DNA of 64,000 bases from Vreelandella olivaria. Lineage in GTDB: Bacteria; Pseudomonadota; Gammaproteobacteria; Pseudomonadales; Halomonadaceae. How positions within the stretch are numbered: the first letter of the stretch is position 1; each line of letters begins with the position of its first letter. Positions 1 through 64,000 of the stretch are shown here, piece by piece. The notes below the pieces were generated by a model that worked only from the letters and a program-made list of their open reading frames with translations, ran no database searches and was not told the DNA's origin. The stretch spans positions 1 to 64,000 of the forward strand of contig NZ_JALPZO010000112.1 in the NCBI RefSeq assembly GCF_023507745.1, in the 5' to 3' direction. A program made the translations under genes and the position numbers.

Positions 1-274
1 GAAGATGGAAGTCGCGGGTGATAGGCTGAAGCAGCGCATTGGCTTTTTGGCCAAGCGCCTTCCGGTCCAGGCTGGCATCGCGTTCTTCGGCACGTAGGGC
101 GCTGTCGCTTAACTGCTGGGCCAACGTTGAAAGTTGACTGGCTGGCTTTGAAGAATCAGATGACGAGGTTGTGTTTTCGCTCTGTTCGGTTCCCTTGGCT
201 GATACGTCCTGAGTGCGGCTACCAGACGTCGTTTGCGATATCGCCGGGGTAGTGGGTCCAATGCTGATTGTCAT
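1..274 (-). CDS. Unknown protein, N-terminal 91 residues only (runs off the window)
   Basis: The gene starts at the ATG at 274-272 behind a strong AAGGAGGT site and stays open to the left edge, so only the N-terminus is visible. It begins MTISIGPTTPAIS. Residues 1-50 are rich in Ser, Thr and Gln and look disordered. From about residue 50 a charged, helix-prone stretch follows (STLAQQLSDSALRAEERDASLDRKALG in the frame). There is no signal peptide or membrane segment in the visible part. A sigma-28-like promoter lies 95 bases upstream, which suggests expression with late flagellar or chemotaxis genes. I do not recognise the family and assign no function. The gene is clearly coding from its ribosome binding site and open frame. 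Confidence 0.75.
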   Translation of the reverse strand, partial: MTISIGPTTPAISQTTSGSRTQDVSAKGTEQSENTTSSSDSSKPASQLSTLAQQLSDSALRAEERDASLDRKALGQKANALLQPITRDFHL

Positions 275-727
275 GGCAATACCTCCTTGTCATTTTGCTG
301 AATCGCCATCAATGATGTGGCCGATGGTAGTGACTGAGACGTTGGTTATTTCTCGGTGCCCCACTTAGTAATCGGCAGGGAAAACTAAAACGTTAAGTAA
401 ATATTGTAATTTTTTTGTTAGCGTACTTAATCAATGTACGCACATATCCCGCCATAGGTGGTTTCATCGTCAGTCGCAGGGGGGCTTGAGATACTTGAAC
501 TCCTCGACCATCATCAAAGCCCGATAATGACAGTCGTATAGGGCTGATCCCGTTGCGATGATGTTAGCGGATTATAAAATGATCGGGGGGAGTCGTCTCA
601 CCAATCCTTAGGCGGCTGTGCTGCTATCGCTGAAGTATTATCCAGCGATAAACCCAGCTCCCACAACCAAGGCATTCGTTGCTATTGTGTGGGAGTGAGC
701 GTTAGTTTACGTTTAGATGGTTTATGG
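275..727. other. Intergenic region between the left-edge gene and ycjF
   Basis: These 453 bases hold the sigma-28-like promoter at 369-395 and an AT-rich stretch around 395-425. I see no further gene with a ribosome binding site and no convincing terminator hairpin for ycjF, which ends at 728. Confidence 0.6.
369..395 (-). promoter_or_regulatory. Sigma-28 (FliA)-type promoter
   Basis: On the minus strand the sequence reads TAACGTTT, then 11 bases, then GCCGATTA. The enterobacterial FliA consensus is TAAAGTTT-N11-GCCGATAA, so each half differs at one base and the spacing is exact. The -10 end is about 95 bases upstream of the ATG at 274. It faces only the truncated gene at the left edge. Confidence 0.65.
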
Positions 728-1768
728 TTACGGACGTTTGGTGGGCGCTGACTCTTTATCCAAGCGCTTAATTTGTCGCCATAAGTCCTGGCGTAGGTCG
801 GCAAGCTTGGGTTGCTCTTCTGGGGTGAACGCCACCGGGCGGCACAGGCGTTGAGCGCGCAGCCCCAGGCGTGCGCTGAGCAGCCCGGTGGCCAAGCCCT
901 GGCCTGCCCGCATCGAAATCCGGCTTGCCAAATCCATGGAGAGCATATCCATGCTGGCATCCGTTGCCAGTTCGCTGGCGCCAGCAAAGGCCATATTGTG
1001 CAGCACATTGCGAAACAGCCGCAGACGGCTGGCGTAGCCAAGCTCCAGCCCGTAAAGTCGGCACAGCCGGTCTACCATCGCCAAACTGCGCCAGGCAACC
1101 AGTGCCATATCAACCAGCGTAATAGGGCTTATTGCCACCATAATGGCGGTTTCACCTGACATTCTGGTGATCAGCCGCTGTGCCTCTCGGTCTCTCGGCG
1201 CAAGCAGGTGGTAGCGCAGCAGCGTCTGGATTTCTTCGCCGCTATGGTGCGGTTGGCACGCTCTCTGGAAAGCCTGCCAATGTGGATCGTCATCGGTTAG
1301 TTTCAGCTGTTTGCGCAACTGCTCTGCCATGGCCTGAGCTTGTTTGGCAGAGCGCTGTGGGAGTTCGGCGAGATTGTTACGCAGGCGGTCGTGGCGCTTT
1401 AAGCGACGTAGGCGGCCAAGCTCTTTAAGCAGCGATATCCCCCCCAGGCCAATCAGGCTGATGCCAAACAATTGCCAGGCGATAGCCATCCACTGCGACT
1501 GGGAAAGGGCGTCTGGAATACCGGTAGCCAGCTCAATGGTTCCCAGGGTGGCGGCGCCTGCCAGGGCAAACATCAGCCCCCAGCGGCGCTTGCGTGGTGT
1601 GCCAAGGCTGGCCTCGGGCAGGGCCTGCTCTTCCACTGATGGGGCGAGTGGCTGATGCTTGTCGGTGGCGGGAAAGGTTTCCCGCTGGCGTAGTGAGGGC
1701 TCGTTTGGCTGGGATGAGTCGGATGACTTATCCAATTGAAAATGCCGACGTGGCTGCGGATTACTCAT
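728..1768 (-). CDS. ycjF: YcjF family inner-membrane protein (DUF697/TIGR01620)
   Basis: This 346-residue protein matches the YcjF family of two-span inner-membrane proteins whose molecular function is unknown. The first 60 residues are polar and proline-rich. Two hydrophobic segments follow near residues 65-85 and 92-112 (WGLMFALAGAATLG and MAIAWQLFGISLIG). The C-terminal half carries the DUF697-like helical region with SGETAIMVAISPITLVDMA. It overlaps the upstream ycjX by ATGA, so the two are translationally coupled. In enterobacteria the same pair is co-transcribed with phage-shock genes; no psp gene is visible here. Confidence 0.88.
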   Translation of the reverse strand: MSNPQPRRHFQLDKSSDSSQPNEPSLRQRETFPATDKHQPLAPSVEEQALPEASLGTPRKRRWGLMFALAGAATLGTIELATGIPDALSQSQWMAIAWQLFGISLIGLGGISLLKELGRLRRLKRHDRLRNNLAELPQRSAKQAQAMAEQLRKQLKLTDDDPHWQAFQRACQPHHSGEEIQTLLRYHLLAPRDREAQRLITRMSGETAIMVAISPITLVDMALVAWRSLAMVDRLCRLYGLELGYASRLRLFRNVLHNMAFAGASELATDASMDMLSMDLASRISMRAGQGLATGLLSARLGLRAQRLCRPVAFTPEEQPKLADLRQDLWRQIKRLDKESAPTKRP

Positions 1769-3153
1769 GCCAGTTTATCTCCCATCAGCCAGTCGATGGC
1801 GGCGTCCATGCGAATATGAGCGAGTGCATCTGAAGTTGACAGCATAGGGCGAAAACTCGGGAAGTCGAACCCCTGTTGTTGCCAGAATTCTGCTTGCGGC
1901 AGGCGAGAGGGTACATCACCTGGGTATACCAACACATCTTCGCCCTCCATTGTGGTGCCCTTTAGTGCAGGCGTTCGTTTACCTTCGTGAAGTACTTCCC
2001 GTGCTTCAGTGGCGCGAATGGCTGCCAGGGAGAGCGCCTTCACTGGTATATCGGCAAAGCGTAGGTCTTTGAGTGGCTCTGCCAGCAAGGATTCAAGCAG
2101 TTGAACAACGTTTCCATGCTGGTCAGGCGTAACGTGGTCAGCCTTTGTCGCTGCAATGGCCAGACGGTCAATCTTGGGCGCAAACAGGCGCGTCAGCAGG
2201 CTACGCTTGCCGTAATCGAAGCTTTGCATCAGTTGCTGAAGCGCGCGGGAGAGGTCTTCGAAGCGCTCTGGCCCGGCATTAAGCGCACCCAGAATATCCA
2301 CCAGCACAATCTGCCGGTCGAAACGGCGGAAGTGTTCGCGGTAGAAGGGGCGCACCACTTGCTGCTGGTAGTAGCGAAAGCGGGCTGCCAGCGTTGCGTA
2401 GACACTGCTATCAGGTAAGGCCTCAAGGGTTTCTTGCGGTATGGAGAGCGTCGGCAGCGGGAAAAACTGTAGGACAGGGGCGCCGTCCAGCTCTCCTGGT
2501 AACAAAAAACGACCGGGCTGAAGATCTGAGAAGCCAGCCTGCTTAGCTCGCCTAAGCCCCTGGGCATAAGCATCGGCAAGGGTTGCCAGCTTTGCCTCAT
2601 CGGCCTCGTCGGCGGGGTCAAGATGCTCAATACCCGTGAGCCACTCTTTAAACAGCGCTTTGCGGTGCGGCCCCTCATGCAGTGATTGGGACTGGCTCCA
2701 GCTATAAAAATTGTGTTGCAGCAGGGGCAGGTCAAGGAGCCACTCGCCGGGATAATCGAACAGGTCGAGGGTTAAATGGGCAATATCTGGCGTAAACCAA
2801 CCCTGGCGGGCAGGGCGATAACGTAATTGCAAACGCAGTTCGCTAATGCCGCGGGTGGGGTCTGGCCAGCGGGGAGGAGACTCGCGCAGGGCGGCCATGC
2901 CGGGGTCGTAAGGGAAACGCGGTACCCCTAGGTCGGGCTGGTTAAGCCGCTGGGCGCCCAGCAGGCGTCCTTCCCGGGCGGCGGGCAATAAGTCCAACTG
3001 AGCCTCAACGCCCGCGTGACGCAGTTGATTAACCAGCGACGTCAAAAACGCCGTTTTTCCTGCCTGGGAGAGCCCGGTCACGGCCAGTCTTAGCTGACGG
3101 TCACGGCCACGCTCCAATAAATTGCCAAGTTCGCGACTTAACGGCTGGCGCAT
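1765..3153 (-). CDS. ycjX: YcjX family P-loop GTP-binding protein (DUF463)
   Basis: YcjX proteins are stress-associated GTP-binding proteins of unclear role. The 462-residue product carries a Walker A motif at residues 27-34 (GLSQAGKT), a DxxG-like region (LFDYPGEWLLDLPL) and a base-recognition motif TKAD near residue 340. Length and motifs fit the family. The ATG at 3153 follows an AGAGGC site. It is the first gene of the ycjX-ycjF pair, whose frames overlap by four bases. Confidence 0.9.
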   Translation of the reverse strand: MRQPLSRELGNLLERGRDRQLRLAVTGLSQAGKTAFLTSLVNQLRHAGVEAQLDLLPAAREGRLLGAQRLNQPDLGVPRFPYDPGMAALRESPPRWPDPTRGISELRLQLRYRPARQGWFTPDIAHLTLDLFDYPGEWLLDLPLLQHNFYSWSQSQSLHEGPHRKALFKEWLTGIEHLDPADEADEAKLATLADAYAQGLRRAKQAGFSDLQPGRFLLPGELDGAPVLQFFPLPTLSIPQETLEALPDSSVYATLAARFRYYQQQVVRPFYREHFRRFDRQIVLVDILGALNAGPERFEDLSRALQQLMQSFDYGKRSLLTRLFAPKIDRLAIAATKADHVTPDQHGNVVQLLESLLAEPLKDLRFADIPVKALSLAAIRATEAREVLHEGKRTPALKGTTMEGEDVLVYPGDVPSRLPQAEFWQQQGFDFPSFRPMLSTSDALAHIRMDAAIDWLMGDKLA

Positions 3154-3206
3154 AAAGCATGCCTCTTAAGCATTACATGAAGAGTTCTAACACCGCAGTG
3201 AACAGG

Positions 3207-3398
3207 CTATTGACGTAACATCAGTACTAGCTGATAAAACATGGGCATGGTGGCGATTTGAAAGCCGATGACGGCGATGACATAACCCGGCCATTTGCGG
3301 CTCATTTTTTGGGCGAGTGTCAGGCCAATCAAACATACCACCATGCCTACCAGGTTAAACGCAAGCGTAGCTGCCTCAAGCAGGTCTTGAGGGTTCAT
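3207..3398 (-). CDS. Small two-span membrane protein, unknown
   Basis: A 63-residue protein with two hydrophobic helices, at about residues 13-30 (FNLVGMVVCLIGLTLAQ) and 37-60, separated by the basic loop KMSRKWPG. The start is well supported by TAAGGAGCTTAC just before the ATG. The gene stands alone between yeaD and ycjX in the same orientation. I do not recognise a family. The basic loop between the helices suggests both termini are periplasmic, by the positive-inside rule. Confidence 0.7.
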   Translation of the reverse strand: MNPQDLLEAATLAFNLVGMVVCLIGLTLAQKMSRKWPGYVIAVIGFQIATMPMFYQLVLMLRQ

Positions 3399-3459
3399 GT
3401 AAGCTCCTTACTCTAAATCATGTGGTACCCACCATACCAAGTTATGGATGAACCCAGTA

Positions 3460-4329
3460 TTAACTGCGGCTCAATGTCGTACCGAGCAGGTGCTGTGCTC
3501 CGGGTACCAGCCAAACCGGGTCGAGGCGGGTGTTTGCGGCTTCCACGCAGAGAAAGTGACGGCCAGCGTCGGCTGGGGTATCGCTGGGCAGCTTGCTATC
3601 AGGGTGCCATACCACGGTGGAGTCGCTGGACTGCTTGGCAATGCGTAGTGTGCGCTCACCATCGTTTAGCACGACTGCTTCGTTAGTGTGGTAGATGCGG
3701 TCTATCGCCCCGCGAATCGCCAGCGTGCCTTGCTGCTCAGCTTCGGCAAAATCGCGTAACTTGTCTAAATAACGCGCACCGGACAAGCCTTCCAAACGGC
3801 ACTGGTGAGCATCGCTAACCGCCAGATAGGTATGTAGCGCACCGCTGGTCTTGACCGGAGTGTCGCCAATGTTTTCGCTAATAAGCTCAACATTAAGGCG
3901 CTGTGCATTGGCTTGAATGACCACTCGGGCCGTCAACTGGCTATGCAGGCGCTCTATGGGTGAGAGATGCGCTTCAATGCCTTCCGCGTGTTCATCAACA
4001 GCGTCCAGGCGCCACTGGGCATGGCGGGCAAGCCCGTGAAAGGCACCATTACGCTCAGGACTCTCATCGGCATAGCGCTCGTCAGCAAACCAGGGCCAGC
4101 ACAGTGGAATACCGCCACGAATAGCGCCAGGAAGCGCCTGGGGCGTGGGGGTAACCCACAGCCAGTTATCTTCGCCAGCAGGCTGAAAGTGCAGTACCTG
4201 CGCGCCCTGCAGGCTAATGATCATTTCTCCCCATGCCATGTTAAAGAGAACCACCTCGCGCCCCTGCCAACTAGCCTGCTGCTGGCCATCCAGGTGGCTA
4301 AGCAATTGTTTGAGAGAGTCGGGAATCAT
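3460..4329 (-). CDS. yeaD: D-hexose-6-phosphate mutarotase (YeaD family aldose 1-epimerase)
   Basis: This cytoplasmic enzyme interconverts the alpha and beta anomers of glucose 6-phosphate and related hexose phosphates. The 289 residues show the galactose mutarotase-like fold with the family motifs RGGIPLCWPWF near residue 71, FHGLAR near 97 (catalytic His) and FLCVEAAN near 263 (catalytic Glu). Length matches the family. It is transcribed away from the small YeaQ-type gene, with a shared 144-base divergent promoter region. No sugar-metabolism genes adjoin it. Confidence 0.92.
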   Translation of the reverse strand: MIPDSLKQLLSHLDGQQQASWQGREVVLFNMAWGEMIISLQGAQVLHFQPAGEDNWLWVTPTPQALPGAIRGGIPLCWPWFADERYADESPERNGAFHGLARHAQWRLDAVDEHAEGIEAHLSPIERLHSQLTARVVIQANAQRLNVELISENIGDTPVKTSGALHTYLAVSDAHQCRLEGLSGARYLDKLRDFAEAEQQGTLAIRGAIDRIYHTNEAVVLNDGERTLRIAKQSSDSTVVWHPDSKLPSDTPADAGRHFLCVEAANTRLDPVWLVPGAQHLLGTTLSRS

Positions 4330-4473
4330 AACGTTTCCTTAGTAAGGGCTGGCATCTATTACGCAGAACAGTAGCGCTGTGTGCTATGGTAGGACAAGCA
4401 CGACTCATAGGTAAAACACGTAGTTGGTACACATAGCTAAAACCCTGAAAAAAGTGAAAACCAAGGAGGTACT

Positions 4474-4716
4474 ATGGGCTTTATTGCATGGTTGATTATT
4501 GGTGGTTTGGCTGGCTGGATTGCTGGCAACATCATGCGCGGCGGTGGCTTTGGCGTATTGGGCAACATTGGCGTCGGCATCGTGGGTGCCGTTATCGGTG
4601 GCTTTATGTTTAGCCTGTTAGGGCTTCAGGCAGGTGGTTTTGTAGGCTCATTAGTAACGGCCATCGTGGGTGCAGTTGTGCTGCTGTGGGTGATTAGTAA
4701 AGTTAGAAAAGCGTAG
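4474..4716 (+). CDS. GlsB/YeaQ/YmgE family small membrane protein
   Basis: An 80-residue, very glycine-rich membrane protein of the transglycosylase-associated protein family, often stress-induced but of unknown mechanism. It has three hydrophobic segments with GxxxG-like packing (GFIAWLIIGGLAGWIAG, GVGIVGAVIGGFMFSLLG and LVTAIVGAVVLLWVISK). The start follows a near-perfect AAGGAGGT site. A hairpin at 4781-4803 probably ends its transcript. Confidence 0.9.
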   Translation: MGFIAWLIIGGLAGWIAGNIMRGGGFGVLGNIGVGIVGAVIGGFMFSLLGLQAGGFVGSLVTAIVGAVVLLWVISKVRKA

Positions 4717-4780
4717 TATGTAAAACAGGCATCACTATGAGAGTCGTAATGTTGTTTAGCATAGCGCTCTGCACCCTTTG

Positions 4781-4815
4781 CTGCCCGGCCCTGCGCCGGG
4801 CAGTATCGTTTTGGT
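4781..4815 (+). terminator. Likely intrinsic terminator after the YeaQ-type gene
   Basis: A perfect 8-bp stem CTGCCCGG/CCGGGCAG with a 7-base loop, followed by an interrupted T-rich tail (TATCGTTTTGG). Confidence 0.55.
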
Positions 4816-4948
4816 CGAATGGTTGCATATAGGCTATCGGCCTTGGCGGTACTTTCCGTTACACTATTGCGCCTTTAAAGCAGCCAACGTGATGGCCGCT
4901 CGATCTATCAGCTTTCATCGTTAGCATCATGTTTCTTCGAGGTGTCTT

Positions 4949-7414
4949 TTGGTCGATGCATTAAATGCCTGGTGGGCCCAACAGCTGGTGCTGTGTGATT
5001 GGGCGTTTACTCCTCATCCGCTGGCGGTGGATGCAGGGGCGGCTGAGCAACGTCTGCTGCAACTGGGTATTGCGCATCGTGGTGAGCTTGCCGAGCAGCT
5101 GTTTCATGGCCTGGGTGCGCCCGCTGGGCGGGCAGACCGGTTGTTGGGGGCACTTGAATGGGTTGCATTGGCCGGTGCGGCGGGGTGGTTAACGCCTGAT
5201 CAGGCCGCTAACTGGGCACATCATGTTATACGCCGGATTACCTCTGAATACAGCGATCTGCGTGCCTGGCTGTCGGGGCTGCGTCAGGCACTGGGTAAGA
5301 AAGGCTGGGAAACAGGCGCTGATGACCGCTTTATTGATGCCTGCCAGGCATTGGCGGATTTGGAAAGTCAAGGTGAAGGCATTACCTGGGAAGCGCTTGA
5401 GCAGGTGCTTTTGCAATTACCGGCGCCTGCATCGCTGTGGCCACAAACACCTGCGGCGCAGCCCTGGCGCTTGTGCGCATTATTCCGGCCAGTGATTAGT
5501 TATCCGGCCCATGTTGCTGACTGGCCTGATGCCCGCCAGTGGCTGGAGCGGATTTGGCAGGTGCACGACCGTGAACACTTATTGGAAGTGATTTTGTGGC
5601 TAAGCGCTCAAGGAGAACGGCAGCGCTGGGATATTGAAGCCCGCGAACTGCTGGCCATGGATAATGCCCAGCGCCTGGAGTGGCAGCGTGGTGCAGTTGA
5701 GGATTCTCCTTACGCCCCCGTGCTTATCAAGTTTATCAGCCAGGGGGAGCCGCTTGATTGGGCCGCATGGGATTGGTTGCGTCTGGTTGAATTGGCCTGG
5801 GCAGGTGCCTGCTGTGGTTGGCTAAGCCAGGAAGAGAGTGATGATTTGGCTGGGCATGCTGCTGATCTCATCAGCCGTCGCTACCACGACTGGCATGCCG
5901 TGATAAAAGCCTATATGCGGGGGCAAAGCCTGTTTGAGGGGGTGGACCGGCGAGGCATGACACCCAGTACCCGCCATAAATTGCTGATGCAGGCACCCCA
6001 TAGCCCCTGGACACATGCGCCCGGTGTATTGCTGGACGATACCACGCGCAACGCTTCGCGGGAGCGTATACGGCAGTGGCGCAATACCCCACACCACTGG
6101 CTATTGGCCCTGGCGGGTGTGCGTGAGCCGGATGTCATGCTGCGTCAACTGAATCCCGCTGCGCCTATCGCTGAGCAGCGTCGTGCTGACGCGGCTATCT
6201 ATCTGCAGGATTCCCTCGGGCTACATGCGGACGAGGGGCCGCAAGCCCTGGCCCGTTACTGGTTACCCGCCCAGGCGCACCACCTTAATCAACTGGCTGC
6301 TGATGCAGTGCATGGGGTGATGCCCCCATCGCAGACACCGTTTGGGCAGCCCACCTCTGACGAATTAAAGCAACGCAATGCGGTGAAAGGCGTTAGCCGT
6401 CATGCCGCCACTATCCACATGGCGGAGAAATTTGCGTTTTACTTGCATATGGCGCTGGACAGTGGATTATTCGAGCATGAACCGCTGATGGAGTATGCCA
6501 CTGCCTTGCGTAGCTGCCTATGCCGCTTTTATGCGTCGCCCAAGCGTCTGCTGGATGCCTGGTTTGCCTGGGAGAGTTGCCTGCCCGAGCCTGAGCACGA
6601 CTCCCTGATCAATGAAATTGCCTGGCATCTGGATGACCCTGGTAGCCTGTTCCACTGGCTTGACTGGCGACATGATGCCTGGTGTGAACCCGGTGAGCGC
6701 CCAACCCTTAGCCACTTCACGGCCATGTCCCTGGTGGGCCCGCTTAATAGCGCGGTGTGGAGTGAACCTCAGCCAGAAAGTTTCCGAGAGTGTGCTGATA
6801 TCCGCGAGTGGGTGGAGAGCCATTACCATCTCAGTAGCGCTGATGACATGCAGGAGTTTTTGACCTTTATGTTGGAGGCCGGTGATCGGCAGGAGTATCA
6901 GATCAATTATGCCCCTTATACCCTGAACCCTGAGCGACTAGAGGCTGAAATCGCGATTCTGGAGTCGGGTGACTGTGCAGAGGAGGAGCGCCACCATCTC
7001 CAGCGCTTGCGTCGGGTGCGGGCCAATGAGGATGGCTGTAACGAGGTCGATATGGCGGCTTGGGATATCGCTCAGCTGGTTGACCTTGCCATTGCGGCGC
7101 GCCAGCTGGGCTGGTTGGATCGGCAAGCCTTTGCGACAGTGTTGGATCGTGCGTATCTGCTGGCTGCCGACCATTACGCAGGCTGGCAAGAGTACGCTGC
7201 TGGGATGTATGCCGGTTTCTCGTTCTTTATGGGTGAGACCCCTGAGCGGGAGAGCTTTTTAGCTGGCTTTCGTCAGGCGCTGGTGGCCTGGGTATGCGGC
7301 GCGCCCATCCTGGCGGGTCCTTGGGCAAGCCTCGATTTTCCGGGTAATAAGCCACGCCATTTTGCCCCGCTGCATATTGATACGCTGCCGGGTGACCAAC
7401 GTACATTACATTGA
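4949..7414 (+). CDS. Large DUF1266-like repeat protein
   Basis: An 821-residue, Trp-rich, acidic, apparently cytoplasmic protein without signal peptide or membrane span. The best supported similarity is to DUF1266, the domain of E. coli YbeU and YbeR: the C-terminal block WDIAQLVDLAIAARQLGWL followed by HYAGWQEYAAGMYAGFSFF matches the expected pattern of WD..R..D.AR....GWL then YxxWxEY..GY..G. Similar blocks recur near residue 65 (GALEWVALAGAAGWL) and near 270 (WDWLRLVELAWAGACCGWL), so it looks like several degenerate copies in one chain. Start: TTG at 4949 is the only initiation codon near the GAGGTG at 4939; no in-frame ATG lies close by. Function is unknown; relatives sometimes sit near contact-dependent or secretion systems, but none is seen here. 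Confidence 0.65.
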   Translation: MVDALNAWWAQQLVLCDWAFTPHPLAVDAGAAEQRLLQLGIAHRGELAEQLFHGLGAPAGRADRLLGALEWVALAGAAGWLTPDQAANWAHHVIRRITSEYSDLRAWLSGLRQALGKKGWETGADDRFIDACQALADLESQGEGITWEALEQVLLQLPAPASLWPQTPAAQPWRLCALFRPVISYPAHVADWPDARQWLERIWQVHDREHLLEVILWLSAQGERQRWDIEARELLAMDNAQRLEWQRGAVEDSPYAPVLIKFISQGEPLDWAAWDWLRLVELAWAGACCGWLSQEESDDLAGHAADLISRRYHDWHAVIKAYMRGQSLFEGVDRRGMTPSTRHKLLMQAPHSPWTHAPGVLLDDTTRNASRERIRQWRNTPHHWLLALAGVREPDVMLRQLNPAAPIAEQRRADAAIYLQDSLGLHADEGPQALARYWLPAQAHHLNQLAADAVHGVMPPSQTPFGQPTSDELKQRNAVKGVSRHAATIHMAEKFAFYLHMALDSGLFEHEPLMEYATALRSCLCRFYASPKRLLDAWFAWESCLPEPEHDSLINEIAWHLDDPGSLFHWLDWRHDAWCEPGERPTLSHFTAMSLVGPLNSAVWSEPQPESFRECADIREWVESHYHLSSADDMQEFLTFMLEAGDRQEYQINYAPYTLNPERLEAEIAILESGDCAEEERHHLQRLRRVRANEDGCNEVDMAAWDIAQLVDLAIAARQLGWLDRQAFATVLDRAYLLAADHYAGWQEYAAGMYAGFSFFMGETPERESFLAGFRQALVAWVCGAPILAGPWASLDFPGNKPRHFAPLHIDTLPGDQRTLH

Positions 7415-7521
7415 TGCTCGCCAAGCATATGATAATTGGCTTATAGTTCTAGTTTTGGAAAAAATGAGTTTGCTTATATTCTGCTTACTTTCACCATCAA
7501 TCTTGTTATGAGGTTAATCGC

Positions 7522-8160
7522 ATGGTTGCGTTGCCACACCCCGCTGTGACCGCTGTCCGTGTTGTAAGTGTTTGTGTTACCGTCGCTTTTTTAGCTGGGT
7601 GTGCAGGCTCTGCCTCACGCCAGAGTATGGAACCCCCTGAGGATTATTTCTCGATGACGCTACCGGGGATGGGGCAGGGACTCAACCCGCAAATGTCCCC
7701 GGTTGATAATTCCATTGCTCAACTGCGTAGCCTGCAGACACCTCCGCCAACAGTGGTTCGACAGGCATTACTAGCACAGCATCAGCGATGGGCAGGGACG
7801 CCATATCGGATTGGTGGTATCTCGGAACGCGGCATGGATTGTTCCGGGTTTGTTAAAACCATTTTCCGTGACACCTTCGATTTAGAGTTACCCCGTTCTA
7901 CCCAGGATCAAGTACATGAGGGACGCCCGATCGACCGCCAGGAACTGCAGGCGGGCGATCTGGTCTTCTTCCGCCCACCAGGACGTTATAACCATGTGGG
8001 CATTTACGTGGGGGATGGTTATTTTCTCCACGCCTCCACCTCTCAAGGGGTGATTATCTCCAGTCTGAATAACAGTTACTGGCAGCGTTACTACTGGCAA
8101 TCACGGCGTGCTCTGGAACCGACTAACCTGGCACAACTGAGTAATAACTTTACCCAGTAA
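7522..8160 (+). CDS. NlpC/P60 family lipoprotein, probable peptidoglycan endopeptidase
   Basis: This 212-residue protein belongs to the NlpC/P60 cysteine peptidases, which cut peptide cross-links in the cell wall (MepS/Spr or NlpC type). A lipobox LAGC puts the lipid-modified cysteine at residue 27, so the mature protein is anchored to a membrane facing the periplasm. The catalytic cysteine is Cys107 in GMDCSGF. The general-base His lies in YNHVGIYVGDG, and a further His is in FLHAST. It is followed after 37 bases by an MFS gene on the same strand. Confidence 0.92.
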   Translation: MVALPHPAVTAVRVVSVCVTVAFLAGCAGSASRQSMEPPEDYFSMTLPGMGQGLNPQMSPVDNSIAQLRSLQTPPPTVVRQALLAQHQRWAGTPYRIGGISERGMDCSGFVKTIFRDTFDLELPRSTQDQVHEGRPIDRQELQAGDLVFFRPPGRYNHVGIYVGDGYFLHASTSQGVIISSLNNSYWQRYYWQSRRALEPTNLAQLSNNFTQ

Positions 8161-8197
8161 GTGCCAGACGGAAGCGCCGCTTAACGTTAGGAATGGC

Positions 8198-9394
8198 ATG
8201 ATTGAAGCCAAAACGCGTGCCTGGTGGCGCGCTACTGCTGCCCTTTGTTTAGGGTCGTTTCTTGTATTTATCAATTTGTATGTCCCCCAGCCGCTACTGC
8301 CTGGCCTCAAGGAAGCCTATGGGGTATCCACCCTGATGGTGAGTTTGTTGATGTCAGTGTCAACACTCTCTCTTGCGCTGGCGCTATTGGTTTTTGGGCC
8401 GCTTTCTGACGCGATCGGGCGTGAAGCCATTATGCGCATCACGCTGTTTCTGGCAGGCTGCTTTTCACTGGCGCTGGCATTTGCACCCACTTTTGAAACG
8501 TTGCTTCTGCTGCGCTTGCTGCAAGGCTTTGTATTGGGCGGCTTGCCCGCCGTCGCCATTGCCTGGATGGGGGATGAGTTCGACAAGCCCGCCCTGCTTA
8601 GTGCCGTTGGCTTATATATTGGTGCTAATACGCTGGGGGGCATTAGCGGGCGGATTGTAGGCGGCGGTGCTGCAGAGCTGGGTGGGCCTACGGCCGCGTT
8701 TTTATCCGTGGGAGCGATGACGGTGGTTGGGTGCGTTGTTTTCTGGCGCCTGTTGCCCACTAGCCAGGCCTTTACACCTAAACGCTTTCAACTGCGCCAC
8801 GCCATAGGGGATTTGATAGGTCACTTGCGTACCCCGGTATTGCTGGCCGCATATTGTCTGGGTGGCATCAACTTTCTGATCTTTATTAATCAATACAGCT
8901 ATATCACCTTTCGTTTAGCCAGTGAGCCTTACCAATTGGCCGCCAGCAGTTTGGGGCTGATCTTTTTAACCTATTTGGGGGGCACCTTCGGTTCCACGGT
9001 TTCGGGAAGGTTGGCAGAGCGCTTTTCGCCAGCAGGCTGCATAAGCGCTGGAATTATTATTTTAATGTTTGGCACGGCGGTGACACTGGCAGATTCACTG
9101 ATGCTGATTGTGGTCGGTTTAACCATCAACGCCTTTGGGTTTTTCCTGGCTCACTCTCTGGCATCCAGTTGGGTGGGGCGCTATGCTCAGGGCGCGCGAG
9201 GCAGTGCTTCTTCACTCTATCTGGTGTTTTACTACCTGGGCGCCAGTGTGGGAGGTTTCTGGCTTGAGCCTTTCTGGCGCTGGGGTGAGTGGCAGGGGAT
9301 TGCTGTTGGGTCTTGGCTATTGTTGGGTGTTACGCTGGGCATTGGTATTGGTATGTGGTGTTTCGAGCGTCGCAGCCGTCAGGTTGGTCACTAG
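8198..9394 (+). CDS. MFS transporter, YnfM-type drug/metabolite exporter
   Basis: A 398-residue major facilitator with about 12 hydrophobic segments. The loop after helix 2 carries GPLSDAIGREAIM, the diagnostic MFS motif A (GxLaDrxGRkxxl). Helix 5 region IGANTLGGISGRIVGG resembles the antiporter motif C seen in the DHA-type and YnfM-like exporters. Substrate cannot be read from sequence. Its last 78 bases overlap the 3' end of the convergent nikE-like gene on the opposite strand, and both reading frames look intact. Confidence 0.88.
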   Translation: MIEAKTRAWWRATAALCLGSFLVFINLYVPQPLLPGLKEAYGVSTLMVSLLMSVSTLSLALALLVFGPLSDAIGREAIMRITLFLAGCFSLALAFAPTFETLLLLRLLQGFVLGGLPAVAIAWMGDEFDKPALLSAVGLYIGANTLGGISGRIVGGGAAELGGPTAAFLSVGAMTVVGCVVFWRLLPTSQAFTPKRFQLRHAIGDLIGHLRTPVLLAAYCLGGINFLIFINQYSYITFRLASEPYQLAASSLGLIFLTYLGGTFGSTVSGRLAERFSPAGCISAGIIILMFGTAVTLADSLMLIVVGLTINAFGFFLAHSLASSWVGRYAQGARGSASSLYLVFYYLGASVGGFWLEPFWRWGEWQGIAVGSWLLLGVTLGIGIGMWCFERRSRQVGH

Positions 9395-9997
9395 TTGCCC
9401 ATGGGTGAGGTGATAGCGCTGTGGGCATAAGCGCTCCACCAGTGCTGTATCATGGCTGATAACCAATACCCCTATCTGCCGACTTTCTGCATACGTCTGC
9501 AATGCTGTCCATAACTCCACCTGTGTGATGGGGTCCAGCATCGTTGAGATCTCATCAGCAATAAGGTAGCGAACGCCAGGAGCCAAAGCCCTCAGGACAC
9601 ATACCCGGTGTAACTCTCCGCCGGATAATGACTGGGGAAAGCGCTTTAGCCAGCCAGGCTGAATGCCAAAGGCTTGGAGAAGCGCCTCAGGTGGTGACCA
9701 TGCTTCGTTTAGAATTTTACCCACCCGCCAGCGGGGGTTAACCGCCAGCTCAGGCGCTTGGGGTAACCACTGTACAGGGCCCAGCCCACTCGGTAAGAGG
9801 GGTATACCATCAACGGTAATATGCCCGCTCCATGGGCGGAGTTGCCCGGCCAAGAGCTTACCCAGGGTTGATTTTCCCGCACCGGAATCCCCGCTTAGCC
9901 CCAGCCATTGGCCTTTATGAAGAGTCAGTGAAAGCTCTTTTAAAAGCGGCTTGTCGGTACGAAAACCAAACGTCAGTAGGCTGGCTTCAAGCAACAC
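9317..9997 (-). CDS. Nickel/peptide-type ABC transporter ATPase (NikE-like)
   Basis: The second ATP-binding subunit of the importer, 226 residues. It has Walker A GDSGAGKST near residue 36, the signature LSGGELHRV, and Walker B YLIADEIS with the catalytic Glu. It starts with GTG at 9997, four bases after a GAGGAG site, and overlaps the end of the nikD-like gene by 11 bases. In place of the usual xPxxxLD after Walker B it reads EISTMLD. Operon position and the NikR operator upstream argue for nickel as substrate rather than oligopeptides. Confidence 0.85.
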   Translation of the reverse strand: MLLEASLLTFGFRTDKPLLKELSLTLHKGQWLGLSGDSGAGKSTLGKLLAGQLRPWSGHITVDGIPLLPSGLGPVQWLPQAPELAVNPRWRVGKILNEAWSPPEALLQAFGIQPGWLKRFPQSLSGGELHRVCVLRALAPGVRYLIADEISTMLDPITQVELWTALQTYAESRQIGVLVISHDTALVERLCPQRYHLTHGQLVTNLTAATLETPHTNTNAQRNTQQ

Positions 9998-10811
9998 TTG
10001 GCTCCTCTAAGGCATTCATGATGATAGGGCTGGTAAAGGCATTGTCAGGCAGTGCGTGCCAGAGTGCTTTTGCATAGCCACTATGCAACGCGTCACCATG
10101 GCCCTGAAAGGCAGCAGTGGTGGTGGTTTCGACACATAGCCCCTGGCGCATAATGGTCACATTATCAGCAATCGGCAGAGCATGGCGTAAGTCATGGGTA
10201 ATGAGGATGACCGCCTTCCCCTGGTCGGCCAGCGCTTTGAGTGCCATCAGTACCCGGTCACGCTGCTGCGGGTCTAAGCCAACGCTGGGTTCGTCGGCAA
10301 TAATCAGGTTGGCGTGGCTAACGTGGGCCATGGCGGTGAGTACCCGCCGGGCCATGCCGCCGGACAGCTCATGGGGAAATGCACGCTGGGCGTGTTCATC
10401 CAGCTGGTAGTGAGTGAGTGCCTGATGAGCACTCTGCCAGGCAGTCGCTTTGGGCTGCCCTGCTCGAAGGGCAGCCCAACTGACCTGGCGTTGGCTACGC
10501 GCTAAAGGATCAAGAGCGTTTAGCGACTGAGGTATTAACGCCAGCTCCCGTCCTCGAAGCCGCTGCTGACGGGCTGGGGTTAATGGTTCGGATTGAAAAA
10601 ACAGCTGGCCGTTTGTTTTCGCGCCCTCCGGGAGCAGGCCCAGAATTGTATAGGCGAGCAAACTTTTCCCTGCGCCGGAAGCGCCCACAATGGCATGTAC
10701 TTCCCCAGGCAATATGGTTAACGATATGTTTTCAAAGCAGGTGGCCCAGTCCCGTTGCCACCATCTTCGGTAGTAGGGCAGTTGCAGCGTGAGTTGATCA
10801 ATATGCAGCAC
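9987..10811 (-). CDS. Nickel/peptide-type ABC transporter ATPase (NikD-like)
   Basis: The first ATP-binding subunit, 274 residues from the preferred start. Motifs: Walker A GASGAGKS, signature LSGGMARRV, Walker B LIIADEPSVGLDP, and the switch His in LITHDLRHAL. I chose GTG at 10811 because AAGGAG sits six bases before it; an upstream ATG at 10868 would overlap the permease gene by 38 bases and has no ribosome binding site. It pairs with the NikE-like ATPase on the cytoplasmic face of the permease dimer. Confidence 0.85.
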   Translation of the reverse strand: MLHIDQLTLQLPYYRRWWQRDWATCFENISLTILPGEVHAIVGASGAGKSLLAYTILGLLPEGAKTNGQLFFQSEPLTPARQQRLRGRELALIPQSLNALDPLARSQRQVSWAALRAGQPKATAWQSAHQALTHYQLDEHAQRAFPHELSGGMARRVLTAMAHVSHANLIIADEPSVGLDPQQRDRVLMALKALADQGKAVILITHDLRHALPIADNVTIMRQGLCVETTTTAAFQGHGDALHSGYAKALWHALPDNAFTSPIIMNALEEPSVA

Positions 10812-10830
10812 AGCAAACTCCTTGAGGCAC

Positions 10831-11631
10831 CTATAATGCCCGCCGTAGATGAAAAGCCAGGCGATCAATGCATAGCACCATCATCAGCAGCCCCAGCCCA
10901 GGGAATACCCCTAACCACCAGTAGCCAGCCGTTATATAGCGCATGGCTTCAGCCAATAACACCCCAATGGCTGGCTGGCTGGGGTCCAATCCAACACCTA
11001 AAAAGGTCAGGGCGGCTTCGTGCAAAATGGCGTGGGGGAAAAGCAGTAGCGCACCGACCAGACAGTGGGGCAGCACATGGGGCAGTAAATGGTGAAATAA
11101 GATAAACCCGCGGGATTTCCCAAGTGAGCGTGAAATACGTATGTACGGGGCGTGGCGAAGCGTCAACAGCTCCGCGCGTAGCACTCTTGCCAGGCTTGGC
11201 CAGTGGGTAAGTGCTACGGCAATAATGACGGCCTGGGTGCCTCCACCTAACGCAAACGCAATTAACAGCAGCAAAATCAGGTGCGGTACGCTGAGCAGGG
11301 TATCAATCAGTAAGCTGACCAGTGCATCCATCTGGCGGGAAAGTGTTGAGAGGGCGGCGAGCGATAAGGCAATGGTGGTTCCCAGCAGAGCGGCGCTCAG
11401 GCCTACCCAAAAGCTGATCCGTAGCCCCGCCAGGGTACGTGCCCACAATTCCCGGCCCAGGGCATCGGTACCCAGCCAGTGGTTGCCTCCAGGTGGTATC
11501 AGGCGCGCATCAAACTGCATGTGTGCAGGCGTTGTGCCCAACCACCAATGGCTACTGATTAATAGCGCGAGCAAACTGCCCGAAAGCAATATATAGCCCA
11601 GTGTATACAGGTGCGGTTGTGTCGGCCTCAT
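10831..11631 (-). CDS. Nickel/peptide-type ABC permease (NikC-like)
   Basis: A 266-residue inner-membrane permease of the DppC/NikC type with about six hydrophobic spans. It carries the N-terminal hallmark HWLGTDALGRELWAR and the binding-protein-dependent transport loop near ALTHWPSLARVLRAELL, whose EAA-type region contacts the ATPases. It overlaps the upstream nikB-like gene by ATGA. Confidence 0.87.
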   Translation of the reverse strand: MRPTQPHLYTLGYILLSGSLLALLISSHWWLGTTPAHMQFDARLIPPGGNHWLGTDALGRELWARTLAGLRISFWVGLSAALLGTTIALSLAALSTLSRQMDALVSLLIDTLLSVPHLILLLLIAFALGGGTQAVIIAVALTHWPSLARVLRAELLTLRHAPYIRISRSLGKSRGFILFHHLLPHVLPHCLVGALLLFPHAILHEAALTFLGVGLDPSQPAIGVLLAEAMRYITAGYWWLGVFPGLGLLMMVLCIDRLAFHLRRAL

Positions 11632-12620
11632 GAGCTAGTCTGCCCAATACGCGGATCAACCAGACGATAAAGCGTGTCTGCGATGAGGTTACCTACGCTG
11701 ACAAACAGAGCCGTAAACAGAGCAATGCCCAGTAGCAGTGGTACATCGCTTCTTAACCCCGCTTCAACCGTGGCTTGGCCAAGGCCAGGATAGGCAAACA
11801 CCTGCTCAATCAGAATGGAGCCACCAAACAGCTCACCCAGAGAGGCAAACGCCAGTGTCAGCGCCGGTAGGCTGGCATGGCGAAGGCCTTGGCGCCACGC
11901 CACATCAAATCGGCTGGCCCCTTGCGCGAAGGCATGGGTGGCAATATCCGAACGCATGAGTGCAACCATACGGGAGCGAGTGTGCAGGGTAATATTGGCA
12001 ATACCCAACAGTGTGAGTGTGGCCACGGGGAGGGCAAGGTGGTGGAGCCGGGTCAGCGTACTGACATCCTGGCTTAAGGTACCCGTGGGGCCTGCACAAC
12101 AGACGGGTGTCCAGCCGAGGTACACTGAGAATAGGAGCAGACCCAGTATGCCCAACCAGAAAGTTGGCGTTGACGCTGTAATATAGGCGTAGGCGCTAAT
12201 TAATCTGTCGAGCAGTGACCCCTCTTTTGCCCCCGCCATAACGCCAAGCACAAAGCCAACCAGCGCCGACAGTAGCCAGGCGCTCCCCAGTAACGCAATA
12301 GAGCGGTAAAAGCGCTCGCCAATGACCTCGCTGACTGGCCGGTTGTATATATGGCTCCAGCCCAGATCTCCGCTAAGCAACTGGCGTAACCAGTGGCCAA
12401 ACTGAGCCGCCGGTGGGGTATCAAAGCCCCAGCGGTGCGCAATGATAGCGCGTTGCTCAGGGCTAACCTGCGCCATCTGGGGGCCAAGATAAGCATCCAC
12501 GGGATCGATAGGCGACAACATAACAAGCCCAAACGATAGTGTGGCAACACACAGCAGCACCAGCCCCAGGCGCAGTAAGCGAAAAGCCAGCCACTGGGTC
12601 ACTCGCACGACCAGCGCCAC
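11628..12620 (-). CDS. Nickel/peptide-type ABC permease (NikB-like)
   Basis: A 330-residue permease of the DppB/NikB type. The N-terminal span LLRLGLVLLCVATLSFGLVML, the conserved block GSAWLLSALVGFVLGV, and the C-terminal EQVFAYPGLGQATVEA are typical of the family. It starts within the end of the nikA-like gene (22-base overlap) and overlaps the nikC-like gene by four bases, so subunits are probably made in fixed ratio. Confidence 0.87.
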   Translation of the reverse strand: MALVVRVTQWLAFRLLRLGLVLLCVATLSFGLVMLSPIDPVDAYLGPQMAQVSPEQRAIIAHRWGFDTPPAAQFGHWLRQLLSGDLGWSHIYNRPVSEVIGERFYRSIALLGSAWLLSALVGFVLGVMAGAKEGSLLDRLISAYAYITASTPTFWLGILGLLLFSVYLGWTPVCCAGPTGTLSQDVSTLTRLHHLALPVATLTLLGIANITLHTRSRMVALMRSDIATHAFAQGASRFDVAWRQGLRHASLPALTLAFASLGELFGGSILIEQVFAYPGLGQATVEAGLRSDVPLLLGIALFTALFVSVGNLIADTLYRLVDPRIGQTSS

Positions 12621-14188
12621 TCCAACAGGTTCGCGGTAATCGGCCAGCCGTGCCCATGGGGAGCGATGCCTAACTCCCCAACGTCCAGGCAGGCATCCGC
12701 TGCATAAACGTGCTCCAGGTTAACCATCCAGGCCCAGCTCACATCACCACGGGAGCCGTAACCCGTTTCCCCATCCCACTGAGCAGCCTGCCAATGCTGA
12801 TTGGCCTCTTCCACCGTTGCGGCTGACTGCGCTGCGTCTAAATGGCTATCGACAGTCTCATTAGCGTAATAGCCGCTGTTGTAGTAACCAAAACCGGCAT
12901 GCTGGCTGTGAAACAGGTAGTAGACTTCCTGGGGGCTATGGCTGCCAAAGCCAAATACAATGGCATCCTGGTGCAGCGCTTCGCGTTGGATTTCATCCCA
13001 ATGGCGCCCCGTGGGCTGCATCTCTATACCCAACGGGCGCACCATTTCCGCGCTGGCCTGGGCCAGCAGTTGCCGGGTGGTATCGCTGGCGGGATAGGTT
13101 AGCCGAAAGCGGGCAGGCTGGCCCTCTTTGTATCTCAGCCCATCACTATTCAGTTGCCAGCCTGCGGCATCCAGCAACTCACTGGCCCGTGCTATATCTG
13201 GAGCTTCAAAGGCCTCATCGTTCAGGCTCCAGGGCAGCCCATCGGCAGGACCAAAAGCTGGGCGCCCATAGCCGTGTAGCGCTACTTCCACCAGCGTTTC
13301 GCGATCCAGAGCAAGATCGACCGCCTGGCGAATGGCTATGTCCGCTGTTACATCGTTGCCTATGGGGGCACCTGAAGGTGCATGTTCGCCACTGGATGGC
13401 TGTATGGGAAATAAAATGCCTCGGTTATCAACACTTTCCATAATAACACGCTGCATCTGGGGCGGAAGGTTCGTGGCCAACGCGGGGGGTAAGGCTGCCA
13501 GATCTACCTGCCCTGCGTGGGCCGCGCTAAGCGTGGCGTCTTCGCCGGTAAATAAAAACACCAATCGCTCAAACGCGGGAGGAGTACCGTAGAAGTAAGG
13601 GTTACGCTCAACAATAAGTTGTTCGCCCTCCTGCCACTCAACCAATTGATAGGGGCCGGAGCCGAGTGGTTGCCTGCCATAGGCGTCGCTATAGCCATTC
13701 TCCCGTTCGGCTGTAGGTACGATGCCTAAGGTGATGAGTTGTTCGATAAAGGTAATACGTGGCGTGTTAAGTGAGAGTTCAACCGTCACTTCATCAATCG
13801 CACGGGCTTCCTTCAGTGCGCTTAAATCTGCCCGCCCGCCTGCTTGCGCGGCAGCATTGAAGGTGTAGGCTACATCTGCTGCGGTAAGGGGAGTACCATC
13901 GGAGAAATAGGCATCGTCGCGCAGGGTTAGTGTCCAGGTTAGCCGATCCTCTGAGAGCGACCAGTCTGTGGCCAGTTCAGCTTTCGGTGTCAGGTCACGG
14001 TCACGGGATAGCAGTGTGGACTGAAATAGAGGGTTGCCATATTGCCCCCAGCCCAGCAATGGATCAAACCCCTGCTCTGGCTCACCGCCAATGGCAAGTA
14101 CCAATTGATCTTTTGCATAGGCGTTGACGGTAAGCGCTAAACAAGCGGTAGCCACCCCCAGTAAAATGGAACGACGTAAGCGGAACAT
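12599..14188 (-). CDS. Periplasmic binding protein of the nickel-type ABC importer (SBP family 5)
   Basis: This 529-residue solute-binding protein delivers the ligand to the permeases. Residues 1-25 form a signal peptide ending VNAYA before KDQLV. The mature chain shows the family 5 layout, with LTWTLTLRDDAYFSDGTPLTAADV near residue 85 and LGSGPYQLVEW near residue 175. The C-terminus contains His and Cys residues (HGHGW, RWSCE). Family 5 includes both peptide and nickel binders; the exact NikR operator about 23 bases upstream is the reason to prefer nickel (probably as a chelate). It is first in a five-gene operon. No strong Shine-Dalgarno site is seen before the ATG. Confidence 0.82.
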   Translation of the reverse strand: MFRLRRSILLGVATACLALTVNAYAKDQLVLAIGGEPEQGFDPLLGWGQYGNPLFQSTLLSRDRDLTPKAELATDWSLSEDRLTWTLTLRDDAYFSDGTPLTAADVAYTFNAAAQAGGRADLSALKEARAIDEVTVELSLNTPRITFIEQLITLGIVPTAERENGYSDAYGRQPLGSGPYQLVEWQEGEQLIVERNPYFYGTPPAFERLVFLFTGEDATLSAAHAGQVDLAALPPALATNLPPQMQRVIMESVDNRGILFPIQPSSGEHAPSGAPIGNDVTADIAIRQAVDLALDRETLVEVALHGYGRPAFGPADGLPWSLNDEAFEAPDIARASELLDAAGWQLNSDGLRYKEGQPARFRLTYPASDTTRQLLAQASAEMVRPLGIEMQPTGRHWDEIQREALHQDAIVFGFGSHSPQEVYYLFHSQHAGFGYYNSGYYANETVDSHLDAAQSAATVEEANQHWQAAQWDGETGYGSRGDVSWAWMVNLEHVYAADACLDVGELGIAPHGHGWPITANLLEWRWSCE

Positions 14189-14210
14189 AATGTGAATCCG
14201 TGGATAGTTT

Positions 14211-14238
14211 GTATGATGTTTTTACAATAACATCATAC
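14211..14238. promoter_or_regulatory. NikR operator
   Basis: GTATGA, 16 bases, TCATAC: an exact match to the known E. coli NikR half-sites and spacing. It lies between the divergent nikA-like gene (start 14188) and nikR (start 14299), placed to repress the importer when nickel is plentiful. The inner flank extends the symmetry (GTATGATG/CATCATAC). Confidence 0.92.
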
Positions 14239-14298
14239 CTTGTGGTTCGAAAGCCACGGGATCGTAGAGCAGGTGGCTGCCTGGAATAAGGAGAAGAG

Positions 14299-14700
14299 AT
14301 GCAACGCGTAACGGTCACCCTGGATGAAGAATTACTCAGCGAAGTGGATGCGCTAATGCGTATACGTGGCTACCAAAACCGTTCGGAAGCCATCCGCGAT
14401 TTAACGCGTAGCGGCTTAAAAGAGGCCAGGGAGGAGGTCGCACCTGAGGCTCCCTGCATGGGAGCGCTTGTTTACGTTTATGATCACGCAGCACGAGATC
14501 TATCCAAGCGGCTAACCCGGCACTCCCACGACCACCATGATTTGACGCTATCCACTCTGCATGTGCATATCAATCACGATAGCTGCCTGGAGGTGGCCCT
14601 GTTAAAAGGGCAGGGCAGCGTGTTGAAGCAATTTTCCGATGAGGTGACGTCTTCCCGCAGCGTACGCTATGGGCAATTGGTGTTGATTCCAGAGGAGTAA
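14299..14700 (+). CDS. nikR: Nickel-responsive repressor NikR
   Basis: A 133-residue ribbon-helix-helix regulator that binds its operator when loaded with nickel. Residues 1-42 form the DNA-binding domain (VTVTLDEELLSEVD, then GYQNRSEAIRDL). The ACT-like C-terminal domain carries the square-planar nickel ligands: by alignment with E. coli His76, His87, His89 and Cys95 these are His77, His88, His90 and Cys96 (in RHSHDHHD and LHVHINHDSC). AAGGAGA precedes the ATG. It is divergent from the importer it is expected to control, and a terminator follows. Confidence 0.95.
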   Translation: MQRVTVTLDEELLSEVDALMRIRGYQNRSEAIRDLTRSGLKEAREEVAPEAPCMGALVYVYDHAARDLSKRLTRHSHDHHDLTLSTLHVHINHDSCLEVALLKGQGSVLKQFSDEVTSSRSVRYGQLVLIPEE

Positions 14701-14726
14701 TTCAACAGCGCCCACTAACGACCAAT

Positions 14727-14764
14727 AAAAAAGGGCGACCCTTTAATCTCAGGGCCACCCTTTT
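14727..14764. terminator. Bidirectional intrinsic terminator between nikR and the FKBP gene
   Basis: A stem AAAAGGGCGACCCT/AGGGCCACCCTTTT with an 8-base loop and one or two G-T or mismatched positions. Runs of T at both ends let it serve the convergent nikR and slyD-like genes. Confidence 0.8.
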
Positions 14765-14796
14765 AGCATACGTGTAGCAGCTTAGACGCTAGAGAA

Positions 14797-15279
14797 TTAG
14801 TGCTCTACGCCGCCTTCTCCGTGCACGTGCCCGTGCTGGACTTCTTCCTGGCTTGCTTCACGTACTGTAGCGATCTCAACATCAAAATTGAGGTGTTGCC
14901 CCGCCAGCGGGTGGTTGCCATCAACCACCACGGTATCACCTTCAACTTTCTTCACGGTGACCATCAGCGGGCCGCCCTGAGTTTGAGCTTGAAACTGCAT
15001 GCCTGGCTCGATGCTTTCAACACCTTGAAATGCATCGCGCGGTACTTCTTGCATCAGTTGCTCTTGAACTTCGCCATAACCTTCTTCAGGAGATACTTTA
15101 ACGTTCAGCTTATCGCCCGCAGCGCGGCCTTCGAGTTCTTTTTCCAGGCCGGGAATGATGTTGCCAGCGCCGTGGAGGTACGTCAGCGGCTCACGGCCTT
15201 CGGAACTGTCTAGCACTTCACCTGCATCGTTGGTCAGGGTGTAGTGGAACGCGACAACCGAGTTTAGCGCAATTTGCAT
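14797..15279 (-). CDS. SlyD-like FKBP-type peptidyl-prolyl isomerase
   Basis: A 160-residue cytoplasmic isomerase and chaperone of the SlyD/FkpB class, with the split FKBP domain (VVAFHYTLTNDAGEVLDSSEG, then PLTYLHGAGNIIPGLEKELEG) and an inserted IF chaperone domain around residues 70-130 (VSPEEGYGEV, then NHPLAGQHLNFDVEI). The start MQIALNS at 15279 has AAAGG upstream; an earlier in-frame ATG at 15303 lacks support. The C-terminal tail HGHVHGEGGVEH is short but has four His residues. E. coli SlyD uses a longer Cys/His-rich tail to bind nickel, and this gene lies next to nikR, so a nickel role is possible but unproven. Confidence 0.88.
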   Translation of the reverse strand: MQIALNSVVAFHYTLTNDAGEVLDSSEGREPLTYLHGAGNIIPGLEKELEGRAAGDKLNVKVSPEEGYGEVQEQLMQEVPRDAFQGVESIEPGMQFQAQTQGGPLMVTVKKVEGDTVVVDGNHPLAGQHLNFDVEIATVREASQEEVQHGHVHGEGGVEH

Positions 15280-15459
15280 TGAATAACCTTTCGGTGAGTG
15301 CATGTCCCAACATGGTAACGCGTGTAGGCTGGCTTGTCAGGGGGTAAGCCGGGTTTTTCCCGCTACTCGCCTTTGGCGGTATTGCGCCGTGCTGTGTGCG
15401 GGGATACTCTAGTTCGACAACTTTTTCACCCTTGAGATAACCTTCTATCGGAGTTTTCT

Positions 15460-15741
15460 ATGACGATCCTTTTGCTTTGGCTTATCGCTTTTGTCCTAAT
15501 CGTTTATTTTGCCAATAAACGCTGGGACAGCGGCGTAAGCCAAGGGCTTGATAAAATGCTGCCCAGCGCTTTAAAAACCCACGGCGAGAACCGTTATCTT
15601 TGGATTGGCGCGTTAGCCATATTGGGCGCAACAACCCTGGTTCGCCCGGTTGAGATTTTGTTAGTGGGTATCCTGCTGGCACTGATTGGGTTAGTCGTTA
15701 TGAAACTGGCGAGCTGGGCAAGCAACAACATATCCCACTAG
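15460..15741 (+). CDS. Small membrane protein, unknown
   Basis: A 93-residue protein with an N-terminal membrane helix (ILLLWLIAFVLIVYFA) and one or two more in the C-terminal half (WIGALAILGATTL, then ILLVGILLALIGLVVMKL). A CGGAG site precedes the ATG by seven bases and a strong terminator follows, so it is probably a monocistronic gene. No family recognised. Confidence 0.7.
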   Translation: MTILLLWLIAFVLIVYFANKRWDSGVSQGLDKMLPSALKTHGENRYLWIGALAILGATTLVRPVEILLVGILLALIGLVVMKLASWASNNISH

Positions 15742-15759
15742 CTGTTACTGAATAGTATA

Positions 15760-15795
15760 AAAAGCGCCCGGCCAGTAAACTGACCGGGCGCTTTT
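15760..15795. terminator. Strong bidirectional intrinsic terminator
   Basis: A 16-base arm AAAAGCGCCCGGCCAG pairs with CTGACCGGGCGCTTTT (one G-T pair) around a 4-base loop, with A and T runs at the two ends. It sits between the convergent small membrane protein gene and the SlyB-like gene. Confidence 0.9.
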
Positions 15796-15811
15796 GCGCA
15801 TAAGCGCAGGT

Positions 15812-16279
15812 TTAGTAAGGTGCAACGCTTAAGTTGGCACCGCTGCCGATCAGGCGAACCCGTTGGCCCGCTTGGTACTGATGGTCTGCGCGCTGTACAA
15901 CCACGACATCGGTGCCGTCATCACGACGGATTTCCATTTCCAGGGCGTTAACGCGGTTAGCACGATCTTCGGCTGCAGTACCCGCCACGGAGCCACCCAG
16001 GGCACCGGCAACAGTTGCCAACTGGCGACCTGAACCGCCACCCACCTGGCTACCCAGCAGGCCACCGATCACAGCGCCACCACCCGTTCCGAGCAGGCCT
16101 CCGGCACGGCTGTCTGCCTGAATTTGTACCGGGCGCACTGCGACGACCGTTCCATACGCAACGCTTTGGCCAGTTTGCGCCTGGCTACCGCGATATACAT
16201 CACCCGAATAGGTAGAGGTGTTGGCACAGCCTGCCAACGTGAGAATGCTTAACGCAGCAACAGGTAATAGGCGTTTCAT
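15812..16279 (-). CDS. SlyB-type glycine-zipper outer-membrane lipoprotein
   Basis: A 155-residue lipoprotein of the SlyB/Pcp family. A lipobox TLAGC places the acylated Cys at residue 18. Residues 60-105 form a glycine-zipper region (GGLLGTGGGAVIGGLLG and AGALGGSVAGTAAED), the Rick_17kDa/2TM pattern that inserts in membranes. The C-terminal domain (VNALEMEIRRDDG to VRLIGSG) is the usual SlyB beta region. Family members stabilise the outer membrane under stress. The ATG follows GGAGG. Confidence 0.88.
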   Translation of the reverse strand: MKRLLPVAALSILTLAGCANTSTYSGDVYRGSQAQTGQSVAYGTVVAVRPVQIQADSRAGGLLGTGGGAVIGGLLGSQVGGGSGRQLATVAGALGGSVAGTAAEDRANRVNALEMEIRRDDGTDVVVVQRADHQYQAGQRVRLIGSGANLSVAPY

Positions 16280-16497
16280 TAAAACCTCCAGGGTGTATCA
16301 GCTCAAATAGCTGTCGCGAACAATATGATTATAGAACAGCGTTCGTTAAAAGATAACGGAAGCTCCTCGCTTTGACCAGCCATCAACCAAAAAGATCACA
16401 AAGTAGAGTGTAGCCACCCATTAAGAAAACAGTGTGCAAATACTTTGCAGGCGTGCTCATAGTGTATGTATAACAGAAATTGCCTTGCAAGAGGCGC

Positions 16498-16519
16498 AAA
16501 AAAGGGGGCTGGCGCCCCC
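16498..16519 (-). terminator. Intrinsic terminator of aceA
   Basis: On the minus strand GGGGGC and GCCCCC form a tight hairpin, followed by six T residues, 28 bases after the aceA stop codon. Confidence 0.85.
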
Positions 16520-16546
16520 TCGGTATACGGCATGTTCAATAAAATG

Positions 16547-18145
16547 CTAGCCGAACTGGTTCATGGTGTTGTCCTTACCACCGGCTTTTAGTGCTGCATC
16601 GCCGTGGAAGAACTCTTTATGGTCGTCGCCAATATTAGAGCCTGCCATATCCTGGTGTTTAACCGTTGCGATGCCCTGACGAATTTCCTGGCGTTGAACG
16701 CCGGCTACGTAAGCCAGCATGCCCTCATCTCCGAAGTAGCCCTTCGCCAGGTTGTCGGTAGAGAGTGCCGCGGTGTGGTAAGTGGGCAGGGTTATCAGGT
16801 GGTGGAAAATGCCTGCTTCGCGGGCGGCGTCGCGCTGGAAGTTACGCGTCCACTCGTCAGCCAGTTGACCAAGCTCGGTATTGTCATACTCGACACTCAT
16901 TAGCTTGTCGCGTTGGTAAGCAGAAACATCCTTGCCCTCTTTTTCCCAGGCGTCGAACACCTGCTGGCGGAAATTGAGTGTCCAGTTGAACGATGGAGAG
17001 TTGTTGTAGACCAGCTTCGCGTCGGGGACAACTTCACGAATGCGGTTAACCATGCTGGCAATTTGACCAACGTGGGGTTTTTCGGTTTCGATCCAAAGCA
17101 GGTCTGCACCGTTTTGCAGGCTGGTAATACAGTCCAGAACAACGCGGTCTTCTCCGCTGCCCGCCTTGAACTGATAGAGGCCTGATGCCAGCCGTTTTGG
17201 TTTCACCAGTTTGCCATTCTGCTTGATAACCACATCGCCGTTGTTGATATCGCCAGCGCTCTCAATCACATCACCATCCAGGAAGCTGTTGTACTGGTCG
17301 CCCAGATCCCCCGGCTCATTGGTAACGGCAATTTTCTGGGTCAGGCCCGCGCCCAGGGAGTCGGTACGCGCCACAATAACGCCATCTTCAACACCCAGCT
17401 CCAGGAAGGCGTAACGCACAGCATTGATTTTTGCCAGGAAGTCTTCATGGGGAACGGTCACTTTACCGTCCTGGTGTCCGCACTGTTTCTCATCAGATAC
17501 CTGGTTTTCAAGCTGAATGCAGCAGGCACCCGCCTGAATAAACTTTTTCGCCAGCAGATAAGTGGCTTCCGCATTACCAAAACCGGCATCAATATCGGCA
17601 ATGATCGGTACGATATGGGTTTCATAGTTGTCAATTTGGCTGATCAGCTCTTTCTCTTTAGCACTATCGCCAGCCGTTTTGGCATCGTCCAGAGCACGGA
17701 AAAGGTGATTAAGCTCCCAGGCGTCCGCCTGTTTCAGAAAGGTGTAGAGTTCTTCAATCAGGTCGGCAACCGAGGTTTTTTCATGCATGGACTGGTCGGG
17801 CAGTGGGCCGAACTCAGAGCGTAGGGCAGCCACCATCCAGCCAGAAAGGTAGAGGTAACGGCGTTTGGTGGTGCCAAAGTGCTTTTTAATTGAGATCAGT
17901 TTTTGCTGACCGATAAAGCCGTGCCAACAGCCGAGGGACTGGGTGTATTGAGATGTGTCGGCATCGTAGGCTGCCATGTCTTCACGCATAATCCTGGCAG
18001 TATAACGGGCGATATCCAGCCCGGTGTGGAAGCGATTCTGGGCACGCATACGGGCAGCGTATTCAGGTTTGATCGCTTCCCATTTACCACCTTGAGCTTC
18101 GCGTAGTTGGGCCATGGCTTTAATATCGTCGAGAAGTCCTGACAT
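16547..18145 (-). CDS. aceA: Isocitrate lyase, long (about 532-residue) form
   Basis: Isocitrate lyase splits isocitrate into glyoxylate and succinate, the first step of the glyoxylate bypass used for growth on acetate and fatty acids. The start at 18145 (MSGLLDDIKAMAQ) has GGAGGT upstream and gives 532 residues, matching the long bacterial class found in Pseudomonas; an in-frame ATG at 18226 lacks a ribosome binding site. The active-site loop reads EKQCGHQDGK rather than the KKCGHM of the E. coli class, keeping the catalytic Cys, Gly and His. The Mg-binding region IADIDAGFGN and the SPSFNW motif are intact. No malate synthase or aceK is nearby, and it stands as a single gene with its own terminator. 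Confidence 0.95.
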   Translation of the reverse strand: MSGLLDDIKAMAQLREAQGGKWEAIKPEYAARMRAQNRFHTGLDIARYTARIMREDMAAYDADTSQYTQSLGCWHGFIGQQKLISIKKHFGTTKRRYLYLSGWMVAALRSEFGPLPDQSMHEKTSVADLIEELYTFLKQADAWELNHLFRALDDAKTAGDSAKEKELISQIDNYETHIVPIIADIDAGFGNAEATYLLAKKFIQAGACCIQLENQVSDEKQCGHQDGKVTVPHEDFLAKINAVRYAFLELGVEDGVIVARTDSLGAGLTQKIAVTNEPGDLGDQYNSFLDGDVIESAGDINNGDVVIKQNGKLVKPKRLASGLYQFKAGSGEDRVVLDCITSLQNGADLLWIETEKPHVGQIASMVNRIREVVPDAKLVYNNSPSFNWTLNFRQQVFDAWEKEGKDVSAYQRDKLMSVEYDNTELGQLADEWTRNFQRDAAREAGIFHHLITLPTYHTAALSTDNLAKGYFGDEGMLAYVAGVQRQEIRQGIATVKHQDMAGSNIGDDHKEFFHGDAALKAGGKDNTMNQFG

Positions 18146-18470
18146 GAGCTGATACCTCCGGGGTCGTGTTAGCCAGTCGCAAGTTCGCTTATTTTTATGC
18201 TGCACCTGCGAAGTTGTTTCCAGCATTGGTTACGTTTATTGCACTGTCTTTACGTCAATCGTCTGATAACGAAGCGTCGCTAATTACAACGTCGCAGGCG
18301 TTTTCTCTACCGAACGCGCTGTAACGCTGCAGTGCAATAACTATCAACGAGGATGAGGCATCCAACAATTGTCACTTGGGGGCAGGCGGGGTTGTAACTC
18401 GACTACAGTGGCTAAGCATAACGCCGGGTTTATGTAGTCGTTTTTCGTCAAGCAAGCGAAATGGTGACCA

Positions 18471-18496
18471 AAAAAAGCGCCACACAGTGGTGGCGC
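18471..18496 (-). terminator. Intrinsic terminator ending the rluE-to-GNAT run
   Basis: On the minus strand GCGCCAC and GTGGCGC pair closely (arms within GCGCCACCACTGTGTGGCGC) and are followed by seven T residues, 18 bases after the GNAT stop. Confidence 0.88.
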
Positions 18497-18514
18497 GATA
18501 GAGTAGTGGTATGT

Positions 18515-18937
18515 TTAAAGGGTTAGTGTCATTTCTCTATGAGGAATGCCCGCATCCATAAATACTTTGCCGTGGGCTTCAAACCCCAGGCGTTCATAAA
18601 AGGGCAGGGCATGCACCTGGGCACTTAACTCAGCCTTTGCATGGCCTGCCTGACGAGCGGTGTGAATCGCTGCTTCCATTAACTGATAGCCGATGCCAGT
18701 ACCACGGGCGTTGGCAAGCACCGCAACGCGCCCGATATGTCCATCGGGCAGCAGGCGTGCGGTGCCTACTGGCTCACTCCCAAGCGTGGCAATCAGGTGT
18801 ATGCTTTCGCTGTCATGACCATCCCACTCTTCTTCCTGTGGAACCCGCTGTTCCTCAATAAATACAATACGCCGAATCATGCTGGCGGTTTGCCCAAGGG
18901 TATCCCAATCGCCGGTACGTATTTCCACAGTAGGCAC
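18515..18937 (-). CDS. GNAT family N-acetyltransferase
   Basis: A 140-residue GCN5-related acetyltransferase. The acetyl-CoA pyrophosphate loop is visible as NARGTGIGYQLM (the Q/RxxGxG/A motif), preceded by GRVAVL and followed by the conserved FYERLGF. The N-terminal FIEEQRVPQEEEWDG resembles the YjcF/ElaA-like subgroup. Substrate unknown. It starts two bases after the roxA stop and is probably the last gene of the operon. Confidence 0.85.
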   Translation of the reverse strand: MPTVEIRTGDWDTLGQTASMIRRIVFIEEQRVPQEEEWDGHDSESIHLIATLGSEPVGTARLLPDGHIGRVAVLANARGTGIGYQLMEAAIHTARQAGHAKAELSAQVHALPFYERLGFEAHGKVFMDAGIPHREMTLTL

Positions 18938-18939
18938 GG

Positions 18940-20118
18940 TTACTCCTCGTCCTCTTCACCCATAAAGCCCAGGTTGCCTGTATTGACGAGCTGAGTGATT
19001 AATGCTGTTGCACCACTAAGCTCTAATACGTCCTCGTATAACGGTGCCGGGTCGGCAAGGCGCTTGGCAAGTTCCTCTGAGCAATGATGCCCATCGCCAT
19101 CTACAAACAGGGTGGTGCCACTTACACTATGGTGCCATGCAAAGCGTGAGCCTGGCATATGGAACAGGGGGGCGCCTGCGTGTAGTTGCGCAACAAGGTC
19201 CTCTTCACTCATGGGTTGCTCTAGTGGCGCAAGTTGATCGATATATTTGGGCTGGGTCATCACCCGGCCGAACCATTGGGCAATTTGGGCCGGTTGATCC
19301 AGTGTTGCCAGCATAAACTGTCGCATGCGTTCAATGGCGGCGTCATCCAGTTCGCCTATCTGGCTGGCAGGCGCCATACCAGCATCGCTGTAACGCATGG
19401 AGGCGGGCAATTGCTCGCCTAAAAAGTCAGCATAAGAGGTGATAGCCTCGTCTGCTGAGGGAGCCCGAAAACCTACCGAAATGGTCATGCAGTCGTCGGT
19501 TTGGCTAATGCCGTGATGTGCCCAGCCCGGCGGCAGATACAGCATATCTCCGGGTGCCAGTGTCCAGTCGGAATCAGGCTCAATCTCAAATGTTTCCAGG
19601 ATGCGCAGGTCGATGCCCTGGATAATGGGGGCGTCGTCAGACTGTTTGCCGCCCAACTGCCAGCGGCGGTGGCCACTGGCCTGAAGCAGGAAAACATCAT
19701 ATTGGTCAATATGTGGCCCGACGCTACCGCCAGGAGGCGCATAGCTGACCATGATGTCATCCAGGCGCCAGCGGGGTAGAAAGTCGAACTCATCCATAAG
19801 CGCAGCGATGGAGGGCACATAGTGATCCACTGCCTGAACCAGCAGGCTCCAGTTGCCTTCAGGAAGACGCTCAAAGGTGGCATCGTCAAATGGCCCATGG
19901 GAAACCTGCCAGGGGCCATCGGGGCCTTCTTCCTCCACCAGCCTTGCTTCCACGCCCGGCTCGCAGGCAAGGCCTGCCAGCTCATCTGGGTCGATTGGGC
20001 TGATGAACTCGGGGATAGCGCCACGAATCAGCAGCGGTTTCTGTTGCCAGTAGTTGGCCAGGAAGTCTGCGGGTGTTAAATCGCCCAACAGGGTTAGTGG
20101 CTTATGGGGTTGGCTCAT
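18940..20118 (-). CDS. roxA: Ribosomal protein L16 arginine 3-hydroxylase (RoxA/YcfD, JmjC-type)
   Basis: This 2-oxoglutarate- and Fe(II)-dependent oxygenase hydroxylates an arginine of ribosomal protein L16. The JmjC cupin carries the iron-binding triad His136-x-Asp138 (in GPHIDQYD) and a distal His in GWAHHGIS near residue 201. The surrounding YLPPGWAHHG is typical of the YcfD group. The 392 residues include the C-terminal dimerisation and winged-helix region. It lies 42 bases downstream of purB in the same orientation. Confidence 0.92.
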   Translation of the reverse strand: MSQPHKPLTLLGDLTPADFLANYWQQKPLLIRGAIPEFISPIDPDELAGLACEPGVEARLVEEEGPDGPWQVSHGPFDDATFERLPEGNWSLLVQAVDHYVPSIAALMDEFDFLPRWRLDDIMVSYAPPGGSVGPHIDQYDVFLLQASGHRRWQLGGKQSDDAPIIQGIDLRILETFEIEPDSDWTLAPGDMLYLPPGWAHHGISQTDDCMTISVGFRAPSADEAITSYADFLGEQLPASMRYSDAGMAPASQIGELDDAAIERMRQFMLATLDQPAQIAQWFGRVMTQPKYIDQLAPLEQPMSEEDLVAQLHAGAPLFHMPGSRFAWHHSVSGTTLFVDGDGHHCSEELAKRLADPAPLYEDVLELSGATALITQLVNTGNLGFMGEEDEE

Positions 20119-20160
20119 GGCGGTATCCTGGTAGGTGAACGCTGCGCTGTTGCAAGTGCG

Positions 20161-21567
<1,407 letters not shown>

Positions 21568-21620
21568 TCAAAGGTCAGTGTGTCGAAAGGGCGTGTCGCT
21601 AAAATACGTGTTTTAAAAAG

Positions 21621-22262
21621 TCAGCCGAGGCTGTCCAGGGCGCGGCGCAGGGCTTTACGCTGGAACACCAGTTTCCAGCGGCGGCCTCCCTGCTGGTGCC
21701 ATAGCAGGGCAAAGCGAATGCCTGCCATCAAACAGGCGCGTACCCGTTCGGGCATCATGCGGGTCTGGAGTAACGAAGGATCACCTTGAACCACAATACG
21801 GGTTTTAAAGGTGGAAAGCGTTTCCTGGTAGGCTTCGCCGAGGCTGGCAACCACATTTTCATGGGTAGCCCCGAAGTGCTCCGCCTGCCCTTGGATATGG
21901 CTCAGTTTTTGGCCCAGTATATCCATCATAGTGCGGTCGGAGCGCAGCTTGTTCATCAGTAGAAGCAGTGAAAAGCCATAGCGTAGCACCACGGGGTTGG
22001 CCTGCTTACGGCCAACCAGGGCTTCGAGGGTTTCAAGGCCCCGGCGTAGATTGTTGGGGTGGCCCCCATAGATGGCTTCAAAGCTTTCAGGGTTGGTGTC
22101 TACGGTGGCATTTATCAGCGTTTCCCAGGCGCGGGTGTCGACCTGGCCCGTTTTGGCCAGCTCATCTACCAGGCTGGCCGCTTGAAAAACCCCTGCCAGG
22201 GCAAGTGCCTGACGCGCTGCGGGCGAGTCAGGTGCACGGTGTATGGGGGTGGTAGAGCTCAT
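21621..22262 (-). CDS. hflD: High-frequency lysogenisation protein HflD
   Basis: A 213-residue, mainly helical, membrane-associated protein of the HflD family (formerly YcfC). In E. coli it modulates lambda CII; its cellular role is unsettled. Matching features are [18 protein letters not shown] at the N-terminus and [16 protein letters not shown] in the middle. Its start overlaps the mnmA stop by ATGA, indicating translational coupling. Confidence 0.92.
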
Positions 22263-23407
22263 GCGGCAGCCTCCGAGGCTTTCCAGGTGGTGCGGATAAC
22301 GCCGCCGCCTAAACAGATATCACCATCATACAGCACCAGTGATTGGCCGGGTGTGACTGCCCACTGAGGGTCATCGAAGTGGACCTCTACGCTGCCATCC
22401 GGTAATGCTCGGATTTCACAAGCACAATCGCTTTGACGATAGCGGGTTTTGGCGGTAAAACGGCCTTGCTGGACAGGCGGCTTTCCGGCCACCCAGTCCA
22501 TCGTTTCAGTGGCCAGTGAGTCGGTATAGAGCAACGCATGGTGTTTACCCTGAACCGCAATCAGTACATTGCGCTCCAGATCTTTTGCTGCCACGTACCA
22601 GGGGTCTTCCGGATAGTTGGCCAGACCACCGATGCCCAGCCCCTGCCGCTGGCCAAGGGTGTAGTACATCAGCCCCATGTGTTTGCCGATAACATCCCCT
22701 TCCGGTGTTTCGATAGTGCCGGGCTGAGCAGGCAGGTACTGCTGGAGGAAGTCGCGGAAGCGACGCTCACCAATAAAACAGATACCGGTGGAATCCTTCT
22801 TTTTGGCCGTTACCAGACCGTGCTGCTCGGCTAGAGCCCGCACCTCCGGTTTTTCCAGTTCACCGACAGGAAACAGTGTCCGGGCGATGGCTGCCTCAGG
22901 AACCGCGTGCAGAAAATAGCTTTGATCTTTATTGTTATCCAGGCCCTTTAACAGGCGTGGGCGGCCGCCGCGAAGCCCTTGGCGCACATAGTGCCCCGTG
23001 GCGATTTTTTCCGCCCCCAGCATCTCGGCGTACTCCAGAAAGACTTTAAATTTGATCTCCCGGTTACATAGGATGTCTGGATTGGGTGTTCGGCCCGCCT
23101 TGTATTCTGCAAGGAAGTGCTCGAACACGTTGTCCCAATACTCGGCGGCGAAATTGGCTGTATGCAACTTAATGCCCAGCCTGGCGCACACCGCTTCAGC
23201 GTCAGCGAGGTCTTCTTTCGCTGTGCAGTACTCTGTGCCGTCGTCCTCATCCCAGTTTTTCATAAACAGGCCCTCAACCTCATACCCCTGTTGGAGTAGC
23301 AGGAGAGCGGATACGGAAGAGTCGACACCACCCGACATGCCGACAATCACTTTGCCGGTGTTGGGTGTCGTGGTGGTGGTTGTGCCATCGGTGGATGTCA
23401 TTGGCAT
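22259..23407 (-). CDS. mnmA: tRNA-specific 2-thiouridylase MnmA
   Basis: MnmA adds sulfur to U34 of tRNA-Glu, tRNA-Gln and tRNA-Lys. The 382-residue protein has the PP-loop GMSGGVDSS near residue 23 for ATP-dependent adenylation. The two catalytic cysteines are in [12 protein letters not shown] and [12 protein letters not shown]. The TRTPNPD-like segment (AGRTPNPD) is intact. The first 18 residues are a polar, Thr-rich extension (TTTTTTP). Notably, three genes for one substrate, tRNA-Glu(UUC), lie at the other end of the window. Confidence 0.96.
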
Positions 23408-23486
23408 CCTCAGTTGAACTAGTGTGCGAGAGAGTGTGCAATTGGTCGGGGATTATACACGATGGGGGCTTAACGCTTCGAGTGCT

Positions 23487-23957
23487 TCACTCCTGGATAA
23501 CCAACAACGGAAAGTGGCGGCCATTAATGGCATCTTCAATGCGTTTTAATACCAGCGGGCTGCGCAGTCGCTGAACGGCATCCAAGGCTTTAATCTCGTC
23601 CAGTGTCAGCCAGTGAATGGCGGTTATATCGCTGTCAATAGGTGTGGTTAGGCGGGTTTCAGGCGTCGCGATAAAACCATGGCTATGAAACGTGAGGCCA
23701 TTGGCAGTATGAAATACGTAAAGCCCCAGATAGCCCGTCAGGGTGACCTGCCAGGCTGTCTCTTCCTGTACTTCCCGCAGTATGGCGGTAATCGGGCCTT
23801 CCCCCGGCTCCACATGCCCAGCGGGTTGATTAAAAACAGTGGCTGCCACGCCCTGCATCTCCTCCACCATAAGAAAACGCCCGTTGCGCTGAATAACACA
23901 GGCAGCCGTCGTTCTAATGGCGGAGTGCTGAATGGATGAGTCGCGAACCGGGATCAT
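23487..23957 (-). CDS. nudJ: Nudix hydrolase, NudJ type
   Basis: A 156-residue Nudix pyrophosphatase; E. coli NudJ hydrolyses thiamine pyrophosphate precursors and nucleoside di- and triphosphates. The Nudix box is GHVEPGEG followed by REVQEET, with all metal-binding Glu residues present but Ala where the box normally has its last Gly (ETAW instead of ETGx). It sits between rluE (four-base overlap) and mnmA, exactly as in E. coli. Confidence 0.9.
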   Translation of the reverse strand: MIPVRDSSIQHSAIRTTAACVIQRNGRFLMVEEMQGVAATVFNQPAGHVEPGEGPITAILREVQEETAWQVTLTGYLGLYVFHTANGLTFHSHGFIATPETRLTTPIDSDITAIHWLTLDEIKALDAVQRLRSPLVLKRIEDAINGRHFPLLVIQE

Positions 23958-24553
23958 GAACGTCTACGCCTGGGGGTTGTGGTACGGTTGATGTTCCTGG
24001 CTGGGCGTGGGGCGTGCAGAGTTTCTTTGCGCCACTCGCCAGGCTGCAGGTCGCCTAGTTGCCAAGGCCCTATCGCTGCCCGTACCAGCCGTAACGTAGG
24101 GAACCCCACATGGGCCGTCATACGCCGCACCTGTCGGTTGCGGCCTTCCGTGATCGTCAGTTCCAGCCAACTGGTGGACGGATGACGCTTGGGGTCAATT
24201 GCTGGCTCACGGGGGTTAATGGCGGGTGGTGCGATGCGACGTGCTTTGGCAGGTTGGGTTGGGCCATCTTTTAACACAAGACCATTACGCAGGGCGTTGA
24301 TGGCTTCGTCGCTAATTTGCCCTTCAAGCTGTACCCAGTAGGTTTTGGGCTGCTTGTGGCGAGGGTGGGCAATGCGGTGAATCAAACTGCCATCGTCGCT
24401 TAGCAGCAGTAAACCTTCCGAATCGTAATCAAGCCGTCCCGCCGCATAGACGCCAGGGGCGTCAATCACATCGGCCAGAGTGGCACGGCCTTGGCGATCG
24501 GTAAATTGGGAGAGCATACGGTAGGGTTTATGCAGTAAATATAACGTGCTCAT
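23954..24553 (-). CDS. rluE: 23S rRNA pseudouridine synthase RluE
   Basis: RluE converts U2457 of 23S rRNA to pseudouridine. The 199 residues show the RsuA-family catalytic motif AGRLDYDSEGLLLL with the nucleophilic Asp, and the second block EGRNRQVRRMTAHVGFP. It lacks an N-terminal S4 domain, as expected for RluE. The very basic C-terminus (TTTPRRRRS) may contact rRNA. It opens the leftward operon and is divergent from isocitrate dehydrogenase. Confidence 0.93.
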   Translation of the reverse strand: MSTLYLLHKPYRMLSQFTDRQGRATLADVIDAPGVYAAGRLDYDSEGLLLLSDDGSLIHRIAHPRHKQPKTYWVQLEGQISDEAINALRNGLVLKDGPTQPAKARRIAPPAINPREPAIDPKRHPSTSWLELTITEGRNRQVRRMTAHVGFPTLRLVRAAIGPWQLGDLQPGEWRKETLHAPRPARNINRTTTPRRRRS

Positions 24554-24758
24554 GATTCCTCTTCGCTGGCACTCTTAATTTGTCGACAATCGCCCATGCG
24601 ATTACAGTTCAGCGCTGGTATACTTCCGCACTACCGCTTGAACCGTGTTGGAGTCGTCGTAACCACCATCGCAGTAAACCACCGAGTGATACCTGGGGCA
24701 GTTAACAGATTGCTCCGCCTGCTTCGCGGCATGGTCTCTCGATGAATGAGCCGCGTAG

Positions 24759-27041
<2,283 letters not shown>

Positions 27042-27098
27042 CGCTTTCCCCGGCAGCGGTGCATGCTGCTGGGTTTGGCGTATTCGAAATACTGCATC

Positions 27099-27134
27099 AC
27101 CCCTCGTCCGCTCTAGGCGGGCGGGGGTTTTTTG
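27099..27134 (+). terminator. Intrinsic terminator of icd
   Basis: ACCCCTCGTCCGC and GGCGGGCGGGGG pair around a TCTA loop with one internal mismatch, followed by six T residues. Confidence 0.88.
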
Positions 27135-27304
27135 TCTCGCCCAGTATGATAATTTATTTTTTCCATGAACCCTTGCTGGTGATGCGCGTCTTAGTGAAGT
27201 AAGCCATACGTATAGGATGTTGCCCGTCAGCTGAGAGACGATAACCCTTGCTGCTTATGCCCAATACTGACAGCCCATATCTGGCGGTTACCCTGCAAGC
27301 AGGA

Positions 27305-27628
27305 ATGACACGCCCTGATATGCCTGAACATGATGACGATCTGGCGGTGCAGCCAGCAGAACCCGAGCTGGCCCAGCCCCCGCTATACAAAGTGGTGCTG
27401 CACAACGACGACTACACACCTATGGAGTTTGTCGTCGAAGTTTTACAAGGCTTTTTTAATATGGACAGTGAAAAAGCCGTACAGGTAATGCTTGCAGTGC
27501 ACACCCAGGGTAAAGCAACCTGCGGTATCTTTACCCGTGATATTGCGGAAACCAAAAGCTATCAAGTAAACGAGTACGCCCGTGAGTGCGAGCACCCATT
27601 GATGAGTGATATTGAAGCCGCTGACTGA
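27305..27628 (+). CDS. clpS: ClpS, adaptor of the ClpAP protease
   Basis: ClpS binds proteins with N-terminal Leu, Phe, Tyr or Trp and hands them to ClpA. The core is complete: [20 protein letters not shown] with the N-degron pocket and HNDDYTPM motif, then [24 protein letters not shown] and the C-terminal helix region. The start is uncertain: I use ATG at 27305 (107 residues), close to the usual length, but the frame is open further up to ATG 27257 and TTG 27248, which would give up to 126 residues; none has a clear ribosome binding site. It lies 138 bases before clpA. Confidence 0.93.
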
Positions 27629-27766
27629 AAGCGTTGAAAAAAAGTAGCGGAGGGGCTTGCAACCGTGCCATTTGTACCCGATGTTGGAAGTGCCGGTCGA
27701 TTAAACTGATCCGACGCAAGCCCTAGGTGGCTATATGCCCTAGGTAGCAGCGAAAAGGGGACTGCC

Positions 27767-30043
27767 ATGCTGAGCAAAGAACTTGAACTGACCCTGAACA
27801 CGGCCTTCACTGTGGCTCGCTCCAAGCGCCACGAATTTATGACCGTTGAGCACCTGCTGTTGGCGTTGCTTGACAATGCCTCTGCGGTAGACGTGTTAAA
27901 GGCGTGTGGGGCAAACCTCGACAAGCTGCGGTCCGATCTGCAGGATTTTATTAACTCGACCACGCCACTGATCCCAGAAGGTCAAGGGGATCGTGAAACT
28001 CAGCCCACGCTAGGTTTTCAGCGTGTGCTGCAGCGTGCGGTGTTTCATGTACAGTCATCCGGTAAAAGTGAAGTGACTGGCGCTAATGTGCTGGTGGCGA
28101 TCTTTTCCGAGCAGGAAAGTCAGGCGGTATACTTCCTGAAACAACAGAGCGTGGCGCGTGTAGATGCGGTTAACTACATTGCCCACGGTATTTCGAAAGT
28201 ATCAGGTCATGGCCCCTCGCCGTCTCCTTCCTCTCCAGAGAGCGAAGATGCTGAAGAGGGCAGTGCTGAAGGGGCTGCACACCCGTTAACGGGGTATGCG
28301 ACGAACCTGAATGAACAGGCGCGACAAGGCAAAATTGACCCGCTGATTGGTCGTGATCACGAGCTGGAGCGTGTGGTACAGATTCTTGCCCGTCGTCGTA
28401 AAAATAACCCGCTGCTGGTGGGTGAGGCTGGTGTAGGTAAAACGGCTATCGCTGAAGGCTTGGCCAAGCGCATCGTAGAAGAGGATGTGCCTGAAGTCAT
28501 CGCTGACGCCGTGGTTTACTCGCTGGATATGGGCGCGCTTTTGGCGGGTACAAAATACCGCGGTGATTTCGAAAAACGCCTTAAAAGCCTGTTGAGTGAG
28601 CTGCGCAAGCAGCCCAATGCGGTACTGTTTATTGATGAAATTCATACCGTGATTGGTGCCGGTGCGGCATCTGGTGGCGTTATGGACGCATCCAATCTGC
28701 TTAAGCCGCTGCTCTCGTCTGGTGAGCTGCGCTGCATTGGCTCAACAACGTTCCAGGAATTCCGCGGTATCTTCGAGAAAGACCGGGCTCTCGCTCGTCG
28801 CTTCCAGAAAGTGGACGTGCTGGCACCGTCGGTTGAAGACACCATTAAGATTCTCAAGGGGCTGCGTTCGCGGTTTGAGGAGCACCATGAGCTTAAATAC
28901 ACCGACGGCGCATTGGAAAGTGCGGCACGTTTGGCTGATCGTTACATTAATGACCGACACATGCCTGACAAGGCCATTGATGTCATTGATGAGGCGGGTG
29001 CACACCAGCGTATGTTGCCACCTGAAGTACGTGCAAACACTATCGATGTAGAGCAGGTTGAGGCTGTGGTGGCATCCATTGCGCGCATTCCACCGAAGAG
29101 CGTCTCCAGCTCTGACCGTAAGCTGCTTGCAAAGCTTGACCGTGATCTGAAGATGTTGGTGTTTGGCCAGGATGAGGCCATCGACACACTGTCTGCCGCC
29201 ATCAAGTTATCCCGTGCAGGGCTGAAGTCACCGGATAAACCGGTGGGTAGCTTCCTGTTCGCTGGCCCGACAGGGGTGGGTAAAACCGAGGTGGCCAAAC
29301 AGCTGGCGCATATCATGGGCATTGAGCTGGTGCGTTTTGATATGTCCGAATATATGGAGCGCCATACGGTATCCCGGTTGATTGGTGCACCTCCCGGCTA
29401 TGTAGGTTACGACCAGGGTGGCCTGTTAACCGAGGCAGTAACCAAACAGCCGCACTGTGTACTGCTGTTGGATGAGATTGAGAAGGCGCATCCTGAAGTC
29501 TTTAACCTGTTATTGCAGGTTATGGATCATGGCCGGCTGACGGATAACAATGGTCGTGAGGCGGATTTCCGCCACGTTATCCTGATCATGACATCTAATG
29601 CAGGCGCTGAGCAGGCGTCTCGCCGCTCAATTGGTTTCCAGCATCAGGATCACTCGACTGATGCAATGGAAGTTATTCGCCGTACATTCTCACCAGAGTT
29701 CCGCAACCGCCTGGATGGCATTATCCAATTCCATGCGCTGCCAACATCTGTGGTGCGTAACGTGGTCGATAAGTTCCTGATTGAGCTACAGGCCCAGCTA
29801 GACGAGAAACGAGTGCAGCTGGATGTGGACGATCTCGCTCGTGATTGGCTGGCAGAGAAGGGCTATGACCCGGATATGGGTGCTCGCCCAATGGCTCGCC
29901 TGATCCAAGAGAAGCTGAAAAAGCCGTTGGCTGAGATGATTCTCTTTGGTGAGCTGTCTGAACATGGTGGTATTGTGCATGTCAGCCTTGAAGAAGGAGA
30001 GCTACACCTGTCCACCGAGTCTGAAATGGCGGATGCGCCCTGA
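27767..30043 (+). CDS. clpA: ClpA, ATPase subunit of the ClpAP protease
   Basis: ClpA is a hexameric AAA+ unfoldase that feeds substrates into ClpP. The 758 residues hold the N-domain ([31 protein letters not shown] in the frame), a first AAA module with Walker A GEAGVGKT near residue 219, Walker B VLFIDEIH, and a second module with Walker A GPTGVGKT near residue 499 and [11 protein letters not shown]. The ClpP-binding loop IGFQ is present (SIGFQHQD). A polar spacer rich in Ser and Pro follows the N-domain near residue 150. ClpP is not in the window. Confidence 0.97.
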
Positions 30044-30124
30044 AAAGGGCGCTAAGATAGCCTATGGAGGTTACGCTTGGCAGCATGTTATAAGGCGTAA
30101 GGGCAAAAGCAACCCTTCAACGCA

Positions 30125-30160
30125 CAGCGCCCTGTCATCGACGGGGCGTTGTCGTTTCCA
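30125..30160 (+). terminator. Possible terminator hairpin after clpA
   Basis: CAGCGCCC pairs with GGGCGTTG (one G-T pair) about 80 bases after the clpA stop. The following tail is only weakly T-rich (TCGTTT), so termination is uncertain. Confidence 0.4.
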
Positions 30161-30232
30161 GGGAGCGGCGCCGTATTTATTTCAGAAGTGCATGCGCTAG
30201 CAGAGAACTGGCTCAACAGGCGTCATTAAGGC

Positions 30233-30451
30233 TTAGCGCGAACGGTAGACAATACGGCCTTTGGAAAGATCGTAAGGTGTCAGTTCTACTTTCACCTTAT
30301 CGCCGGTCAGGATGCGGATATAGTTTTTACGCATCTTGCCGGAGATGTGAGCGGTAACGACGTGGCCGTTCTCAAGCTCAACACGGAACATGGTGTTGGG
30401 AAGGGTATCAACAATAACGCCTTCCATTTCAATATGATCTTCGCGTGCCAT
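30233..30451 (-). CDS. infA: Translation initiation factor IF-1
   Basis: IF-1 binds the ribosomal A site during initiation. The 72-residue S1-like OB-fold protein is full length and highly conserved ([47 protein letters not shown] in the frame). It is convergent with clpA and lies downstream of bpt, the usual neighbourhood in pseudomonads. Confidence 0.98.
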
Positions 30452-30590
30452 ATAGGCAGATCCTCACTTGTTTAACGTAGTGGATAGTCGAGCAGTGTCG
30501 CTTCAAGCGGCGTGATTATATCGCAGGCGCCAAAGAAACAGCGCTATATTGTGCCGTAAGCCCGCCGTCAAGGCAAAAAAGCTGGGTGGT

Positions 30591-31325
30591 TTAGCGAATT
30601 AAAGGCCGCCAGTGCCGTCCATCAAGAACCTCAACCGGTGTGAAAGCCTGCTTGTAACGCATTTTACGGCACTCCTCAATCCAATACCCAAGGTATAGGT
30701 GAGGCAGTGTCTTATGACGGCAGAACTCAATCAGTTTAAGAATGGCAAAGGTGCCCAGCGAGCGTTTATCCAGCGCTTCACTAACGCCGAAAAAGGTATA
30801 GATGGCTGAAAGCCCGTGCTCTAACTGATCAAAGGCGGCAACAGCGACCAGCTCTTCACCGAGATACAGTTCCATCAAATGCGCATACGGCTCCTCCAAG
30901 GTAAGAAATGTGCGGTACTGGTCTCTGCTGGGAGGATACATATCACCATCTGCATGGCGTAAACGAATATAGTCAGCGTAAAGAGCGTAGTGCTTAGATG
31001 AAAAACGTGCGGGTATTACCCGCGTAGTGATGTCACTATTGCGGCGTAAGATTTTTCTCTGTGTGCGGTTGGCCATAAAATGGCTGACCGGAATGCGCAC
31101 AGAGCGGCAAGCGTTACAGCCTTCACAGTGCGGGCGATACAGGTGGCGCCCACTACGTCGAAACCCCAGCAAGGAAAGCGAGTCATACACACCTGGAACT
31201 GGCGACTCCTGAGGATCCAGAAAGAGTGTTGTAGCCTCTCGGTCTGGCAGGTAACTGCAAGCGTGGGGCACGGTCAGGAAGAAGCGCAAATCCCGCACGG
31301 GGCGGCGAGGAGCGTTACTACTCAC
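30591..31325 (-). CDS. bpt: Aspartate/glutamate leucyltransferase (Bpt/Ate family)
   Basis: Bpt transfers leucine from Leu-tRNA to proteins that start with Asp or Glu, making them ClpS substrates. The 244-residue protein has the Ate N-domain motif PHCEGCNACRSVRIPV with its cysteine cluster, and the GNAT-like C-domain containing YTFFGVSEALDKRSLGTFAILKLIEF in the frame and YLGYWIEECRKMRYK. Gammaproteobacterial members of this size are of the Bpt type, so I prefer that to arginyltransferase. It is followed by infA and preceded by aat with a 34-base gap. Confidence 0.92.
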   Translation of the reverse strand: MSSNAPRRPVRDLRFFLTVPHACSYLPDREATTLFLDPQESPVPGVYDSLSLLGFRRSGRHLYRPHCEGCNACRSVRIPVSHFMANRTQRKILRRNSDITTRVIPARFSSKHYALYADYIRLRHADGDMYPPSRDQYRTFLTLEEPYAHLMELYLGEELVAVAAFDQLEHGLSAIYTFFGVSEALDKRSLGTFAILKLIEFCRHKTLPHLYLGYWIEECRKMRYKQAFTPVEVLDGRHWRPLIR

Positions 31326-31359
31326 GGCTTGCCTCCTAGGTTAATCTGGCATTCAGTTA

Positions 31360-32106
31360 TTATGTCTCATCAGCCGAGGCAATGGCACTAAGCCACGGCG
31401 ATATGGGTACAGTAGGTGCCCCATGGGTTGGAGATGTTAAGCTAAAAGCCTTTTCAGGCAACCACTGTTCAAGATAGTTGATGAACGTCTCACGGGCGAC
31501 CGTTGTTGCGCCAAGGCTGGCTAAATGCGGTGTGTGCATTTGGCAATCAATGAGTTTGCCATCATGACACTGCATCGCGCGGGCGAGGTGGGCCAGCGCT
31601 ATTTTTGAGGCGTCCGGTACGCTTGAGAACATGGACTCGCCAAAAAATACGGGGCCCATGGCCACACCGTACAGGCCGCCCACTAAATGACCTGATTGAT
31701 ACACTTCGATGCTATGGGCAATGCCCAACTCGTGTAAATGTTGATAGGCGCGGCGCATATCAGCGTTTATCCAGGTGTCGTGTTCACCGTGACGGGGGGC
31801 AGCACAGGATTCAACAACGCGTTGAAAGTGTTGATCCAGGCTGACAACAAAGCCACCATTACGCAAACGTTTGGCAAGACTGCGCCGCAGTTTAAATTGT
31901 GCTGGCTCCAGAACCATACGTGGGTCTGGGCTCCACCAAAGGACCGGATCGCCGTCGCTGTACCAGGGGAAAATTCCCCGCCGGTATGCCTCAACCAGCC
32001 AATGGGGGGAAAGCTCTCCTCCAGCTGCCAGTAGGCCATTGGGCGTCTCCAGAGCCAGCGCTGTGGATGGAAATGTTGGATATGGCGATGAAAGCCAGGG
32101 TAGCAT
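31360..32106 (-). CDS. aat: Leucyl/phenylalanyl-tRNA--protein transferase
   Basis: Aat adds Leu or Phe to proteins beginning with Arg or Lys, creating N-degrons for ClpS. The 248 residues contain the family blocks GLLAAGGELSPHWLVEAYRRGIFPWY, WWSPDPRMVL, FGESMFS and LIDCQMHTPHLASLGA in the frame. It is divergent from ftsK and upstream of bpt, so both N-terminal transferases are probably co-transcribed. Confidence 0.96.
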   Translation of the reverse strand: MLPWLSSPYPTFPSTALALETPNGLLAAGGELSPHWLVEAYRRGIFPWYSDGDPVLWWSPDPRMVLEPAQFKLRRSLAKRLRNGGFVVSLDQHFQRVVESCAAPRHGEHDTWINADMRRAYQHLHELGIAHSIEVYQSGHLVGGLYGVAMGPVFFGESMFSSVPDASKIALAHLARAMQCHDGKLIDCQMHTPHLASLGATTVARETFINYLEQWLPEKAFSLTSPTHGAPTVPISPWLSAIASADET

Positions 32107-32224
32107 CTTTTGCTCCTGTTACTGACCGCTTTAATGGAAGCTCTGTGACGGCGGAAGGATGCTCGGTATGATGCAAACTCGCAAGTGGATTAAAGACGCC
32201 ATCGAGGTGTAAAGGGAGAATCGC

Positions 32225-35200
32225 TTGAAAGTAAATAAGGCGGTAGACAAGCGAAGGCAGCGTAATTCGCGTCAACCATCAACATCAGCCTCGTCGGCCA
32301 GGGTTAAAGCCGCAAAGGATAAAGCCCGCCGGTTTGGTCTGCGCTTGCAAGGCTCGGTACGCGAAGGCGTGGTCGTGGTGTTGCTTGCGCTATGTGTATT
32401 CTTGCTGTTGGCTCTGTTTAGTTATCACCCCGCTGATCCTGGTTGGTCTTATCAGGGGCCGGAAACGGATGTTCGAAACTGGATGGGGCCTGTTGGCGCC
32501 TGGCTGGCTGATGTGCTGTATTCGCTACTCGGCGCCAGTGCATTGTGGTGGCCAGGTATGTTTGGTTACGGGGCGTGGTGGCTAATGCGCTCTCGTCAGG
32601 TGCGTTTTGAGCTGGACCCGGTTGCTATTGCTGTACATGCTGGTGGATTGGTATTGCTAATGTTTGGCACCACCATGTTGGGCGCGCTGCATTTTTACCA
32701 CCCCAATAGCATGCTGCCTTATGCTTCCGGTGGTATTTTGGGAGAAGGGCTGGTTGGAACACTAAAGCCACTGGTCAGCAGTGGTGGCGTTGGTTTAATT
32801 GCTGCCGCGCTTATTTTGATTGGTTTTCCGCTGTTTAGTGGAATGTCGTGGTTGCAAGTGGCGGATGAGATAGGCCGGCGGCTGTGTAAAGTGGGTGGCT
32901 GGTTCAGCGCCCGCCGAGCAAAAGGGCGCGAAAAGCGTGCCGAGCGTACGGCAATACGTGCTGCTGCCAAGGCGGCTTCTCAAAAAGTAAAAGAGAGATC
33001 CCTGGCCGAGGCCAAACCCGCTGACATCAGTGCCGCTGCCCCCCCGTTATCCACCCAGAAGCGTAATGCGGACAGTGTCAAAAGTGGCGTCACTGATGAG
33101 CATGCCTGGAAGCGTGGTCGTGAACGCCACGAGCCGAGCTTCTCGTCATCGTTAATCGGTGATGATGAAGCGTCAGCAGCTACAGATACGTCCATCCCCT
33201 GGGAGGTTGCTAGCGCACCCAGCGCTTTCAAGGCGGAGAGCATGGAAAGCACGCCCAAAGCGCCCCGTGAAGATGCATTTTCAGCACGCATACCAGCCGA
33301 TGAAGAGCCTGTCGCTCCCTCGGTACCACTTTCCGCCAAAGAGCCTGCGCCACCTGCGGATGAGGTGGCGTTCAGCGCAGCGACCGCCTCTCAAGCAGCG
33401 GACGATAGCACCCATGATGTGCCTGTGGAGCCGCAAGGCGTTAAAAGCGACGAGGCCCCGGTTACTGATGAGGCTCCAGCCATTTCGCTGCGTGCCACAC
33501 GCAAGAACGCTGCTCCCACGATACCACTGCTCACCGGGACCGACCCCGAAGACGCGGCTACTGATGATTCGTCGACTGATGAAGTGCCCACTCACCCGGC
33601 GCCCATTGCCGCTGAGCCACGCCGGGAACGGGTACCTGAGGTGGTGCCAGAGCCGGTTTGGAATGACGACGAGGATGATATGGTGTTGCCATCTTCGGTT
33701 ACCCCGGCGCGTCATGAGCCAACGTTCTTTGCTGAACCAGCAGAGGAGGAGGCCGATAATGGCCCGACACTCTGGACGGTGGAACATTTGCAAAGCCAGC
33801 GCCCGGCATTTGAGACCGTTGATGAGCCGGAAGGGGATGTTCCCAGCTTGCAGTTGCTAACACCACCAGAGCCGCACCAGCCAAACTATACCGATGAACA
33901 GCTGGCGGACATGGCGGAACTGCTGGAGGTCCGGTTGCGGGAGTATGGGGTTAAAGCGGAAGTCGTGGATACCTGGCCTGGGCCGGTCATTACCCGCTTT
34001 GAAATTAAGCCAGCGGCGGGCGTGAAGGTGTCGAAGATCAGTAATCTGGCGAAGGATCTGGCCCGTTCACTGATGGTGAAAAGTGTGCGGGTGGTCGAGG
34101 TGATTCCTGGCCGCCCCACGGTGGGTATCGAGATTCCTAACCCCCATCGGGCGATGATTCGTCTGCGGGAAGTCATCGACTCCGAGCGTTATCAGCAGGA
34201 GAGTTCGCCACTGACCATGGCACTGGGCCAGGATATTGGTGGTGGCCCTGTCGTCGCCAACCTCGGCAAAATGCCCCACCTTCTGGTGGCAGGCACCACC
34301 GGTTCCGGTAAGTCGGTGGGGGTCAACGCCATGCTGATTTCCATGCTGCTGAAAGCCAAGCCTGATGAGCTCAAACTCATCATGGTGGATCCGAAGATGC
34401 TGGAGTTGTCGGTGTATGACGGTATCCCGCACTTATTGGCGCCCGTCGTCACGGATATGAAAGAGGCGGCTAACAGTCTGCGTTGGTGTGTGGCGGAAAT
34501 GGAGCGTCGTTATAAGCTGATGGCGGCCATGGGCGTTCGTAATATCGCCGGTTTTAATGCTCGCCTGGATGAAGCTGAATGCGCCGGGGCTCAGGTGGCT
34601 GACCCGCTTTGGGAGCCTCAGCCATGGGAAATGCATCAAACACCCCCTGTGTTGGAAAAACTGCCCTACATCGTGGTTGTGATTGATGAGTTTGCCGATA
34701 TGTTTATGATTGTTGGCAAAAAAGTCGAGGAACTTATTGCCCGGCTGGCCCAGAAAGCGCGTGCGGCGGGGATTCACCTCATTCTGGCGACTCAGCGTCC
34801 TTCTGTTGACGTGGTAACCGGTTTGATTAAGGCCAACATTCCCTCGCGGATGGCATTCCAGGTATCGTCACGGATTGATTCGCGCACTATTCTGGATCAG
34901 GGCGGTGCCGAAAGCCTGCTGGGGCATGGTGATATGCTTTATTTGCCTGCTGGCTCCGGGCCGCCCAATCGCGTCCATGGTGCCTTTGTGGATGACGATG
35001 AAGTGCACCGTATAGTGGATGACTGGAAGCGCCGTGGAGAACCTGAGTATATTGATGAAATTCTCTCCGGTGGTGTCTCCGCAGATGCCTTGACTGGTCT
35101 GGAAGCTGAAGGTGTGGATGGAGATGATGCTGAGCAGGATGCACTCTATGATGAGGCTGTTCAGTTTGTCACTGAAACGCGCAAAGCGTCGATTTCTGCG

Positions 35201-35335
35201 GTACAGCGCCGCTTCAAGATCGGCTATAACCGAGCGGCTCGCCTTGTCGAGGCCATGGAGGGGGCCGGTGTGGTTTCCTCTATGGGCTCTAACGGTGCTC
35301 GCGAAGTACTAGCGCCACCCCCGGTGGGGCATTAG
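32225..35335 (+). CDS. ftsK: DNA translocase FtsK
   Basis: FtsK anchors at the septum and pumps chromosomal DNA to allow dimer resolution at dif. The 1036 residues comprise a basic N-terminus, about four membrane spans in residues 50-205, an acidic Pro/Ala/Glu-rich linker of roughly 330 residues, and the motor: alpha/beta domains with Walker [11 protein letters not shown] near residue 690 and Walker [12 protein letters not shown] near 816. The gamma winged-helix, which reads KOPS, closes the protein ([21 protein letters not shown]). Start is TTG at 32225, with AGGGAG seven bases upstream. The motor ATPase motif is unbroken. A hairpin follows. Confidence 0.96.
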
Positions 35336-35392
35336 GGCTCTGGTCGCCTGGCTCTGGAATCTTTAAATCATGCAATAAGCGTGAAAGTCGCG

Positions 35393-35418
35393 CCGCAGGT
35401 GAAACCCTGCGGTGCTTT
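35393..35418 (+). terminator. Intrinsic terminator of ftsK
   Basis: CCGCAGG pairs with CCTGCGG around a short GTGAAAC loop, followed by TGCTTTTC, 55 bases after the stop. Confidence 0.65.
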
Positions 35419-35554
35419 TCGCGTCTGAGAAGCACATGGAACGTCTTAACGCTTTTCGGCTGAGGAATGATCAATAATGCGTCAGTATGGATCATCAAAA
35501 GCAATCAGCTTAAGCACGACCGCTTTTGGCAATAGTTGCCTAGGGAGTACTGTA

Positions 35555-36208
35555 ATGCGCGATACCAACACACGACGACCTTCATCTTTGGCATTGGCTG
35601 CCAGTGCATTTGGTTTGACCTTTGCTGCCCCCGCCGTGTGGGCGAATGAGGCTGCCGAGCGTTTAACTGAGCGGCTTGATCCATTAGAAAGTTATCAAGC
35701 GACCTTTGAACAGCAAATATTGGGTAGCAGTGGTGAGCGTTTGCAAAGCGCGCGAGGCGAAATGTGGCTCTCGCGCCCTGGCATGTTGCGCTGGGAAGTG
35801 GAAGCTCCCTATTCACAAATCGTCGTCTCAGATGGTGCTGATGTTTACTTATATGACCCTGACCTGGAACAGGTGACGGTTCAGACGATGGATGATCGTG
35901 TGACTCACACTCCAGCATTGCTGCTCTCGGGCAGCGCTTCTGATGTGACTGCCAGTTACGATGTCTTTTACGAGCAAGAGAACGGAGATGATGTTTTTAC
36001 GTTAATACCTTCTTCGGCAGATACCCTGTTTGAAGAGTTGAGCATGGTGTTTGATGGCCAAACGCTCTCTGAACTATGGATGATGGATAGTACCGGGCAG
36101 CGCACTGCGATCACATTCAGCAACATAACGCATAATGGCAATATCGACCGCAGCCTGTTTAACTTTGACATTCCCGAAGGCACTGACGTGATTCGTGAAG
36201 GGTTCTAG
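35555..36208 (+). CDS. lolA: Outer-membrane lipoprotein carrier protein LolA
   Basis: LolA ferries lipoproteins across the periplasm from LolCDE to LolB. From the ATG at 35555, preceded by AGGGAGT, it is 217 residues; an in-frame ATG at 35477 would add 26 residues ahead of the signal peptide and is unlikely. The signal peptide ends AVWANEA near residue 30. The mature part has the LolA half-barrel blocks YQATFEQQILGSSG, SRPGMLRWEVEAPYSQIVVSDG in the frame, and NGNIDRSLFNFDIPEGTDVI. It sits between ftsK and rarA, the usual gammaproteobacterial arrangement. Confidence 0.95.
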   Translation: MRDTNTRRPSSLALAASAFGLTFAAPAVWANEAAERLTERLDPLESYQATFEQQILGSSGERLQSARGEMWLSRPGMLRWEVEAPYSQIVVSDGADVYLYDPDLEQVTVQTMDDRVTHTPALLLSGSASDVTASYDVFYEQENGDDVFTLIPSSADTLFEELSMVFDGQTLSELWMMDSTGQRTAITFSNITHNGNIDRSLFNFDIPEGTDVIREGF

Positions 36209-36228
36209 CCCTGCTGCATCTATCGCTG

Positions 36229-36254
36229 GATCAGGCGCCTTAGGGCGCCTGATC
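36229..36254. terminator. Perfect 11-bp hairpin between convergent lolA and rarA
   Basis: GATCAGGCGCC and GGCGCCTGATC pair perfectly around a TTAG loop. The right half lies inside the last codons of rarA. There is no T run on either side, so it may be a bidirectional pause or RNA 3'-end stabiliser rather than a classic terminator. Confidence 0.6.
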
Positions 36255-37574
36255 TGCTTCCTGGTCACGCTGTTCACGCCACGCCATGATTTCCCCAAAA
36301 CGCTTCTCCTGCCCTAGCGCGCTGGGTTCATAAAAGCGCGTTTTGGGTATCGCTTCCGGCCAGCAGTCGTGGGCACTGCCTGCCGGGTAGCCGTCGGGTT
36401 CATTATGGGCATAGCGGTATCCCTCACCATGGCCTAACTGCTCCATTAGCCTGGTTGGCGCATTGCGCAGATAATTGGGAACCTCAAGCTGAGGCTGCTG
36501 CTGGACAAACTGTTTGGCTGCATGCCAGGCTTGGTCGATCCGGTTGCTTTTAGGTGCTATCGCCAAGTGAATCGCCGCGTGGGCGATAGCCCGCTGCCCT
36601 TCGTAGTCGCCCAGGCGTAAATAGGCATCCCAGGCGGCAATCACCAGCGGCAAGGCGCGCGGGTCGGCATTACCCACATCTTCGGAGGCGATGGCGGTTA
36701 AGCGGCGCACAATATCTAGTGGGTCGCCACCGCCCTGCACAAAACGCGCCATATAGAGAAGTGCTGCGTCGGGGCGTGATGAGCGAATGGATTTATGTAT
36801 TGCGGAAAGCAAGTCGTAATAAGCGTCGCCCTGCTTGTCAAAAGCACTTGACTGATGACCAACCACATCGGCCAGCACGGATTTTTTCAGTACTTCCTGA
36901 TCATTATACTTTTCGGTAAAGTCACAAGCTGTTTCCAGCAGCCCCAATGCGCGGCGCGCATCGCCAGCGCTGGCATGTGCCAGTGCCTCCAGTACGCCAT
37001 CTTCAACCGTGATGTGACGCTTACCCAAGCCGCGGGGTTTGTCGCCCAGTGCTTGCTGCATGACCGCTATTAGCTCGTCCTGGGTCAGCGACTTGAGCAC
37101 ATAGACTCTGGCACGGGAGAGCAGTGCGGAATTCACTTCAAAGGAAGGGTTTTCCGTTGTGGCGCCAATCAGGGTTAACAGGCCTGATTCTACATGAGGT
37201 AATAACGCGTCCTGCTGACTCTTGTTTAAACGATGAATTTCGTCTAAAAACAGCAGTGTGGGCGATATGCTCTGTTGGGCTCGTTCTACTGCTGCCCTAA
37301 TCTCCTTAACTCCCGCCATCACGGCACTGAGATGCTCAAGGTGAGCGTTGGAGGCGCGCGCGAGCAGCTCGGCCAGGGTCGTTTTACCTACACCGGGTGG
37401 TCCCCATAAAATCATTGAACGCACCACGCCTGATTCCACCATGCGCCGCAATGGCTTATCAGGTCCTATCAGCGCTTGCTGACCGATATAGTCATCAAGG
37501 GTCAGTGGGCGCATACGGTAAGCGAGAGGCGCATCCTCACCAGGCGAGGCATGCTGTCGATCAAAAAGATCCAT
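36240..37574 (-). CDS. rarA: Replication-associated recombination protein A (RarA/MgsA)
   Basis: RarA is an AAA+ clamp-loader-like ATPase acting at stalled replication forks. The start at 37574 (MDLFDRQ) follows GGAAG and gives 444 residues; the frame stays open 50 codons further but that extension has no coding character. Motifs: [16 protein letters not shown], Walker [15 protein letters not shown], Walker [10 protein letters not shown], sensor 1 [13 protein letters not shown], and the C-terminal tetramer region. It is convergent with lolA. Confidence 0.95.
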
Positions 37575-37855
37575 GTAAACTTCCGTTGTAAATCGAGACG
37601 TTGAACAACACGTTATTAACAAGTGTCTGTGGCAAACAGTGTACTGTGAGACTACCTTTGGCATAACCCAAGAGGGAAAGGGTGTTACGCAACTTTTGCC
37701 CACACTTTGGATAATAGCGCCCACTTGCCAATAATAAGTGATGAGCGCATGGTAAAGATTAACGCTAGTGTAGTAGAAACCAGCTCATGATCGCGTGCCT
37801 AACGCTCCCATTGGGAGGGGGCGGCAGGCATGACACTCATAAAGGAGACGGCACG

Positions 37856-38401
37856 ATGTTAAACCAACTGCGTCTAGATCATGCCAACATGGCGCGTATG
37901 CTCCATGTGCTGCAGCTCAAGCAAAAAACCTTGGCACAAGGGGAGCGCCCTAACTTCAAGTTAATGCGTGAGGTGGTGGATTACATCCTGTCTTACATGG
38001 ACGATTTTGCCGCGCCACTGGAAAAAATCTGCGTTGACCGACTACAGGTGAAAGCACCTGAGCATCTTCCACTGATGGAGCAGATGGCCACTGATTATCG
38101 AGAGCTGAAACCGCGACTGCTGCAGCTCTCTGGCGATATCGATATGATTCTGATGGATAATATTCTGCCAATGGATCGTTTCGCGGACGATTTGAAGTCC
38201 TATCTGGAAGCTCATCGCGCTTATTTGCGTCACGAGCGTGAAGGACTTTTTCCCCTGATTGACCAGCACTTCAGCCCCGAAGATATGGAAGAGCTTCGTG
38301 AGGCCTTACCCGAAGGGGCTGAAAAAGAGCTGGAGCGTCTCCAGCTTGCCTATCCAGAACTCTATGCCGAGCTTTGTGGTGCCGAGGTGCCGTCGGTTTA
38401 A
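37856..38401 (+). CDS. Hemerythrin-domain-like protein with altered metal site
   Basis: A 181-residue all-helical protein resembling the HHE cation-binding (hemerythrin-like) domain. The N-terminal His9 (RLDHANM) and the late pair His120 and His126 with nearby Glu residues (EAHRAYLRHEREGLFPLID) fit the pattern. The helix-2 motif usually written as HHPxE is instead AAPLE at residues 52-56, so two expected His positions are Ala; iron binding may be altered or lost. The ATG at 37856 follows AAAGGAGA. An upstream in-frame ATG (37787) is unsupported. Soluble, no signal peptide. Function unknown; family members sense or store O2, NO or iron. Confidence 0.78.
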   Translation: MLNQLRLDHANMARMLHVLQLKQKTLAQGERPNFKLMREVVDYILSYMDDFAAPLEKICVDRLQVKAPEHLPLMEQMATDYRELKPRLLQLSGDIDMILMDNILPMDRFADDLKSYLEAHRAYLRHEREGLFPLIDQHFSPEDMEELREALPEGAEKELERLQLAYPELYAELCGAEVPSV

Positions 38402-38431
38402 GAGGTGATGGGCGAACCATTCAGAGCGTAG

Positions 38432-38460
38432 CGGGGCGTGTTAGACTAGCGCCCCGTTTT
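38432..38460 (+). terminator. Intrinsic terminator after the hemerythrin-like gene
   Basis: CGGGGCG pairs with CGCCCCG around an 11-base loop, followed by TTTTCTGTT, 31 bases after the stop codon. Confidence 0.75.
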
Positions 38461-38525
38461 CTGTTGATGGCGTGGAGAGGGAGGGCTGGTGTGGAAAGAG
38501 CGTCTTTTAGGGTAGGTAGGCAATA

Positions 38526-39350
38526 ATGGTTGGACCAATACTGGTTTTTGATTCAGGTGTCGGTGGTCTTTCAGTCGCAAACTCCCTGCGCCAGCACTAC
38601 CCTGATGCAGCGATGTGCTACGCCTGTGATAATGCGTGGCTGCCCTATGGCCTGCGGGATGATGAAGCACTCGCCGAACGTATCGTGGCGGTTTGCCAGG
38701 CAGCGGTTGATGCCTGTCAGGCCAGTGTGTTGGTCGTTGCTTGCAACACTGCCAGCACGTTGGCGTTGGAAGGGCTACGTCAAACTCTCTCTATTCCTGT
38801 TATTGGTACTGTGCCCGCCATCAAACCGGCAGCCCTGATCAGCCAGACACGCCATATTGGCCTGCTTGCCACCACCGCAACGGTAAACCGGCCCTATACC
38901 CAAAGCCTGGTTGACGATTTTGCCAGTGATTGCCGTGTGAGCAAAATAGCGGCTGATGCGTTGGTCACTGAAGCGGAAGCATGGCTGGCGGGAGCCACAC
39001 TCAGTGAAGCGCGCCTCAATCAGGCACTGCTGCCGTTGTGGCAGGCTATGCGGGCAACCCCCGCCCTTGATACCGTGGTACTGGGGTGTACTCACTTTCC
39101 GCTGCTAAAACCGGTATTGGCATCGCTGGCGCCTATATCTGTTCAATGGGTGGACTCTGGCGATGCGATTGCCCGCCGAGTGGGGCAGGTGGCCAATATA
39201 CTCGCCAGTGGCTCATCCGATGGCCGTTGTTATACCACTGCCGCTGCTGATCCATTAGTCGATGGATTTGCTCAGTATGGCTTTCAAGCGCCTCAGCGAT
39301 TGATTCTGTCTGGGAGTGAGGCAGTTGTTTATGGGGCCGGGCGCCCATAG
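38526..39350 (+). CDS. murI: Glutamate racemase
   Basis: MurI makes D-glutamate for peptidoglycan. The 274 residues show the two-cysteine active site of the Asp/Glu racemase fold: VACNTAS near residue 77 and LGCTHFPLL near 189. FDSGVGGLSV near the N-terminus binds substrate, and YACDNAWLPYG (commonly GDTARFPYG in other phyla) is present in variant form. Gene stands alone between a hemerythrin-like gene and trmA. Confidence 0.93.
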   Translation: MVGPILVFDSGVGGLSVANSLRQHYPDAAMCYACDNAWLPYGLRDDEALAERIVAVCQAAVDACQASVLVVACNTASTLALEGLRQTLSIPVIGTVPAIKPAALISQTRHIGLLATTATVNRPYTQSLVDDFASDCRVSKIAADALVTEAEAWLAGATLSEARLNQALLPLWQAMRATPALDTVVLGCTHFPLLKPVLASLAPISVQWVDSGDAIARRVGQVANILASGSSDGRCYTTAAADPLVDGFAQYGFQAPQRLILSGSEAVVYGAGRP

Positions 39351-39414
39351 TCATTATTCATAGTCATTAATAGTAGTTACACGACTATCGTTACGATGTA
39401 AAAGAGGAGCCATC

Positions 39415-40530
39415 TTGGCTATCCCTACTGTAGATCCAGAACGCTATGCTGAGCAGCTAGCCGAAAAACGTGCTTACGTGGAAAGTACCTTTGCGTCCTT
39501 CGCACCGCCAGCACTGGAAGTATACCCCTCGCCAGCGAGCCACTACCGGCAACGCTGTGAGTTTAGAATCTGGCATGAACAGGATGACCTGTTTTATGCC
39601 ATGTTCGAAGTGGACCCCGAGCACCCCAAAAACAAAAAAGTAATACGTTTGGATCAGTTCCCCGTGGCCAGTGCCCACATTAACGCTTTGATGCCGCGCC
39701 TGCGCGAGGCTTTCCTCACCAGTGATGAGTTGCGCCGTCGACTGTTTCAAGTAGAGTTCTTAACCACCCTGTCCGGCGAGGCCCTGGTAACGTTGATTTA
39801 CCACCGCCCGCTGGGAGACGCCTGGGAAGCGGAAGCCCGTGCCCTTGAAGAGGCGCTGGGCATTATGATTATCGGAAGGTCCCGCAAGCAGCGTATTGTG
39901 CTGACCCGTGACCACGTGTGGGAATGCTTAACCGTGGATGGCCGCACGCTGCACTATCAACAGGTGGAAAACAGCTTTACGCAACCCAATGCGCATATTT
40001 GCCAGACGATGCTTAGTTGGGCGAGAGAGGTAACCGCAGGTCGTACCGATGAGGATTTGGTCGAGCTGTATTGCGGTAATGGCAATTTTACCATTGCCTT
40101 GGCCGAGAACTTCCGTCGAGTATTGGCCACTGAGATCTCGCGTACCTCAGTAGCCAGCGCCAACGTTAACCTGGAGGCGAATAGGGTGACCAATGCCCAG
40201 GTGGTCAGGATGTCGGCAGAGGAGTTTGCCCTGGCGCTTAAAGGTGAAAAAACCGGCCGCCGGGTGGCTGAGATGGCGCTGGATGAGTACCACTTTTCCA
40301 CCGTATTGGTTGACCCACCAAGGGCGGGGTTGGACGAGCAGAGCTGCCAACAGATCAGCGAGTATGATCAGATCGTCTATATTTCATGCAATCCGGCAAC
40401 GCTTGCCGAAAACTTAGCCATACTGACCCAAACCCATACTATTGAACGGTTTGCACTATTTGATCAGTTCCCCTTTACCCATCACTGTGAGTGTGGGGTG
40501 TGGCTTACCCGGCGTGTTGCCAGTCAGTAG
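39415..40530 (+). CDS. trmA: tRNA (uracil-5-)-methyltransferase TrmA
   Basis: TrmA methylates U54 of tRNA to make ribothymidine. The 371 residues match the usual length. The SAM motif ELYCGNGNFTIALAENF is near residue 218, and the catalytic nucleophile Cys is in YISCNPATLAENL near residue 324, with the general-base Glu in the C-terminal HHCECGVWL region. The N-terminal QRCEFRIWHE is typical. Start is TTG at 39415, six bases after AGAGGAG. Confidence 0.95.
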   Translation: MAIPTVDPERYAEQLAEKRAYVESTFASFAPPALEVYPSPASHYRQRCEFRIWHEQDDLFYAMFEVDPEHPKNKKVIRLDQFPVASAHINALMPRLREAFLTSDELRRRLFQVEFLTTLSGEALVTLIYHRPLGDAWEAEARALEEALGIMIIGRSRKQRIVLTRDHVWECLTVDGRTLHYQQVENSFTQPNAHICQTMLSWAREVTAGRTDEDLVELYCGNGNFTIALAENFRRVLATEISRTSVASANVNLEANRVTNAQVVRMSAEEFALALKGEKTGRRVAEMALDEYHFSTVLVDPPRAGLDEQSCQQISEYDQIVYISCNPATLAENLAILTQTHTIERFALFDQFPFTHHCECGVWLTRRVASQ

Positions 40531-40606
40531 CTCTTGCGAAAAAGTGTGTATGTCAATAGTGCTTATGATGCATAAGCGGCATACACCATGAATAACCTGT
40601 CAGTTG

Positions 40607-40680
40607 GTTAGGGCAACGATCATGAGTAGCGTAAGCTAGCAGGTAAAGAGGCCTAACGGCCTATTGCCCTTCGTTTTTTT
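40607..40680 (+). promoter_or_regulatory. Possible structured RNA leader or complex terminator before the glutamate dehydrogenase gene
   Basis: AGGGCAA (40610-40616) can pair with TTGCCCT (40664-40670), enclosing two small hairpins: TAGC-GTAA-GCTA with a GNRA-type loop, and AGGCC-TAAC-GGCCT. TCG and seven T residues follow directly. An alternative helix GTTAGG (40607-40612) with CCTAAC (40652-40657) would exclude the outer stem and second hairpin. It could be the trmA terminator or an attenuator for the next gene, 36 bases downstream. I match it to no known riboswitch. Confidence 0.45.
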
Positions 40681-40715
40681 GGCCTGATAGTGGCCCCAGG
40701 TAGTCGAGGTGATGG

Positions 40716-43700
40716 ATGCATTACGTTGCGATTGAAGAGAGTCGGCAGGATCTTTTAAAGCAGCTACAAGAACGCATGGAAGCGCGACTGGAGCCTGCAC
40801 GAGCGGCAGAGATTGAAGCCTTTGCCCGGCACTTTTACGCTACCGTACCACTGGAAGACCTGGTTGATCGGCGGCTGGATGATCTCTATGGCGCCACGCT
40901 GTCGATTTGGCAATTTCTGCAGCATCATGATCCCCAAAGCCCCAAGATCCGGGTGTTTAACCCGGATTTTGAGGAGCATGGCTGGCAGTCGACCCATACT
41001 TTTGTGGCAGTATTGCATGAGGACATGCCATTTTTAGTCGACTCAGTACGCATCGAACTCAACCGCCGGGGCCTGACTGTTCACGCCATCCAGAATGCCG
41101 TGTTTACCGTGGAGCGCGACGGCCAGCATCAATTGCAACAACTTACTGCGCCGCGCTATGAAAGTGCTCCCGACATGCGGGAATCACTTATTGTGATAGA
41201 GGTGGATCGCCACACCGACCCAGCACTACTGGCGAAAATTGAGCGTAAACTGCACGAAGTGCTGCGGGATGTACGCACTGCTGTCAACGATTTTGAGCCA
41301 ATGTGTGGTCAGATTACCTCTGCTATTCAAGAGCTTGAGAAAAACTGTCCGCCCCAGATAGATCCTGACGACCATGAGGAGGCCATTGCCTTCCTGGAGT
41401 GGTTGCTCAAGGATAACTTTACCTTCCTCGGTTACGATGAATACCTGTTGGAAAATGGTGAACTCCAGCGTGACCCCAACAGTGTGTTGGGGGTATTCCG
41501 CCTGGATCAGCCGCGTTACCGCGAGCGTATCCGTACTGAAGAGGGCATCGACGAGCACGATGACTATGTGCTGGTGCCCCAGTTATTGTCTTTTGCCAAA
41601 AGTGCTCACCACTCTCGTGTTCACCGGCCTACCTATCCTGATTACATCACCGTTGACCGCTACGATGACAGCGGTAATGTGATTGGTGAGCGCCGCTTTT
41701 TCGGCCTGCTTACCGCCACGGTGTATAACGAGTCGCCGCGTAATATTCCGTTGTTGCGCCGCAAGCTGAGGGCGGTAATGGATATTGCCGGCTTCAACCC
41801 CCAGGGCCATAACGGCAAACAGTTGTTACAGGTGCTGGAAGTGTACCCCCGTGATGATCTGTTCCAGATCAGTACGGAATCCCTGGCCAGTACAGCGCTT
41901 GGCATTTTAAACATTCGCGAGCGTCGCCAGGTACGTCTGTTTATCCGCGCAGATGTGAGCGGCAAGTTCTACTCCTGCCTGGTGTTTGTACCAAGGGATG
42001 TTTTCTCCACCGATCTTCGTCAGCGCATCCAATCCATGCTGTGCGATGAACTGGATGCCCATTTCGGCGACTTCAATACCTATTTGTCGGAATCGGTGCT
42101 GGCACGTATTCAACTGATTTTACGCTTTAATGGCGATGCTCCCAGCCAGTACGACCTCAAGCGCCTGGAAAGCAAAGTGGCTCGCTTGGCACGCAGCTGG
42201 CGTGATGACCTGCAGGCGGCGATGGTTGAAGGCTTTGGTGAAGAGCGTGCCAATCACCTGACTGACCAGTTCCAGAATGCGTTTTCGGCCAGTTACCGTG
42301 AAGACTTCAATGCCCGTACGGCCGTGTTTGATATTCAGCACCTGTTAAACCTGGATAGCGGCGAGGATCTGTCGCTATCACTTTACCGCCCCCTCGAAGA
42401 ACAAGCGGGCGGTATGAACCTGAAGCTGTTCCACCGCGGATCACAGATACCGCTGTCCGACGTCTTGCCGATGATGGAAAACCTGGGGCTACGGGTGATC
42501 GGTGAGCGTCCTTATGAGATCAACGCTCCCCAGCAGCGTTACTGGATTCATGATTTCGAACTGGAGCATAGTCGTGAAGGCGTTAATTTAAGCGACATGC
42601 GCGACACCTTTAGCGAAGCCTTCAAGCGTATCTGGGCGGGCGAGGCGGATAACGATGCCTTTAACCGCCTGATTATTGGTGCCGGACTGGATTGGCGTGA
42701 AGTGGCAATGCTGCGGGGTTATGCCCGTTACCTAAAGCAGATCCGCTTTGGTATGTCCCAGGACTATATTGCGGCGACGCTGGCAAATTACCCGGCCATT
42801 ACCAAAGAACTGGTTGAACTGTTCCGGCTGCGTTTTGATCCTGCACGCCAGTCCAGCACCTCAGATGACTGCGTTGCGCGTTTGAATGAGTGCCTGGAAG
42901 GTGTTGCCAGTCTCAATGACGATCAGTTGCTGCGCCGCTTTATGGAGCTTATTCAAGCGACACTGCGTACCAACTACTACCAGCAAACCAGTGATGGCCG
43001 CTTCAAGGATTACATTGCCTACAAGCTTGAGCCATCAAAAGTCACTGGAATGCCCAAGCCGCGTCCGGCGTTTGAGATTTTTGTTTGCTCGCCGCGTGTT
43101 GAAGGTGTGCATCTGCGTGGTGGTAAAGTAGCGCGGGGCGGGTTGCGCTGGTCTGACCGGCTTGAGGATTTCCGTACAGAAGTCCTTGGTCTGGTGAAAG
43201 CTCAACAGGTGAAGAATGCGGTCATCGTACCGGTAGGCGCAAAAGGCGGTTTTGTGTGCAAGCGCATGCCCGAAAATGCCGACCGCGAAACTCAGCAGAA
43301 AGAAGGTATTGCCTGCTACCAGATTTTTATTCGCGCCCTGCTGGATGTCACCGATAATCTGGTGGGCGGTGACGTGGTGCCACCGAAAGATGTGGTTCGC
43401 CACGATGATGATGACACTTACCTGGTGGTGGCCGCAGATAAAGGCACGGCAACGTTCTCAGATATCGCCAATGCCATATCCGTGGAGTATGGTCACTGGC
43501 TGGGGGATGCCTTTGCCTCGGGTGGAGCCAATGGTTACGACCATAAGAAAATGGCCATTACTGCCCGCGGCGCCTGGGAATCCGTTAAACGCCACTTTAA
43601 AAATCTGGGCGTTAATACCCAGCAGGATCTGTTCACGGTTGTCGGTATTGGTGATATGGCCGGTGATGTGTTCGGTAACGGTATGTTGCTATCGGATAAG

Positions 43701-45539
43701 ATCCAACTGGTAGGGGCGTTTAACCACCTGCACATTTTCGTAGACCCGAATCCTGATGCTGAAGCGTCGTTTGCAGAGCGTAAGCGCCTGTTCAACTTAC
43801 CCCGTTCCAGTTGGGAGGATTACAGTCCTGAGCTGATTTCACAAGGTGGTGGTGTATTTAGCCGTAGTGCTAAATCAATCACTATCACCCCTGAAATGCA
43901 GCAGGTATTTGGCATTCAGGAAACACGTCTGTCACCGAGCGACCTGATTCGCGCCATGCTGAAGGCGAAGGTTGATCTGATCTGGAACGGTGGCATCGGC
44001 ACTTACGTGAAAAGCTCTGATGAAACCGACGCTGACGTGGGCGATAAAGCCAATGACATGCTGCGCGTTAACGGCGCTGAGCTGAACTGCCGCGTGGTAG
44101 GCGAGGGCGGTAACCTGGGGCTGACCCAGCAGGGCCGCATGGAGGCTGCTGCCAACGGTGTGCGTGTTTATACCGACTTTATCGATAACGCCGGAGGCGT
44201 TAACTGTTCTGACCACGAAGTTAATATCAAGATATTAATTGATGAAGTGGTTAAACGTGGTGATATGACGGATAAGCAACGTAATCAGCTGTTGGCGGAA
44301 ATGACGGATGAAGTCGCCAAGCTGGTCATTCTGGACAACTACCGCCAGACCCAGGCGCTGGATCTGTCCGAAATCCTGTCCCATCAGGGAATGAGATCCT
44401 ATCGCCGCTTTATCAGCGAGTTGGAATCCGCCGGTCAAATTGATCGTGAACTGGAGTTTCTGCCCACCGATGAGGTGCTTAAAGAGCGTGCCAGTAATCA
44501 CCAGGGCATGCGTCTGCCGGAGCTGTCGGTACTGATTTCCTACGCCAAAAGCACCTTGAAGGGCGATTTGATCAATTCAGATGTGCCCGATGACCTCTAC
44601 ATACACCGTCATCTGGAGCGCCTTTTCCCGGCGGTATTGACGGAGCGCTATCAGAGCGAAATGTATGAGCACCGCCTGAAACGCGAAATCGTTGCCACCC
44701 AGGTTGCCAACGATCTGGTGGATCATATGGGGGTCATATTTGTACGTCGCTTGAGGGACTCCACCGGCGCAGGTCGTGCTGATATTGCCCGTGCCTACGT
44801 AGTGGCCCGTGATGCGTTCAACCTGCCTGCCCTATGGGCACAGATCGAAGCATTGGACAATCAGGTGTCCAGCCGTGTGCAGTACTCCATGATGCTTGAT
44901 TTGATGCGTATGATTCGCCGTGCAACGCGCTGGTTCCTGCGCCAGCATCTGGGGCTTTCCACCCAGGATGCCATTGAGTACTTTGGTCCCCGTTTGGCCC
45001 AACTGCAGGAAGGTATCGGTGAGCTGTTGAGTGGTGAAGAGCAGTCAGCCTGGCGTAAGCGCTGTAACGAATTGCTGGAAGCGGGTGTACCCGAGACGCT
45101 GGCCTCTACGGTGGCCGCGGCGCCAAGCCTGTATGCTGGCCTGGGTATCATTCAGGCAGCACGTATCACTAATGAGAAACCCCAGCGTGTGGCCGAGGTA
45201 TTTTACGAAATTGGCAGCCGTCTGGAGCTTCCCTGGATGAGTCAGCAGGTCACTCGCCTGGAAGTACGCGACGCATGGCAGGCTCAGGCACGGGAAACGT
45301 TCCGTGATGATATCGACCGTCAGCAACTGGCCCTCACCACCAGTGTGCTTAAGCTGGAGGCGGGCAGTCGTGATACCCAGGAGCGGGTCGCCCAATGGCT
45401 GGAGCAGCATGCCGATCTGCACCGTCGCTGGTGTCGGCTGATTGAGGAAGTGCGCGGTGGCAGTGAAGGTGGTTTTGCGCTATTTGCGGTAGCGGTGCGC
45501 GAGCTGGTGGATCTTGCGGAAAGCGATAGTGAGGCATGA
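40716..45539 (+). CDS. gdhB: NAD-specific glutamate dehydrogenase, large (180 kDa) type
   Basis: This catabolic enzyme deaminates glutamate to 2-oxoglutarate and ammonia with NAD. At 1607 residues it is the L-180 class described from Pseudomonas and Streptomyces. The N-terminal half holds regulatory ACT-like regions (FLVDSVRIELNRRGLTVHAIQN in the frame). The catalytic domain spans roughly residues 790-1150, with RGGLRWSDRLEDFRTEVLGL, the lysine region VGAKGGFVCKR near 842, and the nucleotide-binding GIGDMAGDVFGNGML. A GAGGTG precedes the ATG. A structured leader lies upstream and a strong terminator downstream, so it is monocistronic. Confidence 0.96.
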   Translation: MHYVAIEESRQDLLKQLQERMEARLEPARAAEIEAFARHFYATVPLEDLVDRRLDDLYGATLSIWQFLQHHDPQSPKIRVFNPDFEEHGWQSTHTFVAVLHEDMPFLVDSVRIELNRRGLTVHAIQNAVFTVERDGQHQLQQLTAPRYESAPDMRESLIVIEVDRHTDPALLAKIERKLHEVLRDVRTAVNDFEPMCGQITSAIQELEKNCPPQIDPDDHEEAIAFLEWLLKDNFTFLGYDEYLLENGELQRDPNSVLGVFRLDQPRYRERIRTEEGIDEHDDYVLVPQLLSFAKSAHHSRVHRPTYPDYITVDRYDDSGNVIGERRFFGLLTATVYNESPRNIPLLRRKLRAVMDIAGFNPQGHNGKQLLQVLEVYPRDDLFQISTESLASTALGILNIRERRQVRLFIRADVSGKFYSCLVFVPRDVFSTDLRQRIQSMLCDELDAHFGDFNTYLSESVLARIQLILRFNGDAPSQYDLKRLESKVARLARSWRDDLQAAMVEGFGEERANHLTDQFQNAFSASYREDFNARTAVFDIQHLLNLDSGEDLSLSLYRPLEEQAGGMNLKLFHRGSQIPLSDVLPMMENLGLRVIGERPYEINAPQQRYWIHDFELEHSREGVNLSDMRDTFSEAFKRIWAGEADNDAFNRLIIGAGLDWREVAMLRGYARYLKQIRFGMSQDYIAATLANYPAITKELVELFRLRFDPARQSSTSDDCVARLNECLEGVASLNDDQLLRRFMELIQATLRTNYYQQTSDGRFKDYIAYKLEPSKVTGMPKPRPAFEIFVCSPRVEGVHLRGGKVARGGLRWSDRLEDFRTEVLGLVKAQQVKNAVIVPVGAKGGFVCKRMPENADRETQQKEGIACYQIFIRALLDVTDNLVGGDVVPPKDVVRHDDDDTYLVVAADKGTATFSDIANAISVEYGHWLGDAFASGGANGYDHKKMAITARGAWESVKRHFKNLGVNTQQDLFTVVGIGDMAGDVFGNGMLLSDKIQLVGAFNHLHIFVDPNPDAEASFAERKRLFNLPRSSWEDYSPELISQGGGVFSRSAKSITITPEMQQVFGIQETRLSPSDLIRAMLKAKVDLIWNGGIGTYVKSSDETDADVGDKANDMLRVNGAELNCRVVGEGGNLGLTQQGRMEAAANGVRVYTDFIDNAGGVNCSDHEVNIKILIDEVVKRGDMTDKQRNQLLAEMTDEVAKLVILDNYRQTQALDLSEILSHQGMRSYRRFISELESAGQIDRELEFLPTDEVLKERASNHQGMRLPELSVLISYAKSTLKGDLINSDVPDDLYIHRHLERLFPAVLTERYQSEMYEHRLKREIVATQVANDLVDHMGVIFVRRLRDSTGAGRADIARAYVVARDAFNLPALWAQIEALDNQVSSRVQYSMMLDLMRMIRRATRWFLRQHLGLSTQDAIEYFGPRLAQLQEGIGELLSGEEQSAWRKRCNELLEAGVPETLASTVAAAPSLYAGLGIIQAARITNEKPQRVAEVFYEIGSRLELPWMSQQVTRLEVRDAWQAQARETFRDDIDRQQLALTTSVLKLEAGSRDTQERVAQWLEQHADLHRRWCRLIEEVRGGSEGGFALFAVAVRELVDLAESDSEA

Positions 45540-45574
45540 TAACCTCTTAACTAACACTCTTGAAGCCCTTATCG

Positions 45575-45609
45575 ACCGCGCTCTGGCCAGCCCCAGGGCG
45601 CGGTTTTTT
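45575..45609 (+). terminator. Strong intrinsic terminator of gdhB
   Basis: CCGCGCTCTGG pairs with CCAGGGCGCGG (one G-T pair) around a short loop and is followed by six T residues. Confidence 0.92.
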
Positions 45610-45612
45610 GTG

Positions 45613-45648
45613 CTGAAAGACCTGCCCATGTTGAAAGACCTGCCCATG
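45613..45648. repeat. 18-bp tandem duplication upstream of pyrD
   Basis: Two adjacent copies of YTGAAAGACCTGCCCATG (differing only in the first base, C or T) lie between the gdhB terminator and a possible -10 element TATACT at 45670-45675, about 80 bases ahead of pyrD. Confidence 0.85.
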
Positions 45649-45725
45649 CGCATGACGTACGATTTGCGCTATACTGCGCCCGCCTCGCATTGCGCCCATG
45701 CCAACCGCCCAGGAGAGACCCACCG

Positions 45726-46739
45726 ATGTATAACCTTGCCCGTTCATTGTTGTTTCGTCTGGACCCGGAAACGTCGCACGGTATGGCGCTAAGTGCGTTA
45801 GAAGCATTGCACCGGGTGGGGGGCATAAAACGCGTATATGGTGAGCCTGTCAGCGATCCCGTTGAAGTGATGGGGTTACGCTTTGCCAACCGGGTTGGCC
45901 TCGCGGCTGGTCTGGATAAAAACGCTGACCATATAGATGCTCTGGGAGCCTTGGGATTTGGTTTTATCGAGGTGGGTACGGTAACCCCCAGGCCGCAGCC
46001 CGGCAATCCCAAACCACGCCTGTTCCGGCTGGCCAGCCACCAGGCCATCATCAATCGCTTTGGTTTTAACAACAAAGGGGTTGAGCATTTGGTGCGGCAG
46101 GTAAAGCAGCGTACCTACGACGGTGTTGTCGGTATCAATATTGGCAAGAACCTGACCACGTCGGTAGAGAACGCCCTGGATGATTACCTGGTCTGCCTGG
46201 AAGCTGTCCATGGCGTAGCTGATTATGTTGCGGTGAATGTTTCATCGCCCAATACTCCAGGGCTGCGCACGCTACAATTTGGTGAGCAGTTGGATGTGTT
46301 GCTGGCGCCTATTCGTGCCCGTAGCCAGGAGCTGGATGCTGAGACGGGGCGAAAAGTACCGCTACTGGTGAAAATCGCCCCGGATATGAGCGAAGAAGAG
46401 GTGGCGTTGGTGGCGGGTAGTATTGCGCGCAATGGATTAGATGGTGTCATTGCCACCAACACCACCGTTTCCCGCGAGGGGGTGGAAGGTGACCCACAAG
46501 CCGATGAAACGGGTGGGCTCTCTGGCAAACCGGTATACGAAGCCTCTAATACGGTTATTCGCCTGTTGCGTACGCACCTGCCGACGCTGCCGATTATTGG
46601 TGTGGGAGGTATCGACAGTGGTGAGGCAGCAAACGCAAAGATTGCCGCAGGTGCCGATCTGGTGCAGCTCTATTCCGGGCTGATTTATCAGGGACCTGGA
46701 CTGGTGAAAACATGTGCGGAAGCGTTGAGGCAAGGGTAG
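45726..46739 (+). CDS. pyrD: Dihydroorotate dehydrogenase (quinone), class 2
   Basis: PyrD oxidises dihydroorotate to orotate in pyrimidine synthesis, passing electrons to quinone at the inner membrane. From ATG 45726, behind AGGAGA, it is 337 residues, the usual length; an earlier ATG at 45690 is unsupported. The amphipathic N-terminal helix (YNLARSLLFRLDPETSH) marks class 2. FMN and substrate motifs include GLAAGLDKNAD, GTVTPRPQPGNPKPRLFR, NRFGFNNKG, VNVSSPNTPGLR with the catalytic Ser, and GGIDSGEAA. Neighbours rmf and rlmKL match pseudomonad order. Confidence 0.96.
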   Translation: MYNLARSLLFRLDPETSHGMALSALEALHRVGGIKRVYGEPVSDPVEVMGLRFANRVGLAAGLDKNADHIDALGALGFGFIEVGTVTPRPQPGNPKPRLFRLASHQAIINRFGFNNKGVEHLVRQVKQRTYDGVVGINIGKNLTTSVENALDDYLVCLEAVHGVADYVAVNVSSPNTPGLRTLQFGEQLDVLLAPIRARSQELDAETGRKVPLLVKIAPDMSEEEVALVAGSIARNGLDGVIATNTTVSREGVEGDPQADETGGLSGKPVYEASNTVIRLLRTHLPTLPIIGVGGIDSGEAANAKIAAGADLVQLYSGLIYQGPGLVKTCAEALRQG

Positions 46740-46750
46740 TAGAAGGGATA

Positions 46751-46776
46751 TAAAAAGCCCGCCTGATTAGCGGGCT
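46751..46776 (-). terminator. Intrinsic terminator of rmf
   Basis: AGCCCGC and GCGGGCT form a perfect 7-bp stem with a 7-base loop. On the minus strand it is followed by TTTTTA, placing it 40 bases after the rmf stop. It may also stop pyrD transcripts. Confidence 0.82.
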
Positions 46777-46815
46777 ACGTACTCCTAACGTAATTTGCGA
46801 AAAGATGTTAATTCG

Positions 46816-47025
46816 TCAGGTCAAAACCATGGGATTTTTGTGGATACCGGAAACGCCGGTCATGCCGTCCCACTGGTCGCCGCGACCTTCACGCCAACCG
46901 CTCATCCAGTATTCGCGTAAATTAATATCTTGGCTGGGACAATCATCACGGGAGCGACCCGTAATGCCCGCTTTATAACCGTGAACATAGGCCCGCTGGA
47001 AGCGATCACGTTTTTGTCGTTTCAT
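46816..47025 (-). CDS. rmf: Ribosome modulation factor
   Basis: RMF binds 70S ribosomes in stationary phase and drives formation of inactive 100S dimers. The 69-residue basic protein matches family length and motifs: MKRQKRDRFQRAYVHGYKAG, then GRSRDDCP and WMSGWREGR. AAGAGGTTAG lies just before the ATG. It has a private terminator and a long upstream region, as expected for a growth-phase-controlled gene. Confidence 0.96.
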   Translation of the reverse strand: MKRQKRDRFQRAYVHGYKAGITGRSRDDCPSQDINLREYWMSGWREGRGDQWDGMTGVSGIHKNPMVLT

Positions 47026-47391
47026 TGGCTAACCTCTTTTCATGAAAGCCTTTGATAAGAAGTAGTGAGCTGTGCAGTAAGATCCGTTGCGCAACAGCAT
47101 CGACTACTTCGAGAGCTGACTTCAAGAGCGAGCCTCCGCAAAGCGCTAATGCCTAGCACTCACGTGCTGAACGGGCAAAGCGGCAGGCTCGACAAGCCAT
47201 TGGTCTTTAAGTGGCTGGCCAGTTGATGACAAACCCATTAATGACCATGACAGACAACGCATGCGTTTTTCAGTAGCTACTCTCTTATTGTTAGACCATG
47301 ATGGGGTCACTTGTCGACCATCAAATTGTCATAAGACGTAAACACATTTGCCATACATAGGAATATCGCGCCTTTACGCGCGGCGATCATC
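47026..47391. other. Long intergenic region between divergent rmf and rlmKL
   Basis: These 366 bases must hold the promoters of both genes. I see no open frame with a ribosome binding site, no clear sigma-70 hexamer pair and no convincing hairpin. Confidence 0.6.
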
Positions 47392-49623
47392 ATGACTGAG
47401 TCGAGCCAAATTGCCCCTCTAAACCTCCTTGCCACGTGCCCTAAAGGCATCGAAGGCCTGCTGGCGGATGAATTAATGGCCCTGGGCGCTGTACCGGGCA
47501 AAACCACGGTGGCAGGTGTTTATTTTTCTGCCAGCCAGGAAACTGCTTACCGGGTATGTCTTTGGTCCCGGCTGGCCAACCGCGTCATACTGCTGCTGTC
47601 CAGAGAGGCGATGGTGGGTACTGCCGAGCAGGTGCGCGACGTGGTTGCCCGCCTTGACTGGGGGCGGCACTTGGCTGTTGGCAAAACATTGGCCGTCGAT
47701 TTCCATGGGCGCAGTGACCACATTCGCCATACTCGTTTTGGCGCCCAAACGGTAAAGGATGGCATCGTTGACGCGCTACAACTGGCAGGGCAGGTACGGC
47801 CTGATGTCGACACCAAATCCCCCGATCTACGCATTTATGCTCATCTTCACCGTGCCAATCTGACCATTGGCATTGACCTGGCAGGGGAGAGCCTGCATCG
47901 CCGTGGCTATCGCCGCGATGTGGGCCATGCTCCATTGAAAGAGAACCTGGCGGCCGCCTTGCTGGTACGTGCAGGCTGGCCAGAGCGGGCTAAAGTGGGC
48001 GAGCCGCTGCTAGACCCCTTGTGCGGCGCAGGAACGTTGCTGATTGAGGCGGCGCTGATAGCCGCCGATCAGGCGCCTAACCTTAACCGGGAGCGCTTCG
48101 GCTTCCATGGCTGGGCTGGTCATAACGAGCCCATGTGGTGTGAGTTGAAGCGTGAAGCTGAAGCGCGGGCTTCGATAGGCCGTAAACGCTGTAAAACACA
48201 GCTGATAGGCTTTGACCAAAGTCCGGCGGCACTGTCGGCGGCAAAAGCGAACGCGATGCGGGCAGGTATTCCAGCGCTGCTCAGTCTGCATGGGCAAAGC
48301 CTTATCCAGCTGACCCGGCCAGAGTCGCTGACGGCTGAGCAGGGGTTGCTGATCACTAATCCGCCTTATGGTGAGCGCCTGGGCGAGCTGCCTGAGCTGG
48401 TGCGGCTCTATGCGCAGTTGGGTGAAAAGACCAAAGCGCTATTTCCTGGTTGGACGCTGGCGCTATTTACCGGTAATCCCGATCTGGGCCACCGCCTGGG
48501 ACTGCGTGCCCACAAGCAGTATGCGCTGAAGAATGGCGCTCTGGATGCCAAATTGCTGCTTATGGAGATTGGCCTTCCCAGGGCCAACGACGTGGTGAGC
48601 AAAAATGGCAAGCCAGAGCAAAGTGGCCAGAGCGGCGCTAATGTGGGACAACCTGCCGGGGCTAACGGCAAACCTGCCGTATCTGAAAATGCGCAGATGT
48701 TTGCCAACCGCCTGGCGAAAAATCAAAAACGTCTGAAAAAGTGGCTAAAGCATAGTGGTGAAGCCTGTTACCGCATATACGATGCCGATATGCCGGAGTA
48801 TGCACTGGCGGTAGACCGTTATGGCGACCGGGTTCATGTGCAGGAGTATGTGGCTCCCAGCTCCATCAACCCTGCTCAGGCCCAGAAGCGGTTGTTCGAT
48901 GCGCTGGAGGTATTACCCGATGCGCTGGAGGTGGACCCCAGTAACATCTATGTGAAACGTAGAGAGCGGCAAACCGGCACTACTCAATACCAAAAACGCG
49001 ATGCCAGTGGTGAACGCTTTGAAGTGCGGGAGGGGAGTGCGCGGCTATGGGTCAACCTGCGTGATTACCTCGACACCGGGCTGTTTCTTGATCATCGTCC
49101 TGTGCGCCGTATGCTGGGTGAAATGGCCAGTGGCAAGCGCTTCCTGAACCTGTTCTGCTATACCGCGACGGCAACCGTACAGGCCGGTTTGGGAGGAGCA
49201 AGTGACAGTGTCAGCGTGGATATGTCCAATACTTACCTGGAGTGGGCGCGTGACAATTTCGCGTTGAACAAGCTCGATCCACGCTTGCATCGTGTGGTGC
49301 GTGATGACTGCTTTCGCTGGTTGGAAACCGCCAATGCCGAGTTCGATTTAATCTTCATGGACCCGCCGACTTTTTCTAACTCCAAAAAAATGCGCGATAC
49401 GCTGGATATCCAGCGTGACCACCCACGGTTGGTAGAGCTGGCTATGGCGCGCCTTGCACCAGGCGGTACGCTGGTTTTCTCTAACAACCAGCGGCGTTTC
49501 AAGTTAGACGACGCGCTTGCCGAGCGCTATCAGGTGGAGGAGATTACCTCTCGCACTTTTGACCCTGATTTTCAGCGCCGTACTAATCTGCACCATGTAT
49601 TTCTCTTGCAACATAAACCGTAG
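47392..49623 (+). CDS. rlmKL: Bifunctional 23S rRNA methyltransferase RlmKL
   Basis: RlmKL methylates G2445 (N2, RlmL half) and G2069 (N7, RlmK half) of 23S rRNA. The 743-residue fusion has an N-terminal THUMP domain, the RlmL methyltransferase with DPLCGAGTLLIEAALIA near residue 205 and the catalytic NPPYGERLGEL near 322, and the RlmK methyltransferase with FLNLFCYTATATVQA near 585 and MDPPTFSNSKKM near 656. An Asn/Gly/Gln/Ala-rich linker (residues about 400-430) separates the halves and looks like a local insertion. Confidence 0.95.
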   Translation: MTESSQIAPLNLLATCPKGIEGLLADELMALGAVPGKTTVAGVYFSASQETAYRVCLWSRLANRVILLLSREAMVGTAEQVRDVVARLDWGRHLAVGKTLAVDFHGRSDHIRHTRFGAQTVKDGIVDALQLAGQVRPDVDTKSPDLRIYAHLHRANLTIGIDLAGESLHRRGYRRDVGHAPLKENLAAALLVRAGWPERAKVGEPLLDPLCGAGTLLIEAALIAADQAPNLNRERFGFHGWAGHNEPMWCELKREAEARASIGRKRCKTQLIGFDQSPAALSAAKANAMRAGIPALLSLHGQSLIQLTRPESLTAEQGLLITNPPYGERLGELPELVRLYAQLGEKTKALFPGWTLALFTGNPDLGHRLGLRAHKQYALKNGALDAKLLLMEIGLPRANDVVSKNGKPEQSGQSGANVGQPAGANGKPAVSENAQMFANRLAKNQKRLKKWLKHSGEACYRIYDADMPEYALAVDRYGDRVHVQEYVAPSSINPAQAQKRLFDALEVLPDALEVDPSNIYVKRRERQTGTTQYQKRDASGERFEVREGSARLWVNLRDYLDTGLFLDHRPVRRMLGEMASGKRFLNLFCYTATATVQAGLGGASDSVSVDMSNTYLEWARDNFALNKLDPRLHRVVRDDCFRWLETANAEFDLIFMDPPTFSNSKKMRDTLDIQRDHPRLVELAMARLAPGGTLVFSNNQRRFKLDDALAERYQVEEITSRTFDPDFQRRTNLHHVFLLQHKP

Positions 49624-49643
49624 GGGGCAACAGAGCGCCGGTT

Positions 49644-49979
49644 ATGATTCAGCTATCAATTTACACTACCCTAGGGTGTCATCTGTGTGCCCAACTGGAG
49701 GCATTGGTGGTTGCACTTGCCAACCAGGAGGTGGTCTTAACGCGCATTGAGATCAGTGACGACGATGCCCTGGTGGAGCGTTATGGCATACGTATCCCGG
49801 TCTTGATGGATAACAAGGGCATGGAGCTGGACCGCGGGTTCGATGTGGAACGGCTGAGTAGTTGGTTGCGTGAACGTGGCTGGCTGGATGAAGCGAAGCT
49901 GGGCGCACTCACCACTCCACCAGACAAAACACCGCCCGTTGGCGCACACCAGCGTGATGGGCGGCGTTTTCTGGGCTAA
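49644..49979 (+). CDS. Glutaredoxin-family thioredoxin-like protein (DUF836 type)
   Basis: A 111-residue small thioredoxin-fold protein with an N-terminal redox motif CHLC (residues 12-15), the cis-Pro region RIPVLM and a DDDALVERYG helix, typical of the YruB/DUF836 group. Likely cytoplasmic thiol-disulfide role; partner unknown. It follows rlmKL by 20 bases and its stop overlaps the stop of the WGR-like gene on the other strand. Confidence 0.85.
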   Translation: MIQLSIYTTLGCHLCAQLEALVVALANQEVVLTRIEISDDDALVERYGIRIPVLMDNKGMELDRGFDVERLSSWLRERGWLDEAKLGALTTPPDKTPPVGAHQRDGRRFLG

Positions 49980-50257
49980 AGAGCATCGAGCAGTGATAGC
50001 TGACGCATGGCGGCCTGCCCCTCGGGGGTATTATCGGCAGCCTCCAGCACCTTGCGAAAGCCGCGCGAGGTTTGGATCGTGGCCTCATCATCCAACCACA
50101 TCTGCGCCTGCTCCCGAGTATCGGCCAATTGGTGCTTTAGCCCGCCAAACTGGGTTCCAATCTGCCCCCAGGCGCGGCTAAAAATCCAGTCGCCAAACAT
50201 ATCCTGGTGAATATGAACCAACACATAGTCATGGTCGGTTTCCCAGCGTACGATCAC
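49976..50257 (-). CDS. Small WGR-like domain protein
   Basis: A 93-residue protein starting at GTG 50257, six bases after AAGGAG; a longer reading to 50410 would run into the pdxB coding sequence and is unlikely. The N-terminal half resembles a WGR domain: IVRWETDHDYVLVHIHQDMFGDW in the frame, then SRAWGQIGT, the Trp-Gly-Gln replacing the usual Trp-Gly-Arg. Such domains bind DNA or nucleic acids in PARP-like proteins and as stand-alone bacterial proteins. Function here is unknown. It is divergent from pdxB with only 84 bases between starts. Confidence 0.72.
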   Translation of the reverse strand: MIVRWETDHDYVLVHIHQDMFGDWIFSRAWGQIGTQFGGLKHQLADTREQAQMWLDDEATIQTSRGFRKVLEAADNTPEGQAAMRQLSLLDAL

Positions 50258-50341
50258 AACACTCTCCTTAAAATGCCCCCGAACTCGCCTGCACAACAAG
50301 CGATTGCGGGCGTATTGTAAAGCCCGGATACGAAAACGCCT

Positions 50342-51487
50342 ATGAAACTTGTAATCGACGCTAACATCCCTGCTGCTGACATCTGCTTTGGCCCATTTGG
50401 CACCCTGCATCGTCTGCCGGGGCGTGAGATTGGGCGTGCTGATATAGCCGATGCCGATGCGCTGATTGTGCGTTCAATCACACAGGTTAACGAAGCGCTG
50501 CTCCACCAAAGTCGGGTGCGTTTTGTCGGCACCTGTACGATTGGTACTGACCATATTGACCGCGCGCTATTAGCGCAGCACGGTATAGGCTTTGCCAGTG
50601 CCCCAGGCTGCAACGCGGAAGCCGTCGTGGATTACGTGCTTAGCAGCCTGCTGACCTTGAGTGAGCAGGGAGGCTGGCCGTTTCTGGAGCGTACCGTGGG
50701 CATTGTGGGCGTCGGTAATGTGGGGAGTCGGCTACAGCAGCGCTTACAGGCGCTGGGGGTGGAAACTCTGGTCTGTGACCCCCCACGAGCTGAGATGGAG
50801 GGTCAGCAGGGCTTTGTATCATTGGATACGCTTATCAGAACCTGTGATGTGCTATGCCTACATACACCGCTGGTTCAAGATGGCCCTCATGCCACCTATC
50901 AGTTATTGGATGCCCAGCGCATCAATGAGCTGGCGCCAGGGACGGTACTGCTGAACGCGGGTAGGGGGGACTGTATCGACGGCCTGGCGCTGCGCAGCCG
51001 GTTATCGGGTAAGGGAGATATTACTGCCGTACTGGATGTATGGGAGAGCGAGCCGGATATTGATGCGGGGCTACGTGATTTAGTGACGCTTGCGACACCG
51101 CATATTGCTGGGCACAGTCTGGACGGAAAACTGCGCGGTACCTGGATGATTCAAGAGGCGCTTGCCCGGCAACTGGCACAACCCAGCCACACGGCGTTCA
51201 GCGCTATCTGCCCTCCGCCCGCTTTGGCCTCATTAACATTACAACAGGCGTTACCGGTAGAAGATGCACTGCGCTTGTGCGTGCGTGCTGTCTATGATGT
51301 ACGCCGCGATCATGATGCGCTACAGCGTCAGGTGCTTCAGCAGGGGGTGAGAAGAGGCTTTGATGACTGCCGTGCCCACTATCCTCTGCGCCGGGAGTTT
51401 GCCACGCTGAAAGTGGTGTTGAGTAGCGAAACAGAGGTCTTAAAAGGGCCGTTGAAAGCGGCGGGTTTTCAGGTAAGCGTTGGATAA
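50342..51487 (+). CDS. pdxB: Erythronate-4-phosphate dehydrogenase
   Basis: PdxB catalyses the second step of the DXP-dependent pyridoxal phosphate pathway. The 381 residues contain the N-terminal catalytic flank, the NAD-binding GIVGVGNVGSRL near residue 120, the catalytic Arg region LLNAGRGDCIDG, and the catalytic His in TPHIAGHSLDGK. The C-terminal extension (about residues 285-381) is the PdxB dimerisation domain that separates it from other D-2-hydroxyacid dehydrogenases. Confidence 0.95.
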   Translation: MKLVIDANIPAADICFGPFGTLHRLPGREIGRADIADADALIVRSITQVNEALLHQSRVRFVGTCTIGTDHIDRALLAQHGIGFASAPGCNAEAVVDYVLSSLLTLSEQGGWPFLERTVGIVGVGNVGSRLQQRLQALGVETLVCDPPRAEMEGQQGFVSLDTLIRTCDVLCLHTPLVQDGPHATYQLLDAQRINELAPGTVLLNAGRGDCIDGLALRSRLSGKGDITAVLDVWESEPDIDAGLRDLVTLATPHIAGHSLDGKLRGTWMIQEALARQLAQPSHTAFSAICPPPALASLTLQQALPVEDALRLCVRAVYDVRRDHDALQRQVLQQGVRRGFDDCRAHYPLRREFATLKVVLSSETEVLKGPLKAAGFQVSVG

Positions 51488-51512
51488 ATTCTGGTTGACG
51501 TAATGACCAGAC

Positions 51513-51547
51513 ACAGCAAGGCCCGCTATTGCGGGCCTTGCTGTTTA
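51513..51547 (+). terminator. Strong intrinsic terminator of pdxB
   Basis: ACAGCAAGGCCCGC and GCGGGCCTTGCTGT form a perfect 14-bp stem with a 4-base loop, followed by a short T-rich tail, 25 bases after the stop. Confidence 0.88.
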
Positions 51548-51579
51548 TGTATGCTTTGTTAGGGGCTAGTTAGCGTTAC

Positions 51580-52485
51580 TTACTGGCGATAAGCGGCTTC
51601 TTTCAGTGCACGAATACGGTCATCCAGCGGTGGGTGGCTGGCGAATAGACGCTCCACCAGCGAGCGTGTCTGACCTTTGGTAATCGCCATGGCGCGCATG
51701 GTGTCGGGCATTTGATCAGGCATTTCGGTTTCCGCTTTTAAGCGTGCCAGTGCATTTACCATGGCGCCAGTGCCCGCCAGACGCGCGCCTGCTTCATCGG
51801 CACGGTATTCGCGGTAGCGGGAGAACCACGCCACGATGGCCGAGGCGATGATGCCAAAGACAATTTCTGCCACCATCACCACCGCAAAATAGCCCATAAA
51901 GCCCAGGCCGCCTTCACCACCGCTACGGCTTTTCAGGAAACCATCAATCAAATGGGCAACCGCACGGGCAAAGAACATCACAAAGGTATTCACCACCCCC
52001 TGTATCAGGGCCAGTGTTACCATATCACCATTGGCAACGTGACCAATTTCGTGGGCCAGTACCGCACGTACCTCTTCCGGGCGCATACGATTCAACAAGC
52101 CCGCTGAGACGGCAACCAGGGACTCATTTTTATTCCAGCCCGTTGCAAACGCATTCGATTGCTGGGCGGGGAAAATACCCACTTCCGGCGTTTTGATACC
52201 GGCTTCCCGGGAAAGCTCTGCCACGGTATCCACCAGCCACTGCTCGGTCGAGTTGGATGGCCTTTCAATAATTACTGTGCCGGTCGACTTTTTAGCTAGC
52301 CACTTCGACATAAACAGCGAAATGATGGAGCCTGCCATGCCAATGATAAAGCAGAAGATCAGCAGACCTGAGAAGTTAATGCCTTGGCTGCGCAGGTAGC
52401 CCTCCACGCCAAACAGCCGAAGCGTAAAGCTGGCCACCAGCACCACCGCCAAGTTGGTGGCTAAAAACAGCAAAATTCGCATCAT
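51580..52485 (-). CDS. htpX: Membrane protease HtpX
   Basis: HtpX is a zinc metalloprotease of the inner membrane that degrades misfolded membrane proteins. The 301 residues have N-terminal spans ([18 protein letters not shown] and [19 protein letters not shown]), the zinc motif HEIGH near residue 145, further spans around 155-215, and the third ligand Glu in [11 protein letters not shown]. Length matches the family. In E. coli it is CpxR-controlled; no clear CpxR site was identified here. Confidence 0.95.
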
Positions 52486-52590
52486 GGTTCAGGTTCTCCC
52501 TCAAAGGTCGTAGAAGCGGTTCTAGAATAATTGCTTAGATACGTGCAGTGGATCTCAGTTTCAAGTCCCCGCTGTGACGGTTGATCAATA

Positions 52591-53838
52591 CTATTGGCGG
52601 TAGCGGGACAGGAAATTTGCGAAACGATCCAGGGCATCACCCAATTGGTCTGCCCAGGGCAGCGTCACGATGCGTACGTGATCCGGCTCTGGCCAATTGA
52701 AGGCGGTGCCCTGCACCAGTAGTATTTTTTCCTGCAGCAACAGGTCCAGTACCAGTTGCTGGTCATCTTTGATATTGAACACCTTAGGATCCAGGCGCGG
52801 AAATGCGTACAGCGCTCCTTTGGGGGTGACACAGGATACGCCAGGGATAGCATTGAGCTTTTCCACGGTGATATCCCGTTGTGCCAGCAGACGGCCCCCC
52901 GGCAGGATCAAATCATTAATGGATTGGTAACCTCCCAGTGCTGTTTGGATAGCGTGCTGGGCTGGCACGTTAGCGCACAGGCGCATGGAGGCCAGCATGG
53001 TCAGCCCCTGGATAAAATCCGCGGAACGCTGTTTAGCCAGTGTGCCTGAAATGGTCATCCAGCCTGAACGGAAACCTGCACAGCGATAGCTTTTAGAGAG
53101 GCCGTTCATGGTAATGACCAACAGGTCGTCATCGGCCAGGGCGCCTGTGGCGGTGTGCTCTACATCATCATAAAGAATCTTGTCGTAGATCTCATCGGAG
53201 AACACCACCAGGTTATGCTGTTTGGCGATATCCAGTACGCCGCGGACGACCTCCGGTGGATAGACCGCGCCAGTGGGGTTGTTAGGGTTAATCAGCACGA
53301 TGGCACGTGTACGGCTGGTGACTTTATCACGGATGTCGGCCATATCCGGTGCCCAGTCGGCTTGCTCATCGCACAGATAGTGAACGCCGTGCCCGCCGGA
53401 AAGGTGAGCTGCCGCAGTCCATAACGGGTAGTCGGGGGCGGGAATCAGCACTTCATCCCCATCATTCAACAGCGCTTGCATGGACATTACAATCAGCTCA
53501 GAAACGCCGTTGCCAATATAAATATCTTCAATGCCCACCCCAGGGATCTGCTTGCGCTGGCACTCCTGCATAATGGCCTTGCGCGCTGAATACAGGCCTT
53601 TGGAATCACAATAGCCCTGGGCCGTGGGCAGGTTACGCATCACATCCTGCAAAATCTCTTCCGGCGCCTCAAAGCCGAAGGGGGCCGGGTTGCCAATATT
53701 AAGCTTTAAAATCCGCTGGCCTTCGTCTTCCAGGCGTTTGGCATGGTCGAGAACGGGGCCGCGGATGTCGTAGCAAACATTGTGCAGTTTGTGTGACTTC
53801 TTAAGTGGTTGTGATTCGGTAGGCTGCGAGGTGTCCAT
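52591..53838 (-). CDS. alaA: Glutamate-pyruvate aminotransferase AlaA (class I/II)
   Basis: A PLP-dependent aminotransferase of the AlaA/YfbQ group, which makes alanine from pyruvate and glutamate. The 415 residues include LNIGNPAPFGFEAPEEI near residue 46, YIGNGVSELIVMSMQALL, PDYPLWTAAAHLSGG, INPNNPTGAVYP, and the PLP lysine in NGLSKSYRCAGFRSGW. The N-terminus before residue 15 is polar. Assignment to AlaA within the broader alanine aminotransferase family is from the characteristic first 60 residues. Confidence 0.92.
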   Translation of the reverse strand: MDTSQPTESQPLKKSHKLHNVCYDIRGPVLDHAKRLEDEGQRILKLNIGNPAPFGFEAPEEILQDVMRNLPTAQGYCDSKGLYSARKAIMQECQRKQIPGVGIEDIYIGNGVSELIVMSMQALLNDGDEVLIPAPDYPLWTAAAHLSGGHGVHYLCDEQADWAPDMADIRDKVTSRTRAIVLINPNNPTGAVYPPEVVRGVLDIAKQHNLVVFSDEIYDKILYDDVEHTATGALADDDLLVITMNGLSKSYRCAGFRSGWMTISGTLAKQRSADFIQGLTMLASMRLCANVPAQHAIQTALGGYQSINDLILPGGRLLAQRDITVEKLNAIPGVSCVTPKGALYAFPRLDPKVFNIKDDQQLVLDLLLQEKILLVQGTAFNWPEPDHVRIVTLPWADQLGDALDRFANFLSRYRQ

Positions 53839-53894
53839 TAGGTGCGTTATCCAAAAAGTCCAGTGGCCGTTAGAGGATGTTGATTGTCAGCCCA

Positions 53895-54848
53895 TTATGC
53901 GTCGGATGGTGCCGGGTTGTCTTCGTCGTTTTGTAGAGGAGGTGGCGGAATATCAGCAGGTGTTTCCAGGGTCAGCCGACCGAGTTTGCCATCCCGCAGC
54001 TCATGCAGCAGCACCTCAGCGCCACGGTGCAGATCGACTTCTCCGCCTGGGCGCAGTCCGCCCCGTTTTCCCGCGATCTCTGTTAGGATGGCATGGCCAT
54101 CGAAACCGGCAATGGCCAGAAAATCGGGTTTTGGCGGGCCATCGGCATCCACCTCTTGCACAACTGGGGCAGCGTAGGTTGGTAGCGCTTTAAGCTTGTA
54201 GCGTGTGGTTAACTCCGCTGGGTAGCGTTTGGCCAGCTCGGCGCTGGTAACTATCGCGACATCGGTGTACTCAATGGCCGTATCACGAATCGCGCCACTG
54301 GCCGCCAGCCGGTAGGCACTCGCCTGATCTTCAATCTTGGGCCATAGCACTCCAGGGGTATCGATCAAGGCGACGCGGCCATCAATACGTACCTTCTGCT
54401 GACGCTTGGTCACCGCCGGCTCGTTGCCGGTTTTGGCGATTTTACGGCCAGCCAGCCCGTTGATGAGGGTTGATTTTCCCACATTGGGTATACCCATCAC
54501 CATCACGCGTACATCGCGGTCGGCACGTACTGCCCCGGCCAGTTCATGGCAAAGCCTGGGGATTCTTTTTAGTTCGCGTGTATTGGTGGTGGTAATCGCC
54601 AGCGCGCGCATATCTTTCTGAGCGTCAAAGAAGGCCACCCATTCGGCGGTTCGCTCAGGATCGGCCAGATCCGCCCGGGAAAGAATCTTTAACACCGGCT
54701 TGTGGCGTGTCAGCTCGGCCAGCATCGGATTGGCGCTGGAGTAGGGCAGCCGTGCATCAAGCACTTCAATCACTACATCAATTTCGGGCAGCGCATCCTT
54801 GATCTGGCGGCGGGCCTTATTCATATGTCCGGGGAACCAGCCGAGCAT
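53895..54848 (-). CDS. ylqF: Ribosome biogenesis GTPase YlqF (RbgA family)
   Basis: A circularly permuted GTPase of the YlqF/YawG group that assists 50S assembly in Bacillus. In the permuted order the 317 residues show G4 first (LSRADLADPE in place of NKxD), then G1 GIPNVGKSTLING near residue 119, G2 TKRQQ and G3 DTPGVLWP. The N-terminus MLGWFPGHMNKARRQI is the family hallmark. A private terminator separates it from msrB upstream. Confidence 0.93.
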   Translation of the reverse strand: MLGWFPGHMNKARRQIKDALPEIDVVIEVLDARLPYSSANPMLAELTRHKPVLKILSRADLADPERTAEWVAFFDAQKDMRALAITTTNTRELKRIPRLCHELAGAVRADRDVRVMVMGIPNVGKSTLINGLAGRKIAKTGNEPAVTKRQQKVRIDGRVALIDTPGVLWPKIEDQASAYRLAASGAIRDTAIEYTDVAIVTSAELAKRYPAELTTRYKLKALPTYAAPVVQEVDADGPPKPDFLAIAGFDGHAILTEIAGKRGGLRPGGEVDLHRGAEVLLHELRDGKLGRLTLETPADIPPPPLQNDEDNPAPSDA

Positions 54849-54866
54849 GGGTTTCTCCTACAAGCA

Positions 54867-54904
54867 CAAAAAAGCGGGCTGCCATTCTAACAGATGACAC
54901 CCGC
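54867..54904 (-). terminator. Intrinsic terminator of msrB
   Basis: On the minus strand GCGGG-TGTCAT and ATGGCA-g-CCCGC form a stem with one bulged base, followed by six T residues, about 40 bases after the msrB stop. Confidence 0.85.
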
Positions 54905-54943
54905 CTCGCCGGGGTTGATCAAGCCAACAATGATGAAATTGCC

Positions 54944-55342
54944 CTACTCGTCGGGGTGAAACTCCAACGCGACCGAATTAATACAGTAGCGCAACCCTGT
55001 CGTATCTGGTGGCCCATCAGGGAAAACATGGCCCAGATGGGCGTCGCAGTGAGAGCACACCACTTCCGTGCGTGTCATGTCATGAGAGGTATCCGCATGC
55101 TCTTCCACGCAGCGGGTACCTAGCGGGCGATCAAAGCTTGGCCATCCGCAGCCGGCATCAAACTTGTGCTCGTTCTCAAACAGCGGCGCATGGCAGCAGA
55201 TGCAGTGGTAGATGCCCTGGGCATCACTGACCTGATAATCACCTGTAAACGGGCGTTCAGTGCCCTTCTCCCGTGCAACACGATACTGCTCCGGGGTGAG
55301 TTGCTTGCGCCATTCGTCTGGGGATTTCTCTATTTTCGCCAT
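54944..55342 (-). CDS. msrB: Peptide-methionine (R)-S-oxide reductase
   Basis: MsrB reduces methionine R-sulfoxide in oxidised proteins. The 132-residue enzyme has the catalytic Cys120 in [10 protein letters not shown] and the four structural zinc cysteines Cys47/Cys50 (CICC) and Cys96/Cys99 (CSHC). [10 protein letters not shown] is the conserved substrate region. ATG follows GGAGG. Upstream lies a repeat element of about 141 bp. Confidence 0.95.
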
Positions 55343-55385
55343 GGAGGTCTCCTTCTCCTCTGGTTGCTGTTAAGCAGAGGTTTTA

Positions 55386-55526
55386 GGCTTTGTCTGAAAC
55401 GTCAGCGAGCGAAGGCCAGACAAGGCAAAAATCGGCGTAAAGACGGAGTTTACATAGTGTAAATGAGTACTTTGAGCCGATTTTTAACGCCGTGTGGTCG
55501 AGCACAGCCAGTTTTCAGACAGAGCC
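55386..55526. mobile_element. MITE-like nested inverted-repeat element
   Basis: A 141-bp noncoding block bounded by near-perfect 14-base inverted ends, GGCTTTGTCTGAAA and TTTCAGACAGAGCC (one mismatch). Inside is a second inverted pair AAAAATCGGC (55427-55436) and GCCGATTTTT (55476-55485), and at the centre TTTACA-TAG-TGTAAA (55449-55463). It has no coding capacity and no clear target-site duplication. The nested symmetry suggests a miniature transposable element or a repetitive extragenic element. Only one copy is seen here. Confidence 0.65.
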
Positions 55527-55617
55527 GCCTAGGCTAGCGTATCACTCTTCTTAGTGACAGCGGGCACTCGCCCAGGTTCAGCATGTGCGAAAGATCAACA
55601 AACCGCCAGGCCCGGTA

Positions 55618-57204
55618 TTACACGCTGGCTGCACCACCATTGCTACGTGGGTCGTGGGCACTCTCAATCAGCCCATCGGGGTGTCGCACAATGCCCCCTG
55701 CGTGCCCCATGGTGTCGCTAAATGCTTCGGGCAGCACTTCAACATCATGCCCGGCAGTGGCCAGGGCGGTTACCAATGCGTCGTCAAAGCGATCTTCAAG
55801 TTTTAAGTTGGTGCTGGACTCCCCCCATGTTCGCCCCAGTAACCAGCGTGGTGCTGTAATGGCCTGTTGTAGAGGCATACCATGTAGCGCGTAACGGGAA
55901 AACACTGCCGCCTGGGTTTGCGGTTGTCCTTCGCCCCCCATGGTGCCATACACCATGGTGCGCCCATCGTTAAAGGTGGCTAAGGCTGGGTTGAGGGTAT
56001 GGAAGGGCTTGCGGCCTGGAGCCAAACCGCGTAAATCGTCAGGGTTGAGTGAAAAGCTGATACCACGATTTTGCCACAGAACGCCGCTTTCCGGCAGTAC
56101 CACACCACTGCCAAATTCCCAGTAAATGCTTTGGATAAAGCTGACCGAACGCCCTTCGCTGTCTACAGTGCCCATCCAAATGGTGTCGCCAGGTGCTGGA
56201 TTAAAGGGCCAGGGGAGGGCTTGGGCGCTGTTGATCTGAGCGGCTTCAGCGCTAATGCGTTCTTCGTTTAGAAGCCCCTGTAGAGGCACTGGAACGCGAT
56301 TGGGGTCGGTGACATAGCGATCGCGGAGTAAAAATGCACGCTTGGTAGCCTCAATCAGGCCGTGCAGATGGTCAAAGCCATTAGGTTCGGCGGCTTTTAT
56401 GCGCTCGTAGATGGCTAAAATCATGAGTGACGCCACTCCCTGGGTGGGAGCGGGGAGGTTATACAGCGTAGCGTCCTGCAACGATACCTGTAGCGGTGTG
56501 ACCCGCTGGGCGCGATAGGCATGGAAATCATCCAAACGCAGCGGGCTGCCTAATGTTGCTAACTCTTTGGCCATGCCCGTCGCGAGTTCTCCACGGTAGA
56601 AATCATCCAGCCCTGCGGTGGCGAGACGGGTGAGCGTAGCTGCCAGACGTGGTTGATGTAGTCGTTCGCCTTCGCGAGGGACTTGACCATTAATCAGGAG
56701 CGCTTCGCTAAAGCCTGGGCTTTGCAGCAGTCGCTCTAAATGCTTGGCTGTCAGCGTTTCCTGGCTTTGGGAGACCGCTACACCTTGATCCGCATGGCGA
56801 ATGGCATCGGCCAGTAGCGTCGATAGCGGTAACGCTTCACCCCAGCCTGAGGCAACCTTTAGCGCTTCCTGCCAACCACCAATGGTGCCTGCCATGGTAA
56901 GCGCTGCTTTGGGGCCACGCTCAGGGATATGTGTGTCGCCTGCGTAAAAATCGCCGTTAGCCAGCGCTGCCGCAGGGCCGCAGGCATCGATGGCGACGGG
57001 TACTTGACCGGGTTCGTGGATGAGCCAAAATCCATCACCTCCCAATGCATTCATATGGGGATAGACCACCGCGATGGCCGCCGCAGCGGCTACCATCGCT
57101 TCTACCGCATTGCCGCCTTGTTTCAATATATCGCGCCCTGCGCTGGCAGCGAGATGATGCGGGGCAACACAGCTGCCGCCATAGCTACGTTGAGTGTAAA
57201 GCAT
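55618..57204 (-). CDS. Gamma-glutamyltransferase-family hydrolase, possibly oxamate amidohydrolase-like (HpxW type)
   Basis: An N-terminal-nucleophile hydrolase of the GGT family, 528 residues from ATG 57204; TTG at 57240 would add 12 residues and overlap dctM. It has no signal peptide, unlike periplasmic GGTs. The self-cleavage site is DTIWMGTVDSEG: its Thr aligns with the catalytic Thr of GGT, but the following Thr-His of the usual TTH is Ile-Trp. The opening VAPHHLAASAGRDILKQGGNAVEAMVAAAAAIAVVYPH (in the frame) and GGDGFWLI resemble, as far as I recall, the HpxW oxamate amidohydrolase branch. GGEGQPQTQA also fits the family. It follows the TRAP genes, so it probably acts on the imported substrate. 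Confidence 0.75.
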   Translation of the reverse strand: MLYTQRSYGGSCVAPHHLAASAGRDILKQGGNAVEAMVAAAAAIAVVYPHMNALGGDGFWLIHEPGQVPVAIDACGPAAALANGDFYAGDTHIPERGPKAALTMAGTIGGWQEALKVASGWGEALPLSTLLADAIRHADQGVAVSQSQETLTAKHLERLLQSPGFSEALLINGQVPREGERLHQPRLAATLTRLATAGLDDFYRGELATGMAKELATLGSPLRLDDFHAYRAQRVTPLQVSLQDATLYNLPAPTQGVASLMILAIYERIKAAEPNGFDHLHGLIEATKRAFLLRDRYVTDPNRVPVPLQGLLNEERISAEAAQINSAQALPWPFNPAPGDTIWMGTVDSEGRSVSFIQSIYWEFGSGVVLPESGVLWQNRGISFSLNPDDLRGLAPGRKPFHTLNPALATFNDGRTMVYGTMGGEGQPQTQAAVFSRYALHGMPLQQAITAPRWLLGRTWGESSTNLKLEDRFDDALVTALATAGHDVEVLPEAFSDTMGHAGGIVRHPDGLIESAHDPRSNGGAASV

Positions 57205-57233
57205 GACTCCAAATCCTTTGTTATTGGTGATGG

Positions 57234-58559
57234 TTACCAACCAATGGCATCAGGCAGCCAAGTGGCAATGCTTGGAAAAATAAATACCAGCGCAACGGCC
57301 AGAAACTGTAGCGCGATAAAGGGAATCGCGCCTTTATAGATATCCAGCGTGGACACTTCTTTCGGGGCAACGCCTTTCAAGAAGAACAGTGACCAGCCAA
57401 ATGGCGGGGTCAGGAACGAGGTTTGTAGTACCAACCCCACCAAAATGCCTAGCCACACCATATCGGTCCCCGTTTGAACAAAAAAGGGCAGAAACAGTGG
57501 CAAGGCAATATAACTAATTTCGATCCACTCCAGGAAAAAACCCAGCACGAACATAAGTAGCAGCATAAAGAGCAGTGCGCCCCATTCGCCCCCAGGTACC
57601 CACTCCAGCATACGGCCTACCAGATGCTCGCCGCCTAATCCACGAAAGGCCAGGCCAAACACCTGAGCGCTGATAAGAATAAAGAACACCATGGCGGAGA
57701 TCACCAGGGTTGCCCTGGCAACATCGCTTAATAGAGCCATTGTTAAGCGACCGGAGCAGGCCACAAATACCAAGGCTCCCAATGCTCCCATGGCGGCGGC
57801 TTCAGTAGGGGCGGCAATGCCACCAATGATGGAGCCAAGCACTGCAAATACCAGCCCTACCGGTGGGCCCACCACGGTGACCACCTTGCGTAATAGCTGC
57901 CCTTTGTTCAGCTGGGCGCGCTCTTCAGCGGGAATAGGTGGCATCAAGTGGGGGGAGAACTGAGCAATGATTAAAATGGCGACAATGTAAATACCCGCCA
58001 ATGCCAAGCCAGGCACCATGGCCGCAGCAAACATGGTGCCTACCGACTCGCCTAAAATTTCTGCGAGCAGGATCAGCACCAGACTGGGTGGAATAATTTG
58101 CCCCAGGGTGCCCGAGGCACAAATCATGCCGGTGGCGAGGGTTTTCGGATAGCCCCTGCGTAGCAGGGTGGGCAGGGTTAACAGGCCAAGGGTTACAATG
58201 GTGGCGCCCACAATGCCCGTGGCGGCACCCAGTAGCACGCCCACAAAAATAATCGCCACCCCCATGCCGCCTGAAAGCCCCCCAAACAAGTGGCCAATCA
58301 CATCAATCAACTCTTCTGCCAGTTTCGACTTCTCAAGCATCACCCCCATAAACACAAACAGGGGGATTGCCATAAAGGTGTAGTTGGTGACCACACCATA
58401 AATACGCGAGGGCAAAAGGTTGAACAGCATCGGGCCAAAGCCCAGGTAGCCAAACACAAAGGCGGTAACGGCAATGCTGATGGCGACGGGAATACCAATC
58501 AAGAGCAGCACAAAAAAGGCAGCGATCATGCCGATCGCAAGCCATTCATTAGGAGACAT
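57234..58559 (-). CDS. TRAP transporter large permease (DctM family)
   Basis: The 441-residue, roughly 12-span membrane subunit of a tripartite ATP-independent periplasmic transporter. Hallmarks are IPLFVFMGVMLEKSKLAEEL, GATGIVGATIVTLGLLTLPTLLRRGYPK and the GQIIPPS motif in the frame. It uses the sodium or proton gradient to take up the solute delivered by the binding protein. It starts three bases after dctQ. Confidence 0.93.
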   Translation of the reverse strand: MSPNEWLAIGMIAAFFVLLLIGIPVAISIAVTAFVFGYLGFGPMLFNLLPSRIYGVVTNYTFMAIPLFVFMGVMLEKSKLAEELIDVIGHLFGGLSGGMGVAIIFVGVLLGAATGIVGATIVTLGLLTLPTLLRRGYPKTLATGMICASGTLGQIIPPSLVLILLAEILGESVGTMFAAAMVPGLALAGIYIVAILIIAQFSPHLMPPIPAEERAQLNKGQLLRKVVTVVGPPVGLVFAVLGSIIGGIAAPTEAAAMGALGALVFVACSGRLTMALLSDVARATLVISAMVFFILISAQVFGLAFRGLGGEHLVGRMLEWVPGGEWGALLFMLLLMFVLGFFLEWIEISYIALPLFLPFFVQTGTDMVWLGILVGLVLQTSFLTPPFGWSLFFLKGVAPKEVSTLDIYKGAIPFIALQFLAVALVFIFPSIATWLPDAIGW

Positions 58560-58562
58560 GCG

Positions 58563-59072
58563 TTATTCACCTCGGCTGGGAAGGGAAAATCCTTGGCGCA
58601 GTGCATGGGCCAGGCCCTGCAGTGCAAGCAACAGAAAACCAAGCGGGATAAGGGATTTAAGTAGCCAGCGAAAAGGCAGGCCGCCAGGGTTGGGGGAGGA
58701 TTCGCCACGAACGAACGATTGTGCAACCCAGGGCAGCGTCAACCATGCGATGTAGAGCCCCATGATGAGTAGCAGTAAACCGCCAAGTACCTCAATGGCA
58801 CGCTGCACATTGACAGGTAAACGCTCATAAAAGACATCGACGCGCACCTGTTCGCCAACGAACAGCAAATATGACATCCCAAATAGTGCAATGGGAGAGA
58901 TCAGGTGCCACTGAAGCTCCTGGAGCCATACGGCGCCAATGCTGAACAGGTAGCGCATTACCACATCGCCTGCCACCAACGCGACGAGCACCACGCAGGT
59001 CCAGGCAGCAATCCAACCAAACAGTCGGACCACTGCCTCGATCCCGTGGACAACACGTTCCACGGTACGCAT
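58563..59072 (-). CDS. TRAP transporter small permease (DctQ family)
   Basis: The 169-residue, four-span small subunit. WLQELQWHLISPIALFGMSYLLFVGEQVRVDVFYERLP (in the frame) contains the diagnostic DctQ block with the RVDVFYERL pattern. It lies one base after dctP and three before dctM, an arrangement typical of a coupled TRAP operon. Confidence 0.9.
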   Translation of the reverse strand: MRTVERVVHGIEAVVRLFGWIAAWTCVVLVALVAGDVVMRYLFSIGAVWLQELQWHLISPIALFGMSYLLFVGEQVRVDVFYERLPVNVQRAIEVLGGLLLLIMGLYIAWLTLPWVAQSFVRGESSPNPGGLPFRWLLKSLIPLGFLLLALQGLAHALRQGFSLPSRGE

Positions 59073-59073
59073 A

Positions 59074-60177
59074 TCACACCCCGATAATGTCGTTTAACCA
59101 GGCGCGCTCACTAGGGCCTGCCCAGCGGTCATGATTGGCTTTGAACGCCATATAGCTGTCGTGTACTTTGCGTACCAGCGGATCGGCCGCTGCTTCGCTG
59201 GAAAGCGTATCCATGGTTGCTTCACGCAGGGCGCTGATCACTGGTTCTGGCAGCATGCTGGCGGTGACACCATGGTTTTCCACCAGGTCAGCCATGGCTT
59301 CACCATTGACGGCTTCTGACCAGGTCAGGCTTTCCAGGCAGGCGGCCATACAGGCGCTTTTTACGATCATTTGCAGGTCTTCGGGTAGATTATCCCAATG
59401 CTGTTTGGAGATCAGTAACTCACCGGTGGTGGCGGGCTCATGCCAGCCGGTGGTGTGGTAGTACTTGGCGGCATTATGTAGCCCCATGCGACGGTCTTGG
59501 TAGGGGCCTACAAACTCGGCAGCATCGATAACACCACGTTCAAGGGCTGGGAAGATCTCACCACCGGGCAGAACGCGGGCATCGACACCCAGGGAGGCGT
59601 AGACCTGTCCAGCCAGTCCAGGAATGCGCATCCGCAATCCATTGAGTTGGCTGATATCCTCAATTGGCTCACGGAACCACCCCGTCATCTGAACGCCCGT
59701 ATTATTAAGTGGCAGGGCGACCAGGCCGTAAGGCTCATACACTTCTTGCCAAAGCTCCAGGCCGCCACCGTGGTAAAGCCATGCCATGTGGCCCATAAAG
59801 CTCATGCCAAAAGGCACTGTGGTGAAGTATTGCGCAGCAAAGGTAGTGCCCGACCAGAAATAGCTGTTCGCGGCATTCATTTCGATAGTGCCGCTTTGTA
59901 CCGCCTCAAACCCCTCAAAGGCAGGGATAAGCTCACCCGCGGAAAAGTGCTGGATGTTGAGACGCCCACCTGACATGGCATTAATTTTCGCAATGACGTC
60001 TGTTGGGCTGCCTGGGCCTTCCACATAAAACGGGGAGCCTGGGCTATAGGCATTGGTCATTCGCCAGTTAAAGCTCTCGGAGCTTTGGGCTTTGGCGATG
60101 CTGGGGGCGCCCAGCACCAGCCCAGCGGTGGAGGAGAGCGCAGCGGTAGTCAGAAACTTGCGGCGAGTAAAGGACAT
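59074..60177 (-). CDS. TRAP substrate-binding protein, TakP-like (keto-acid type), Tat-exported
   Basis: The 367-residue periplasmic binding protein. Residues 1-30 form a twin-arginine signal (TRRKFL) ending APSIAKAQ. The mature part resembles TakP of Rhodobacter, which binds 2-oxoacids such as pyruvate: HFSAGELIPAFEGFEAVQSG, NTGVQMTGWFR, RMRIPGLAGQVY, and GGEIFPALERGVIDAAEFVGPY in the frame with the substrate Arg and Trp-equivalent positions. Substrate is inferred, not proven. It is first in the dctPQM-hydrolase operon, behind a sigma-54-type promoter. Confidence 0.85.
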   Translation of the reverse strand: MSFTRRKFLTTAALSSTAGLVLGAPSIAKAQSSESFNWRMTNAYSPGSPFYVEGPGSPTDVIAKINAMSGGRLNIQHFSAGELIPAFEGFEAVQSGTIEMNAANSYFWSGTTFAAQYFTTVPFGMSFMGHMAWLYHGGGLELWQEVYEPYGLVALPLNNTGVQMTGWFREPIEDISQLNGLRMRIPGLAGQVYASLGVDARVLPGGEIFPALERGVIDAAEFVGPYQDRRMGLHNAAKYYHTTGWHEPATTGELLISKQHWDNLPEDLQMIVKSACMAACLESLTWSEAVNGEAMADLVENHGVTASMLPEPVISALREATMDTLSSEAAADPLVRKVHDSYMAFKANHDRWAGPSERAWLNDIIGV

Positions 60178-60227
60178 GGGAAGACCTCATGGCTAAAGGA
60201 AGGGGAGTAGCGAAAGCACTAATGAGG

Positions 60228-60245
60228 TAGCAAGGGTTATGCCAA
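60228..60245 (-). promoter_or_regulatory. Sigma-54 (RpoN)-type promoter for the TRAP operon
   Basis: On the minus strand TTGGCATAACCCTTGCTA has the obligatory GG and GC with 10 bases between, against the consensus TGGCACG-N4-TTGCW. The predicted start point is about 40 bases before the dctP ATG. Confidence 0.72.
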
Positions 60246-60276
60246 AAAATCGATTTATTTTAAATAAAAGATTTTT
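60245..60276. promoter_or_regulatory. AT-rich palindrome upstream of the sigma-54-type promoter
   Basis: AAAAATC (60245-60251) and GATTTTT (60270-60276) flank TTTATTT-t-AAATAAA (60254-60268), giving a near-perfect 32-base palindrome immediately beside the -24 element. It may be a regulator site; its closeness to the promoter would be unusual for an enhancer-bound activator and could suit repression or IHF-like bending. Confidence 0.6.
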
Positions 60277-60429
60277 AGAGGAGTTGTCGGTTGTAGTAAG
60301 CACCTAGTAAGAGACAGAAAAATAAGCGAGCGCATCAAAATGAAGCATCCTAAATTGGTCAGGCACCTTCTAAGGTCATTTAAGGTATGCAGTTATTTTT
60401 GCGCTAAAAACGTTCCGATATCAGAGCGC

Positions 60430-60458
60430 TTGACAGCCAAGTGAGGGCTGAGTAATAT
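60430..60458 (+). promoter_or_regulatory. Sigma-70 promoter of the tRNA cluster
   Basis: TTGACA, 17 bases, TAATAT, followed by a GC-rich stretch (ACGCGCCACC) like the discriminator of stringently controlled stable-RNA promoters. The first tRNA begins 28 bases after the -10. Confidence 0.85.
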
Positions 60459-60486
60459 ACGCGCCACCTCGACGAGGCAATGAAAC

Positions 60487-60562
60487 GTCCCATTCGTCTA
60501 GTGGTCCAGGACACCGCCCTTTCACGGCGGGAACAGGGGTTCGAACCCCCTATGGGACGCCA
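60487..60562 (+). tRNA. tRNA-Glu (TTC), copy 1
   Basis: A complete 76-base cloverleaf with encoded CCA. The acceptor arm GTCCCAT pairs with ATGGGAC, the anticodon TTC sits in CCTTTCACG, and the T loop is GGTTCGAACC. Identical to the two later copies. MnmA, encoded in this window, would thiolate its U34. Confidence 0.97.
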
Positions 60563-60585
60563 CTTCATCGTCAGGTAATCGGAAT

Positions 60586-60660
60586 GCGGGAATAGCTCAG
60601 TGGTAGAGCATCGCCTTGCCAAGGCGAGGGTCGGGAGTTCGAATCTCCTTTCCCGCTCCA
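60586..60660 (+). tRNA. tRNA-Gly (GCC), copy 1
   Basis: A complete 75-base tRNA with encoded CCA. The acceptor arm GCGGGAA pairs with TTCCCGC, and the anticodon GCC lies in CTTGCCAAG. Identical to the other two copies. Confidence 0.97.
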
Positions 60661-60667
60661 AAAAAAC

Positions 60668-60743
60668 GTCCCATTCGTCTAGTGGTCCAGGACACCGCCC
60701 TTTCACGGCGGGAACAGGGGTTCGAACCCCCTATGGGACGCCA
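60668..60743 (+). tRNA. tRNA-Glu (TTC), copy 2
   Basis: Identical in sequence to copy 1, 7 bases after tRNA-Gly copy 1 (spacer AAAAAAC). Confidence 0.97.
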
Positions 60744-60769
60744 ATTAGATAGCGAGTATCAGAGTTTAA

Positions 60770-60844
60770 GCGGGAATAGCTCAGTGGTAGAGCATCGCCT
60801 TGCCAAGGCGAGGGTCGGGAGTTCGAATCTCCTTTCCCGCTCCA
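60770..60844 (+). tRNA. tRNA-Gly (GCC), copy 2
   Basis: Identical in sequence to copy 1, 26 bases after tRNA-Glu copy 2. It is directly followed by a 75-base degenerate repeat. Confidence 0.97.
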
Positions 60845-60919
60845 GTTGGTATGCGTGATAGAGCAGATGAGGGTCGTGAGCTGGAGCGCCAGCCCGGTCG
60901 AATCTCCTTTCCCGCTCCA
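60845..60919 (+). repeat. 75-nt tRNA-Gly-tail repeat, unit 1
   Basis: A unit exactly as long as tRNA-Gly, starting GTTGGTATGCGTGATAGAG. Its last 22 bases are identical to the tRNA-Gly 3' end including CCA, but the 5' part cannot form the acceptor arm. It contains a small hairpin GCTGG-AGCG-CCAGC. Confidence 0.85.
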
Positions 60920-60926
60920 AAAAAAC

Positions 60927-61002
60927 GTCCCATTCGTCTAGTGGTCCAGGACACCGCCCTTTCACGGCGGGAACAGGGGTTCGAACCCCCTATGGGACGC
61001 CA
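60927..61002 (+). tRNA. tRNA-Glu (TTC), copy 3
   Basis: Identical to copies 1 and 2; again preceded by the 7-base spacer AAAAAAC, here after repeat unit 1. Confidence 0.97.
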
Positions 61003-61032
61003 TCTCGCTCTTATTCGCACTACTTTTATGTT

Positions 61033-61107
61033 GCGGGAATAGCTCAGTGGTAGAGCATCGCCTTGCCAAGGCGAGGGTCGGGAGTTCGAATCTCCTTTCC
61101 CGCTCCA
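61033..61107 (+). tRNA. tRNA-Gly (GCC), copy 3
   Basis: Identical to copies 1 and 2. Directly followed by two more 75-base-type repeats. Confidence 0.97.
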
Positions 61108-61182
61108 GTTGGTATGCGTGATAGAGTGGACGAGGGTCGTGAGCTGGAGCGCCAGCCCGGTCGAATCTCCTTTCCCGCTCCA
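61108..61182 (+). repeat. 75-nt tRNA-Gly-tail repeat, unit 2
   Basis: Differs from unit 1 at only three positions near base 20-25 (CAGAT region reads TGGAC). Same length, same hairpin and same tRNA-Gly 3' tail. Confidence 0.85.
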
Positions 61183-61252
61183 GTTGGTATGCGTGATAGA
61201 GCAGATGAGGGTCGTGAGCTGGAGTGGCAGCGCGGTCGAGTCTTCCTCCCCG
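61183..61252 (+). repeat. 75-nt tRNA-Gly-tail repeat, unit 3, decayed
   Basis: The 5' 42 bases match unit 1, but the hairpin and the tRNA tail have several changes (GGTCGAGTCTTCCTCCCC), and the CCA end is lost. The next 258 bases up to the ABC gene are T-rich near 61260-61280 and hold no visible gene. Confidence 0.75.
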
Positions 61253-61510
61253 GTAACTCTCTTCTCTTTTGATCTTTTTTCCGCCGTTATGGCTAAATGA
61301 GTGTACTGCTCATTGTTGAATGAGCCCACGCTCTCGCCATGTGCTATTTGCCTCCTTAATAATCAGAAGATCTTGCTGCCGTTAAGTGCCAGAGCAGGGA
61401 AATAGCTAGCAGTGATGCCACCATGCTGGCTTGAAAAAATATATGCGTGCCCCGATATCCTCTTTTCCAGTTCTTTTCTTATGCCCCCCATTTGCTGACA
61501 GGACATGTTT

Positions 61511-62476
61511 ATGGCCGAACCGGCATTGTCTATCCGTGGCCTCACCAAAGTGTATGGCAACGGCTTTCAGGCGTTAAAAGGTATCGATTTAGACGTCCAG
61601 CAGGGCGATTTTTTTGCATTGCTGGGTCCCAATGGGGCGGGGAAGTCGACCACGTTGGGTGTCGTGTGCTCCCTGGTGCAAAAGTCAGCAGGCAAGGTGT
61701 CAATTTTCGGGATTGATATCGATAAGGACTTTGCCAAGGCGAAGTACCAGCTTGGCGTGGTGCCTCAAGAGTTCAACTTTAACCAATTCGAAAAAGTGAT
61801 CGATATCGTGCTGGCCCAGGCGGGTTATTACGGGATGACGCGTAATGAGGCGTTACCCCGTGCGAAGCAACTGCTAACCGACCTGGGGCTTTGGGATAAG
61901 CGCCATGGCAACGCGCGGATGCTTTCAGGGGGGATGAAGCGGCGCCTGATGATTGCCCGCGCGTTAATGCATCGTCCAAAACTGCTGATTCTTGATGAGC
62001 CGACGGCAGGTGTGGATATCGAGCTGCGCCGGAGTATGTGGGAATACATGCGCCGCATTAACCGTGATGAAGGTACTACCATTATCCTCACGACCCATTA
62101 TCTGGAAGAGGCTGAGAGCCTGTGCCGCAATATCGCGATTATCAATCATGGCGATATTGTGCGTAATACCAGTATGCGTGAGCTACTGGCAGAGCTGGAT
62201 ACTGAAACCTTTCTTTTAGACCTTGCTAAGCCTGTGAGTACCGCGCCTGAAGTGGAGGGGTTTGAGATCCAGCAGCTTGAACCTTCCCAGTTGGCACTGG
62301 TGATTCACCGTGGTCAGCAGCTTAATGGCGTATTCAGTGCGCTGAGCGAGCAGGGTATCAATGTGGTCTCCATGCGCAACCGCGCTAATCGCTTAGAGGA
62401 GATGTTCGTATCCATGGTGGAGGGTAGCCAGCGGGCCATTGACCAGCGCGCATTTGAGCAGGAGGCACAGGTATGA
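61511..62476 (+). CDS. ABC-2 type transporter ATPase (YadG-like)
   Basis: A 321-residue ABC ATPase of the YadG/NatA class. Motifs: Walker A GPNGAGKST, signature LSGGMKRRL, Walker B LLILDEPTAGVD, and switch His in LTTHYLEEAE. I chose ATG 61511 (MAEPALSIRGL), with AGGA seven bases upstream, over ATG 61505, where AGGA is too close. It overlaps its permease gene by ATGA. Substrate unknown. Confidence 0.9.
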   Translation: MAEPALSIRGLTKVYGNGFQALKGIDLDVQQGDFFALLGPNGAGKSTTLGVVCSLVQKSAGKVSIFGIDIDKDFAKAKYQLGVVPQEFNFNQFEKVIDIVLAQAGYYGMTRNEALPRAKQLLTDLGLWDKRHGNARMLSGGMKRRLMIARALMHRPKLLILDEPTAGVDIELRRSMWEYMRRINRDEGTTIILTTHYLEEAESLCRNIAIINHGDIVRNTSMRELLAELDTETFLLDLAKPVSTAPEVEGFEIQQLEPSQLALVIHRGQQLNGVFSALSEQGINVVSMRNRANRLEEMFVSMVEGSQRAIDQRAFEQEAQV

Positions 62477-63246
62477 ATGCCACTCAAACGTTCATTGCCT
62501 TATGGACGCTGGTGCTGAAAGAGATCAAGCGCTTTACACGGATTTGGCCTCAAACGCTCTTACCGCCCTCCATTACCATGGCGATGTACTTCATTATCTT
62601 CGGTAATCTGATTGGCCCACGTATTGGCGATATGGATGGCTTCAGTTACATGGACTTTATTGTCCCTGGGTTGATTATGATGTCGGTGATCACCAACAGC
62701 TACTCTAATGTTGCCTCAAGCTTCTTTTCCAATAAGTTCCAGCGTTCCATTGAAGAGATGATGGTATCACCCATGCCCAATTGGGTGATTTTGGCGGGCT
62801 TTATTTTTGGCGGTATGGCGCGTGGTTTGGGGGTCGGGCTAATTGTTACGCTGGTCTCTCTGTTCTTTACCCGTTTAACCGTAGAGCACCCGTTACTAAC
62901 CATACTGGTGGTGGTATTAACCTCAGCACTGTTTTCTATCGGAGGTTTTATCAATGCACTGCTGGCCAATAAGTTTGACGATATTTCTATCGTGCCAACG
63001 TTTATTCTGACACCGCTCACCTATCTTGGTGGTGTCTTCTACTCTATCTCGATGCTACCCGACTTCTGGCAGGGCGTATCGATGCTCAACCCGATTCTGT
63101 ATATGGTGAATGTGTTCCGCTACGGTTTCCTGGGGGTGTCCGATATCCCGGTGGGTTGGGCACTGGCTGCTATTTTTGCCTTTATTATTGCGCTATTTTT
63201 GGTCGCGCTGACTATGCTGGAGCGTGGCAAAGGCATTCGCAGTTAA
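62473..63246 (+). CDS. ABC-2 type transporter permease (YadH-like)
   Basis: A 257-residue inner-membrane permease with about six spans, matching the YadH family: LVLKEIKRFTRIWPQTLLPPSITMAMYFIIFG in the frame, DFIVPGLIMMSVITNSYSNVASSFFSNKFQRSIEEMMVSPM, and LTPLTYLGGVFYSISMLP. It forms an exporter with the preceding ATPase. Substrate unknown. Confidence 0.92.
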   Translation: MNATQTFIALWTLVLKEIKRFTRIWPQTLLPPSITMAMYFIIFGNLIGPRIGDMDGFSYMDFIVPGLIMMSVITNSYSNVASSFFSNKFQRSIEEMMVSPMPNWVILAGFIFGGMARGLGVGLIVTLVSLFFTRLTVEHPLLTILVVVLTSALFSIGGFINALLANKFDDISIVPTFILTPLTYLGGVFYSISMLPDFWQGVSMLNPILYMVNVFRYGFLGVSDIPVGWALAAIFAFIIALFLVALTMLERGKGIRS

Positions 63247-63281
63247 GCGTTCGATGGAACATTTTTAGAGAGTTACCTTGT

Positions 63282-64000
63282 ATGGCACATCGCCCCGCAA
63301 CCTTAGAGAACGCGCCCCTGGGACGCGATTCCTCCTATCCCGAGCAATACGATGCCGGGCTACTGTACCCCATCCCCCGGGCCGCAAATCGTGCTCCCCT
63401 GGGGATTACTGAAGATAGCCTGCCATTTGTGGGAGAAGATGAGTGGTATGCCTTCGAAGTTTCCTGGCTAAACGCACGAGGCAAGCCCATTGTGGCGGTG
63501 GCGCGTTTTCGTTTGCCTGCCCGCTCACCCAATTTGATTGAGTCCAAGTCCTGGAAGCTCTACTTAAACAGTTTTAACCAAACCCGTTTTGCAAGCCGTG
63601 ATGAGGTACGGGCGACGCTGGCACATGACCTGGCTGGCGCTGCCGGTGCCACTGTTAGTGTAGAGCTGTTTGGGGTAGACGATGCAGTCCTCGCGCCGCA
63701 GCGCCTGCCTGGAACATGCCTGGATGATCTGGATATTGAAGTCAGCGACTATACGCCCAGTGCTGAGCATCTGACGGTAAGTGACGAGATGGTGGAAGAG
63801 ACGCTGCACTCACATCTGCTCAAATCCAACTGCCCGGTCACGGGGCAGCCGGACTGGGGGAGTGTGATGATTCGTTATAAAGGCCCTAGGCTCGATCGGG
63901 AAGGGCTGCTGCGCTACCTGATTGGCTATCGCCAGCACCAGGACTTTCATGAACACTGTGTGGAGCACATCTTCACTGACCTGATGCAGCGCGCCAATCC
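63282..64000 (+). CDS. queF: NADPH-dependent 7-cyano-7-deazaguanine reductase QueF (truncated by the window)
   Basis: QueF reduces preQ0 to preQ1 in queuosine synthesis. The visible 239 residues from MAHRPATLEN are the long (type II, two-domain) form. The substrate motif ESKSWKLYLNSFNQTRF lies near residue 87, and the catalytic Cys is in LKSNCPVTGQPDWGSV near residue 190. The reading frame is open to the right edge; about 35 residues are missing. It follows the ABC pair by 35 bases. Confidence 0.95.
   Translation, partial: MAHRPATLENAPLGRDSSYPEQYDAGLLYPIPRAANRAPLGITEDSLPFVGEDEWYAFEVSWLNARGKPIVAVARFRLPARSPNLIESKSWKLYLNSFNQTRFASRDEVRATLAHDLAGAAGATVSVELFGVDDAVLAPQRLPGTCLDDLDIEVSDYTPSAEHLTVSDEMVEETLHSHLLKSNCPVTGQPDWGSVMIRYKGPRLDREGLLRYLIGYRQHQDFHEHCVEHIFTDLMQRAN

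Follow-up and report, generated by a model that had tools for sequence, protein, structure and literature searches.

The window analysed here, a stretch of DNA 64 kb long from the salt-loving bacterium Vreelandella, carries on its minus strand a Halomonas-type operon in the order dctP-dctQ-dctM-hydrolase (60177-55618), whose four frames match Pfam DctP, DctQ, DctM and G_glu_transpept. Checked on the window sequence, all the pieces lie where the original prediction had put them, and the operon with its upstream elements reads as follows.

59074..60177, minus strand: dctP, TRAP solute-binding protein of the TakP/ketoacid type, 367 aa (Pfam DctP; PDB 4pet, 5cm6, 7ug8, 2hzk)
58563..59072, minus strand: dctQ, TRAP small permease, 169 aa (Pfam DctQ)
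57234..58559, minus strand: dctM, TRAP large permease, 441 aa (Pfam DctM; TIGR00786 over cut-off)
55618..57204, minus strand: hpxW-like Ntn hydrolase, predicted oxamate amidohydrolase, 528 aa (PDB 5hft, trees, active-site columns)
60229..60244, minus strand: sigma-54 (-24/-12) element TGGCATAACCCTTGCT, the sole perfect TGGCAYN5TTGCW match in the 64 kb
60362..60378, minus strand: degenerate NtrC-like dyad 1, TGACCTTAGAAGGTGCC, 2 mismatches to GCAC-N7-GTGC, at -133 from the sigma-54 element
60331..60347, minus strand: degenerate NtrC-like dyad 2, TGCTTCATTTTGATGCG, 3 mismatches to GCAC-N7-GTGC, at -102 from the sigma-54 element

DctP begins with MSFTRRKFL, a twin-arginine-like leader. The N-terminal sequence of the hydrolase is MLYTQRSYGGSCVAPHH; its start is most likely the ATG at 57204 (528 aa, with GGAG just 5′) and not the TTG at 57240. 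By direct reading, this N-terminus has no signal-peptide-like stretch, in agreement with the prediction that the enzyme lacks a signal peptide.

The best match of the hydrolase was PDB 5hft (E 2.3e-103 with one chain and 3e-84 with the other), which we take to be the structure of Klebsiella HpxW. The K. pneumoniae hpxW gene, recognised by the genes next to it, which passed the cut-offs for an AtzE-family amidohydrolase and for HpxZ, encodes a protein 57.9% identical to the window hydrolase over 97%, of the same length (528 aa) and with the same predicted catalytic residue, Thr353 in the numbering from TTG 57240. In a quick tree, made after leaving out the truncated or broken loci L010, L012, L033, L041, L042 and L074 and four further rows without a usable match, both proteins fell within one clade of 95 of the 111 rows (SH-aLRT 98), with E. 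coli GGT and the paralogues from the same genome outside it. When PDB 2nlz ('Cephalosporin acylase') and the hydrolase of genome G256 were added, the HpxW clade held 96 rows with support 98; 2nlz stayed outside and clustered with the L111 protein and the own-genome paralogue at C172 (62% identical, support 99). The outer group is labelled 'YwrD-like'; the trees contained no YwrD sequence.

The active site agrees with this placement. At 16 of 21 columns, picked from E. coli GGT positions and not from an HpxW-ligand structure, every context group has the K. pneumoniae HpxW residue in the majority of its rows. The residues common to HpxW and the window enzyme are T353, Q370, S371, Y373, E375, N391, R392, G393, H414, T415, N417, M434, G435, G436, G438 and Q439, whereas at C87, W374, I394, S395 and E437 of the window enzyme Klebsiella has S, H, A, A and D. 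The E. coli GGT residues R114, N411, Q430, D433, S462 and S463, which bind the gamma-glutamyl group, are all replaced (window C87, Y373, R392, S395, H414 and T415), and columns E375 and N417 set the outer group apart from the HpxW clade. The assignment of the hydrolase to the HpxW branch in the original prediction is thus borne out, and no grouping with glutathione GGT or 2nlz was found.

The solved relatives of DctP (PDB 4pet, 5cm6, 7ug8 and 2hzk) include a 'Ketoacid-binding protein' and TakP itself (2hzk), and the predicted resemblance to TakP holds at the level of the cation/keto-acid core. TakP Q156, R177, E214 and E240, whose roles in the cation/2-oxo-acid site are described in passages of PMC1839085, correspond to DctP Q163, R184, E221 and E247, and are the same in all complete rows linked to a hydrolase. 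The hydrophobic TakP cavity (F40, I47, V97 and V245 among others) is not kept, being replaced by Y44, Y51, N104 and G252 in DctP. Among the TakP contact residues, F40, I47, V97 and Y100 have become Y44, Y51, N104 and F107, a combination present in 56 of 57 HpxW-linked rows (the remaining row is a fragment missing that region) and never found together in any of the 25 next-nearest homologues or the 4 PDB chains. Of 331 positions, 19 are clade-specific, and these include 4 of the 15 TakP contact positions (P 0.007), although the DctP counts, like those for the hydrolase and the promoter, come from related, non-independent sequences. TakP V97 lies opposite A103 in the HMMER alignment and opposite N104 in the multiple alignment with 4pet, 5cm6 and 7ug8, which was the one used; the TakP sequence used has T at 213, given as A213 in the TakP paper, and locus L041 was left out of the pocket and promoter counts. 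Three of the four swaps are polar and, judged from the residues, would suit an amide in place of the methyl of pyruvate. Counting against this, TakP Y100, which according to passages of PMC1839085 hydrogen-bonds the carboxylate of pyruvate, is F107 in DctP, so carboxylate binding is altered too.

How tightly are transporter and hydrolase associated? The TRAP genes adjoin the hydrolase in 54 of the 80 fetched loci. A hydrolase without this TRAP nearby is also common, being found in 26 of the 80 loci (for 5 of which the contig was too short to judge), the Halomonadaceae loci L026 and L035 included, and in 9 of 13 survey genomes. In the opposite direction, a DctP of at least 63% identity occurs in 5 of 299 genomes, all five of which also have a hydrolase with an identity of 54% or more; in four the two are neighbours. 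Genome G256 has the full pocket signature, yet no hydrolase adjoins it, and no GGT-family gene was present in the wide flanks of four of the 25 next-nearest DctPs (L215-L218).

A sigma-54-type promoter had been predicted, and it is upheld by the perfect element in the window and by its conservation. Since matches to TGGCAYN5TTGCW that allow up to one mismatch are no more frequent in the 64 kb than chance predicts (7 found, 8.3 expected), the significance of the element comes from its being conserved. With first start-codon calls, sites of at least 9/10 lay within 150 nt in 46 of 57 dctP upstreams, against 0.28 expected in shuffles; with starts placed at the RRxF leader, such sites lay within 200 nt in 51 of 56 upstreams, window included, and were absent in five. 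The DctP fragment at L049, which has no leader, was left out of this count. Exact GCAC-N7-GTGC dyads are present in 21 of the 51 loci with a sigma-54 site, where 0.2 would be expected. Allowing one mismatch, spacer 7 gave 39 of 51 against 8.8 expected, but spacers 5, 9 and 12 were raised too (18, 21 and 17), so the argument rests on the exact dyads. In the relatives, dyads that are exact or one mismatch away cluster at -134/-135 (14 of the listed positions), and a second cluster, of 8, lies at -103.

The same genome has a gene for NtrC, and sigma-54 together with NtrC-type dyads fits nitrogen better than carbon control. The predicted nitrogen control is favoured by the exact dyads of the relatives and weakened by the 2 and 3 mismatches of the window's own dyads, on which NtrC may nevertheless act. 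The combined dyad and sigma-54 pattern had no match in the own genome and one match each in 2 of 12 genomes searched; the one match inspected precedes an ORF that reads, by eye, like an amino-acid-binding protein, which weakly supports the dyad as a nitrogen signal. In Marinobacterium, Pseudomonas, Stutzerimonas, Hydrogenophaga and others, a gene for an Lrp/AsnC-type regulator precedes dctP. Its nearest NCBIfam model is ChrS, far under cut-off, and because it was not seen at the Halomonas loci fetched, it was kept out of the mechanism.

What would the hydrolase release, and where would its substrate come from? OxlT-type (oxalate/formate) antiporters over cut-off lie beside three hydrolase genes, TauE is present in 24 of the 80 loci, and an antiporter or TauE exporter stands beside the hydrolase at some loci without this TRAP, all of which suggests oxalate as the product. 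The window operon itself has no oxalate exporter; in the own genome no OxlT exceeded the cut-off, and the TauE closest to the operon type shares only 43% identity with it. Degradation of oxalate there was rejected, as no oxalyl-CoA decarboxylase was over cut-off. An internal purine route feeding the hydrolase was likewise rejected, since the own genome has no AtzE/HpxY over cut-off (one allantoinase is), and this favours oxamate from outside. As a possible supply, according to passages of PMC11326118, E. coli converted 19.5 mM allantoin to 17.7 mM oxamate, a compound that 'is no longer metabolized', and a sister study measured products in culture supernatants, as stated in parts of PMC12535856. 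In the literature searched we found neither an oxamate importer nor a description of the fate of oxamate outside the cell.

Taking these observations together, we consider it rather likely that the four genes together serve to scavenge nitrogen from oxamate, the half-amide of oxalic acid, a small compound that other microbes release as waste when degrading purines. Under nitrogen limitation, phosphorylated NtrC and sigma-54 would turn on dctPQM and the hydrolase gene. Periplasmic DctP would bind oxamate through a cation held by Q163, E221, E247 and the carbonyl of F222, with R184 on the carboxylate and N104, Y44 and Y51 taking the amide, and DctQM would import it, probably with sodium. The cytoplasmic HpxW-type hydrolase, presumably self-cleaved before Thr353, would convert oxamate to ammonium and oxalate. 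The ammonium would be assimilated and the oxalate would leave the cell, possibly through the TauE-type exporter found in the operons of many relatives or the OxlT-type antiporter of some TRAP-less loci.

A less probable reading, though one with a real chance of being right, is that what the module imports is an oxalyl amide bigger than oxamate (oxalurate, N-oxalyl amino acids or oxanilate-like compounds), or else a different alpha-keto amide, for the hydrolase to cleave, oxamate being just one of the class. A bulkier polar group might fit the altered pocket, which is richer in polar residues and carries G, T or S where TakP has V245; an amidase-like gene adjoins the hydrolase at seven TRAP-less loci (L074, L076, L077, L085, L139, L141 and L142); and Skermanella has a TRAP of the same clade, with T in place of Y51, paired with a distant GGT-family protein only 29% identical to the window hydrolase. 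Against it speak the active-site columns, close to those of K. pneumoniae HpxW, and the missing HpxY/AtzE, over cut-off, that could process oxalurate in the own genome. That the transporter is an ordinary importer of pyruvate or other 2-oxo acids, adjoining a hydrolase that works on an unrelated internal substrate, is improbable: the ketoacid-binding relatives and the intact cation/keto core speak for it, but the recurrent pairing and the nitrogen-type regulation do not, and the cavity residues suiting aliphatic keto acids, as passages of PMC1839085 describe them, are replaced. A true gamma-glutamyltransferase or cephalosporin-acylase-like enzyme, with the TRAP importing gamma-glutamyl or similar compounds, would agree with the Pfam family, the 32% identity to 2nlz and the description of B. 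subtilis YwrD as very similar to HpxW in passages of PMC5270733, but we consider it very unlikely, contradicted as it is by the trees, the active-site columns and a TIGR00066 (GGT equivalog) score of 328.7, below the cut-off of 357.85 like that of K. pneumoniae HpxW (335.8).

The proposed oxamate module differs in its setting from the systems it resembles. Klebsiella hpxW also has a sigma-54-like sequence (9/10), 52 nt upstream of the ORF, but sits with an AtzE-family (hpxY-like) gene and hpxZ, whereas the window hydrolase is joined to an importer. Klebsiella HpxW works in a purine pathway in which the oxamate is formed intracellularly. The Rhodobacter alpha-keto acid transporter TakP/TakQM belongs to the same TRAP family, with the Arg, both Glu and the Gln conserved; unlike it, the window TRAP stands next to a hydrolase gene behind a sigma-54 promoter, and it differs in four contact residues. 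The allantoin/oxamate branch of E. coli (allFGH) concerns the same metabolite, but there oxamate is made without further use, according to passages of PMC11326118, whereas the window module would be a consumer.

There is, in our view, about an even chance that transporters of this TRAP clade are dedicated to oxamate, which would make them the first of their kind found, and that the module forms one side of a widespread exchange by cross-feeding, in which oxamate released by allantoin fermenters is taken up, its nitrogen kept under NtrC and its carbon returned as oxalate through TauE/OxlT-type exporters. Allantoin fermentation yields oxamate as an end product, for which a conserved importer-hydrolase module would provide a fate outside the cell. 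The many proteins annotated as gamma-glutamyltransferase or TRAP dicarboxylate transporter would thereby acquire a substrate, and TauE would become a candidate for oxalate export. The comparison also yields a four-residue pocket signature (Y44, Y51, N104, F107) and a growth test with one compound. The operon recurs with its nitrogen-type switch in many other bacteria.

The operon and its surroundings comprise the following features.

60177-55618, minus strand: four frames encoding DctP, DctQ, DctM and a GGT-family (Ntn) hydrolase
57204, minus strand: likely ATG start of the hydrolase
60244-60229: sigma-54 site
60487-61107, opposite strand to the operon and directly upstream of it: three tandem tRNA-Glu(TTC)/tRNA-Gly(GCC) pairs

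The genes are tightly packed, with 1 nt between dctP and dctQ, 3 nt between dctQ and dctM, and 29 nt from the dctM stop to the hydrolase ATG, which is preceded by GGAG and gives a product of 528 aa, the same length as the Klebsiella ORF at L089:12001-13587. Among the best 80 of 340 loci, the closest relatives are Halomonas/Vreelandella loci (89-90% protein identity). In Halomonas olivaria TYRC17 (L041:5024-9678) the operon falls in several frames, reflecting broken genes or sequencing errors.

The original prediction likened the hydrolase to the HpxW branch, and this holds. A quick maximum-likelihood tree was built from 111 rows; the program warned of long branches, chiefly in outer rows. In it the window hydrolase and K. 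pneumoniae HpxW share one 95-row clade (SH-aLRT 98), outside which lie E. coli GGT and both other GGT-family proteins of the Vreelandella genome. PDB 2nlz, named 'Cephalosporin acylase' and added later, pairs outside the clade with the paralogue at C172 of this genome (62% identical), and the clade support stays at 98. The window hydrolase is 57.9% identical to K. pneumoniae HpxW over 97% and keeps its residue in 16 of 21 inspected columns, and every gamma-glutamyl-binding position of GGT is altered. Among solved structures the closest is 5hft, with E-values of 2.3e-103 and 3e-84 for the two chains; it is reportedly the K. pneumoniae oxamate amidohydrolase of Hicks and Ealick 2016. The break between the chains coincides with the predicted catalytic Thr. 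In the K. pneumoniae locus (L089), hpxW has as neighbours genes that pass the model cut-offs for AtzE-family amidohydrolase and HpxZ. For oxamate amidohydrolase HpxW, PMC5270733 cites Hicks and Ealick 2016.

How general is the pairing of transporter and hydrolase? We counted a pair when two or more of the genes dctP, dctQ and dctM were found on the strand of the hydrolase, no further than 4.8 kb upstream of it. The genome scan is tilted to near relatives because the best 80 of 340 loci were kept; TRAP genes stand beside the hydrolase in 54 of these 80, 18 of the 54 also having TauE/SafE. Loci of this set without TRAP have TauE (6/80) or an OxlT-like MFS gene (5/80), and 15 have none of the three, although five of these 15 have too little upstream DNA for a decision. 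Of 150 genomes drawn evenly across the phylum, 13 have a hydrolase matching at 50% identity or more; the contexts were TRAP of the window type in four (the window's genome, G050, G019 and G091), TauE in two, OxlT in one, and none of these by the same rule in six, including L143, where an OxlT-like gene lies farther off. A DctP search of 299 genomes split sharply, with five genomes at 63% identity or more and the next at 47%. A hydrolase with 54% identity or more is present in all five. In four of them it is adjacent; in the fifth, G256, it lies elsewhere and falls within the HpxW clade. Rhodobacteraceae SC52 carries dctPQM-hydrolase-tauE on a plasmid. On a Thioclava plasmid (L008:4101-8596), an HpxW-clade hydrolase directly follows a TRAP system of another kind, whose permease is long and whose binding protein is also different; this system may be a second importer of the same compound. 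On a Skermanella mucosa plasmid (L213:8083-9873), TRAP genes of the clade seen in the window are followed by another GGT-family protein, with 29% identity to the window hydrolase. Genes for CoA ester lyase, fumarylacetoacetate hydrolase and TauE lie nearby, and this may be a second TRAP/GGT-family pairing that is independent of the first.

A sigma-54-type promoter fitting nitrogen control had also been proposed, and the relatives support this. The window site is the sole perfect match in the window, relaxed matches being at chance level. A site of at least 9/10 lies upstream of dctP in 51 of 56 loci, window counted; with less careful starts, 46 of 57 upstreams have a site within 150 nt, against 0.28 of 57 expected from shuffles. 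Exact copies of GCAC-N7-GTGC, the NtrC dyad form (E. coli glnA, TGCACTAAAATGGTGCA), stand within 300 nt ahead of the sigma-54 site at 21 of 51 loci (0.2 expected), and spacers 3-6 and 8-12 yield 0-3 loci each. Allowing one mismatch raises spacer 7 to 39 of 51 loci, where 8.8 are expected, and gives 7-21 loci for the other spacers. Near-match dyads peak at -134/-135 and -103 from the sigma-54 site, a distance of 31-32 nt that resembles the glnA enhancer. The window has degenerate dyads at the corresponding places (2 and 3 mismatches), and its genome encodes NtrC (over cut-off). Alloalcanivorax tauE-hydrolase operons (L065, L069, L073) have a dyad 98 nt ahead of a sigma-54-like site. Of 35 loci without window-type TRAP, 13 show a site scoring 9/10 or better in a stretch of 4 kb, often implausibly placed, so the signal is weak outside the TRAP operons. 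Many gamma- and betaproteobacteria have an Lrp/AsnC-type regulator ahead of dctP (L043:3159-3605, L045:3357-3851, L064:3232-3813; closest model ChrS, far under cut-off), possibly a ligand sensor. Right upstream of it, two Stutzerimonas genomes carry an asparaginase gene (L045:2335-3327, L046:2336-3328).

According to PMC1839085, TakP holds pyruvate and a cation by R177, Y100, Q156, E214, E240 and the W215 carbonyl. The paper calls the remainder of the cavity (Y99, F40, V97, V245, A212, A213, P243, T153, I47) rather hydrophobic and expects poor binding of polar ligands. The predicted likeness of the binding protein to TakP is confirmed in the core, since Q, R, E and E of the cation/keto-acid site are retained in all complete rows among 56 DctPs beside HpxW-type hydrolases and that of the window, though other contact residues differ: TakP F40, I47, V97 and Y100 become Y44, Y51, N104 and F107 in every complete linked row, and the V245 position is G, T or S. 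The four do not occur together in any of the 25 next-nearest DctPs, which reach 47% identity at most, or in the four PDB chains. Clade-specific positions number 19 of 331 compared and include 4 of 15 contact positions, against 0.86 expected (hypergeometric P 0.007, ignoring relatedness). The site thus keeps the look of one made to hold a 2-oxo-carboxylate together with a cation. Three wall positions are more polar, as an amide would need; the lost Y100 hydroxyl (F107) falls outside that account. The Skermanella DctP has T at the Y51 place. The full set is found in G256, whose locus (L214:2456-9129) has the same TRAP clade, no adjacent hydrolase, and DUF1348, uracil phosphoribosyltransferase and chemotaxis receptor genes as neighbours.

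As for the product, TauE is an exporter of sulfite-like anions and a proposed exporter of oxalate. At three hydrolase loci without window-type TRAP, an MFS protein exceeds the cut-off (335) of TIGR04259, the oxalate/formate antiporter model (Thiomonas L075, 419; Paraburkholderia L091, 392; survey genome L140, 432), which points to oxalate. Regarding supply, PMC11326118 reports that E. coli, anaerobic on allantoin, converted 19.5 mM allantoin to 17.7 mM oxamate, which it used no further; a sister study quantified fermentation products in culture supernatants (PMC12535856).

The literature searched, which left aside most subscription papers, held nothing joining hpxW with a TRAP transporter, nothing joining TRAP transporter, gamma-glutamyltransferase and TauE, nothing joining any three of NtrC, sigma-54, TRAP transporter and gamma-glutamyltransferase, and, by titles and the starts of abstracts, no bacterial oxamate uptake; oxamate and TRAP transporter came together in an E. 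coli genome paper. The original prediction was right on the points open to testing. The parts of the operon belong to known families; neither their combination nor the predicted ligand has a precedent in the literature searched. Beyond resemblance, the predicted import and hydrolysis of oxamate is supported at the sequence level by the conserved pairing and nitrogen-type promoter, the clade-specific polar pocket, and the oxalate-type exporters at other hydrolase loci.
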